A program made the position numbers and the translations under genes. Source: Methyloversatilis sp. XJ19-49 (GTDB lineage: Bacteria > Pseudomonadota > Gammaproteobacteria > Burkholderiales > Rhodocyclaceae). From it: DNA of 52,994 nt. The notes below the pieces were generated by a model that had not been told where the DNA came from, made no database searches, and was given only the letters and a program-made list of their open reading frames with translations. The DNA lies in assembly GCF_024580145.1 (NCBI RefSeq), contig NZ_JANINI010000008.1:159069-212062 (forward strand). Reading direction: 5' to 3'. Numbering within the stretch: position 1 is the stretch's first letter; each line of letters begins with the position of its first letter. This document shows positions 1 to 52,994 of the stretch, piece after piece.

Positions 1-11
1 AGCGTCAGGGC

Positions 12-1145
12 TCAGCCGGCGAAGAAGTTCTTCATCTTGTCCATCCACGATTTGGCGCGCGGGCTGTGGCTCGCTTCGTCGCTCAGGTTGATGTCGTCGA
101 ATTCCTTCAGCAGTTCCTTCTGGCGTGCCGTCAGATTGACCGGCGTTTCGACTACCACGTGGCACATCAGATCACCCGGGGTGCTGCTGCGCACGCCCTT
201 GATGCCCTTGCCGCGCAGGCGGAACACCTTGCCGGACTGGGTTTCCGACGGAATCTTGATCTTGGCGGCACCCTCCAGCGTCGGAATCTCGATTTCGCCG
301 CCCAGTGCCGCGGTGGCGAAGCCGATCGGCATTTCGCAGTGCAGGTCGTCGCCCTCGCGCTGGAACACGCTGTGCGGCTTGATGTGGATCTGCACGTACA
401 GGTCGCCGGCCGGGCCGCCGCCCTGACCATGCTCGCCTTCGCCGGCCAGCCGGATGCGGTCGCCTTCGTCGATGCCGGACGGAATCTTCACCTGCAGCGT
501 CTTGCTCGACTTCACGCGGCCGGCGCCATGGCAGGTGCCGCAAGGGTCCTTCACCATCTTGCCGGTGCCATGGCATTTGGGACAGGTCTGCTGGATCGAG
601 AAGAAGCCCTGCTGCATGCGTACTTGCCCCACGCCATTGCATGTCGTGCAGGTGACCGGCTTGGTGCCCGGCTTCGCACCGGTGCCATCGCAGGTGCCGC
701 ACTCGTCCATGGTCGGAATGCGGATGCGCGTGTCGGTGCCGCGTGCTGCCTCTTCGAGCGTGATTTCGAGGTTGTAGCGCAGATCAGCGCCGCGATAGAC
801 GCCGCTGCGCCCGCCGCCCGCCCGGCCGCGACCGGCTGCATTGCCGAAGATTTCGCCGAAGATGTCGCCGAAGGCATCACCGAAACCGGGGCCTGCGCCA
901 CCGCCACCCCCCATGTTGGGGTCGACGCCGGCGTGGCCGTACTGGTCATAGGCGGCGCGCTTCTGCCCGTCCGACAGGATTTCGTAAGCTTCCTTGGCTT
1001 CCTTGAACTTGTCTTCCGCTTCCTTGCTGTCCGGATTGCGGTCCGGGTGGTACTTCATCGCCAGCTTGCGGTAGGACTTCTTGATCTCGTCGTCGGATGC
1101 GTCCCGATTGACGCCGAGGATGTCGTAAAAATCGCGTTTTGCCAT
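12..1145 (-). CDS. dnaJ: Chaperone protein DnaJ (Hsp40)
   Basis: This cytoplasmic co-chaperone delivers unfolded clients to DnaK and stimulates its ATPase. The 377-residue protein has the full type I layout. An N-terminal J-domain carries the HPD tripeptide (KYHPDRNP, about residues 30-37), followed by a Gly/Phe-rich linker (about 75-115). A zinc-binding region has four CxxCxGxG repeats ([32 protein letters not shown]), and C-terminal substrate-binding domains follow. Length is normal for the family. It is the last gene of grpE-dnaK-dnaJ, 104 bases after dnaK. That gap contains a repeat-flanked hairpin ending close to the dnaJ start, so dnaJ may be tuned separately from dnaK. Confidence 0.98.
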
Positions 1146-1152
1146 TCGTTAT

Positions 1153-1207
1153 CACCACAGATACGCCAAGGCACAGAGGAGCAGGGCGCGACCCTGCGTC
1201 TCTGTGC
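1153..1207 (-). repeat. Repeat-flanked hairpin between dnaK and dnaJ
   Basis: GCACAGAG (1171-1178) is perfectly complementary to CTCTGTGC (1200-1207). Nested inside is a second perfect stem, GCAGGG (1181-1186) with CCCTGC (1192-1197), around a 5-base loop. On the coding (minus) strand the outer arm continues towards dnaJ with another CTGTGG-type copy (1156-1161), ending about 8 bases before the dnaJ start codon. There is no T-run, so it is not an ordinary terminator. The layout (short-repeat arms, GC hairpin core, one arm at the downstream start) resembles the elements at carA-carB and guaB-guaA, although the repeat unit here is less regular. Confidence 0.7.
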
Positions 1208-1249
1208 CCCGGCGGTCAGGTCGCCATCGGCAACCGGAAGACGCGCAGC

Positions 1250-3169
<1,920 letters not shown>

Positions 3170-3227
3170 GTTCGGGGTCCTCTATATATAAGTGTGTGTG
3201 TCGGGAGCGAAACGACCGCTTGGCCTC

Positions 3228-3257
3228 AGATGTGGGCGCATTCGCCCACATTTCAAG
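3228..3257 (-). promoter_or_regulatory. Sigma-32 heat-shock promoter of dnaK
   Basis: On the minus strand, CTTGAAA (3257-3251) is a perfect -35 for the heat-shock sigma factor. It is followed after 15 bases by CCACATCT (3235-3228), 7 of 8 against CCCCATnT. Spacer length is within the known range. The promoter lies between grpE and dnaK, so dnaK and dnaJ can be induced independently of grpE. Confidence 0.8.
3231..3250. repeat. Perfect 8-bp inverted repeat inside the dnaK promoter
   Basis: TGTGGGCG (3231-3238) and CGCCCACA (3243-3250) are perfect complements around a 4-base loop. The palindrome begins inside the -10 element and ends at the base next to the -35 element, so it fills the whole promoter spacer. 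No T-run follows on the coding strand, which argues against a terminator. In grpE read-through RNA it would form a tight hairpin. On DNA it could be an operator. Confidence 0.75.
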
Positions 3258-3264
3258 GGGTCAT

Positions 3265-3798
3265 TCAGCTGGCTGCCCTGGAAACGATCACGAGGGCAGG
3301 GCGCAGCACGCGTTCATGCAGCAGATAACCTTTCTGCAGTACCTGAACCACGTGATTCGGCTCGCCCGGCGCCTCGATCTGGCTGATTGCCTGATGGCGG
3401 TGCGGGTCGAACTTCTCGCCGAGCGGATCTGTTTCCTCGACGCCGGCGCCACTGAAGGCCTGCTGCAGCTGCTTGAGCGTCAGTTCGACACCGGAGCGCA
3501 GTGTCGCCACGTCGGACGACTGGTCGGCGAGCGCCGCTTCCAGACTGTCCTTGACCGGCACCATCGCGCTGGCGAATTTCTCGGCCCCGAACTTGCCCGC
3601 CTTCAGCACATCCTCGGCCGCGCGGCGGCGCATGTTCTCGGTTTCGGCCTTGGCACGCAGCAGGGCGTCCTGTAATTCGGCCACCTTGAGTTCTGCAGCG
3701 GCAAGCGCCGGATCGGCGGTGGCTGCGTGTGTTTCGTCGGTGGCTGCGGCATCGGCCGGCAGCTCGTTCGGCAGGTCTTGCGGGGTCTGATCGGTCAT
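3265..3798 (-). CDS. grpE: Nucleotide exchange factor GrpE
   Basis: Releases ADP from DnaK, resetting the Hsp70 cycle, and acts as a dimer in the cytoplasm. The 177-residue protein has an acidic, Ala-rich N-terminus (about 1-35) and a long coiled-coil helix (about 36-75, [20 protein letters not shown]). The C-terminal beta domain has the family signature [12 protein letters not shown]...[24 protein letters not shown]. Length is typical. It is the first gene of the heat-shock operon. Upstream, across 194 bases, is the divergent Ser/Thr kinase gene. Confidence 0.97.
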
Positions 3799-3831
3799 GC
3801 AGCGATTTCCTCTGGCTTTCGGACCCGATGC

Positions 3832-3860
3832 ACTTGGGGCCGAAGCCGGGCGATTTCAAG
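3832..3860 (-). promoter_or_regulatory. Sigma-32 heat-shock promoter of grpE
   Basis: The minus strand reads CTTGAAA (3860-3854), 14 bases, then CCCCAAGT (3839-3832). The -35 is perfect and the -10 is 7 of 8 against CCCCATnT. It lies 34 bases from the grpE start and is the best-formed promoter in the window. Confidence 0.85.
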
Positions 3861-3927
3861 CCCCGCCGACATGTATGGTTTTTGCCCGCGACAGCGCACA
3901 AGTTCAGGGTGACATCGGGAACTGCTT

Positions 3928-3956
3928 TTGTTCCATGAAGGCCGATGCCCTATCAT
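3928..3956 (+). promoter_or_regulatory. Candidate sigma-70 promoter of the Ser/Thr kinase gene
   Basis: TTGTTC (3928-3933), a 17-base spacer and TATCAT (3951-3956) lie 37 bases before the kinase ATG. Both hexamers match the housekeeping consensus moderately and the spacing is ideal. No activator site was recognised. Confidence 0.5.
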
Positions 3957-3992
3957 TGCGGATGTTCATGACGCCTCCATCGCACTTCAAGA

Positions 3993-5375
3993 ATGCTTGA
4001 TCGCATCGGCAAATACAGGGTTATCCGGGAAATCGGCAAGGGCGCGACCGCCACCGTATACCTATGCAAGGCCGATGACATCGAAGAACTGGTCGCCGTG
4101 AAGCTGGTCGATTTCGGCGACAAGAACCGCGATCAGGGCAAATGGTCGCGCCGCATGCGCAAGCTGTTCCTGACCGAGGCGGCGATCGCCGCAAAACTCA
4201 ACCACCCGAACATCATCCGCATCTTCGACGCGCAGGTGGAAGAGGGGCGCGCCTACCTGGTGATGGAGTACATCGAGGGCGAAGCACTCGATCACTACTG
4301 CGAATTCAACAAGATGCTGCCGCTGCCGCGCGCCGTCAGCATCGTGTTCAAGTGCTGCATGGCACTCGACTACGCGTTCAAGCAGGGTGTCGTGCACCGC
4401 GACATCAAGCCGGCCAACATCCTGATCGGCGCCAATGACCTCGTGAAGGTCACGGATTTCGGGCTGGCGCTGAATGTCGCGAAGGAAAACGACAAGGATT
4501 CGACCTTCATCATGGGCGTGGGCTCACCGGCCTACATGAGTCCGGAACAGGTGAAGGGCTATCCGCTGAACCAGAAGACCGATCTGTATTCGCTCGGCGT
4601 GGTGCTGTTCCACCTGCTGACCGGGCGGCTGCCTTTCCGCGCCAAGCATCCGGCCCAGCTGATCTACAAGATCATCAATGCCGATCCGCCATCCGCGTCG
4701 CAGCTGAATCCGGAAGTGCCCGAAGGCATGGACCGGGTAATCCGCAAGGCGCTCGAAAAGGATCTGTACTCGCGCTACAAGAATGGTGCCGAATTCGCGA
4801 AGGATCTGTCGTCGGTGCGCTTCAAGCTGCTCGACGACGCTTACGTGCCGCCGGACACGACCCGTTTCAACATTTTGCGGAAGATGGCCTTCTTCACCGA
4901 ATTCGACGATGTCGAGGTGTGGGAGGTGCTGCGCTTTTCCGGCTGGCGCCAGTTTGCCGAGAACGCCGTGATGATGCGCGAGGGCGATACCGACAACCGC
5001 TTCGGCCTCATCGTGTCAGGACAGGCCCAGGTCAGCGTTGGTGGTCGTCTGCTGGCCGAACTGGGTACCGGCGACGTGGTCGGCGAGATGGGCTATCTCG
5101 ATCCCAAGCATGTCAGCCGGTCGGCCACCGTGATCGCCACGACCCAGATCACCTTTCTGGAAATCAATCCGTCGGCGCTGACGCTTGCGTCGGAGGAATG
5201 TCTCGAACATTTCCGCGGCCAGCTGATCAGTACCGTCGTGCAGCGTCTGATCCGCGCCAACGCCGCTCTCGCCGCACAGGGCGAAGAAGTCATGCTGCCG
5301 ACAGAGTCCGGTTTCTGCGTCGCCGGTGTCGGGCTTGATCTCGAACTTGCACCTGATCCGCCGCTCCGTCGCTGA
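3993..5375 (+). CDS. Eukaryotic-like Ser/Thr protein kinase with C-terminal cyclic-nucleotide-binding domain
   Basis: The 460-residue protein is a predicted cytoplasmic kinase; no membrane segment is visible. The Hanks-type kinase domain (about 8-270) has a glycine loop GKGATATVY (15-23) and the ATP lysine in VAVK (K37). The catalytic loop is HRDIKPAN (135-142), with DFG (155-157) and activation segment GSPAYMSPEQ (177-186), so it looks active. A cyclic-nucleotide-binding (CAP/Crp-type) domain spans about 310-430. It keeps the phosphate-binding features G364-E365 and SRSAT with R376. Inference: a cyclic nucleotide, or another ligand in that pocket, gates the kinase. The ribosome site is weak. 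It separates grpE from hemH, which lie close together in many relatives. Substrate and ligand are unknown; the neighbouring AP2-like protein is one possible target. Confidence 0.9.
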   Translation: MLDRIGKYRVIREIGKGATATVYLCKADDIEELVAVKLVDFGDKNRDQGKWSRRMRKLFLTEAAIAAKLNHPNIIRIFDAQVEEGRAYLVMEYIEGEALDHYCEFNKMLPLPRAVSIVFKCCMALDYAFKQGVVHRDIKPANILIGANDLVKVTDFGLALNVAKENDKDSTFIMGVGSPAYMSPEQVKGYPLNQKTDLYSLGVVLFHLLTGRLPFRAKHPAQLIYKIINADPPSASQLNPEVPEGMDRVIRKALEKDLYSRYKNGAEFAKDLSSVRFKLLDDAYVPPDTTRFNILRKMAFFTEFDDVEVWEVLRFSGWRQFAENAVMMREGDTDNRFGLIVSGQAQVSVGGRLLAELGTGDVVGEMGYLDPKHVSRSATVIATTQITFLEINPSALTLASEECLEHFRGQLISTVVQRLIRANAALAAQGEEVMLPTESGFCVAGVGLDLELAPDPPLRR

Positions 5376-5449
5376 AGGACGCCGCCTTGCGGTCCGGACA
5401 CACTTCACGACCCGCCTGTTTCATCGTGAAACGCAGCCGCTCAGGCCGC

Positions 5450-5476
5450 TAAAGTTTCGATCCTGCAGGCCGAAAC
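5450..5476 (+). promoter_or_regulatory. Candidate sigma-28 (FliA) flagellar-type promoter before the AP2-like gene
   Basis: TAAAGTTT (5450-5457) is identical to the sigma-28 -35 consensus. Exactly 11 bases later comes GCCGAAAC (5469-5476), 6 of 8 against GCCGATAA including the invariant GCCGA. The AP2-like start codon is 51 bases further on. The two elements also contain a 7-base inverted repeat (AGTTTCG/CGAAACT, 5453-5459 and 5471-5477), so a repressor site is an alternative reading. Confidence 0.6.
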
Positions 5477-5527
5477 TCTCCTCACAGGCACCCGGCCAAC
5501 CCGGTGCTGATCGGAAGGAGACCGACC

Positions 5528-6061
5528 TTGAGCCGCAATTCAGTTTATGGCATCAGCCGCGTGGATAACGAAGCCAGCCGGACGCATGGCTGGCTCGTGA
5601 CCATCCAGCGACGTGGCGTGATACACCGCAAGCACTTCAGCGATGGCGTGTTCGGCGGCAAGCAGAAAGCGTTCACCGCCGCCAAGCAGTTCAGGGACGA
5701 CATCATTGCGAAGTTTCCGCCGTTCTCGCTGCGCGAGTATTCGAGCATCGTCAAGAAGAACAACCGCTCCGGCGTCGTCGGGGTGTGCCGTTACTGTGCG
5801 TCGGAAACGCGCGACATGCCGGAAGAGAAACAGCGCTGGTTCTGGGTGGCTTCATGGCCACTGCCATCGGGTCGGCGCAAGCGGGTGAAATTCTCGGTCA
5901 ACAAGTACGGTGAGGAAGGCGCGTTCAAGATGGCACTGAAGGCGCGCAAGGACGCGCTGAAGAAGCTCGACGGCCAGTTCGATCCTGGCGCATCGCGCCG
6001 CGGTCGCCCGCGCCGTGCCAAGAATGACGAAACGTCGGTGGCCGAAGCACGCGCTGCTTGA
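5528..6061 (+). CDS. AP2/ERF-like domain protein, probable DNA-binding
   Basis: A 177-residue basic protein with two segments resembling the AP2 fold, a three-stranded sheet plus helix. The first is about 5-55 (GISRVDN, GWLVTIQRRG, RKHFSDGVFGGKQKAFTAAK). The second is about 73-130 (NNRSGVVGVCRY, RWFWVASWPLP, KRVKFSVNKYG, GAFKMALKARK), followed by an Arg/Lys-rich tail (GRPRRAK). AP2 domains in bacteria usually belong to homing endonucleases, but no nuclease motif is present here, so a stand-alone regulator is more likely. The TTG start is chosen because GGAG lies 7 bases before it; a GTG 24 bases upstream is the alternative. It lies 152 bases after the kinase gene and seems to have its own sigma-28-like promoter. 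The target is unknown. Confidence 0.72.
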   Translation: MSRNSVYGISRVDNEASRTHGWLVTIQRRGVIHRKHFSDGVFGGKQKAFTAAKQFRDDIIAKFPPFSLREYSSIVKKNNRSGVVGVCRYCASETRDMPEEKQRWFWVASWPLPSGRRKRVKFSVNKYGEEGAFKMALKARKDALKKLDGQFDPGASRRGRPRRAKNDETSVAEARAA

Positions 6062-6078
6062 AATTTGGTCAGCGCATG

Positions 6079-6110
6079 AAAAAAGGCGACCCCCGGGGTC
6101 GCCTTTTTTT
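6079..6110. terminator. Bidirectional intrinsic terminator between the AP2-like gene and hemH
   Basis: GGCGACCCC (6085-6093) pairs with GGGGTCGCC (6095-6103; in practice the inner bases form the loop). It is flanked by six A before and seven T after, so it can terminate both convergent genes. Confidence 0.92.
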
Positions 6111-6137
6111 CGTTGTCTCCCGCTGGGGAGCACGCCG

Positions 6138-7235
6138 CTATTTCAGTGCACCGAAAGACTTCGCGCGTTCGGCCTGCAGGGCCAGCTGATCGGCCACCGG
6201 ACTCGCTTCGTCCCACCAGTGACCCAGTTCGCGTCGCACGATGCGGCCCAGTGCGTCAATCCAGTCGGCACGCTCGTTCAGGCAGGCGATGTACTGGAAG
6301 GTCTTGCCGCCCTTGCCGATGAAGGCTTCACGGTTTTCCACCGCGATCTCCTCCAGCGTTTCCAGGCAGTCGGCCACGAAACCCGGGCAGATCACGTCCA
6401 CGCTCTGCAGGCCCTCCGCGGCGAGCTTCTCAAGCGTCGGCTGCGTATACGGTTCGAGCCAGCGCGCCTTGCCGAAGCGTGACTGGAAGGTAACCAGATA
6501 CTGATCCTTCGCCAGCCCGAGCGCTTCGGCGAGCAGCCGGCCGGTCTTGTGGCACTCGCAGTGGTAGGGGTCGCCCTGTTCCAGATGGAAGTGCGGCACG
6601 CCGTGGAAGGACATGACCAGCTTGTCCGCACGGCCGTTCTTCGCCCAGTGCTCGCGCACGCTGGCCGCGAGCGCACCAATGTAGCCGGCGTCGGCTGCGA
6701 AGGCTCTCAGATAGCGCAGCTCCGGCAGGTTGCGCCAGCGCAGCAGGGTCTGCGCCAGTTCGTCGATCATCGAACCGGTCGTGCTCGATGCCGCCTGCGG
6801 ATACATCGGCAGCATCAGGATGCGCGTGCAGCCATCCATCTTCATCTGCTGCAGCACCTCGCCGATGGCCGGACTGCCGTAGCGCATCGCAAATCGCACA
6901 TCGATGTCGGGCTGACCTTCGGCAATCATCCAGCCGCGCAGCAACTTGGCCTGGCGTTCGGTATGCACGCGCAGCGGCGAGCCTTCGTCGGTCCACACCG
7001 AGGCATACTTTTCGGCGGACTGTTTCGGGCGCACGTTCAGGATGATGACGTTCAGGATGAACCACCACACGGCCTTCGGAATCTCGACCACGCGGTCGTC
7101 CGACAGGAACTGCTTGAGGTAGCGCCGCAGCGACGGTGCGTCCGGCTTGTCGGGAGTGCCGAGGTTCACCAGCAACACGCCGGTGCGCGCGGGCTGGCCA
7201 TGGGTGTAGGACGGTTCGGCGTTGAATCGTGACAT
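6138..7235 (-). CDS. hemH: Ferrochelatase
   Basis: Inserts Fe2+ into protoporphyrin IX, the last step of protoheme synthesis. The enzyme is cytoplasmic and membrane-associated. The 365-residue protein contains GVLLVNLGTPD (19-29). The ferrochelatase signature SFHGVPHFHLEQGDPY holds the catalytic histidine H211, and the acidic motif CPGFVADCLETLEEI is at about 283-297. Length fits proteobacterial enzymes. It lies 58 bases after hrcA on the same strand, and its 3' end meets the AP2-like gene at a shared terminator. Confidence 0.97.
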   Translation of the reverse strand: MSRFNAEPSYTHGQPARTGVLLVNLGTPDKPDAPSLRRYLKQFLSDDRVVEIPKAVWWFILNVIILNVRPKQSAEKYASVWTDEGSPLRVHTERQAKLLRGWMIAEGQPDIDVRFAMRYGSPAIGEVLQQMKMDGCTRILMLPMYPQAASSTTGSMIDELAQTLLRWRNLPELRYLRAFAADAGYIGALAASVREHWAKNGRADKLVMSFHGVPHFHLEQGDPYHCECHKTGRLLAEALGLAKDQYLVTFQSRFGKARWLEPYTQPTLEKLAAEGLQSVDVICPGFVADCLETLEEIAVENREAFIGKGGKTFQYIACLNERADWIDALGRIVRRELGHWWDEASPVADQLALQAERAKSFGALK

Positions 7236-7276
7236 GGGCTCGTTGGGGTTGCGGTGCGCGCATCCATGGCGCGCCC

Positions 7277-7294
7277 GGTTCGGGTGGTTCGGGT
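7277..7294. repeat. Two tandem 9-bp repeats at the hrcA stop codon
   Basis: GGTTCGGGT occurs twice in a row (7277-7285, 7286-7294), the second touching the hrcA stop codon. Next to it, GCGCGC (7258-7263 and 7269-7274 as read on the plus strand, give or take a base) can form a short hairpin before hemH. The arms are not complementary to the hemH side, so this only partly resembles the paired-repeat elements elsewhere in the window. Confidence 0.5.
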
Positions 7295-8313
7295 CAGGTC
7301 TGGCTCAGCGCGCTCGACAGCAGCTTGGCGGTGACATCGACAATCGGAATGACGCGCTCGTACGCCATGCGGGTCGGGCCGATCACGCCGACGCTGCCGA
7401 CCACCTGACCCTGAATTTCGTAGGGCGCGGTGACCACGCTGCATTCGTCGAGCGGTGCCAGACCGGATTCACCGCCGATGAACAGTTGCACGCCTTCTGC
7501 CTGCTGCGAAAGATCGAGCAGACTGGCAAGCTGCGTGCGCTGGTCGAACAGTGAAAAAAGCTCGCGCAGACGGGACATGTTTGAAGCCAGATCATCCACT
7601 GCCAGCAGGTTGCGCTCGCCGGAAATGACATACTGGCCCTTGTCGCCGGAAAAGGCCTCGTTGCCCGCCTGCAGCGCAGCCGCCATCAGCGACGTCAGAT
7701 CGCCATGCAGCTTCTTCAGTTCCGCCTGCAGCCGGCCGCGGATTTCCTCGAAATCAAACCCGACATAGTTCTGGTTCAGGAAATTGGCTGCGCTGACCAG
7801 TTCTGCCGGCGAGAAATTGCGCTCCGTCAGCAGGATGCGGTTCTGCACCTCGCCCTGATCGGTCACGATGATGAGCAGGATGCGCTTGTCGGACAGGCTG
7901 AGGAATTCGATCTGCCGGATACGCACCATCTGGCGCCGCGGTGCCACCACAATGCCGGCGAAGTGAGTCAGTTGCGACAGCAGTTGCGAGGCCTGACCGA
8001 CCAGCACGCGCGGATCGGCCGGGCGCAGTTCACCCTTCAGTTCGCTGATCTGGCCGGGCTCCAGCGGCTGCACCGACAGCAGGCTGTCGACGAAGAACCG
8101 GTAGCCGCGCGGCGTCGGAACGCGTCCGGCCGAGGTGTGCGGGCTGGTGATGAAGCCCAGCTCCTCCAGATCCGACATCACGTTGCGTATCGTGGCCGGC
8201 GACAGGTCCAGCCCCGAATACTTCGAAAGCGTGCGGGAGCCGACCGGCTGACCGTCGGCGATGTAGCGTTCGACCAGGGTTTTGAGCAGCAGTCTGGAGC
8301 GGTCTTCGAGCAT
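7294..8313 (-). CDS. hrcA: Heat-inducible transcription repressor HrcA
   Basis: DNA-binding repressor of chaperone genes that usually acts at CIRCE operators and depends on GroEL for folding. The 339-residue protein has an N-terminal winged-helix domain (about 1-75) with [19 protein letters not shown] and [20 protein letters not shown], typical of the family. A GAF-like central region and a C-terminal dimerisation domain ending NVTAKLL-type follow ([15 protein letters not shown]). The start [15 protein letters not shown] is canonical. I see no CIRCE sequence before hrcA, grpE or dnaK, so its targets (probably groESL) lie elsewhere. Divergent from nadK across 144 bases. Confidence 0.97.
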
Positions 8314-8457
8314 GACTTCGCGGTTTGTGTGCGCTTCCGGCTTCAGATTCTAGAACGGTGCCGCGGGTGCGACGGCGTCAGGCCCGGATATTGACACAGG
8401 CCGGCCCGCTCTCGTCGGCTTCGCGGTCGATCGCGGCCTTTGTGGTTTAATTCGACG

Positions 8458-9348
8458 ATGGACAAATCCCCACCGTCGTTCGGCTGCGTCGCCCTGATTG
8501 GCAAGTACCAGAGCGCGGAGGTGGGCGAATCGATGCGCACGCTCGCGCACTGGCTGCGCGACTCCGGCCGCGAGGTGCTGATCGAGCAGGATTCTGCGGA
8601 TGCCTTGTCCGGCAACGATTTCGAGCCGGCTGCATTCGACGGGATCGGCCGGCGCGCCGGGCTGGCGGTGGTCATCGGTGGCGATGGTTCGCTGATCAGC
8701 GCGGCCCGCAAGCTGGCGCCGCACGCCGTGCCGCTGGTTGGCGTCAATCAGGGGCGACTGGGTTTTCTGACCGATGTCGCCCGTTCCAACATGCTGTCGG
8801 CGATGGAAGCCCTGATGGCAGGGCAATTCACCCGCGAGCGCCGTGCGCTGCTGCAGGCAGGCGTGCTGCGTGACGGGGAGTCCGTTTTCTCGGCGCTGGC
8901 GCTCAATGATGTCGTGCTGTCCAAGGGCGACCTCGGCCGCATGATCGAGTTCGAAGTCCGGGTGGACGACGAATTTGTATACAGTCAACGCTCCGACGGG
9001 CTGATCATTTCCACGCCGACCGGCTCGACGGCCTATTCGCTGTCGGCCAACGGTCCCATCGTGCATCCGTCGCTCGGAAGCATGCTCATCGTTCCGCTGT
9101 GTCCGCACGCCTTGTCGTCGAGACCGATTGCGCTGAGTGACAGTTCGGTGCTGGATGTCCGGTTGTTTCTTCGGCATGACGCGCGCGCCCATTTCGACGG
9201 CCAGGAACATTTCAATCTGCAGGGTGGAGACTGCCTGCGCATCGAGCGATCGCCGTATTGCGTAACCCTGATGCATCCTCCGGGCTACAGCTACTTTGCC
9301 ATGTTGCGCGAGAAGCTCCGCTGGAGCGAAGCGCCAAAAGAGGCCTGA
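8458..9348 (+). CDS. nadK: NAD kinase
   Basis: Phosphorylates NAD+ to NADP+ in the cytoplasm, the only de novo source of NADP(H). The 296-residue protein has the diagnostic GGDGS motif (74-78). It also has NQGRLGFLTDV, ALNDVVLSKG, and the C-terminal TPTGSTAYSLSANGPIVHP nucleotide-binding loop. The ATG is preferred because MDKSPPSFGCVALIGKYQ matches the usual N-terminus; an in-frame TTG lies 18 bases upstream and neither has a strong ribosome site. Its neighbour recN, 54 bases downstream, is a common partner in proteobacteria. Confidence 0.96.
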   Translation: MDKSPPSFGCVALIGKYQSAEVGESMRTLAHWLRDSGREVLIEQDSADALSGNDFEPAAFDGIGRRAGLAVVIGGDGSLISAARKLAPHAVPLVGVNQGRLGFLTDVARSNMLSAMEALMAGQFTRERRALLQAGVLRDGESVFSALALNDVVLSKGDLGRMIEFEVRVDDEFVYSQRSDGLIISTPTGSTAYSLSANGPIVHPSLGSMLIVPLCPHALSSRPIALSDSSVLDVRLFLRHDARAHFDGQEHFNLQGGDCLRIERSPYCVTLMHPPGYSYFAMLREKLRWSEAPKEA

Positions 9349-9402
9349 GCTTTTCCCGTTCTGCCCGATTTACATCACCGATCCGAATCCTCACCGCGCT
9401 GC

Positions 9403-11070
9403 ATGCTCGAACGCCTTTTCATTCGCGATTTCATCCTGGTCGACCAGCTCGAACTCGACTTTTCGGCCGGCTTCGGTGCGCTGACCGGTGAAACCGGGGC
9501 CGGCAAGTCCATCCTCGTCGATGCGCTCGGCCTGCTGCTCGGCGCGCGCGCCGACGCATCGGTCGTCCGGATCGGACGGGAGCGGGCGGAGCTGTCGGCC
9601 GAATTCGTGCTCGCACCGGACAGTCCGGCGCGCGACTGGCTGGTTGCGCAGGATTTCGAATGCGACGGCGACCGGGTCATCGTGCGACGGGTGATCGACA
9701 GCGGCAGCCGTTCGCGTGCCTGGATAGGCGGCGCGCCGGCCGGCATCGCCCAGCTGCGCGAACTGGGTGGACTGCTGGTCGACATCCACGGCCAGCATGC
9801 GCACCAGGCCCTGATGCGCGAATCGGCGCAGCGCGAGTTGTTCGACCAGCACGCCGGCCTGCTGGCCGAGGTCATCGAAGTCACGAAGCTCTATCGGGAA
9901 TGGCAGGCGCGCGAGCAGGCGCTGGTGCGCGCCGTGCAGGACAGTGATGCGGCCCTGCGCGATCGCGAACGCCTGCAGTGGCTCGTCGAGGAGCTCACCG
10001 CACTGGCGTTCGAACCCGCTGCCTGGGCGGCGCTGCAGCAGGAACACAGTCGGCTGGCGCATGTCTCGCAACTGCTCGAAGGCAGTGCCGAGGCGCTCGC
10101 GCTGCTGGAGGAAGGCGAGGTCGCGCTGGATGCGCAGCTCGCCCACATCGCTGCTGTGCTCGGCCGCTTGCAGGGGTTCGATGCGGCGCTGGGCGAATGC
10201 TGCAGCCTGATCGATTCGGCGTCGGCCCAGGTCGGCGAAGCCGCACGTGCGCTGCGCGCCTACGCACATCGGCTCGATGCGGACCCGGCTGCGCTGGCAC
10301 GTGCCGACGATCGCATTGCGGCCGTGCTCGGCGCCTCCCGCAAGTATCGCTGCGAGCCGGACGAACTGCCGGCGCTTCTGGCCGATAGCCAGTTGCAGCT
10401 CGACCGGCTGGCCGCCGACGCGGATCCGGCACGGCTTGAGCAGGCGCGCGACGCAGCGCGCACGGCCTGTCTGCAGGCGGCGACGCGGCTGTCAGCCGCA
10501 CGCAGGCCGGTGGCTGAGCGCCTGTCGGCCGAGGTGAGCGCAGCCATGGCCGAACTGGCGATGCAGGGTGGCCGCTTCGAAGTCGCACTTCGTCCGCTGG
10601 CCGAACCGTCAGCCACCGGCCTGGAAGAGATCGAGTTCCGTGTGTCTGCCAATCCCGGGCAACCCCTGGCACCGCTGGCGAAAGTCGCCTCGGGTGGAGA
10701 ACTGTCGCGCATCGGACTCGCGATACAGGTGATTGCCAGCGCACGCAGCGGAACGCCGACGCTGGTATTCGACGAAGTGGACGTCGGCATCGGCGGCCGG
10801 GTGGCCGAAGTGGTGGGGCGTCAGCTGGCGCGGCTCGGCAAGGCGCGCCAGGTGCTGTGCGTCACCCATCTGCCCCAGGTCGCCGCACGCGCCGACTGGC
10901 AATGGTCAATCGCCAAGCGCAGCCTCGCGGGGCAGACAGTCAGTGCCGTGAACGCGCTCGATGCCGTGGCAAGGATCGAGGAAATCGCGCGCATGCTGGG
11001 CGGCGAGGTCATCACCGACACCACGCGGGCACACGCGAAGGAAATGCTGGGCGAGCGCCCGGCGAACTGA
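9403..11070 (+). CDS. recN: DNA repair protein RecN
   Basis: SMC-like ATPase that holds broken DNA ends or sister chromosomes together during double-strand-break repair. The 555-residue protein has Walker A GETGAGKS (29-36) and a long coiled-coil middle with many Ala, Glu, Leu and Arg (about 150-370). The ABC signature ASGGELSR and Walker B TLVFDEVDVGIGG (about 430-465) follow, then CVTHLPQVAARAD. Length is normal. I see no clear LexA box in the 54-base upstream gap. Its TGA abuts the stop codon of convergent fur with no base between them. Confidence 0.96.
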   Translation: MLERLFIRDFILVDQLELDFSAGFGALTGETGAGKSILVDALGLLLGARADASVVRIGRERAELSAEFVLAPDSPARDWLVAQDFECDGDRVIVRRVIDSGSRSRAWIGGAPAGIAQLRELGGLLVDIHGQHAHQALMRESAQRELFDQHAGLLAEVIEVTKLYREWQAREQALVRAVQDSDAALRDRERLQWLVEELTALAFEPAAWAALQQEHSRLAHVSQLLEGSAEALALLEEGEVALDAQLAHIAAVLGRLQGFDAALGECCSLIDSASAQVGEAARALRAYAHRLDADPAALARADDRIAAVLGASRKYRCEPDELPALLADSQLQLDRLAADADPARLEQARDAARTACLQAATRLSAARRPVAERLSAEVSAAMAELAMQGGRFEVALRPLAEPSATGLEEIEFRVSANPGQPLAPLAKVASGGELSRIGLAIQVIASARSGTPTLVFDEVDVGIGGRVAEVVGRQLARLGKARQVLCVTHLPQVAARADWQWSIAKRSLAGQTVSAVNALDAVARIEEIARMLGGEVITDTTRAHAKEMLGERPAN

Positions 11071-11535
11071 TCAACCCGGTTCGGATCGGCCGGGTTCGCG
11101 CTGCGGCTTCTTCTTGTTCGGGCAGGCTTCGGTCGTGCAATTGGCGAAGATCGTCAGGGCGTGGTCGTGCACCGCGAAGCCGTGGTCCTTGGCGACCTTG
11201 ATCTGGCGACGCTCGATTTCGGCGTCGTAGAACTCTTCCACCTTGCCGCACTGGATGCAGACGAGGTGATCGTGGTGGTGACCTTCGTTGAGCTCGAACA
11301 TCGCCTTGCCGGATTCGAAGAAGTGGCGTTCCAGCAGACCGGCATGTTCGAACTGGGTCAACACCCGATAGACGGTCGCCAGACCGATGTCCATATCTTC
11401 CTGCAGCAACGCCTTGTAGACGTCTTCCGCACTCATGTGGCGCACATCCGCGCGCTGGAAGAGCTCGAGGATCTTGAGTCGCGGCAGGGTGGCTTTCAGG
11501 CCGATGTTCTTCAGGTTGTGCGAGTTTGCGCTCAT
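11071..11535 (-). CDS. fur: Ferric uptake regulator Fur
   Basis: Fe2+-responsive repressor of iron uptake. The 154-residue protein has an N-terminal winged helix (about 1-82; [34 protein letters not shown]). The metal-binding HHHDH motif is at 86-90, a CxxC zinc site at C93/C96, and a second Cys pair sits near the C-terminus (CTTEACPN). The ATG giving [19 protein letters not shown] is chosen as the family-like start; an in-frame TTG lies 24 bases upstream. Divergent from bamE, with overlapping AT-rich -10 regions, an arrangement widespread in this class. No convincing Fur box is visible in the shared gap. Confidence 0.97.
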
Positions 11536-11543
11536 GGGCAAGG

Positions 11544-11571
11544 CTGACGGCAATATCAAGGTCGCTATAAT
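11544..11571 (+). promoter_or_regulatory. Sigma-70 promoter of bamE, overlapping the fur promoter region
   Basis: CTGACG (11544-11549), a 16-base spacer and a perfect TATAAT (11566-11571) point towards bamE. The same AT-rich block read on the other strand (CTATATTATAGC) supplies a plausible -10 for fur, so the two genes may compete for polymerase. Confidence 0.6.
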
Positions 11572-11650
11572 ATAGACTTTCGTCTCCCGTCCGGCGTCGC
11601 GCCGCGAGCGGGCTGATCTGCCCGAAGCCCTAACCGAGTCCCGTCCAGCG

Positions 11651-12097
11651 ATGTCCCTCGCCCCAGTGGTAGTTGTCCGCTACGCCCTCGCCGCCCTGAT
11701 TCCGGTGCTCGCGGGATGCACCAACGTGCCTTCGGCGCTCGATGTGACCAATCGTCTGAATCCGTTCCGCATCGATATCCGCCAGGGCAACCTGGTCACG
11801 CAGGAAATGGCATTCCAGCTCAAGCCCGGCATGTCGCGCGACCAGGTGCGTTTCGTGCTCGGGTCGCCGATGCTGGCTGACGTCTTTCATCCGGACCGCT
11901 GGGACTATCTGTACTACTTCAAACCGGGCAACAAGCCGGAAGACACCCAGCAGCGCCGCCTGATCGTCTATTTCGAGGATGACAAGCTGGTCAGCCTCGG
12001 TGGCGACGTGGTGGGCGCGGAAGACGCCGATCTGAACCAGCCCGAGGCGCCGCGTACCCGCACGATCGATCTGGGCGAGGTTGTCGCGCCGAAATGA
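11651..12097 (+). CDS. bamE: Outer membrane assembly lipoprotein BamE (SmpA/OmlA)
   Basis: Small lipoprotein of the BAM complex that folds beta-barrel proteins into the outer membrane. The 148-residue precursor has a hydrophobic signal (about 5-20) and lipobox L20-A-G-C23, so it is predicted to be acylated on C23 and sent to the outer membrane. The SmpA/OmlA domain (about 45-115) shows [29 protein letters not shown] and DRWDYLYYF. Its position between fur and dapB is conserved in betaproteobacteria. Confidence 0.95.
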
Positions 12098-12133
12098 CGA
12101 GGCGCGGGGTCATCGCGGCACATTCATGTTTGA

Positions 12134-12949
<816 letters not shown>

Positions 12950-13039
12950 GCAGCGGATACCGAGCCGCCCGCGTCCCGGTTCTTCAGCCCGCCGTTGTAC
13001 GGCCGTTAATTCAACAGGTTCTACCTGTCCCGGATTTCC

Positions 13040-15625
13040 ATGCACCCAGCGCTGTCCTCCCTGTTGCTGCAGCACCTCGGCCTGCCATCGATCGATGAAG
13101 CCGATATTGCGAAATGGCTCGCGGGCAGGCCGTCAGCCGCCTCGCTGGCCGAATCGCTGCAGCGCATCGACCAGTTGCTCGAGGCCGGCGACACAACCGA
13201 TGCATCGCGCCACCTCTGGCGATGGGTGCCGTCGAGTTCGCGCTTCGAGGTGTCGGCCGAGTTCAAGGCGGCACTGGGTTACGGCCCGACCGATCTGCCG
13301 GATCTGCTTCCGGTATGGCGCGACATCGTGCATGCCGACGACGCCGCCGCCTTCGATCAGTGGCTCGAAGACAGACTGGCCAGCATGGCGGACGACGCAT
13401 CGATGGATTGCCGCTTCCGGCACGCCGATGGCCGCACGGTCTGGGTCAGGCTTGAAGCCGGCTCGTCCGAGCGCGACGAACGCGGCCGCGTCATCCGGGT
13501 ATCGGGTCATCTCGGCCAGCTCGATGCACGCCGGCAGGCCGAAATAGAACTGCTGCTGGCAAAGGAAAAGGCGGAGGCGGCCAGCCGGGCCAAAAGTGAC
13601 TTCCTGGCCAACATGAGCCATGAAATCCGTACCCCGATGAACGGCATCATGGGCATGTCCGAACTGATGCTCGACACCACGCTCGACAGCGAACAGGCCG
13701 AATACGTGCGTGCCATCAAGACGTCGGCCGATGCGCTGCTGGTCATCATCAACGACATCCTCGACTTTTCGAAGATCGAAGCCGGCAAGCTGGCAATCGA
13801 ACAGGTCGAGCATTCGGTCGGGGAGGTGGTCGGCGACGCTGCGCGCGGCCTTGCCATCGCGGCGCAGCACAAGGGGCTGGAGCTTTACTGCCGTCTGTCG
13901 CCCGATCTGCCGGTGCGCATGCTGGGTGACCCCGGGCGCCTGCGGCAGATTCTGGTCAATCTGATCGGCAACGCCGTCAAATTTACTTCGCGCGGTGAAA
14001 TCGAGATCGGCTGCGAGACAACAGGGACCCCCGTCAGCTGTGGCAGCGAGGTCGAACTGCATGTCTGGGTGCGCGATACCGGGATCGGCATCGACACCGC
14101 GAAGCAATCCGTGGTGTTCGAAGCGTTTGCGCAGGCCGACACGTCAACCACGCGGCGCTTCGGTGGCACCGGGCTCGGACTGGCCATCTGCAACCGTCTC
14201 GTGTCGCTGATGGGTGGCCGTCTGTGGCTGGACAGCGTGCCCGGGCAGGGCTCGACCTTTCACTTCACGCTGCGCGGCATGGTGATCGAGCAGGCCACGC
14301 TGCCGGCGCACTTTCGCCGTTTCGCAGGTCGCCACGTGCTGCTGCTCGAAGACCACCTGCCCTCACGCGGCGTCGTGGCGGCCATGCTGGGCGACATGGG
14401 CGCCTCGGCGCTGGCGGTCAGCTCGGTCCAGGCGGCGCGCCAGGCACTCAAGCAGGCGCATGAATCAGGGCGTCCCTTTGACATCCTGCTGGTTGACCGC
14501 ACCTTGCCGGATGCCGACGCCTTCGACTTCATTTCCGCCTTCTGCGAGGGGCCGAACCGGCTCAACCGCGTCGTGATGATGTTCAGCGGCTCCAATCAGG
14601 CGGCCGACAACGCGCATGCCCGTTCGCTGGGTGTGCGCGGCCGTCTGCACAAGCCGTTTTCGGCGAACGAACTGGCCGGCGCGCTGGCCGAGGCGCTCGC
14701 CACCCAACCGGACGACGCCGCACCGGAAATGGATGACTTCGCTTTCGCCATCGGAGACCTCGATATCGAGCGCTCGCTGGCGCACGAAGGCATCGGCAAT
14801 GCGCGCAAGCGGCGTGTGCTGCTGGCCGAAGACAATCCGGTCAATCAGCTGGTCGCCGTACGGACACTTGAACGCGCGGGTTATGTCGTAACGGTCGCGT
14901 CCAATGGTCAGGAAGCGCTGGATCTTCTGGAGCGCGACCACTTCGAGGTCGTGCTGATGGACGTGCAGATGCCGGTCATGGGCGGCATCGAGGCGACGCG
15001 CGCCATCCGGGCGCGCGAACAGCGACGTTCCTGGGTGGTCGATACCGACAATGTCCAGCACATGCCCATCATCGCGATGACCGCCAATGCGATGAAAGGT
15101 GACCGCGAGCTGTGCCTGGAAGAGGGCATGGATGACTACATCAGCAAGCCGGTCAAGGCGGACGAACTTCTGGCGACGCTGGAGCGTGTGCTTTCGCGCA
15201 GCGAATCCGACGGCACGCCGGTCAGTACCGATTTCAACGGTATGGTGGTCGATGCGGAGCCGGCCGAATCGCCGGTGATCGATATCTCACATACGCTGGA
15301 AACACTGGAAGGTGACCGCGCGATGGCCTTGCGCGTGATCGATGTGTTCCTCGGCGAGCTGCCGGAGCTGCGCAGCGGCCTCAATGTTTGCATCCAGCTG
15401 GAGGACAGCGCCGGCGTTGCCCGCATCTGTCATCGCCTGCGGGGTTCCCTGTCGGTATTCGGCGCCGCGCCGGCCGAAGCCGCTGTATCGAAGCTCGAGG
15501 ACAGCGCCCGCGTGGCCGACTTGCCGGCGCTGGTCAGCCAGCACGAGAAGGTGGATGTCCATCTCGCCAGGTTGTCCGAAGCGCTGCTCGACGCGCGCGA
15601 TGCAGTGATGGCGCCCGCGGCCTAG
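13040..15625 (+). CDS. Hybrid sensor histidine kinase: PAS-HisKA-HATPase-REC-REC-Hpt
   Basis: An 861-residue soluble phosphorelay protein with no membrane segment. Order of domains: PAS (about 60-165, ending [13 protein letters not shown]); HisKA with H194 in [10 protein letters not shown]; HATPase_c (N307/N311, DTGIGI 346-351, GTGLGL 376-381). A first receiver follows with D486 in LLVDRTLP, then a second with D641 in LMDVQMP. The C-terminal Hpt domain has H798 in ICHRLRGSL. All phosphotransfer residues are present, so it is a complete His-Asp-His relay in one chain (BarA-like order, but without the membrane sensor). The first receiver lacks the usual acidic pair context and is less conserved. 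No partner regulator is adjacent, so its output is unknown. It interrupts the usual dapB-to-carA order. A short hairpin (ACAGGT/ACCTGT, 13014-13028) lies just before the start. Confidence 0.93.
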
Positions 15626-15678
15626 GAGCCTGCCGCGCAGACGTCTGGCTGGCTCCGGTACAAGGGGCGCCCGCGAAA

Positions 15679-15708
15679 TTGCGCGGCGCACCACCGGCAA
15701 GGTATAAT
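15679..15708 (+). promoter_or_regulatory. Sigma-70 promoter of carAB
   Basis: TTGCGC (15679-15684), an 18-base spacer and a perfect TATAAT (15703-15708) lie about 100 bases before the carA start. Transcription would begin near 15715, just before a strong hairpin. Confidence 0.65.
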
Positions 15709-15718
15709 TCGAACATTA

Positions 15719-15747
15719 GCGGGAGCGCCCAGACCGGCGTCTCCCGC
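15719..15747 (+). promoter_or_regulatory. Hairpin at the 5' end of the carAB leader
   Basis: GCGGGAG (15719-15725) pairs perfectly with CTCCCGC (15741-15747), with an inner GCC/GGC pair. It would be among the first bases of the mRNA from the predicted promoter. No T-run follows, so it is more likely a stability or regulatory structure than a terminator. About 60 bases of leader remain before carA. Confidence 0.55.
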
Positions 15748-15807
15748 TTCGCATATGTGGCGCTTGCGTGCGCCGCCGTCCCCCGAACAGATTTCAGGAG
15801 TTATTAC

Positions 15808-16950
15808 GTGTCCGCCCATGCGCCCGCGCTGCTCGCACTCGCCGATGGATCTGTCTTTCACGGCAAAAGCATCGGAGCGGAAACGATCACCACGGGCGAG
15901 GTGGTGTTCAACACCGCGATGACCGGCTATCAGGAAATCCTGACCGACCCGAGCTACACCCGTCAGATCGTCACGCTGACCTATCCGCACATCGGCAACA
16001 CCGGTATCAACCACGAAGACGTCGAAGCCGGCCGCGTATTTGCCGCCGGTCTGGTCATTCGCGACCTGCCGTTGCGTTCGTCCAACTTCCGCAGTCACCA
16101 GACGCTGGACGCCTATCTGCGGGAGCAGGGCATTGTCGGCATCGCAAACATCGATACCCGCAAGCTGACACGCGTGCTGCGCGAAAAGGGCGCGCAGAGC
16201 GGCTGCCTGATGGCCGGCAAGGTCGATGCGGCCGAGGCCGTTGCCCAGGCAAGGGCGTTCGCCGGCCTGTCCGGCATGGATCTGGCGAAAGTCGTCAGTG
16301 CCAGGGAGGCTTACGAATGGACTGAGGGCGAGTGGCAACTCGGCCGCGGTTTCGTGATGCCGGCCGCCACCCCGCGTCATGTCGTGGCCTACGATTTCGG
16401 CGTCAAGCGGAACATCCTGCGCATGCTTGCCAGCCGCGGCTGTCGGCTCACCGTAGTGCCGGCGCAGACGCCGGCAGACGTGGTTCTGGCGATGAAACCT
16501 GATGGCGTTTTCCTGTCGAACGGCCCGGGAGACCCGGAGCCCTGCGATTACGCGGTGTCCGCCATCCGGACCTTCCTCGATCGCAGGGTGCCGACTTTCG
16601 GCATCTGCCTCGGCCATCAGCTGATGGGCCTCGCTGCGGGGGCCCGAACGTTGAAGATGAAGTTCGGCCACCATGGTGCGAACCATCCGGTGAAGGACAA
16701 CGATTCCGGCCGCGTGCTGATCACCAGCCAGAATCATGGCTTTGCGGTGGATCCCGCGACGCTGCCGGCCAATGTGCGCGTGACCCATGTATCGCTGTTC
16801 GACGGCAGCCTGCAAGGCATGGCCTGGACCGACCGTCCGGCCTTCTGCTTCCAGGGTCACCCGGAAGCCAGCCCGGGGCCACATGACGTGGCCTACCTGT
16901 TCGACCGATTCGTGAAGATGATGGAGGAGGGGGCAGGGAAGCGGGGCTAG
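15808..16950 (+). CDS. carA: Carbamoyl-phosphate synthase small (glutaminase) subunit
   Basis: Hydrolyses glutamine and channels ammonia to CarB for carbamoyl phosphate, which feeds pyrimidines and arginine. The 380-residue protein has the small-subunit N-terminal domain ([36 protein letters not shown]). It ends in a class I amidotransferase with the nucleophile C267 in GICLGHQL and a downstream HPEASPGP. The GTG start is chosen because AGGAG sits 7 bases before it and the N-terminus then matches the family; the open frame extends further upstream without support. The last codons and stop lie inside the left arm of a heptad-repeat element. Confidence 0.97.
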
Positions 16951-17026
16951 AGGCTGGAGAGCGCGCGGCGGCCATGCCGCCCCGATGTTTCCCCTAGACC
17001 CTGAACCCCTGTCCCTGGCCCCTCAA
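16928..17026 (+). repeat. Paired heptad-repeat element at the carA-carB junction
   Basis: Left array: five 7-base units rich in AGGG/GGGG in phase from 16928 to 16962 (AGGGGGC, AGGGAAG, CGGGGCT, AGAGGCT, GGAGAGC), overlapping the carA stop. Core: GGCGGC (16967-16972) pairs with GCCGCC (16976-16981) around CAT. Right array: five units in phase from 16992 to 17026 (CCCTAGA, CCCTGAA, CCCCTGT, CCCTGGC, CCCTCAA), ending 6 bases before the carB ATG. The two arrays are broadly complementary and share CTAG/CCCTG-type blocks. In the transcript they could form a long imperfect stem next to the carB start. Confidence 0.7.
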
Positions 17027-17032
17027 AGACAA

Positions 17033-20248
<3,216 letters not shown>

Positions 20249-20249
20249 C

Positions 20250-20723
20250 ATGAGCGTACCTCTTACCGTGGCTGGTGCCGAAAAGCTGAAGCTGGAACTG
20301 CACCGCCTGAAAACCGTAGATCGTCCGGGCGTGATCGCCGCAATTGCCGAAGCACGCTCGCATGGCGACCTGTCCGAAAACGCCGAGTACGACGCGGCGA
20401 AGGAGCGTCAGGGTTTTGTCGAGGGGCGCATTCAGGAAATCGAAGGCAAACTCGCCAACGCGCTGGTCATCGATCCGAAGACGCTGGACGCCGAAGGTCG
20501 AGTGGTTTTCGGTGCAACGGTCGATCTGGAGGACGTCGGAGCCGGCAAGCCGGTCAGCTACCAGATCGTCGGAGACGATGAAGCCGACCTGAAGGCGGGC
20601 ATGATTTCGGTGAATTCGCCGATCGCCCGTGCGCTGATCGGCAAGTATGCGGGCGATATGGCCGAGGTGCAGGCACCCGGTGGCGTGCGCGAGTACGAAA
20701 TCGTGGATGTGCGCTACGTCTGA
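20250..20723 (+). CDS. greA: Transcription elongation factor GreA
   Basis: Rescues backtracked RNA polymerase by stimulating cleavage of the RNA 3' end. The 157-residue protein has an N-terminal coiled-coil hairpin (about 1-75) with the tip motif [16 protein letters not shown] holding the catalytic acidic residues. A C-terminal FKBP-like domain follows ([32 protein letters not shown]). The ATG lies one base after the carB stop, so the genes are translationally coupled. The longer open frame upstream overlaps carB and is not used. Confidence 0.98.
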
Positions 20724-20734
20724 AAAACCGCCGC

Positions 20735-20759
20735 CGCGGCCGGGCGCTTACCGGCCGCG
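20735..20759 (-). terminator. GC-rich hairpin between convergent greA and yhbY
   Basis: CGCGGCCGG (20735-20743) pairs perfectly with CCGGCCGCG (20751-20759) around a 7-base loop that includes the yhbY stop codon. On the minus strand a run of five T follows about 8 bases later (20723-20727), so it may weakly terminate yhbY. In the greA direction no T-run follows. Confidence 0.5.
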
Positions 20760-21203
20760 CGCCTTGAAGGTGCTGGCGGGTTTGGCGTTGCGCGCCACAC
20801 CGCGTCGACCGGCGACCGGCTTGGCCGGTTTGCTGCGTGTCGGAACCGGTTTGCCGGCAGAGGGCTTGTCGCCTGCATTGGCACGCGTCTTGCGCACCGG
20901 TGCGGCAGGCGGTGCCGCCACGACGTGCAGTTCAGGATTCGGGCGGTACAGCACGAGAATGTTGCCGATGCGCTGGATCGGCGCCGCGCCGAGCGCCTCG
21001 CAGGCCGCTGTCAGCCAGGCGTCGCGCTGTTCGCGCTCGGCATCGAACACCCTCACCTTGATCAGTTCGTGCGAATTCAACGCGAGCTCGATCTCCTTCA
21101 GAACGGCATCCGTCAGCCCGTTCTGGGCAATCATCACGACCGGTTTGAGCGGATGGGCGCTGGCGCGAAGGGCGCGGCGTTCGTCAGGCGAAAGAGTCAA
21201 CAT
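20748..21203 (-). CDS. yhbY: YhbY-type ribosome assembly RNA-binding protein with long basic tail
   Basis: YhbY proteins (CRS1/YhbY domain) bind pre-50S ribosomal particles. The CRM-like domain occupies about 1-95 (LSPDERRALRASAHPLKPVVMIAQNGLT, LNSHELIKVRV, RIGNILVLYRPNPE). The E. coli protein ends near there, but this one has about 55 extra residues rich in Lys, Arg, Pro and Ala (VRKTRANAGDKPSAGKPV to STFKARGR), probably disordered and RNA-binding. Divergent from rlmE by 34 bases, a conserved pairing of two 50S maturation factors. Confidence 0.92.
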   Translation of the reverse strand: MLTLSPDERRALRASAHPLKPVVMIAQNGLTDAVLKEIELALNSHELIKVRVFDAEREQRDAWLTAACEALGAAPIQRIGNILVLYRPNPELHVVAAPPAAPVRKTRANAGDKPSAGKPVPTRSKPAKPVAGRRGVARNAKPASTFKARGR

Positions 21204-21237
21204 GTGCTTAATCCGTAAAGGCGCGCAAGTCTAAGTC

Positions 21238-21870
21238 ATGGCAAAGAACAAAACCAGCCGCCAGTGGGTGCACGACCACATCAACGATCCTTACGTCAAG
21301 CAGGCGCAAGCGCAGGGCTATCGTTCGCGCGCCGCCTTCAAGCTGCTGCAGATCGACGAGCGCGACCGCCTGCTCGGCCCCGGCAAGGTGGTGGTCGATC
21401 TGGGCAGCACGCCCGGCGGCTGGTCGCAGGTGGCGGCGAAGAAGACTTTGCCGGGCGGTCGCGTGATCGCGCTCGACCTGCTGCCGATGGAGCCCGTGAC
21501 CGGTGTTCATTTCATCCAGGGCGACTTCCGCGAAGACGATACGCTCGGCCAGCTGGTGTCGGCACTGGACGGTCGGCCGGTCGGGCTTGTATTGTCGGAC
21601 ATGGCCCCCAATCTGACCGGAATCGCGCTGACCGATCAGGCACGTTCTATCCACCTGCTGGAACTGGCGCTGGAATTTTCCCGCGAATACCTGAAGAGTG
21701 GCGGAGACATGCTCGTAAAGGTATTCCAGGGCACCGGCTTCGATGCGTTGCGGCGCGACATGGAACAGCTTTTCGACACGGTGTCCGTGCGAAAACCTGA
21801 CAGTTCGCGCGACCGCAGTGCAGAGGTGTATCTTCTGTGTCGCGGCAGGCGCGGCGATCCGTCTGCCTGA
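21238..21870 (+). CDS. rlmE: 23S rRNA (uridine-2'-O)-methyltransferase RlmE (FtsJ/RrmJ)
   Basis: Methylates U2552 (E. coli numbering) in the 23S A-loop, a late step of 50S assembly. The 210-residue protein has the FtsJ start SRQWVHDHINDPYVKQAQAQ and YRSRAAFKLLQIDE with the first catalytic Lys. The SAM site is VVDLGSTPGGWSQVA (about 54-68), followed by LVLSDMAPNLTG with the catalytic Asp and GGDMLVKVFQGTGFD with the second Lys. Length matches the family. In E. coli it is heat-induced and sits before ftsH, as here. Confidence 0.97.
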   Translation: MAKNKTSRQWVHDHINDPYVKQAQAQGYRSRAAFKLLQIDERDRLLGPGKVVVDLGSTPGGWSQVAAKKTLPGGRVIALDLLPMEPVTGVHFIQGDFREDDTLGQLVSALDGRPVGLVLSDMAPNLTGIALTDQARSIHLLELALEFSREYLKSGGDMLVKVFQGTGFDALRRDMEQLFDTVSVRKPDSSRDRSAEVYLLCRGRRGDPSA

Positions 21871-21935
21871 AAAGTCGTGCCCCGGACCCGGAACATAAAG
21901 CGCCTTGTCTGGTCTGTCTGTTGCTGCATTGATCC

Positions 21936-21951
21936 GGCCGGTTCCCCGGCC
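21936..21951 (+). promoter_or_regulatory. Hairpin in the rlmE-ftsH gap
   Basis: GGCCGG (21936-21941) and CCGGCC (21946-21951) pair around TTCC, 22 bases before the ftsH start. It has no T-run. It may modulate ftsH translation or processing; no sigma-32 promoter is convincing in this gap. Confidence 0.4.
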
Positions 21952-21973
21952 ATCGTGATACTGAGGAACTGCC

Positions 21974-23860
21974 TTGAACAACATGTTCAAAAATCTAGCA
22001 ATCTGGCTCGTCATCGGCATCGTGCTGATGACGGTTTTCAACCAGTTCAACCAGCGCCAGACAGCACAAGGCACGGTCGAGTATTCCGAATTCCTTGACG
22101 AGGTCAAGGCAGGGCGCATTGCGAAGGTTGAAATCCAGGGCCGGACGCTGAATGCTGCGACCGTGGATGGCAAGCGCATCACCTCCTACGCGCCGCCGCA
22201 GGACATCTGGCTGGTCAGCGATCTGCTGAAGAGCAATGTCAAGGTGGTCGCGAAACCGGAGGAAGAGCAGAGCTTCCTGATGAGCATTTTCGTATCGTGG
22301 TTCCCGATGCTGCTGCTGATCGGCGTCTGGATCTTCTTCATGCGTCAGATGCAGGGTGGCGGCCGTGGCGGCGCGTTCTCGTTCGGCAAGTCAAAGGCCC
22401 GGCTGCTCGATGAATCGACCAATACCATCACGTTCGTCGATGTCGCGGGCTGCGACGAGGCGAAGGAAGAAGTGGTCGAACTGGTCGAATTCCTGCGTGA
22501 TCCGTCGAAATTCCAGAAACTGGGTGGCCGCATTCCCAAGGGTGTGCTGCTGGTCGGTTCACCCGGCACCGGCAAGACGCTGCTCGCGAAGGCGATCGCC
22601 GGAGAAGCCAAGGTTCCCTTCTTCTCGATTTCGGGCTCGGATTTCGTTGAAATGTTCGTCGGCGTGGGCGCGGCGCGCGTACGCGACATGTTCGAACAGG
22701 CCAAGAAGCAGGCGCCCTGCATCATCTTCATCGACGAAATCGATGCGGTCGGTCGTCAGCGCGGTGCCGGCATGGGTGGCGGCAACGACGAGCGCGAACA
22801 GACGCTGAACCAGTTGCTGGTCGAAATGGACGGCTTCGAAGGTCAGACCGGCATCATCGTGATCGCCGCGACCAACCGTCCGGACGTGCTCGATCCGGCA
22901 CTGCTGCGCCCGGGCCGCTTCGACCGTCAGGTGGTGGTGCCGCTGCCGGATATCCGCGGTCGCGAACAGATTCTTGCGGTGCACATGCGGAAGGTGCCTC
23001 TGGCACCCGACGTCAAGGCGGAAATCATTGCCCGCGGTACGCCGGGTTTTTCCGGTGCCGATCTGGCCAATCTGGTCAATGAGGCGGCGCTGTTCGCTGC
23101 GCGCGGCAACAAGCGTGTGGTCGACATGGAAGACTTCGAGCGCGCCAAGGACAAGATCATCATGGGTGCCGAGCGCCGCACGATGGTCATGGACGAGGAA
23201 GAAAAGCGGAATACCGCCTATCACGAGTCCGGCCACGCAGTCGTCGGCATGCTGCTGCCCAAGTGCGATCCGGTCCACAAGGTGACGATCATCCCCCGTG
23301 GTCGTGCGCTGGGCGTGACCATGTCGCTGCCCGAGAAGGACCGCTACAGCTACGACAAGGAATACTGCCTGCAGCTCATTTCGATGATGCTGTCAGGGCG
23401 CATCGCAGAAGAGATATTCATGCACCAGATGACCAACGGTGCGGCAAACGACTTCCAGCGCGCAACCGATCTGGCTCGCAGGATGGTGACGCAATGGGGT
23501 ATGTCGGATCTGATGGGCGCCATGGTGTATGGCGAGGAGGAGGGCGAGGTTTTCCTCGGCCGTTCGATGGCCACCCACCGCAACATGTCGGAAACGACCA
23601 TGCAGCGCGTGGATGCTGAAATCCGCCGAATCATCGATGACCGTTACGCCGAAGCGCGGCGCCTGCTCGAAGAGAACCGCGACAAGGTCGAAGCGATGAC
23701 CCAGGCACTGCTGGACTTCGAAACCATCGACGCCGACCAGATCGACGATGTGATGAACAGCCGGCCGGTTCGCCCGCCGAAGCCGACGTCGCGTCCGCCG
23801 AAGCCGTCGGCCGATGGCAACACGCCGGGCGCCGCCCCGAGCGCTGCTGCGCCGGCCTGA
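21974..23860 (+). CDS. ftsH: ATP-dependent zinc metalloprotease FtsH
   Basis: Inner-membrane hexameric AAA protease that degrades misfolded membrane proteins and regulators such as sigma-32 and LpxC. The 628-residue protein has two membrane helices (about 7-22 and 99-120) flanking a small periplasmic domain. Walker A is GSPGTGKT (195-202), Walker [13 protein letters not shown], and the [22 protein letters not shown] follows. The zinc site is HESGH (417-421). The tail is Pro-rich ([12 protein letters not shown]). A TTG start is chosen: GAGG sits about 8 bases before it and [13 protein letters not shown] matches relatives; the ATG three codons later is too far from the ribosome site. Through sigma-32 turnover it ties functionally to the dnaK operon in this window. 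Confidence 0.98.
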
Positions 23861-23882
23861 TCGACGCCGTGCTGCAACCCCG

Positions 23883-23912
23883 ACCGGAGGCTGATGCCTC
23901 CGGTTTTCTTTT
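23883..23912 (+). terminator. Intrinsic terminator after ftsH
   Basis: ACCGGAGGC (23883-23891) pairs with GCCTCCGGT (23896-23904) around TGAT, followed by a T-rich run to 23912. It ends just before folP. Confidence 0.92.
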
Positions 23913-23921
23913 GTGAGCGCC

Positions 23922-24779
23922 ATGAACACATCGTCCGCCGCCAGAAGCTTTCACTGCGGTGACTACCGCCTTCCGCTCGACCACCCGCTGATCATGGGCA
24001 TCATCAATGCCACGCCGGATTCATTCTCGGGCGACGGCGTGGCCTTCGACCTCGAACGCGCCGTGGCGCAGGCTCAACAGTTCATCGCCGATGGCGCAGA
24101 CGTGCTGGACATCGGTGGCGAATCGACCCGTCCCGGCTCCGATCCGGTCTCTGCGGAAGAAGAACTGCGCCGGGTCGTACCGGTTATCGAAGCGCTGTCC
24201 GGCCTGGGCGTGCCGCTTTCGATCGACACCTGGAAGCCGGAGGTGATGCGGGCAGCTCTGGCCGCGGGTGCGTCGCTGGTCAATGACGTCAACGGTCTGC
24301 GCGCACCCGGCGCACTGGACGTTGTCGCAGCAACCGATGCCGGCGTGTGCATCATGCACATGCAGGGCACGCCACAAACCATGCAGGTTTCGCCGAGTTA
24401 TGCCGATGTATGCCGTGAAGTGACTGATTTCCTTCTGCAAAGCGCGCAGCGGGCGCAGGATGCGGGCGTTGTCCGGTCGCGGATCATGCTCGATCCGGGT
24501 TTCGGTTTCGGCAAGACCTCAGCACACAACCTGGAATTGATCCAGGGGCTGACCGATCTGGCCGGATGCGGTTACCCGTTGCTGGTCGGTCTGTCCCGCA
24601 AATCCGTGCTGGGGCGGCTGACCGGGCGCCCGGTGTCCGACCGGACCGCGGCGAGTATCGCGGCGGCGCTGGCTTCGGTGGCGCGTGGGGCATGGATGGT
24701 ACGGGTACACGATGTGGCGGCGACGCGCGACGCGCTGGCTGTCTGGCAGGTCGCAGGGATTTTCCCCGACTGCCCTTGA
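23922..24779 (+). CDS. folP: Dihydropteroate synthase
   Basis: Condenses p-aminobenzoate with dihydropterin pyrophosphate in folate synthesis; the sulfonamide target. The 285-residue enzyme has the two DHPS signatures [18 protein letters not shown] (about 22-39) and [14 protein letters not shown] (about 63-76), then [25 protein letters not shown] and LVGLSRKS. The ATG is preferred; an in-frame GTG nine bases upstream directly follows the ftsH terminator T-run. It is followed 13 bases later by glmM, the same pairing as in E. coli. Confidence 0.97.
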
Positions 24780-24792
24780 GGAGACAAACAAG

Positions 24793-26148
24793 ATGTCGAG
24801 ACGTTATTTCGGTACTGATGGCGTGCGTGGCCGTGTGGGTCAGGCGCCGATCACCCCCGATTTCGTGATGCGGCTCGGCTATGCAGCCGGACGCGTGCTG
24901 GTGGCCACCGAACACCTGCCAGCCGGAGAGCATCCGGCGGTGCTGATCGGCAAGGACACGCGGGTGTCGGGCTACATGCTCGAAGCCGCCCTGGAAGCGG
25001 GCTTTGCTGCAGCCGGGGTTGATACCATGCTGGCCAAGGTGGTGCCGACACCGGCCGTCGCCTATCTGACACGTGCGTTGCGCCTGCAGGCAGGCGTCGT
25101 GATCAGCGCCTCTCACAACCCGTTCGAAGATAACGGGATCAAGTTCTTCTCCGCGCGCGGCACCAAGTTGCCCGACGAGGTCGAACTGCAGATCGAGGCA
25201 TTGCTCGACGAACCGATGGGCTGCATGGAGTCGTCGCGACTGGGCAAGGCGCGCCGCATCGAGGATGCACCGGGTCGCTACATCGAGTTCTGCAAAAGTA
25301 CTTTTCCGACCGAACTCGATCTGCGCGGGCTGAAGATCGCGGTCGACTGCGCGCATGGTGCGGCGTACTCGATCGCGCCCAAGGTATTCCACGAACTGGG
25401 TGCCGAAGTGGTTTGCGTGGGTTGCAGCCCGAACGGCATGAACATCAATGACGGCGTGGGTGCCACGGCGCCGGCATCGCTGTCCGCGGCGGTCCGCACC
25501 TACGGTGCGGATATCGGCATCGCGCTGGACGGCGACGCCGACCGCCTGATGATGTGCGATGCCTCCGGCCGAATCTACGATGGCGACGAACTGCTGTACG
25601 TGATCGCCGGCCAGCGGCTGCGCGAAGGCCGGCTGAACGGTGTGGTCGGCACGCTGATGACCAATCTGGCGCTGGAGCATGCACTGCACGAAATGGGTGT
25701 CGGTCTGGCGCGCGCCAAGGTCGGCGACCGCTACGTGCTCGAAGCGCTGCACAAGCAGGGCTGGCGCCTGGGTGGCGAGAATTCCGGTCACATCATCGAC
25801 CTCGATCGCCATACGACGGGTGACGGCATCGTCGCTGCACTGCAGGTGCTCGCGGCGCTGCGCTCGCAGGACGTGAGTCTCGATCAGGCCTGTTCCGGAC
25901 TTAAGCTCTATCCGCAGAAGCTTGTCAATGTGAAGCTTCGCCCGGGATTCGACTGGTCCAAGGCGCCGATCATCGATCAGACGCGCATCGAAGTCGAAGG
26001 TGAACTTGCCCAGCGTGGTCGCGTGCTGCTGCGTCCGTCGGGCACCGAGCCGTTGTTGCGCGTCATGGTCGAAGGTCAGGATGCGGCGGAAGTCGGTCGG
26101 CTCGCGCTGCGACTGGCCGAAGTCGTCAAGTCCGCGATGGCTGCCTGA
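24793..26148 (+). CDS. glmM: Phosphoglucosamine mutase
   Basis: Converts glucosamine-6-phosphate to glucosamine-1-phosphate for UDP-GlcNAc, feeding peptidoglycan and lipopolysaccharide. The 451-residue protein starts [16 protein letters not shown]. It has the phosphoserine loop [16 protein letters not shown] (catalytic S107), the metal loop DGDADR, the sugar loop GGENSGHI and the phosphate loop [16 protein letters not shown] strong ribosome site (GAGGAGA) begins at the end of folP, 14 bases before the ATG. Confidence 0.98.
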
Positions 26149-26169
26149 CGGCCCCTCGGTCTTCGTCAG

Positions 26170-26210
26170 AAAATGCCGCCTCCGCACGTGCGGGGCGGCA
26201 TTTTGTTTTG
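26170..26210 (+). terminator. Intrinsic terminator after glmM
   Basis: AAAATGCCGCC (26170-26180) pairs with GGCGGCATTTT (26194-26204), with an inner CCGCA/TGCGG stem, followed by TTTTGTTTTG. It ends the ftsH-folP-glmM stretch before metY. Confidence 0.92.
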
Positions 26211-26221
26211 CTGCACCGCTT

Positions 26222-26250
26222 TTGTGCGAGCGGCCTGTCGCGTGTAGATT
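26222..26250 (+). promoter_or_regulatory. Candidate sigma-70 promoter of metY
   Basis: TTGTGC (26222-26227), a 17-base spacer and TAGATT (26245-26250) start 59 bases before metY. The leader is only about 20 bases, too short to hold a riboswitch. Confidence 0.5.
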
Positions 26251-26280
26251 TCCGCCCTTCAAGTCAGGGAGGACACTACC

Positions 26281-27552
26281 ATGCGTTTCGACACGCTCGC
26301 CATCCACGCCGGGTATTCGCCGGATCCGACCACCAAGGCGGTGGCGGTGCCGATCTATCAGACCACCAGCTACGCCTTCGACGACACCCAGCACGGGGCC
26401 GACCTGTTCGACCTCAAGGTTCGCGGCAACATCTACACCCGCATCATGAACCCGACCAACGACGTGCTGGAACAGCGCGTCGCCGCCCTCGAAGGCGGCA
26501 TCGGGGCGCTGGCGCTGGCCTCCGGCCAGGCGGCGATCACCTACGCGATCATGACCATCGCCGAGGCGGGCGACAACATCGTCGCCACGTCCGCGCTGTA
26601 TGGCGGCACCTACAATCTGTTCGCACACACGCTGCCGCAGTACGGCATCGAGGTGCGCTTCGTCGATGCGGCCGATCCGGCCTCGGTTGCGGCGAAGATC
26701 GACGCCCGCACGAAAGCGGTGTTCTGCGAGTCGATCGGCAATCCACTCGGCAATGTGGTCGACTTCGCTGCCTTCGCCGAAGTGGCGCACCACGCCGGCG
26801 TGCCGCTTATCGTCGACAACACCGTGCCGTCGCCCTGGCTGACACGGCCGATCGAACACGGCGCCGACATCGTCGTGCATTCACTGACCAAGTACATGGG
26901 CGGTCATGGCACCAGCCTCGGCGGCATCATCGTCGACGGTGGCCGGTTCCCATGGGCCGAACACAAGGCGCGCTTTCGCCGGCTGAACGAACCGGAAGTA
27001 AGCTATCACGGCGTGATCTACACCGAGGCGCTGGGGCCGGCAGCGTATATCGGCCGGGCACGCACGGTGCCGCTGCGCAACATGGGCGCGGCGATTTCGC
27101 CGTTCAACAGCTTCCTGATACTGCAGGGACTCGAAACGCTGGGGCTGCGCATGGACCGCCACTGCGAGAACGCGACCGTGGTTGCCCGTCATCTGCAGTC
27201 GCATCCCAAGGTCGAATGGGTCAATTACGCCGGCTTGCCGGAGCACGCGAGCCACGGTCTGGTGCAGCGCTATTTCGGCGGCAAGGCGTCCGGGCTGCTT
27301 ACCTTCGGCGTCAAGGGCGGTCGAGAGGCCGGGGCGCGCTTCCAGGACGCGCTGAAGCTGATCACCCGGCTGGTCAACATCGGCGACGCCAAGTCACTGG
27401 CCTGCCATCCGGCTTCGACCACCCACCGCCAGTTGTCGCCGGACGAGCTGAAGCGGGCCGGCGTGTCTGAAGACATGGTGCGCCTGTCGATCGGCATCGA
27501 GCACATCGACGACATCGTGGACGATCTGGAACAGGCGCTGCAGACCGTTTGA
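26281..27552 (+). CDS. metY: O-acetylhomoserine aminocarboxypropyltransferase (sulfhydrylase)
   Basis: PLP enzyme that makes homocysteine from O-acetylhomoserine and sulfide, in direct-sulfhydrylation methionine synthesis. The 423-residue protein belongs to the Cys/Met-metabolism family: TRIMNPTNDVLEQRVAALEGG, SALYGGTYNLF, and PLP lysine K204 in HSLTKYMGGHG. A length near 425 with the 50-residue insertion after K204 (RFRRLNEPEVSYHGVIYTEALG) favours MetY over MetB or MetZ (about 390). The substrate could be the succinyl ester. A good ribosome site (GGGAGG) precedes the ATG. It stands between two terminated units, so it seems to be an insertion between glmM and pstS. Confidence 0.9.
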   Translation: MRFDTLAIHAGYSPDPTTKAVAVPIYQTTSYAFDDTQHGADLFDLKVRGNIYTRIMNPTNDVLEQRVAALEGGIGALALASGQAAITYAIMTIAEAGDNIVATSALYGGTYNLFAHTLPQYGIEVRFVDAADPASVAAKIDARTKAVFCESIGNPLGNVVDFAAFAEVAHHAGVPLIVDNTVPSPWLTRPIEHGADIVVHSLTKYMGGHGTSLGGIIVDGGRFPWAEHKARFRRLNEPEVSYHGVIYTEALGPAAYIGRARTVPLRNMGAAISPFNSFLILQGLETLGLRMDRHCENATVVARHLQSHPKVEWVNYAGLPEHASHGLVQRYFGGKASGLLTFGVKGGREAGARFQDALKLITRLVNIGDAKSLACHPASTTHRQLSPDELKRAGVSEDMVRLSIGIEHIDDIVDDLEQALQTV

Positions 27553-27587
27553 TGACGCTCTGACGGGTGGTTCGATCAATTGTTACA

Positions 27588-27616
27588 CCTTCACATGGTT
27601 GTAACATAGCCTTCAT
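27588..27616 (+). promoter_or_regulatory. Candidate PhoB box before pstS
   Basis: Three heptamers repeat at exact 11-base spacing: CCTTCAC (27588), TTGTAAC (27599), CCTTCAT (27610). Each matches CTGTCAY at 5 of 7 positions. The 4-base linkers are AT-containing, as in PhoB sites. A weak -10 (CATAGA, 27614-27619) follows the first two units. The region also holds an inverted repeat TGTTACA/TGTAACA (27581-27606). It lies 50 bases before pstS. Confidence 0.55.
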
Positions 27617-27665
27617 AGACTGCGAAGGTCGCATCGAAATCGATGACACCTTACGGAGACTACTG

Positions 27666-28664
27666 ATGAACGTACGCAAGATCGCCACCCTGACCGCCGC
27701 CCTTGGCGCCCTGTTTGCATCCGGCTCGGCTCTCGCTCAGGCGCTGATCAAGATCGACGGTTCCAGCACCGTATTTCCGGTGACCGAAGCGGTTGCCGAA
27801 GAATTCATGAAGCTGAAGAAGGGCAAGGTGCAGGTGACCGTGGGGATTTCCGGCACGGGCGGCGGCTTCAAGAAGTTCTGCCGCGGCGAAACTGCGATCC
27901 AGGACGCTTCGCGCCCCATCCTCGAGAAGGAAATGGCGGATTGCAAGGCGGCAGGCATCAAGTACATCGAGCTGCCGGTTGCGTTCGACGCACTGACCGT
28001 CGTGATGAACCCGAAGAACACCTTCCTGAAGCAGGCGACCGTCGAAGAACTGAAGAAGATGTGGGAGCCGGCCGCCCAGGGCAAGATCACCAAGTGGAAT
28101 CAGGTCAATCCGGCCTGGCCCGATGCGCCGATGAAGCTGTTCGGCGCTGGTGCCGACTCGGGTACCTTCGACTACTTCACCGAAGCCATCGTCGGCAAGT
28201 CCAAGTCCAGCCGTGGCGATTTCACCGCGTCGGAAGATGACAACGTGCTTGTGCAGGGCGTGTCGCGCGACGTCAATGCGATTGGCTACTTCGGTTACGC
28301 CTACTACGCGGAAAACAAGGACAAGCTGAATGCGGTGCCCATCGTCAATCCGAAGACCGGCAAGGCAGTGCTGCCGTCGCTCGAAGCGGTGATTGCCGGC
28401 GAATACCAGCCCCTTTCGCGTCCGATCTTCATCTACGTGAATGCGGCTGAAGCGAACCGACCGGAGGTGAAGGAGTTTGTCGATTACTACCTCAAGGAAA
28501 GCGCGGAACTCGTCAAGGAAGTTAAATACGTTCCGCTGACGCCTGCTGACTACAAGCATGCGCATGAAAACTTCGAAAAGCGTCGTACCGGTACGGCTTT
28601 CGGTGGTGTTGCCGAGGTGGGTGTGACGATATCTGAACTGCTCAAGCGCGATCCTAAGGAATAA
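27666..28664 (+). CDS. pstS: Phosphate ABC transporter periplasmic binding protein PstS
   Basis: Captures inorganic phosphate in the periplasm for the PstCAB transporter. The 332-residue precursor has a Sec signal peptide ([26 protein letters not shown], cleavage near 25). It keeps PstS phosphate-contact motifs: [41 protein letters not shown] and [17 protein letters not shown] ribosome site precedes the chosen ATG; the longer upstream frame has no support. A terminator hairpin after the gene would leave more pstS than pstCAB mRNA. Confidence 0.95.
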
Positions 28665-28679
28665 CAATCGCGCGCTGCG

Positions 28680-28706
28680 GCCCCGGGGTCTTTCCCGGGG
28701 CTTTTT
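28680..28706 (+). terminator. Hairpin terminator between pstS and pstC
   Basis: GCCCCGGG (28680-28687) pairs with CCCGGGGC (28694-28701) around a 6-base loop, then TTTTT. It probably acts as a partial terminator, keeping the binding protein in excess over the membrane subunits. Confidence 0.88.
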
Positions 28707-28756
28707 GTTGTCCAGTCGCCGCAATTGCCGGTGGCCGATAGAATGAGCGCCCCACA

Positions 28757-29713
28757 ATGTCCGCCAACGCCCCGCCTATGTCAGCACCTTTGTCGAGTGC
28801 GCCCGATACGGTCAGCGACCGCTTGCGCAAGCGCGCATCCCGTCACGTCAAGGAACGGCTGATCGAATTTGTCCTTTTCGGCGCAGCGTCGATTTCGGTG
28901 ATCACGACGATCGCCATTGTCTATGTACTGTTCAACGAATCGCTGACGTTGTTCGAGCACGTGTCGTTGTGGGATTTCCTGACCGACACGCAATGGACGC
29001 CGCTGTTCGACGACGCCCACTACGGCATCATGGTGCTGTTGTCCGGCACCCTTACCAGTTCGTTTGTCGCACTGGCAGTGGCCCTGCCGCTGGGCACCAT
29101 CATCGCGATCTACCTCTCCGAATTCGCATCATTCAAGACGCGCGAAATTGCCAAGCCCTTTCTTGAGCTTCTCGGCGGCGTGCCCACCATCGTTTATGGC
29201 TATTTCGCGCTGACGGTAGTGACACCCATTCTGCAGAAGATCTACCCGGAACTTCCCGGCTTCAGCCTGCTTTCGGCGGGTCTGGTGATGGGCATCATGA
29301 TCATTCCCTACGTCAGTTCACTTTCGGAAGACGCGATGCGCGCGGTGCCGATGAGCTTGCGCGAGGGCTCTTATGCAATGGGGGCGACCCGTCTGCAGAC
29401 CGCGCTGCGCACCGTGGTGCCGGCGGCGACATCCGGTATCGCCTCGGCCTACATCCTGGGTATTTCGCGGGCAGTCGGCGAAACGATGATCCTTGCCGTC
29501 GCTGCCGGCATGCAGCCCAATCTCACGCTGAACCCGTTGGAGCCGGGCGCGACCATCACGTCCTACATCGTGCAGGTTGCCCTGGGCGACTTGCCGCATG
29601 GCTCGATCGGATACCAGACGATCTTTGCGGCCGGCCTGACGCTGATGCTGCTGACCCTGTGCTTCAACCTGCTTGGCTATTACCTGCGCAAGCGTTTCCG
29701 TGAGGTGTACTGA
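28757..29713 (+). CDS. pstC: Phosphate ABC transporter permease PstC
   Basis: Inner-membrane channel subunit pairing with PstA. The 318-residue protein has six predicted helices (first about 38-60, last about 285-307). The ABC permease EAA loop is EGSYAMGATRLQTALRTVVPAA (about 208-229), followed by GISRAVGETMI. The N-terminal 30 residues are polar (RLRKRASRHVKERL). It starts 50 bases after the pstS terminator and is followed 3 bases later by pstA. Confidence 0.96.
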   Translation: MSANAPPMSAPLSSAPDTVSDRLRKRASRHVKERLIEFVLFGAASISVITTIAIVYVLFNESLTLFEHVSLWDFLTDTQWTPLFDDAHYGIMVLLSGTLTSSFVALAVALPLGTIIAIYLSEFASFKTREIAKPFLELLGGVPTIVYGYFALTVVTPILQKIYPELPGFSLLSAGLVMGIMIIPYVSSLSEDAMRAVPMSLREGSYAMGATRLQTALRTVVPAATSGIASAYILGISRAVGETMILAVAAGMQPNLTLNPLEPGATITSYIVQVALGDLPHGSIGYQTIFAAGLTLMLLTLCFNLLGYYLRKRFREVY

Positions 29714-29716
29714 GCG

Positions 29717-30640
29717 ATGAATCAACAGGATATCCAGGCCATTCGGGCCATGATCACGCGCCATAAGCGGTGGGACATGATGTTCGGCCTGCTGGGCTTG
29801 CTGGCATTGATGATCGGTGTGCTGACCTTCACCGCATTGTTTGCCGAAATGGCGATCAAGGGCGCCGAGCGCCTTGACTACGATTTCTTCACCAGCTTTC
29901 CGTCTCGCCGCGCAGGCAGCGCCGGCATCCTTACGGCTTGGGTCGGCACCATTCTGGTCATGATCGTGACAGCGATGTCCGCCGTGCCGCTCGGCGTCGC
30001 AGCGGGTATCTACCTTGAGGAGTACGCGCCGAAGAACTGGGTGACGGACATCATCGAGATCAACGTGACCAACCTCGCAGGCGTGCCCTCCATCGTGTAT
30101 GGCCTGCTGGCGCTTGGGTTGTTCGTCTACAAGTTCGGTTTCGGTCAGAGCGTGCTGTCGGCCGGCCTGACGCTGGGACTGCTGATCCTGCCGGTGGTCA
30201 TCGTTGCGACCCGGGAATCCATCCGCGCCATCCCGCAGATGGTGCGTGAGGGTTCGTATGCCTGTGGCGCCACCACATGGCAGACGGTGAAGGACCACAT
30301 CCTGCCGTACTCGAGTGCCGGCATCCTGACCGGCATCATCATCGGCATGGCCCGCGCGATCGGTGAAACCGCGCCCATCATCACGATCGGCGCGCTCACC
30401 TTTATCGCGTTCCTGCCGCCTGCGCCGATCGGTGACGTCGCGCCCTTCATCAATTTCGATTGGCTGCTTGCGCCCTTCACGGTCATGCCTATCCAGATGT
30501 TCAACTGGACATCCCGCCCGGAAGCCGCCTTCCAGGTGAATGCGGCAGCGGCCGGCTTCGTGCTCGTGCTGATGACGCTCGCCATGAATGGCACTGCAAT
30601 CTGGCTGCGCTATCGTCTGCGCCGCAACATCAAGTGGTAA
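29717..30640 (+). CDS. pstA: Phosphate ABC transporter permease PstA
   Basis: Second membrane subunit of the phosphate channel. The 307-residue protein has a short cytoplasmic N-terminus, six predicted helices, and the EAA-type loop [26 protein letters not shown] (about 177-202), followed by [57 protein letters not shown] is characteristic of PstA. Tightly linked to pstC. Confidence 0.96.
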
Positions 30641-30674
30641 GCGGCATCGCCCCCTGCATCCTGAGAGACCTGAC

Positions 30675-31460
30675 ATGAATACCGTGACCGACGCGAGCAT
30701 CGCCACCAAGGCCGAGGTACAGAACCTCGATTTCCACTACGGCGCCTTTCATGCCCTGAAGGGCATCAACATGCCGGTTCACGAGAAGAAGGTGACGGCG
30801 CTGATCGGCCCGTCGGGTTGCGGCAAGTCGACGCTGCTGCGCTGCTTCAACCGCATGCACGATCTGTATCCGGGTAACCGCTACGACGGCAAGATCATTC
30901 TGTACCCGGACAACACCAATCTGCTCGACCAGGACGTCGATCCGATCGAGGTGCGCATGCGCATCAGCATGGTGTTCCAGAAGCCGAATCCCTTTCCCAA
31001 GTCGATTTACGAGAATGTCGCCTATGGTCTGCGCGTGCGCGGCGAAAAGCGCCGTTCGGTGATCGACGAACGGGTCGAGGAAGCGCTGCGCGGCGCGGCA
31101 CTGTGGGAAGAGGTCAAGAACCGCCTGAACGAGCTGGGTGCCAATCTGTCCGGCGGGCAGCAGCAGCGGTTGTGCATTGCGCGCGCACTGGCGACCGATC
31201 CGGAAATCATCCTGTTCGATGAGCCCACATCGGCGCTCGATCCGATCGCCACCGCCAGCATCGAGGAGCTGGTGACCGAACTGAAGGACAAGGTGACCAT
31301 CCTCATCGTGACCCACAACATGCAGCAGGCGGCGCGCGTCAGCGACTACACCGCCTACATGTTCATGGGCGAACTGATGGAATTCGGCCTGACCGACCAG
31401 ATATTCATCAAGCCGCAACGCAAGGAAACCGAGGACTACATCACCGGTCGATTCGGCTGA
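30675..31460 (+). CDS. pstB: Phosphate ABC transporter ATP-binding protein PstB
   Basis: Cytoplasmic ATPase that drives phosphate import. The 261-residue protein has Walker A GPSGCGKS (45-52), a Q-loop in [21 protein letters not shown], the signature LSGGQQQRL, Walker [15 protein letters not shown], and the switch His in VTHNMQQA. The ATG chosen gives the family-like length; the open frame upstream overlaps pstA. A terminator follows at once, and no phoU gene follows, unlike the common pstSCAB-phoU order. Confidence 0.97.
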
Positions 31461-31481
31461 CCTGCGTCCGTCCGACGTGCG

Positions 31482-31531
31482 AACCCCGGATTTTTGCGCA
31501 GCCATGCGCTAGAATCCGGGGTTTTGCTTTT
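31482..31531 (+). terminator. Intrinsic terminator after pstB
   Basis: AACCCCGGATT (31482-31492) pairs perfectly with AATCCGGGGTT (31513-31523). The loop contains a second stem, GCGCA/TGCGC, and T-rich sequence follows (TTGCTTTT). It separates pst from tpiA. Confidence 0.88.
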
Positions 31532-31551
31532 GGCAGGTGACTGTGGCGGCG

Positions 31552-32307
31552 ATGCGAACACTGGTCGTAGGCAATTGGAAGATGCATGGCTCGAAGTCGG
31601 CCAACACTGAACTGCTCGAGGCCTTGCGCGATGCGCCGGCCCCGGGTTTCCCGGTGGCGGTCTGCGTGCCGTTTCCCTATCTGCATCAGGCAGCCGATCT
31701 GCTTTCGGGGTCCTCTGTTGGCTGGGGCGCCCAGAATCTGAGCGAACACGCACAGTACGGCGCCTACACGGGCGAAGTGTCTGGAGCAATGTTGAAGGAT
31801 TTCGGCTGTCGCTACGTGCTGGTTGGCCATTCCGAGCGGCGCGCGCTGTACGGCGAGAGCGACGCGCTCGTCGCAGCCAAGACAGAAAGCGCACTGGCAG
31901 CTGATCTGATCCCGGTTCTTTGCTTGGGCGAAACGCTGGACGAGCGCGAACGTGCCGTGACCGAGTCCGTGGTCGAGCGGCAGCTGACGGCGGTCCACCA
32001 GCGTATCGGAAGCGAGGCCCTGGCGCGCTGCGTCATTGCCTATGAACCCGTTTGGGCCATCGGCACCGGCGTGACCGCCACACCGGCGCAGGCGCAGGCG
32101 GTGCACGCCTTCATTCGTGCGCGCCTCGAAGCACTGTGCGGTTCGGCAGTCGCAGCGGGTGCATCGATTCTTTATGGCGGCAGTGTCAAGCCGCAAAACG
32201 CAGCCGAACTTTTCAGCCAGCCTGATATTGACGGCGGTCTTATTGGCGGCGCGGCGCTGGTGGCGGGGGACTTCCTCGCCATCGTTGCAGCTGCTGCTGC
32301 ATCCTGA
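31552..32307 (+). CDS. tpiA: Triosephosphate isomerase
   Basis: Interconverts dihydroxyacetone phosphate and glyceraldehyde-3-phosphate in glycolysis and gluconeogenesis. The 251-residue protein begins MRTLVVGNWKMHGSK with the substrate-binding Asn and Lys. It has catalytic H93 in VLVGHSERR, catalytic E165 in AYEPVWAIGTG, and the phosphate loop ILYGGSVKPQNA. The ATG gives the standard length; an in-frame GTG 15 bases upstream is possible. It is followed directly by secG, a common proteobacterial pairing. Confidence 0.96.
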   Translation: MRTLVVGNWKMHGSKSANTELLEALRDAPAPGFPVAVCVPFPYLHQAADLLSGSSVGWGAQNLSEHAQYGAYTGEVSGAMLKDFGCRYVLVGHSERRALYGESDALVAAKTESALAADLIPVLCLGETLDERERAVTESVVERQLTAVHQRIGSEALARCVIAYEPVWAIGTGVTATPAQAQAVHAFIRARLEALCGSAVAAGASILYGGSVKPQNAAELFSQPDIDGGLIGGAALVAGDFLAIVAAAAAS

Positions 32308-32316
32308 GGTGATTTG

Positions 32317-32682
32317 ATGGGCATCGTTTTTTCAGTCGTACTTTCGATCCACGTTCTGGTCGGAATTGCCGTGATCGTTCTTGTGCTTCTGCAGCATGGC
32401 AAGGGCGCCGACATGGGTGCCGCGTTCGGCGGTGGTGCATCGGGCAGCCTGTTCGGCTCGTCGGGTTCGGCCAACTTCCTCAGTCGCGCCACCGGCGCGC
32501 TGGCTGCCGTGTTCTTCTGCACCAGTCTCGCGCTGAGCTACATCGCGACCAATCAGCCGCGCTCTGGCGCGAGTTCGGTCATCGACGCTGCCAAGAGTGT
32601 GACGGTTCCTGCCGCACCGGCTGTGCCTCAGGCCCCGGAAGCGCAGAATCCCGATTCGAAGGCTGCCGATATCCCCAAGTAG
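32317..32682 (+). CDS. secG: Protein-export membrane protein SecG
   Basis: Auxiliary subunit of the SecYEG translocon in the inner membrane. The 121-residue protein has two membrane helices (about 3-24 and 54-74). Between them is the SecG-typical loop LLQHGKGADMGAAFGGGASGSLFGSSGSANFLSRAT, followed by a Pro/Ala-rich cytoplasmic tail (PAAPAVPQAPEAQ). A ribosome site (GAGGTGA) 6 bases before the ATG supports the start. It lies 9 bases after tpiA. Confidence 0.96.
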   Translation: MGIVFSVVLSIHVLVGIAVIVLVLLQHGKGADMGAAFGGGASGSLFGSSGSANFLSRATGALAAVFFCTSLALSYIATNQPRSGASSVIDAAKSVTVPAAPAVPQAPEAQNPDSKAADIPK

Positions 32683-32694
32683 GTTTCGGCTGAT

Positions 32695-32724
32695 GTGAAA
32701 CGCGCTATACTCCGCGCGTTTCAC
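32695..32724 (+). promoter_or_regulatory. Perfect 10-bp inverted repeat around the probable nuo -10 box
   Basis: GTGAAACGCG (32695-32704) and CGCGTTTCAC (32715-32724) are exact complements around a 10-base centre that contains TATACT (32706-32711), a good -10. The -35 is weak (TTTCGG, 32684-32689). No T-run follows, so a terminator for secG is unlikely. An operator for a dimeric regulator over the nuo promoter is the simplest reading. The remaining 104 bases to nuoA hold no RNA gene that I can see. Confidence 0.6.
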
Positions 32725-32828
32725 GCTGCAGTGCAACGTGATGCAGGGTCCATCCGGCCCTGCGTCGATGCCGGCCCCGGACTACTCACCGTGTCGCCGG
32801 AACAGTTTTTACGCATGAACAACCCGTC

Positions 32829-33185
32829 ATGTTGATCGAATATTTCCCGGTCCTGCTGTTCATCCTGATCGGTGTCGCCTTTGGTTTCGTGCCGATGCTC
32901 GCCGGCAAGCTGGTCGGACCCAGTCGTCCCGACCCCGAAAAGCTATCCCCTTACGAATGTGGCTTCGAGGCGTTCGAAGATACGCGGATGAAGTTCGACG
33001 TCCGCTATTACCTCGTGGCCATCCTGTTCATCCTGTTCGACCTTGAAATCGCCTTCCTCTTCCCGTGGGCCATCGTGCTCGAAGAGATCGGCATGTTCGG
33101 TTTCGTGGCGATGATGATCTTCCTCGGCATCCTCGTTGTGGGGTTTGTCTACGAATGGAAGAAGGGCGCACTAGACTGGGAATGA
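32829..33185 (+). CDS. nuoA: NADH-quinone oxidoreductase subunit A
   Basis: Small membrane subunit of complex I at the hinge with the peripheral arm. The 118-residue protein has three helices (about 5-27, 62-83, 88-110) and the hallmark [34 protein letters not shown] loop. First gene of the nuoA-N operon. No clear ribosome site precedes it; a six-codon open frame (ATG at 32815, stop at 32833-32835) overlaps the start and could couple translation. Confidence 0.97.
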
Positions 33186-33235
33186 AGGCGCTGGCTGTTC
33201 CCCCGGTACTTGCAGTTTTTTCGACGGATTGAGCG

Positions 33236-33712
33236 ATGAGCATTGAAGGTGTACTGCAGGAAGGCTTCGTCACGACGCAACTGGACAAGCTGATCAACTG
33301 GACGCGTACAGGATCGCTGTGGCCGATGACATTCGGCCTGGCCTGTTGTGCCGTCGAGATGATGCAGGCCGGTGCGTCGCGCTATGACCTTGATCGCTTC
33401 GGCATCGTGTTCCGTCCCAGCCCGCGCCAGTCTGATCTGATGATCGTCGCCGGCACGCTGTGCAACAAGATGGCACCGGCGCTGCGCCGTGTTTATGACC
33501 AGATGCCCGAGCCACGCTGGGTGCTGTCGATGGGGTCATGCGCCAACGGCGGCGGTTACTACCATTATTCCTATTCCGTGGTGCGCGGCTGTGATCGCAT
33601 CGTGCCGGTGGATGTCTATGTGCCGGGCTGTCCTCCGACAGCCGAGGCGTTGATTTACGGTCTGGTGCAACTGCAGAACAAGATTCGTCGCACCAGCACG
33701 ATCGCGCGTTGA
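33236..33712 (+). CDS. nuoB: NADH-quinone oxidoreductase subunit B
   Basis: Carries cluster N2, which reduces quinone. The 158-residue protein has the four N2 ligand cysteines: the adjacent CC pair in [11 protein letters not shown] in [11 protein letters not shown], and C in [11 protein letters not shown]. Quinone-site residues around these motifs are intact. Length is normal for betaproteobacteria. Confidence 0.98.
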
Positions 33713-33717
33713 ACATC

Positions 33718-34320
33718 ATGAGCTCACGGCTTGAATCCCTGCGCGAGTCATTGCTCGCGCAGTTCGGCGAACGCCTCCGGACAACGACGTCCGCGCTCGG
33801 CGAACTGACACTCGAAGTCGGTTCCGCCGACTACCACGACATTGCGCTCGCGCTGCGCGACCACGCGGACGTGCCGTTCGAACAACTGATCGACCTGTGC
33901 GGTATCGACTATTCGACGCATGCGACACGCTCGTCCGGCGCGCGCTACGCTGTGGTGTGCCACCTGATGTCGGTTGCGTCCAACCTGCGTCTTCGTCTGC
34001 GCGTGCTGATCCAGGACGACGATTTCCCGGTCATCGCGTCGGTGAACGACGTCTGGCCCGCCGCCAACTGGTTCGAGCGTGAGGCGTTCGACCTGTTCGG
34101 CATCATGTTCACCGGCCACGGCGACCTGCGCCGCCTGCTGACCGACTACGGATTCGTCGGCCATCCGTTCCGCAAGGATTTCCCGATTTCCGGTCATGTC
34201 GAAATGCGCTACGACCCGGATCAGAAGCGCGTCATCTATCAGCCGGTCAGCATCGCACCGCGCGAAGTCACGCCGCGCGTCGTGCGCGAAGAGAATTACG
34301 GGGACGTCGGTCATGGCTGA
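33718..34320 (+). CDS. nuoC: NADH-quinone oxidoreductase subunit C
   Basis: 30-kDa peripheral-arm subunit near the quinone site. The 200-residue protein has the family signature [43 protein letters not shown] (about 117-159). It is separate from NuoD here, unlike the fused NuoCD of enterobacteria. The ATG 5 bases after nuoB is preferred over a TTG overlapping the nuoB stop. Confidence 0.97.
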
Positions 34321-35566
34321 AATCCGCAACTACACGATGAACTTCGGGCCCCAGCATCCGGCGGCCCACGGTGTGCTGCGTCTGGTGCTCGAACTTGACG
34401 GCGAAGTCGTCCAGCGCGCCGATCCGCACATCGGCCTGTTGCATCGCGGCACCGAAAAGCTGGCCGAGACACGCACCTGGATCCAGAGCGTGCCGTACAT
34501 GGACCGGCTCGACTACGTGTCGATGATGTGCAACGAGCACGCCTACTGCATGGCGATCGAGAAGCTGCTGCAACTCGAGGTGCCGGAACGTGCGCAGTAC
34601 ATCCGCGTCATGTTCGACGAAATCACGCGCATCCTGAACCACCTGCTTTGGCTGGGCGCGCATGCGCTCGACGTCGGCGCGATGACGGTGTTCCTTTACG
34701 CCTTCCGCGAACGCGAAGACCTTATGGACGCCTACGAGGCCGTGTCCGGGGCGCGTCTGCATGCGGCGTATTACCGTCCGGGTGGCGTCTATCGCGATCT
34801 GCCCGATTCGATGCCGCAGTACGAGCTGAACAAGTTCAAGAATGCCGATGCCATCAAGCGGCTGAACGAGAACCGCAGCGGTTCGATGCTCGACTTCCTG
34901 CAGGATTTCACCGACCGTTTCCCGCGCTACGTCGATGAGTACGAAACGCTGCTCACCGACAACCGCATCTGGAAGCAGCGCCTGGTCGACATCGGCATCG
35001 TGACGCCTGAACGCGCCAAGGCGCTCGGCTTCACCGGCCCGATGCTGCGTGGTTCGGGCATCGCCTGGGATCTGCGCAAGAAGCAGCCGTATGAAGTGTA
35101 TGACCGCATGGATTTCGATATCCCGATCGGCACCAATGGCGACAGCTACGACCGCTATCTGGTGCGCATCGAGGAAATGCGCCAGTCCAACCGCATCATC
35201 CGTCAGTGCATCGACTGGCTGCGCGTCAATCCCGGCCCGGTCATCACCGACAACCACAAGGTGGCGCCGCCGTCGCGCGAAGCGATGAAGGGCAACATGG
35301 AAGAGCTGATCCACCACTTCAAGCTGTTCACCGAAGGCATCCATGTGCCGGAAGGCGAGTGCTATGCGGCGGTGGAACACCCGAAGGGCGAGTTCGGCAT
35401 CTATGCGGTGTCCGACGGCGCGAACAAGCCCTACCGGCTGAAGATTCGCGCCCCCGGTTTTGCGCATCTGGCCGCGATGGATGAAATGTCGCGCGGCCAC
35501 ATGATTTCCGACGTGGTCGCCATCATCGGCACGATGGACATCGTGTTCGGCGAGATTGACCGGTAA
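34313..35566 (+). CDS. nuoD: NADH-quinone oxidoreductase subunit D
   Basis: 49-kDa subunit that forms the quinone cavity with NuoB. The 417-residue protein starts [31 protein letters not shown], the family signature including the quinone-site His. It continues with [10 protein letters not shown] and ends [18 protein letters not shown]. It overlaps nuoC by 8 bases, so translation is coupled; a longer frame inside nuoC is rejected. Confidence 0.98.
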
Positions 35567-35584
35567 GAGATCGATGAGTGATCG

Positions 35585-36082
35585 ATGAGCATGGACAGAA
35601 TGACTTTCACGCTGACTGAAGCGTCGTGCGCGGCGATCGACCGCGAAGTCGCGAAGTATCCCGAAGGCCAGGCCATTTCGGCCGTCATGGCCGGCCTGCG
35701 CATTGCGCAGGAACAGAATGGCTGGCTGTCGCCGGACGCGATCGAAGCGGTGGCGCAGCACCTACGCATTCCGCCGATGGCGGCGATGGAGGTGGCGACC
35801 TTCTACAACATGTACGACGTTAAGCCGGTCGGCCGCTGGAAGGTCACCGTCTGCACCAATCTGCCCTGTGCGCTGTCGGGCGGCGAGCAGGCGGCCGAGT
35901 ACGTGCAGGAAAAGCTCGGCATCGGCTTCAACGAAACCACGCCGGACGGCCGGTTCACGCTGAAGGAAGGCGAATGCATGGGCGTCTGCGGTGACGCCCC
36001 GGCCATCATCGTCAACAACACGCGTCTGTGCAGCTGGATGACCCGCGAACGCATCGACGCCCTGCTGGACGAACTCAAATGA
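35585..36082 (+). CDS. nuoE: NADH-quinone oxidoreductase subunit E
   Basis: 24-kDa subunit of the NADH-dehydrogenase module, carrying [2Fe-2S] cluster N1a. The 165-residue thioredoxin-like protein has the ligand cysteines in [11 protein letters not shown] and [13 protein letters not shown] helical N-terminal domain (about 15-75) includes VATFYNMY. Its stop overlaps the nuoF start (ATGA). Confidence 0.98.
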
Positions 36083-37413
36083 ATGCCGCGACCGAACTGC
36101 CCGTGATCCTGCTTGCAGGACTGGATGGCGACCGGACCTGGGGTCTGGCCGACTACGTGAAGCGTGGCGGTTACGCCGCCCTGCGCAAGATTCTCGAAAC
36201 CGGCATGACGCAGGAACAGGTCATTGCCGAGGTCAAGAAATCGGACCTGCGCGGCCGCGGCGGTGCAGGTTTTCCGACCGGGCTGAAGTGGAGCTTCATG
36301 CCGCGCCAGTTCCCGATGGACAAATACGTCGTGTGCAATTCCGACGAAGGCGAACCGGGCACGTTCAAGGACCGCGACCTGCTGCGCTACAACCCGCACA
36401 TGGTCATCGAAGGCATGATCATCGCCGGTTTCGCGATGGGTTGCAGCCGCGGCTACAACTACATCCACGGCGAAGTGTGGACCTTGTACACCCGCTTCGA
36501 AGAGGCGCTCGCCGAAGCGCGCGCCGCAGGTTTCCTCGGCAGGAACATCATGGGCAAGGGCTTCGATTTCGAGCTGTTCGCCCACCATGGCTGGGGTGCC
36601 TACATCTGCGGCGAAGAAACCGCGTTGCTCGAATCGATCGAAGGCAAGAAGGGCCAGCCGCGCTTCAAGCCGCCGTTCCCGGCCAGTCACGGCCTGTACG
36701 GCAAGCCGACGACGATCAACAACACCGAAACCTTCGCGGCCATCCCGTGGATCATCGCCAACGGCGGCGAACAGTTCCTCGCGCTGGGCAAGCCGAACAA
36801 CGGCGGCACCAAGATCTTCTCGGTGTCCGGTCACGTCAATCGTCCGGGCGTGTATGAAATTCCGCTCGGCACGCCGTTCGCCACATTGCTCGACATGTGC
36901 GGCGGCATGCGCGGTGGGCGCAAGCTCAAGGCGGTCATTCCGGGCGGCTCGTCGGCACCGGTGCTGCCGGCCGACGTCATGATGGACTGCACGATGGATT
37001 ACGACGCCATCGCCAAGGCCGGCTCGATGCTGGGTTCAGGCGCGGTCATCGTGATCGACGAAAGCGCCTGCATGGTGAAGTCGCTCGAGCGCCTGTCCTA
37101 TTTCTATCACGAGGAATCGTGCGGCCAATGCACGCCGTGTCGCGAAGGCACCGGCTGGCTGTACCGCATGGTGCATCGCATCGAGCACGGTCAGGGCCGT
37201 CCGGACGACCTCGATGTACTCGACAACGTCGCCACCAATATCGCCGGCCGCACCATCTGCGCGCTGGGCGACGCGGCGGCGCTGCCGGTCAAGAGCTTCA
37301 TCAAGCATTTCCGCTCCGAGTTCGAATATCACATCGAACACAAGCGCTGCCTCGTCCCGGTCGACGTGCAGCGCGAAGGCAGCCGTATCTACGTGGACCA
37401 CGCAGCATGCTAG
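36079..37413 (+). CDS. nuoF: NADH-quinone oxidoreductase subunit F
   Basis: Binds NADH, FMN and cluster N3; the entry point for electrons. The 444-residue protein has the NADH/FMN loop [14 protein letters not shown] (about 58-71), [28 protein letters not shown], and the N3 ligands in [12 protein letters not shown] plus [12 protein letters not shown]. The chosen ATG overlaps the nuoE stop codon. Confidence 0.98.
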
Positions 37414-39734
37414 AGATCGAAATCGACGGCCAGAAGCTGGAAGTGCCGGACGGCAGCACGGTGATGGACGCCGCCAACCGTCTGGGCGTGCACATTCCGC
37501 ACTTCTGCTATCACAAGAAACTGTCCATCGCGGCCAATTGCCGCATGTGTCTGGTGCAGGTCGAGCGCGCGCCCAAGCCGTTGCCGGCGTGTGCCACGCC
37601 GGTCACCAATGGCATGAAGGTTCAGACGCATTCGGATCAGGCCATCACGGCGCAGAAGGGCGTGATGGAATTCCTGCTGATCAACCATCCGCTCGATTGC
37701 CCGATCTGCGATCAGGGCGGCGAGTGTCAGCTGCAGGATCTGGCGGTCGGCTACGGTGCCTCGGCGTCGCGCTATCAGGAAGAAAAGCGCGTCGTGTTCA
37801 ACAAGAATCTCGGACCGCTCATTTCGACCGACATGACGCGCTGCATCCACTGCACGCGCTGCGTCCGTTTCGGTCAGGAAATCGCCGGCGTCATGGAACT
37901 GGGCATGGCGAACCGCGGCGAGCATTCGGAAATCATGGCCTTCGTCGGCCACACCGTCGATTCCGAACTGTCCGGCAACATGATCGACCTGTGCCCGGTC
38001 GGTGCGCTGACTTCCAAGCCGTTCCGCTACTCGGCCCGCACCTGGGAACTGTCCCGTCGCAAGACCGTGAGTCCGCATGACAGCCTCGGCACCAATCTGG
38101 TGGTGCAGGTCAAGCATGACCAGGTCATGCGCGTGCTGCCGCTGGAAAACGAAGAGGTCAACGAGTGCTGGATTTCCGATCGCGACCGCTTCTCGTATGA
38201 AGCGCTGAACAGCGATCAGCGCCTGACCAAGCCGATGATCAAGCAGGACGGTCAGTGGCTTGAAGTCGACTGGCAGACCGCGCTTGAATATGTCGCCAAC
38301 GGGCTGCGTCGCGTAGCACGCGACCACGGCGCCGGCAAGATCGGCGTGCTGGCCGCGCCGTATTCAACCACCGAAGAACTGTATCTCGCCGGCCAGCTGG
38401 CACGCGGGCTGGGTGGCAATATCGATCACCGCCTGCGTCAGAGTGATTTTTCGCTCGACGGCAAGCTGTCCGGCGCACCGTGGCTGGGCATGAAGATCGC
38501 CGACGTGTCGAAGCTCGGCGCGGCCCTGGTGGTCGGCAGCTTCCTGCGCAAGGATCACCCGCTGATCGCCCAGCGCCTGCGTCAGGCCGCGCGCCACGGC
38601 ACCAAGGTCAGCGCGCTGGGTGTCGACGGCAGCGACTGGCTGATGACATTGCACGAACGCATCACCGTTGCCCCGGCTGCGATGGCGGCCGAACTGGCCT
38701 CGCTGGTGCGCGCTGCAGCGCAGATCCGCAGCGTCGCCGTGCCGGCAGGCGTCGACGCCAGTCCGGTGACGGATGCCGGGCTGCGCATTGCGCAGAGCCT
38801 CATCGATGAAGGCGAGGGCGGTCGTGCGATTTTCCTCGGCTCGGTCGTGCAACAGGCGACCAACGCCGCCGCACTGCATGCACTGGCGCAGACACTGGCC
38901 GACATCACCGGCGCACGGTTCGGCTATCTGGTCGAAGCGGCCAACAGCGTGGGGGCGCAGGTGGTGGGCGCGCAATCGGGCCTGAATGCGCGCGACATGC
39001 TCGCGGCCGGTCTGCACGCCGTGGTGCTGCTCAATACCGAACCGGAGGTGGATTCCGCGAATCCGCCCGCCGCACTTGCAGCGCTGAAGGCAGCCGATAC
39101 GGTCATCGTGATGTCGCCGTTCAGGACGGGTCTGGATTACGCCGACTGCCTGCTGCCGATTTCGCCCTTTACCGAAACGTCCGGCACCTATGTGAGTTGC
39201 GAAGGCCGCATTCAGAGCTTCCATGCCGTCGTGCGCCCGAGGGGTGACACGCGGCCGGCGTGGAAGGTGCTGCGTGTGCTGGGCAGCCTGCTTGAATTGC
39301 CGGGCTTCGATTTCGACACGTCGGAAGCCGTGCGTGACAAGGCGCTGTCCGGTGCAAGCTGCTGGCTGCCCGATGCGGCATTGGGCAATGTGGCGACCGG
39401 CGTCAGTCTGACCGGCGCCCCGGCGGCGACCGGGCTGCAGCGCGTTGCGGACTTCCCGATCTACCGCAATGACGCCACGGTGCGTCGTGCGCCCGCGCTG
39501 GCTGCCGCGCGCGACTCGGCGGTGCCGGTTGCCCGCATGCACAGCGCGACGGCTGCGCAGTTCGGTCTGGCGGCCGGCAAGCGGGTGCGCCTGCACGGAG
39601 CGGCGTCGTCCTGCGAACTGGATCTGGCACTCGATGACACGGTGCCGGCCGATTGTGTCCGTGTGGCGGCCGGCTGGCCGCAGACGGCAACACTGGGCAG
39701 CCTGACGGGCACCCTGACAGCGGAGGCGGTGTAA
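37407..39734 (+). CDS. nuoG: NADH-quinone oxidoreductase subunit G
   Basis: Large iron-sulfur subunit of the NADH module. The 775-residue protein has a ferredoxin domain with N1b ligands ([16 protein letters not shown], then a later C). The N5 site is [14 protein letters not shown] and the N4 site is CIHCTRC with LCPVGAL. A molybdopterin-oxidoreductase-like region without cofactor follows. All four Cys of cluster N7 found in E. coli are replaced (the region after LCPVGAL reads [11 protein letters not shown] and WISDRDRF), so N7 is absent, as in many non-enteric enzymes. Starts inside the end of nuoF. Confidence 0.97.
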
Positions 39735-40801
39735 TGGATGCGCTGCTGCAACCCGTGCAGGACCTGCTCGGCGCCGCCTGGCTGCCGGTATGGACCGTGG
39801 TCAAGATCTTCGCGATCATCCTGCCGCTGCTCGGCTGCGTGGCCTACCTGACGCTGGCCGAGCGAAAGATCATCGGCTGGATGCAGGTGCGCAATGGCCC
39901 GAACCGCGTCACCTTCTTCGGCATCAAGTTTCTCGGCGGTCTGGCGCAGCCGATCGCCGACGGCCTGAAGCTGCTGTTCAAGGAAATCGTGCTGCCGTCG
40001 GCATCGAGCAAGATGCTGTTCGTGCTGGCGCCGGTGCTCGCCCTTGCGCCATCGCTGGCCGCGTGGGCGGTGATCCCGTTCAGCGACGGCATGGTGCTGG
40101 CCGACATCAACGCCGGTCTGCTGTACATCATGGCCATCACGTCGATGGGGGTGTACGGCGTGATCATCGCCGGCTGGGCGTCGAATTCGAAGTACGCCTT
40201 CCTCGGCAGCCTGCGTTCCGCCGCGCAGATCGTCAGCTATGAAATTGCGATGGGCTTTGCACTGGTCACCGTGCTGATGGTGTCGCAGAGTCTGAATCTG
40301 TCGGACATCGTGCGCGGGCAGGGCGAAGGCATGTTCGCCGACATGGGTGTCGGCGTGCTGTCCTGGAACTGGCTGCCGCTGCTGCCGATGTTCGTCGTGT
40401 ATTTCATCGCCGGCGTGGCGGAAACGAATCGCTCGCCCTTCGACGTCGTAGAAGGCGAGTCGGAAATCGTCGCCGGTCACATGATCGAGTACTCGGGCAT
40501 GGCGTTCGCGCTGTTCTTCCTTGCCGAGTACGCGAACATGATCCTGATTGCCTGCCTCACGTCGATCATGTTCCTCGGCGGCTGGCTGTCGCCGGTGGGC
40601 TTCCTGCCCGACGGCATACTCTGGCTCGCCGCCAAGACCTCTTTCTGCCTGTTCTTCTTCCTGTGGCTGCGTGCGACGTTTCCGCGCTATCGCTACGACC
40701 AGATCATGCGTCTGGGCTGGAAGGTGTTCATTCCCGTCACCATCGTGTGGCTCGTGTTCATCGGCGGCTGGATGATGTCCCCGCTGTCGATCTGGAAGTG
40801 A
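39734..40801 (+). CDS. nuoH: NADH-quinone oxidoreductase subunit H
   Basis: Membrane subunit linking the quinone site to the proton-pumping arm. The 355-residue protein has about eight helices. Family motifs are [22 protein letters not shown] (about 36-57), [24 protein letters not shown], and [20 protein letters not shown] with conserved quinone-channel acids. The start overlaps the nuoG stop by one base. Confidence 0.98.
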
Positions 40802-40811
40802 AGGACGCGTC

Positions 40812-41300
40812 ATGGGATCGATGAAAGACATGTTTGGCGGTCTGATGCTGACCGAACTGCTGAAGGGCATGGCACTGACCGGCCGTCATCTGTTCGCTCG
40901 CAAGATCACCATCCAGTTTCCGGAAGAGAAGACGCCGCAGTCGCCGCGTTTCCGCGGCCTGCACGCGCTGCGCCGCTACCCGAACGGTGAAGAGCGCTGC
41001 ATCGCGTGCAAGCTGTGCGAAGCGGTGTGCCCGGCGATGGCGATCACGATCGAATCCGACCAGCGCGACGACGGTACGCGTCGTACCACGCGTTACGACA
41101 TCGATCTGACCAAGTGCATCTTCTGCGGTTTCTGCGAAGAAGCCTGTCCGGTGGACGCCATCGTCGAAACGCGTGTGCTCGAGTATCACGGCGAGAAGCG
41201 TGGCGACCTGTACTACACCAAGCAGATGCTGCTCGCGGTCGGTGACCGTTACGAAGGTCAGATCGCCAGCGACAGGGAAGCGGACTCGAAATACCGCTGA
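40812..41300 (+). CDS. nuoI: NADH-quinone oxidoreductase subunit I
   Basis: Carries the two [4Fe-4S] clusters N6a and N6b between NuoG and NuoB. The 162-residue protein has the two ferredoxin motifs [16 protein letters not shown] (about 67-82) and [16 protein letters not shown] (about 106-121). Its N-terminal amphipathic helix ([22 protein letters not shown]) lies on the membrane. Confidence 0.98.
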
Positions 41301-41311
41301 CGGGTGCCGGT

Positions 41312-41326
41312 CCGCGCGGTGCGCGG
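41312..41326 (+). promoter_or_regulatory. Hairpin between nuoI and nuoJ
   Basis: CCGCGC (41312-41317) and GCGCGG (41321-41326) are perfect complements around GGT, in a 64-base gap within an otherwise tight operon. It has no T-run. It may be an RNA processing or stability element at the boundary between the peripheral-arm and membrane-arm genes. Confidence 0.4.
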
Positions 41327-41364
41327 GCGGTGCTTCAGGGAACGGACAAGAACGACACATATAG

Positions 41365-41970
41365 ATGATGGATTTCCATACCGCAGTCTTCTACTTTCTC
41401 GCCACGATTCTTGTGCTGGCGTCGCTGCGCGTGATCACCGCGCGCAACCCGGTGCACGCGGCGCTCTATCTCGTGCTGGCCTTCTTCACGGCGGGCGGCG
41501 TGTGGATGCTGCTGCGCGCCGAGTTTCTCGCCATCGCGCTGGTGCTGGTCTATGTCGGTGCGGTGATGGTGCTGTTCCTGTTCGTCGTGATGATGCTGGA
41601 CATCAACATCGAGCGGCTGCGTGAAGGCTTCTGGGCGAATCTGGTGCCCGGTCTGATAGTGGCCGGCCTGATGCTTGCCGAAATGGTGGCCGTGCTCGGT
41701 GCGCGCTACTTCTCGGCGGCCGGTGCGCCGGCGCCGGAAGCGCCGGGAGCCGACTACAGCAACACCAAGGAACTGGGCCGCCTGATCTACACCGAGTACG
41801 TGTATCCGTTCGAGCTGGCGGCAGTCATCCTGCTGGTGGCCATCATCGCCGCCATCGCGCTGACGATGCGCAAGCGCAAGGACACCAAGTTCCAGGACCC
41901 GGCGAAGCAGATCGCGGTGCGTCGCGAAGACCGCATACGTCTGGTGTCGATGCCGGCCGAAAAAGACTGA
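41365..41970 (+). CDS. nuoJ: NADH-quinone oxidoreductase subunit J
   Basis: Membrane subunit at the quinone-site end of the proton arm. The 201-residue protein has five predicted helices, with family segments [51 protein letters not shown] (about 29-80) including the pi-bulge helix. The C-terminus is charged. Two ATG codons in a row open the gene; the first is used. Confidence 0.97.
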
Positions 41971-41987
41971 GAAAAGAAGCGCACGAC

Positions 41988-42308
41988 ATGACATCACTGC
42001 TCTCCCTATCGCTGTCCCACTTCCTCGTGCTGGGCGCGCTGCTGTTCGCGATCAGCGTCGTCGGCATCTTCCTGAACCGGAAGAACCTCATCGTGCTGCT
42101 GATGGCGATCGAACTGATGCTGCTGGCGGTGAACATGAATTTCGTCGCCTTCTCGCATTACCTGGGCGATCCGTCCGGCCAGATCTTCGTTTTCTTCATC
42201 CTCACCGTAGCCGCCGCGGAATCCGCGATCGGGCTGGCCATCCTCGTGGTGCTGTTCCGCAATCTGAACACCATCCACGTCGATGATCTCGACAGCCTGA
42301 AAGGTTGA
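41988..42308 (+). CDS. nuoK: NADH-quinone oxidoreductase subunit K
   Basis: Three-helix MrpC-like membrane subunit with conserved Glu residues in the proton path ([15 protein letters not shown], about 43-57, and [13 protein letters not shown], about 72-84). The 106-residue protein has [27 protein letters not shown] near its start. Length is about 5 residues more than the usual 101, depending on the ATG used. Confidence 0.97.
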
Positions 42309-42313
42309 GCGAC

Positions 42314-44401
42314 ATGACCTCGATGCAAAAGCTCTATCTGCTCGTCCCGCTGGCACCGCTGATCGGCGCGATCATCGCCGGCCTGTTCTGCCGTGTCATA
42401 CCGCGCTGGGTGGCGCACAGCGTCACCATCCTCGGCGTCGCCGTGTCGCTGGTGGCGTCGTGGGTCATCTTCCAGGACGTGCAGGCCGGCAACAGTTTCA
42501 ACGGTGCGCTCTACACCTGGGCGACCAGCGGCAGTCTGACGATGGAAATCGGTTTCCAGATCGACAAGCTCACCGTGATGATGATGCTGGTCGTCAATTT
42601 CGTGTCGCTGATGGTGCACCTCTACACCATCGGCTACATGGCGGAAGACCCCGGCTACAACCGTTTCTTCTCCTACATTTCGCTGTTCACCTTCTCGATG
42701 CTGATGCTCGTCATGAGCAACAACTTCGTGCAGCTGTTCTTCGGCTGGGAAGCGGTCGGTCTGGTGTCCTATCTGCTGATCGGTTTCTGGTTCAAGCGCC
42801 CGACCGCGATCTACGCCAACCTGAAGGCCTTCCTGGTGAATCGCGTCGGTGACTTCGGCTTCCTGCTGGGCATCGGCCTGATCGCCGCGTATGCCGGCAC
42901 GCTCAATTACGCCGAAGTGTTCGCCAAGCGCGAGGAGCTGGTCGCCATGACGGTGGCCGGCACCGACTGGCCGCTGCTGACCGCCGTCTGCATCTGCCTG
43001 TTCATCGGCGCGATGGGCAAGTCGGCCCAGGTTCCTCTGCACGTCTGGCTGCCGGATTCGATGGAAGGCCCGACGCCGATTTCCGCGCTGATCCACGCCG
43101 CGACGATGGTGACGGCAGGCATATTCATGGTGACCCGCATGTCGCCGCTGTTCGAGCTGTCCGAGACTGCACTGTCCTTCGTGCTGGTGATCGGCGCGAC
43201 GACGGCGCTGTTCATGGGCTTCCTCGGCATCATCCAGAACGACATCAAGCGCGTTGTCGCCTACTCGACCCTGTCGCAGCTCGGCTACATGACGGTTGCG
43301 CTCGGCGTCTCGGCCTACTCGGCGGCGGTGTTTCACCTGATGACGCACGCCTTCTTCAAGGCGCTGCTGTTCCTCGGCGCCGGCTCGGTCATCATGGGCA
43401 TGCACCACGATCAGGACATGCGCAACATGGGCGGCCTGTGGAAATACATGCCGATCACCTGGTTCACGTCGCTGCTCGGTTCGCTCGCGCTGATCGGCGT
43501 GCCCTTCCTGTCCGGCTTCTACTCGAAGGATTCGATCATCGAGGCGGTGCATTTCTCGACCATCCCCGGCGCGGGCTACGCCTACTTCTGCGTCGTTGCC
43601 GGTGTATTCGTTACCGCCTTCTATTCGTTCCGGATGTACTTCCGCGTGTTCCACGGCCCGGAGAACTTCGGCAAGGCGCATCACGACCATCACGATGCGC
43701 CCGCACACGACGCGAAGGCGACTCACGCCGCACACGATGATCACGCCCATGCGGCTCACGGTGACGATCACGCGGTGCACGACGACGACCACGCCGACGA
43801 ACACCACGGACTGGCACCGGGCGAAAAGCCGCACGAGTCCCCCTGGGTGGTCTGGCTGCCGCTGGTGCTGCTGGCGATTCCGTCGGTCGGCATCGGTTTC
43901 TGGACGGTGCAGCCCATGCTGTTCGGCGACTGGTTCTCCGGAGTCGTCGAAGTGCTGCCGCAGCACGACACGCTGGCCGAACTCGGCCACCACTTCACCA
44001 CGGCAACCGGCATGGCACTGCATGGCGTGACTGCGCTGCCGTTCTGGCTGGCGTTGGGTGGCGTGGTGCTGGCCTGGGTCATGTATATCGCGATGCCGTC
44101 GCTGCCGGGCCGCGTCGCGCCGCTCTTCCGCCCGATCAACACGCTGCTCGAAAACAAGTACTACTTCGACAAGTTCAACGAGGTGGTGTTTGCCGGTGGC
44201 GCGCGTGCGCTCGGTCGCGGCCTGTGGGCGGCCGGTGATCGCGCAGTGATCGACGGCGTGCTGGTCAATGGTTCCGCTTCGGCCGTCGGCGCCTTCGCGC
44301 GCATGGCGCGCGGCATCCAGACCGGTTACATCTACCGCTACGCTTTTGCAATGGTGATCGGCGTCTGCCTGTTGCTGTTGTGGAGGCTGGGCTTCAAGTG
44401 A
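42314..44401 (+). CDS. nuoL: NADH-quinone oxidoreductase subunit L, with His/Asp-rich loop
   Basis: Distal antiporter-like proton-pumping subunit whose C-terminal helix HL runs along the membrane arm. The 695-residue protein has the antiporter core (FFGWEAVGLVSYLLIGFWF, HVWLPDSMEGPTPISALIHAATMVTAG, THAFFKALLFLGAGSVI). It is longer than the E. coli subunit (about 613). Residues 456-498 are an unusual loop with 15 His and 11 Asp in 43 residues, between two helices near the HL region. The loop could bind metal or simply be a flexible linker. The ATG lies 5 bases after the nuoK stop; a TTG overlapping nuoK is rejected. Confidence 0.97.
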   Translation: MTSMQKLYLLVPLAPLIGAIIAGLFCRVIPRWVAHSVTILGVAVSLVASWVIFQDVQAGNSFNGALYTWATSGSLTMEIGFQIDKLTVMMMLVVNFVSLMVHLYTIGYMAEDPGYNRFFSYISLFTFSMLMLVMSNNFVQLFFGWEAVGLVSYLLIGFWFKRPTAIYANLKAFLVNRVGDFGFLLGIGLIAAYAGTLNYAEVFAKREELVAMTVAGTDWPLLTAVCICLFIGAMGKSAQVPLHVWLPDSMEGPTPISALIHAATMVTAGIFMVTRMSPLFELSETALSFVLVIGATTALFMGFLGIIQNDIKRVVAYSTLSQLGYMTVALGVSAYSAAVFHLMTHAFFKALLFLGAGSVIMGMHHDQDMRNMGGLWKYMPITWFTSLLGSLALIGVPFLSGFYSKDSIIEAVHFSTIPGAGYAYFCVVAGVFVTAFYSFRMYFRVFHGPENFGKAHHDHHDAPAHDAKATHAAHDDHAHAAHGDDHAVHDDDHADEHHGLAPGEKPHESPWVVWLPLVLLAIPSVGIGFWTVQPMLFGDWFSGVVEVLPQHDTLAELGHHFTTATGMALHGVTALPFWLALGGVVLAWVMYIAMPSLPGRVAPLFRPINTLLENKYYFDKFNEVVFAGGARALGRGLWAAGDRAVIDGVLVNGSASAVGAFARMARGIQTGYIYRYAFAMVIGVCLLLLWRLGFK

Positions 44402-44410
44402 TGGGGTGCG

Positions 44411-44428
44411 GGCGGCGCAGCTGCCGCC
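44411..44428 (+). promoter_or_regulatory. Hairpin between nuoL and nuoM
   Basis: GGCGGC (44411-44416) and GCCGCC (44423-44428) pair around a 6-base loop in a 103-base gap, the longest inside the nuo operon. No T-run and no promoter are evident. It is probably an RNA stability or processing structure. Confidence 0.4.
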
Positions 44429-44504
44429 TGCAGCGTGTGATTCAAGGGAGTGCTTCCGCACAGCGGGCCAGACCGGTCGCTGAGCAAGCCAGACAAATAA
44501 AGAA

Positions 44505-45983
44505 ATGACCGATATTCCCCTTCTCAGTCTCGCCATCTGGTTGCCGATTGCCGGCGGCCTGCTGGTGCTGGCCAGCGGCGATGGCCGCAACGTCGCGTTC
44601 TCGAAGCTGATCGCACTCGTGACCGCGATCTTCGGCTTCCTGATCACGATTCCGCTCTACACCGGTTTCGATCCATCGAGCGCGTCGATGCAGTTCGTCG
44701 AGTTGATGCCGTGGGTGCGCGACTACAACATCAACTACCACCTCGGCGTCGACGGCATTTCGATGCCCTTCGTCATTCTGAACAGCTTCATCACGCTGCT
44801 GGTGATCATGGCGGGCTGGCAGGTGATCGAAACCAAGGTGTCGCAGTACAACGCGGCCTTCCTGATCATGTCGGGTCTGCTGAACGGCATCTTCTCGTCG
44901 CTCGACGGCATCCTGTTCTACGTCTTCTTCGAATCGTCGCTGATCCCGCTCTATCTGGTGATCGGCATCTGGGGCGGCAAGAACCGTGTTTACGCCGCGT
45001 TCAAGTTCTTCCTCTACACGCTGCTCGGCTCGCTGCTGATGCTGATCGCGCTGCTGTACCTGTTCCACAAGAGCGGCAGCTTCGCCATCCTTGACTGGCA
45101 CCGCGAGCCGCTGGCGATGGCCGCGCAGTCGCTGATCTTCTGGGCCTTCTTCGCGAGCTTTGCGGTGAAGGTGCCGATGTGGCCGGTGCATACCTGGCTG
45201 CCGGACGCCCACGTCGAAGCGCCGACCGGCGGTTCGGCGGTGCTTGCGGCGATCGGCCTGAAGCTCGGCGCCTACGGATTCCTGCGCTTCTCCCTGCCCA
45301 TCGTGCCGGATGCCGCGACCCATTTCGCACCGATCGTCATCGGCCTGTCACTGATCGCGGTGATCTACATCGGCCTGGTCGCGCTGGCGCAGACCGACAT
45401 GAAGAAGCTCGTCGCGTATTCATCGATTTCGCACATGGGTTTCGTCACCCTCGGCTTTTTCATCTTCAATCCGCTCGGTGTCGAAGGCGCGCTGGTGCAG
45501 ATGATTTCGCACGGCTTCGTGTCGGCTGCGATGTTCCTGTGCATCGGCGTGCTGTACGACCGCATGCACACGCGCAACATCGGTGACTACGGCGGCGTCG
45601 TGAACACCATGCCCAAGTTTGCGGCCTTCTTCCTGCTGTTCGCGATGGCCAACGTCGGGCTGCCGGCGACGTCCGGTTTCGTCGGCGAATTCATGGTCGT
45701 GCTCGGCGCACTGCAGTTCAACTTCTGGACCGGCTTCGCCGCTGCGACCACGCTGATCCTCGGAGCGGCCTACACGCTGTGGATGTACAAGCGCGTCATC
45801 TTCGGCGCGGTCGCCAACAGCCATGTTGCCGAACTGAAAGACATCAACGCCCGCGAAATGCTGATCCTCGGCGTTCTTGCCGCATGCACCCTGGCCATGG
45901 GCATCTGGCCGCAACCGGTGACTGAAATCATGCACGCGACCGTGAACCAGCTGCTGGGACACGTTGCCGTTGGCAAGCTCTGA
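44505..45983 (+). CDS. nuoM: NADH-quinone oxidoreductase subunit M
   Basis: Antiporter-like proton-pumping subunit. The 492-residue protein has about 14 helices. It carries the key Glu in YVFFESSLIPLYLVIGIWGG and the key Lys in FASFAVKVPMWPVHTWLPDAHVEAPTGGSAVLAAIGLKLGAYG, plus KKLVAYSSISHMGFVTLG. Length is typical. Confidence 0.98.
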   Translation: MTDIPLLSLAIWLPIAGGLLVLASGDGRNVAFSKLIALVTAIFGFLITIPLYTGFDPSSASMQFVELMPWVRDYNINYHLGVDGISMPFVILNSFITLLVIMAGWQVIETKVSQYNAAFLIMSGLLNGIFSSLDGILFYVFFESSLIPLYLVIGIWGGKNRVYAAFKFFLYTLLGSLLMLIALLYLFHKSGSFAILDWHREPLAMAAQSLIFWAFFASFAVKVPMWPVHTWLPDAHVEAPTGGSAVLAAIGLKLGAYGFLRFSLPIVPDAATHFAPIVIGLSLIAVIYIGLVALAQTDMKKLVAYSSISHMGFVTLGFFIFNPLGVEGALVQMISHGFVSAAMFLCIGVLYDRMHTRNIGDYGGVVNTMPKFAAFFLLFAMANVGLPATSGFVGEFMVVLGALQFNFWTGFAAATTLILGAAYTLWMYKRVIFGAVANSHVAELKDINAREMLILGVLAACTLAMGIWPQPVTEIMHATVNQLLGHVAVGKL

Positions 45984-45995
45984 CGGACACACAGA

Positions 45996-47477
45996 ATGAA
46001 CTTCCCACTGCCTGACCTCTATCCCGCATCGGCCGAAATCTTCGTGCTGGTGATGGCCTGCGTCGTGTTGCTCGCCGACCTGTTCAAGTCCGAGCGCCAG
46101 AACTGGCTGCCCTACATCCTCACGCTGAGCACGCTGGTCGGCGCCTTCGTCATCCAGGTGGCGACGGCCGGCGCGGACACGACGCTGACCTTCAGCGGCA
46201 TGTTCGTCGACGATCGACTGTCCGATGTTCTGAAGAGCTGCCTGTATCTGACGGTGTTCGCAGTCGTCATCTACAGCCGTGGCTACCTCGAAGTGCGCGG
46301 TATGGAACGCGGCGAGTACTACCTGCTCGTGCTGTTCGCCACGCTGGGCATGCAGGTGATGATTTCCGCCAATCACTTCCTGACGCTCTATCTCGGCCTC
46401 GAACTGCTGTCGCTCGCGCTGTATGCGCTGGTGGCGCTCGACCGCGACTCCGCACGCTCGACCGAAGCGGCGATGAAGTATTTCGTGCTCGGCGCGCTGG
46501 CTTCGGGCCTGCTGCTGTACGGCATGTCGATGGTGTATGGCGCGACCGGAACGCTCGAAATTTCGGCCATCGCACGCAAGTTGTCCGACCCCACCACCAA
46601 TATGGAAGTGCTGCGCTTCGGCCTAGTGTTCCTGGTCGCCGGTCTGGCGTTCAAGATCGGCGCCGTGCCGTTCCACATGTGGATTCCCGACGTCTATCAC
46701 GGCGCGCCGACGCCGATCACGCTGCTGATCGGTTCGGCGCCCAAGCTGGCCGGATTCGCGATGGCGATCCGCCTGCTGGTCGACGGTCTGCCCACGCTGG
46801 CCGATGAATGGCAGCAGATGCTGATGCTGCTGGCGGTGCTGTCGATCGCGCTCGGCAACATCGTCGCCATCGCACAGACCAATCTGAAGCGCATGCTGGC
46901 CTATTCGACCATTTCGCACATGGGCTTCATGCTGCTCGGTCTGGTCAGCGGTGTCATCGAGCTGCGCGCGTCCGGCGACATCCACCTTTCGTACGCCTTC
47001 GGCAGCGCGATGTTCTACACCATCGCCTATGTGCTGATGAGCGCCGCCGCCTTCGGCGTGCTGCTGCTGCTGACCCGTGCCGGGGTCGAAGCCGAGGAAC
47101 TGGACGACCTGAAGGGACTGAACAAGCGCAGCCCGTGGTTCGCCGCAGTGATGATGATGGTCATGTTCTCGATGGCCGGCATCCCGTTCTTCATCGGCTT
47201 CTTCGCCAAGCTGGCCGTGCTGCAGGCGGTCGTCGCAGCGGGTTATCTGTACGTCGCGGTGTTCGCGGTGATGATGTCGCTGATCGGCGCCTATTTCTAC
47301 CTGCGCGTCGTCAAGCTGATGTACTTCGATGCGCCGCAGGATGAAGCCCCCATCGTGGCATCAACCGAAATGCGCGCGCTGCTGTCGGTCAATGCACTCG
47401 CGATCGCACTGATCGGGCTGATGCCGCAGTCCTTGCTGTCGCTATGTGCCTCCGCCCTGGGGCAGACGCTGAAGTAA
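45996..47477 (+). CDS. nuoN: NADH-quinone oxidoreductase subunit N
   Basis: Third antiporter-like subunit, next to NuoK. The 493-residue protein has about 14 helices with [59 protein letters not shown] and [19 protein letters not shown]. Last nuo gene; its stop overlaps the start of the Nudix gene. Confidence 0.98.
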
Positions 47478-48025
47478 TGAAGGATCCCCTGATCGAAACC
47501 ACGGTGGACAGCCGTCAGGTTTACGACGGCGTGCTGCTGAAGGTCTATCAGGATCAGGTGGCGCTGCCGGATGGCACGCAGGCGGTGCGCGAGTACATCC
47601 GCCATCCCGGGGCCGTGGTGATCATCGCGGTGCTGCCGGACGGCAACATGCTGTTCGAACGCCAGTTCCGCTACGGCCCGCGGCGCACCTTCATCGAATT
47701 TCCCGCCGGCAAGATCGATCCGGGCGAGCCGCCTGAAAAGACGGCCGTGCGCGAACTGCGCGAGGAAACCGGTTACGAAGCCGACGTCTGGATGCATCTG
47801 GGCACGATGCATCCGTGCATCGGCTACTCGGATGAAAGGATAGAAATCTTCCTCGCGCGTGGTTTGCGCCAAGTCGGCGCCAATCTCGACGCAGGCGAGT
47901 TCCTCGAGGTACTTCCACTGTCTCTCGACGCCGCGATGTCCGCCGTCTGGCGCGGCGAGTTGACGGATGCCAAGACGCTGTCGGCCCTGATCTGGGCGCA
48001 GCGGGTGTTCCGTCAGGGCTTCTAG
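47477..48025 (+). CDS. nudF: Nudix hydrolase, ADP-ribose pyrophosphatase type
   Basis: Predicted to split ADP-ribose into AMP and ribose-5-phosphate, limiting protein glycation and clearing NAD breakdown products. The 182-residue protein has a perfect Nudix box, GKIDPGE...REL REETG (78-99), after the ADP-ribose-type strand LFERQFRYGPRRTFIEFPAG. The start ATG overlaps the nuoN TAA by one base, so it is translated with the NADH dehydrogenase operon; a link with NAD turnover is an inference. The exact substrate is untested; GDP-mannose is an alternative for this family. Confidence 0.88.
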   Translation: MKDPLIETTVDSRQVYDGVLLKVYQDQVALPDGTQAVREYIRHPGAVVIIAVLPDGNMLFERQFRYGPRRTFIEFPAGKIDPGEPPEKTAVRELREETGYEADVWMHLGTMHPCIGYSDERIEIFLARGLRQVGANLDAGEFLEVLPLSLDAAMSAVWRGELTDAKTLSALIWAQRVFRQGF

Positions 48026-48038
48026 CCCGGGTTCGAGA

Positions 48039-48578
48039 CTACGCAGGCGTCGGCACAACGCTGCCGACAGCAAGCCGCACCATCATCGCATCGGCAATGC
48101 GCGAAATCGGCTGGTCCTGACAATGCGCCAGAAAGGCGCTTGCCGCACCCAGCCCCGGAATCTCCAGGTCGGGTGACACTTCCAGCAGCGGCAGCAGTAC
48201 GAAGGCACGCAGATGCGCGCGCGGATGCGGCACGTTCAGCGTGTCGGTGCTGATCTGCCGGTCGTCGTACAGCAGCACGTCCAGATCAAGGGTGCGCGGC
48301 GCGTTCAGGAATTCACGCACGCGACCGTGCGTACGTTCGATGGCGAGCAGCGCGTCCAGCAACGCCTGCGGTTCAAGTGTGGTGCGCACGCGCGCAATGG
48401 CGTTGATGAAGTCGGGCTGGTTGTCGTAGCCGATCGGCGCCGTGCGGTACAGCGACGAGCGGCGCTCCAGCGTGATGCCGGGCGTGGCGGCGATTTCATC
48501 GAAGGCGGCCAGCACCTGCGTTTCCGGATCGGCGAGATTGCTGCCCAGACCGATGTGGGCAATGCTGTCGCGGCTCAT
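48039..48578 (-). CDS. folK: 2-amino-4-hydroxy-6-hydroxymethyldihydropteridine pyrophosphokinase
   Basis: Transfers pyrophosphate from ATP to the pterin that FolP then uses. The 179-residue protein has IGLGSNLADPETQVLAAF, the pterin site YRTAPIGYDNQPDFINAIA, and the HPPK signature NAPRTLDLDVLLYDD with the magnesium-binding Asp pair. The C-terminus (about 20 residues past DQPISRI) is slightly extended. Convergent with the Nudix gene; 163 bases of non-coding DNA without visible features separate it from smpB. Confidence 0.95.
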   Translation of the reverse strand: MSRDSIAHIGLGSNLADPETQVLAAFDEIAATPGITLERRSSLYRTAPIGYDNQPDFINAIARVRTTLEPQALLDALLAIERTHGRVREFLNAPRTLDLDVLLYDDRQISTDTLNVPHPRAHLRAFVLLPLLEVSPDLEIPGLGAASAFLAHCQDQPISRIADAMMVRLAVGSVVPTPA

Positions 48579-48741
48579 GGCGTGTACTTTTCAGGTTCAA
48601 CGGATCGGCGGACTTTAGCACTGCTGCGCGCTGGGGCCCGGCCGGACTGCCCGCTGCGACATCGGTCTGCTCCGGCGCCGGGGCGCTGTAGCCGGCATGC
48701 GGATCAGCCTGCCACCGAACAGGCGCACCGCCGCCGTGGTG

Positions 48742-49188
48742 TCATACACGCGAGCGCATCAGGCGCGCCTTTTCGCGCTCCCAGTCGCGTTCCTTCTCGG
48801 TCTCGCGCTTGTCGAACTGCTTCTTGCCCTTGGCCAGTCCGATTTCCAGCTTGATGCGGCCGCGGGTGTAGTGCAGGTTCAACGGCACCAGCGTGTAGCC
48901 GGCGCGCTCGACCAGGCCGATCAGCTTGCTGATCTGTTCGGCGTGCAGCAACAGCTTGCGGCTGCGCGTCGCGTCCGGATGGATGTGGGTCGAGGCGGAC
49001 AGCAGCGGCGACACATGCATGCCGATCACGAACACCTCTTCGCCCTTCAGCACGACATAGGCCTCCTTCAGCTGCGTGCGGCCGGCGCGGATGGCCTTGA
49101 CCTCCCAGCCTTCCAGCACCAGCCCGGCCTCGAAGCGTTCTTCGATGAAGTAGTCGTGAAACGCTTTCTTGTTTTCGGCGATGCTCAT
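48742..49188 (-). CDS. smpB: SsrA-binding protein SmpB
   Basis: Binds tmRNA and carries it to stalled ribosomes for trans-translation. The 148-residue protein has the SmpB beta-barrel: [66 protein letters not shown], and the basic C-terminal tail [26 protein letters not shown]. Divergent from ratA, the arrangement found across beta- and gammaproteobacteria. No tmRNA gene is in this window. Confidence 0.98.
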
Positions 49189-49290
49189 GTGGTGTAACCG
49201 GTGACCGGGGAATCTGCTGCAGTGGCTTGAACGAGAGGCTGCGCGGGAGGACGCTGCACAGCTAGAATTGCGATTTTACCTTCTGAAGAC

Positions 49291-49731
49291 ATGGCCGAAG
49301 TCCGAAAAACCGTGCTCATCGAGCGCAGCGCGGAACAGATGTTCAGGCTGGTCGACGGCGTAGAGCATTACCCCGAGTTCCTGCCCTGGTGCGGCGGCAG
49401 TGAAGTCATAGAGCGCACCGACACGCTGACGCGCGCGCGGATCGACATCAACTACCATGGGGTGAAGGCGCATTTCGCGACCGCCAATGCCAAATCCTTC
49501 CCGCACAGCATGACCATACGTCTCGTCGAAGGGCCCTTCAAGTCGCTCGACGGCACCTGGGCCTTCACACAACTGGGCGATGTGGCGTGCAAGATCGAAT
49601 TCAACCTCCGATACGAGTTTTCCAGCCGCCTGATCGAAAAGGTGGTCGGCCCGGTGTTCAGCCACATAGCGAACACCTTCGTCGAGGCTTTCGTGAAGCA
49701 GGCGGATCGCATCTACGGCAAGGAGGCCTGA
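49291..49731 (+). CDS. ratA: RatA / Coq10-type START-domain protein
   Basis: The 146-residue protein of the polyketide cyclase/START superfamily has [48 protein letters not shown], and the C-terminal helix [19 protein letters not shown]. coli RatA was reported to block 70S assembly, while the eukaryotic and bacterial Coq10 branch binds ubiquinone. This gene sits with smpB and rnfH as in most relatives; a housekeeping ubiquinone role is at least as likely as a toxin role. It probably has a promoter near TAGAAT (49263-49268). Confidence 0.9.
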
Positions 49732-49732
49732 C

Positions 49733-50068
49733 GTGAGTGCAAGCATCCGTGTCCAGGTCATTTACGCCTTGCCCGAGCGGCAGGACCTCGTGACCATCGA
49801 ATTGCCCGAAGGGGCCACGGCCGTGCAGGCGGTCGAAGCGTCCGGTCTGCTGCAGAAGTATCCGGACATCGATCTCGCGCGCAACAAGCTCGGGGTGTTC
49901 GCGAAGCTGGTCAAGCCGGATCAGTTGCTGCGCGACCGTGACCGGGTGGAAATCTACCGCGCGCTGATCGCCGATCCCAAGGAAGTGCGCCGTCAGCGTG
50001 CAGCCGAGGGCAAGGTGCTGAAGAAGGGCGGTGGCGAGCGGGGCGGAGAGGCTGAAACGGCAGCCTGA
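49733..50068 (+). CDS. rnfH: RnfH family protein (RatB)
   Basis: Small ubiquitin-like beta-grasp protein of 111 residues: [64 protein letters not shown], then a basic and Gly-rich tail. The role is unproven; it was once paired with RatA as a putative antitoxin. The GTG start lies one base after the ratA stop, so the two are translationally coupled. Confidence 0.92.
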
Positions 50069-50090
50069 GCGCGTCGGACGACCTTTGCCG

Positions 50091-50531
50091 CTACTTGCAC
50101 CACTCCGACACCGACTGCTGCGCGTCGGCGGTTTCCGTCGCCCGCGTCGCGTCGTCGATGAACTCGCGTTCGCCCTGAGCGTTGTAGCGCACGATCCGCT
50201 GACCGGACTGCAATGCCGCAAGCTTGTTGCGCGCCCGCGTGCAGTTGGCGTCGGCCTTTTCCTTCTCAGCCCTTTCCTTTGCTGCCTTGGCTTCTTCGGC
50301 GGCTGCCGCCTCACGCCGCTGCTGAAAGCTCTGCAGCTTCTCCTGCAGATTGCTGTTGGAGGTGTCAGCCGCGGGCGGCGCGACCTTCACGTCCTTGCGG
50401 ATGGCTTTTGCACCGGGCGGCGGGCTGTCCGAAAACACCGGATTGCCGTTTGCGTCCTTGTACTGATAAACCTGCGCGGTCGCGAGCAGCGGCAGACACG
50501 CCAGGGCGATGAACGCCAGTCGAAGATACAC
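50091..50531 (-). CDS. DUF4124 secreted or periplasmic protein
   Basis: The 146-residue precursor has a Sec signal peptide (MYLRLAFIALACLPLLATA-QV) and an N-terminal DUF4124 segment, VYQYKDANGNPVFSDSPPPGA (about 21-42). A long charged helix follows (about 60-105; LQEKLQSFQQRREAAAAEEAKAAKERAEKEKA), then a C-terminal part with two Cys (NCTRARNKL, SEWCK) that may form a disulfide. The GTG start is supported by AGGAG 8 bases upstream. Function unknown; such proteins are common in betaproteobacteria. Confidence 0.87.
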   Translation of the reverse strand: MYLRLAFIALACLPLLATAQVYQYKDANGNPVFSDSPPPGAKAIRKDVKVAPPAADTSNSNLQEKLQSFQQRREAAAAEEAKAAKERAEKEKADANCTRARNKLAALQSGQRIVRYNAQGEREFIDDATRATETADAQQSVSEWCK

Positions 50532-50559
50532 GTCAGAAACTCCTGCCCGAAATGCTTGA

Positions 50560-52106
<1,547 letters not shown>

Positions 52107-52107
<1 letters not shown>

Positions 52108-52227
52108 GGTGCAAGATTCAAGTTGCAAGGTGCAAGTAGGCGCCGCAACGACCTGATCCCAATCCTCCGGCGGGTCATTCGACCCGCCGTGTTTTTTCTT
52201 GAACCTTGTACCTTGAGCCTTGCACCT
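52107..52227 (+). repeat. Paired heptad-repeat element at the guaB-guaA junction
   Basis: Left array: GTGCAAG, ATTCAAG, TTGCAAG, GTGCAAG (52109-52136), four heptads in perfect phase. Right array: CTTGAAC, CTTGTAC, CTTGAGC, CTTGCAC (52198-52225), four heptads in opposite orientation. The 30-base arms 52107-52136 and 52198-52227 are complementary at 25 of 30 positions. Between them lies a terminator hairpin. The right array ends 5 bases before the guaA ATG and replaces any ribosome site. Confidence 0.88.
52168..52197 (+). terminator. Intrinsic terminator between guaB and guaA
   Basis: CGGCGGGTC (52168-52176) pairs perfectly with GACCCGCCG (52181-52189) around ATTC, followed by TGTTTTTT. It lies inside the heptad-repeat arms, so formation of the large outer stem could compete with or assist it. 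Confidence 0.9.
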
Positions 52228-52230
52228 GCC

Positions 52231-52994
52231 ATGCACCACAAGATCCTCATCCTCGATTTCGGCTCCCAGGTCACCCAGCTGATCGCGCGCCGTGTGCGCG
52301 AGGCGCACGTGTATTGCGAAATCCACCCGGCCGATGTGAGCGACGACTTCGTGCGCGGCTTCGGTGCGCAGGGCGTCATCCTGTCCGGCAGCCACATGTC
52401 GGCCTATGAGGAAGAAACCGACCGTGCGCCGCAGGCGGTGTTCGAACTGGGTGTGCCGGTGCTCGGCATCTGCTACGGCATGCAGACCATGGCGCAGCAG
52501 CTGGGCGGGCGCGTCGAGGCGGGCACGGTGCGCGAATTCGGCTACGCCGAAGTGCGCGCGCGCGGCCACACGAAGCTGCTCGACGGCATCGAGGATTTCC
52601 GCACCGAGCAGGGCCACGGCATGCTCAAGGTGTGGATGAGCCACGGTGACAAGGTGACCGAACTGCCGCCCGGCTTCAAGCTGATGGCGTCGACCGACAG
52701 CTGCCCGATCGCCGGCATGGCCGACGAGGCGCGCCGCTTCTATGGCGTGCAGTTCCACCCCGAAGTGACGCACACCGCGCGCGGCGCCGACATCCTGCGC
52801 AAGTTCGTGATCGACGTCTGCGGCTGCGCCGCCGATTGGATCATGGGCGACTACATCGAAGAGGCGGTGGCGCGCATCCGTGAACAGGTCGGCGACGAGG
52901 AGGTCATCCTCGGCCTGTCCGGCGGCGTCGATTCATCGGTCGCGGCGGCGCTGATCCACCGCGCCATCGGCGACCAGCTCACCTGCGTGTTCGT
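52231..52994 (+). CDS. guaA: GMP synthase (glutamine-hydrolysing), 5' part
   Basis: Converts XMP to GMP with ATP and glutamine. Only the first 254 codons are in the window; the frame is open to the edge. The amidotransferase domain has [21 protein letters not shown], the nucleophile C81 in GICYGMQ, and H176-P-E in QFHPEV. The synthetase domain begins with the PP-loop SGGVDSS (230-236). The glycine motif reads [13 protein letters not shown] rather than the commoner LSGGP form, a variant I recall from other betaproteobacteria. No ribosome site precedes the ATG. Confidence 0.97.

What the first reader, a model, noticed from the sequence alone, without database searches (positions are those of the whole stretch)
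52107..52227. Complementary heptad arrays enclosing a terminator at guaB-guaA, ending at the guaA start
Four 7-base repeats (consensus nTnCAAG) follow the guaB stop. Four inverted heptads (CTTGnrC) sit just before the guaA ATG. The 30-base arms match 25/30 and enclose a classic terminator. In RNA the outer arms could form a long stem that hides the guaA start region and changes how the terminator folds. A strict 7-base period in both arms is not expected of ordinary spacer DNA. It could be a regulatory RNA switch in purine synthesis, a protein-binding array, or a repetitive element.
Basis: partly seen in the sequence, partly recalled or inferred. Interest (0 to 1): 0.72.

Follow-up and report, generated by a model that had tools for sequence, protein, structure and literature searches.

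The report
Heptad-armed operon insertion at guaB-guaA
The mirrored seven-base repeats between two purine genes belong to a widespread, apparently selfish DNA element whose full form carries a gene for a small four-helix protein of unknown function, so this looks like a gene-less leftover of that element and not a purine switch.

Summary
Observation confirmed: two 30-base arms of four CAAG heptads (52107-52136, 52198-52227; 25/30 complementary) enclose a terminator between the guaB stop and the guaA ATG. It is not a lone switch. The Methyloversatilis genome holds dispersed CAAG arrays, ten read here as gene-less inverted pairs. Its only PF05635 gene (23S_rRNA_IVP/S23, four-helix bundle) lies between inverted arrays of the same heptad. 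In 5 of 13 genus genomes guaB|guaA itself holds a PF05635 gene inside inverted GGGGCTR heptads. In the class, of 50 strong PF05635 loci 49 have a period-7 array on at least one side and 38 on both; the arms mirror each other and most elements have their own heptad. Plasmid copies in three phyla agree. Dispersed arrays tend to share the resident gene's heptad, with exceptions. Neighbouring genes are nearly always co-directional. I read the feature as a gene-less member of a selfish 'heptad-arm + S23/IVP' element class; mobility and protein-heptad binding are inferred. Against: no G.U bias, no universal heptad core, no target duplication seen, no reverse transcriptase in this genome.

The parts
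52107..52136 (+). 5' arm: four CAAG heptads (GTGCAAG ATTCAAG TTGCAAG GTGCAAG), starting on the last base of the guaB stop codon
52168..52197 (+). intrinsic-terminator-like hairpin (9-bp stem, 4-nt loop, T-run) enclosed by the arms; in the alignment of six CAAG-type genomes its cells are 100% paired where both columns carry letters
52198..52227 (+). 3' arm: four inverted heptads (CTTGAAC CTTGTAC CTTGAGC CTTGCAC), ending 3 bases before the guaA ATG
50626..52107 (+). guaB (IMP dehydrogenase) reading frame, upstream host gene; mechanical start codon, name from the finding and recall
52231..52992 (+). guaA (GMP synthase), N-terminal 254 codons, downstream host gene; runs off the window; name from the finding and recall

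Best explanation
The guaB-guaA feature is a gene-less member of a dispersed selfish element whose complete form is a short PF05635 (23S_rRNA_IVP / S23p / TIGR02436 four-helix-bundle) gene between two inverted arrays of 7-bp units. The element sits in junctions between co-directional genes, mostly with its gene in sense, so it is co-transcribed with little harm to the host; at guaB|guaA and gmd|fcl it is flush with stop and start codons. Its protein (PDB relative 2gsc has five chains; a paper calls it a pentamer) most likely binds the repeated heptad of its own element as DNA or RNA, and drives the spread of complete and gene-less copies with host-supplied catalysis. In the transcript the arms of the window copy can form a long stem which, as in 23S rRNA intervening sequences, could be cut by RNase III. 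Shown here: the anatomy, its occurrence in several phyla, arm-to-arm matching, a tie between the resident gene's heptad and dispersed heptads, junction and sense bias, and discordant turnover at one junction. Inferred: binding, mobility, RNase III processing, descent of the window copy from a gene-bearing one, and any effect on guaA.
For: Own genome: one PF05635 hit, between inverted CAAG arrays at gmd|fcl. Same junction in sisters: PF05635 gene in GGGGCTR heptads at guaB|guaA in 5 of 13. Class sample of 274 genomes, 57 with a hit; flanks of 70 loci (61 class + 9 genus): best period-7 scores average 19.9 upstream and 19.5 downstream of 28 against 12-13 for periods 5, 8, 10, 11, 13. Score >=17: 53 of 70 upstream and 55 of 70 downstream, against 17 of 256 far segments and 3 of 77 guaA-upstream controls. 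Inverted arm similarity within loci 5.82 of 7 (44 loci) against 3.64 between loci. Arm alignment beats 50 shuffles in 44 of 49 strong class loci, 5 of 9 weak, 8 of 9 genus; controls 5 of 65 far and 9 of 68 swapped. Plasmids: 14 of 15 loci read. Heptad tracks protein (Mantel r 0.32, 0 of 2000 permutations, 54 loci). CTAG arrays in 5 of 5 genomes whose PF05635 arms are CTAG, 4 of 52 other positive genomes, 0 of 18 negative. Orientation: of 43 class/genus loci callable on both sides, 39 have both neighbours in the sense of the gene (stricter scoring 33 of 34). Turnover: G001/G003 guaB and guaA 95.7/95.6% but element 73.6%; G009/G003 90.4/90.9% but element 95.1%. Presence/absence at orthologous junctions: G012 lacks the array at sites D and G, G002 at D.
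Against: The window copy has no PF05635 gene and encloses a terminator, so its derivation is indirect. No target duplication or clean-edged empty site was seen by eye at nine junctions. No protein-heptad binding data. Arm mismatches show no G.U bias (96 against 89, P 0.66; 55 loci), so selection for RNA pairing is not shown. No universal heptad core (2.89 bits; 60 nulls mean 2.65, max 2.92). The Mantel test includes close relatives at shared junctions, so part of it is plain descent, and the signal is gone below about 50% identity. G069 has 155 CAAG matches although its PF05635 gene has TTCAGTG arms (reversed control 106), and 12 of 51 non-CAAG positive genomes have CAAG matches; G134 (25), G242, G020 and G000 break the CTAG rule. 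Assignment of genomes to a heptad type was by eye and not blind. Of 12 plasmid loci with both neighbours annotated, 3 are antisense to both and 1 mixed. RVT_1 is absent from the own genome and from 20 of 33 PF05635-positive genomes searched. Element swapping between species could also be homologous recombination; other genome pairs are concordant (G001/G011 90.8/91.0/91.6%).
Confidence: 0.7

Rival explanations
1. Local cis-regulatory RNA: the arms form a long stem that sequesters the guaA start and alters terminator folding, tuning guaA relative to guaB.
For: Very stable fold; three stem pairs changed on both sides in the six-genome alignment and none when the partner is slid by 1-3 columns; the right arm reaches to 3 bases from the ATG.
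Against: Same arrays at many unrelated loci; no arrays at guaBA in G007 and G012 and another element in five genomes; cells paired no better than shuffled (88.1 against 87.5%, 121 of 500 shuffles as high); no Rfam match; no G.U bias over the 55 PF05635 loci whose arms align above shuffles.
Confidence: 0.15
2. Pure slippage product: 7-bp microsatellites arising anywhere, turned into inverted pairs by template switching at quasi-palindromes, without any element or protein.
For: Unit numbers vary between species at one junction; a 970-bp satellite of the same heptad exists; no G.U bias, as a DNA-level process would give.
Against: It does not explain why PF05635 genes in several phyla sit between such arrays, why the heptad goes with the protein and the resident gene, or the sense bias at co-directional junctions.
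Confidence: 0.12
3. The PF05635 gene is a passenger: heptad arrays are a host-wide hairpin system (for example transcript processing or quadruplex/hairpin regulation, as Rehm 2015 and MacGregor 2015 discuss for other heptads) and the gene simply rides in some of them.
For: The own genome has many arrays and one PF05635 hit; genus genomes with CAAG arrays but no PF05635 hit exist (G004, G006, G008).
Against: Strong PF05635 loci almost always have a flanking array (49 of 50 on at least one side); among 18 genomes without the gene the two test heptads gave one match in all.
Confidence: 0.15

Closest known systems
23S rRNA intervening sequences with S23p ORF (Coxiella IVS; Warrier et al. 2016, PMC4990558; abstract and passages seen)
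   Same: Complementary ends forming a stem, PF05635-type ORF in sense of the host transcript, short heptameric repeats (GACAGAT) before the ORF, called a selfish genetic element.
   Different: Those sit in rRNA helices. Here the elements sit between protein genes (and near tRNA genes at two of 20 loci scanned), the whole arms are heptad arrays, and gene-less copies with the same heptad are dispersed.
Heptameric GGGNATC repeats of Xanthomonas and Nostoc (Rehm et al. 2015, PMC4692102; abstract and passages seen)
   Same: 7-bp units, over-represented in non-coding DNA between aligned ORFs, 70 and 75 inverted pairs in two Xanthomonas genomes.
   Different: Read there as G-quadruplex formers and 'generally' not associated with mobile elements; the terms 'four helix' and 'S23' do not occur in that text. 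CAAG heptads carry no G-tracts.
TAACTGA direct repeats of Beggiatoaceae (MacGregor 2015, PMC4679880; abstract and passages seen)
   Same: 7-bp arrays close to start codons, patchy over distant phyla; the author floats a mobile repeat-binding protein.
   Different: Nearly all direct repeats there; the terms 'S23', 'four-helix' and 'intervening' do not occur. Here class locus L158 has TAACTGA-type heptads around a PF05635 gene.
REPIN / RAYT system (PMC3116915; search listing only, rest recalled)
   Same: Dispersed inverted-pair repeats sharing sequence with the repeats that flank one resident gene (recalled).
   Different: RAYT is a Y1 transposase (recalled); PF05635 has no catalytic domain known to me, and the repeats here are 7-bp tandem arrays.
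DGR accessory protein Avd (phrog_3206; PMC10053308, passages seen)
   Same: Related four-helix-bundle family according to that paper; the own IVP protein gives a weak Avd match (E 0.01).
   Different: No RVT_1 reverse transcriptase match in the own genome.

Membership tests
Heptad-arm + PF05635 element (class described here) | Inverted, mutually complementary arrays of a 7-bp unit | tested here: met
Heptad-arm + PF05635 element (class described here) | Heptad shared with the arms of the genome's PF05635 gene | tested here: met
   CAAGNYN arms at G000:C34 around the only PF05635 hit
Heptad-arm + PF05635 element (class described here) | PF05635 gene between the arms | tested here: not met
   The window copy holds only a terminator; the gene is present at the same junction in 5 of 13 genus genomes, with another heptad. 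So it is at most a gene-less member
23S rRNA IVS | Inserted in 23S rRNA | tested here: not met
   Lies between guaB and guaA; no Rfam hit in the window. Of 20 PF05635 loci scanned (of 70) none gave an rRNA hit
23S rRNA IVS | Complementary ends forming a long stem | tested here: met
23S rRNA IVS | Excision by RNase III | not testable with these tools
   needs RNA experiments
Known riboswitch or RNA family (Rfam 15) | Score over the gathering threshold | tested here: not met
   0 matches in the window
GGGNATC quadruplex heptads | G-tract in each unit | tested here: not met
   Units are NTNCAAG
MITE of a transposon | Target-site duplication and clean empty site | tested here: inconclusive
   By eye none evident at nine junctions compared with 5-8 genus genomes each; some genomes lack the array
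REPIN/RAYT | RAYT Y1 transposase in the genome | not tested
   not searched

The most novel reading that the evidence does not exclude
PF05635/S23 four-helix-bundle genes define a cross-phylum class of selfish operon-junction elements whose ends are arrays of an element-specific 7-bp 'address' read by the encoded protein. The orphan heptad arrays of Methyloversatilis, and by extension those reported in Xanthomonas, Nostoc and Beggiatoaceae, are their gene-less offspring. Mobility then works without a transposase or reverse transcriptase of its own.
Probability: 0.45. Interest if true: 0.92.

Novelty: new variant of a known kind. Interest (0 to 1): 0.8.

Why it matters
PF05635/S23p is a family of unknown function known mainly from 23S rRNA intervening sequences, and 7-bp repeat arrays in several phyla have had no agreed origin. 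Tying the two together gives the protein a testable ligand (its own heptad) and gives the arrays a testable source. It also warns against reading such arrays next to essential genes (guaA here; by my reading also nirD, lpd, tRNA clusters and cas operons) as dedicated regulatory switches.

Tried and rejected
Purine-specific riboswitch: no Rfam hit and the arrays are not specific to guaBA. RNA-level selection on the arms through G.U bias: no signal. A common heptad core such as YNAG, suspected by eye: not above shuffles. Own-versus-cross-genome arm complementarity at orthologous sites: own beat the cross mean in 29 of 32, but the set includes other inverted repeats and kept only one guaBA sequence, so I do not rely on it. 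Retro-mobility through a resident RVT_1 reverse transcriptase: no match in the own genome or in 20 of 33 PF05635-positive genomes (I gave it 38 genomes: 13 of the genus and 25 of the 56 positive class genomes other than G000); the other 13 positive genomes do have one, the 5 negative genomes none, so it is disfavoured, not excluded. Literature: ten searches; the only paper seen that joins S23p and heptamers is the Coxiella IVS paper, for one rRNA element. 'Not in print' is claimed only for those searches in that library.

Rows dropped or set by hand: of the 67 class matches other than the own genome I read 61 loci; five matches below the family cut-off (G079, G221, G186, G189, G128) were not fetched and a second G213 match lies inside L211. 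L194 and L199 lack one flank; L208 has an N run. Five loci without a tblastn hit (L198, L204, L207, L209, L213) were placed by their coordinates. Of 20 listed genomes without a match I used 18 as negatives (G017 and G030 left out). Five of 20 plasmid hits were not read (H9, H12-H15). Site J (L023) was queried but its relatives were not fetched; G001, G003, G007 and G011 were not fetched for the nine-junction comparison. G010 is missing from the trees.

Full report
WHAT IS THERE. The window lies in a Methyloversatilis-like betaproteobacterium (best guaA relatives, 98% and 94%, are Methyloversatilis MAGs; the window is G000:C44:159069-212062). Two 30-base arms of four heptads each run from the last base of the guaB stop to 3 bases before the guaA ATG and enclose an intrinsic-terminator-like hairpin.

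IT IS ONE OF MANY. A 3-unit CAAG pattern has 30 forward and 156 reverse matches in the genome (reversed control 1 and 4); a 970-bp satellite on contig C17 must supply most of the reverse ones. Two boundary patterns give 20 matches each (controls 1 and 0). In the stretches I read there are ten gene-less inverted pairs, with 2-7 units per arm and 8-31 bases inside, and eight single arrays. The pair pattern occurs in 7 of 13 genus genomes (own included), its reversed control in none.

THE LINK TO A GENE. Of 13 genus genomes, five (G001, G003, G009, G010, G011) have at guaB|guaA a PF05635 (23S_rRNA_IVP, four-helix bundle) gene between inverted GGGGCTR heptads, again flush with guaB stop and guaA start; six, own included, have CAAG arms around a terminator; two (G007, G012) have a hairpin but no arrays. 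The own genome has one PF05635 hit, between inverted CAAG arrays at a junction that I name gmd|fcl from the translations; the hits in G002, G005 and G010:C9 are likewise between inverted CAAG arrays. In G002 the mechanically called fcl frame starts inside the array. The protein matches TIGR02436, PDB 2gsc and 2rld and weakly the Avd family (E 0.01).

GENERALITY. In 274 genomes of the class 57 have a PF05635 match. I read 61 class loci (29 given, 32 fetched) and the 9 genus loci. Best period-7 windows average 19.9 and 19.5 of 28 upstream and downstream; other periods 12-13. Of 68 loci with both flanks, 44 have arrays on both sides and 63 on at least one (threshold 17; far segments 17 of 256). 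Split by strength: 52 strong loci (87 bits or more), 50 evaluable: 38 both, 49 either, arms better than 50 shuffles in 44 of 49; 9 weak loci: 2 both, 5 either, arms 5 of 9; 9 genus loci: 4 both, 9 either, arms 8 of 9. Controls for arms: far pairs 5 of 65, swapped loci 9 of 68. The 300 bases before guaA in 77 of 80 named relatives reach the threshold in 3, one of them the M. discipulorum copy. Across loci heptads differ (43 rotation classes in 56 loci), and the downstream unit is the reverse complement of the upstream one: similarity 5.82 of 7 within loci, 3.64 between loci, 3.66 in direct orientation. On plasmids 20 records have a relative; of the 15 I read (13 cyanobacterial, one Bacteroidota, one alphaproteobacterial), 14 have arms aligning above 50 shuffles and 13 have arrays on both sides. 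L229, between cas10 and cmr3, has no array above threshold; L222 fails the arm test.

HEPTAD AND PROTEIN. Protein and heptad similarity correlate (Mantel r 0.32, 0 of 2000 permutations, 54 loci); mean heptad similarity is 5.0 of 7 at 60% identity or more, 4.0 at 50-60%, and about 3.5 below 40%. Close relatives are included, so part of this is descent. Dispersed arrays: CTAGNNG triples occur in all 5 genomes whose PF05635 arms I read as CTAG (34, 23, 13, 5, 3 matches), in 4 of 52 other positive genomes (25, 4, 1, 1) and in 0 of 18 negative ones. CAAGNYN triples occur in all 6 genomes with fitting CAAG arms (201, 87, 32, 14, 12, 3) but also in 12 of 51 other positive genomes, strongly in G069 (155; reversed control 106), and once in 1 of 18 negative ones. 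The tie is clear but not exclusive.

WHERE AND WHICH WAY. By reading-frame scoring, 43 of 70 loci could be called on both sides: 39 have both neighbours in the sense of the PF05635 gene, 1 both antisense, 3 mixed (stricter scoring 33 and 1 of 34). One 'mixed' locus (L193) has tRNA genes of the same strand on both sides. In the stricter set the neighbouring frames reach to within about 126 nt of the hit on the left in 28 of 34 and on the right in 29 of 34 (right-hand frames are stop to stop). On plasmids, 12 loci have both neighbours annotated: 8 sense, 3 antisense to both, 1 mixed; junctions include cas6|cas4 twice. The upstream arm is purine-rich in 36 of 43 loci.

TURNOVER. At guaB|guaA, G001 and G003 are 95.7 and 95.6% identical in guaB and guaA but 73.6% in the element, while G009 and G003 are 90.4 and 90.9% in the genes but 95.1% in the element; other pairs are concordant, such as G001/G011. 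In the guaB tree G002 (CAAG) groups with G003 and G001 (GGGG + gene; supports 0.96, 0.95) and G009 (GGGG + gene) with G000, G004 and G005 (CAAG; 0.96); guaA supports are lower. At a junction I read as nirB|nirD four genomes have CAAG heptads and five GGGGCTR-like heptads. Elements are therefore exchanged or re-inserted at the same junction; homologous recombination is not excluded. Some genomes lack the array at a junction (G012 at sites D and G, G002 at D), but I saw no target duplication (by eye).

THE FINDING'S OWN PREDICTIONS. 'Arms absent or not covarying in close relatives' is half met. Arrays are absent in 2 and of another type in 5 of 13; among the six CAAG genomes three stem pairs change on both sides (10 of 500 shuffles reach this; none when slid), yet overall pairing is no better than shuffled (88.1 against 87.5%) and 9 of 27 stem pairs depart only by unpaired cells. 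Five of the six have an inner inverted heptad that folds into a rival hairpin. Over 55 loci arm mismatches show no G.U bias, so complementarity may be kept by DNA processes and not by RNA pairing.

MECHANISM. Most likely the arrays are the ends of a selfish element recognised by its four-helix protein, with gene-less copies spread in trans, living in operon junctions where co-transcription is cheap; the RNA stem may be trimmed by RNase III, as the Coxiella paper reports for its 23S element (PMC4990558, abstract and passages). Binding, mobility and processing are inferences. No RVT_1 match in the own genome or in 20 of 33 positive genomes argues against an Avd-like route that needs a resident reverse transcriptase. 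It works like REPIN/RAYT as I recall that system; it is not shown to be a member of any named system.

NOVELTY. Separate pieces are in print: S23p ORFs in rRNA intervening sequences, one with heptamers; heptads of Xanthomonas/Nostoc; TAACTGA of Beggiatoaceae. I found no paper joining them in ten searches of the held library. L158 shows TAACTGA-type heptads around a PF05635 gene.

Noticed in passing
G000:C17:882-1851 (L151): 970-bp satellite of the CAAG heptad family (TTCAAGA units).
   Followed up: no
G000:C34, L141:3931-3955: A further CAAG array lies inside the open frame that holds fcl, with a longer protein stretch there than in G002.
   Followed up: partly
G000:C21:9624-9935 (L131): A second guaA fragment (residues 151-254, 94%) at a contig end, with a stop inside: duplicate, remnant or contamination.
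   Followed up: no
L193:1326-1945: A PF05635 element sits between tRNA genes of one tRNA cluster, on the same strand.
   Followed up: partly
L219, L223, L229: PF05635 genes between cas genes of CRISPR operons on three cyanobacterial plasmids (cas6|cas4 twice, cas10|cmr3); L229 lacks clear arrays.
   Followed up: partly
L158: PF05635 gene flanked by TAACTGA-type heptads, the unit described for Beggiatoaceae.
   Followed up: partly
L254, L255, L265, L286, L288: Another dispersed inverted repeat (TTGGGCATCGC...CACCCCAACCTACGG) in G009/G010 intergenic regions at sites D, F and I.
   Followed up: no
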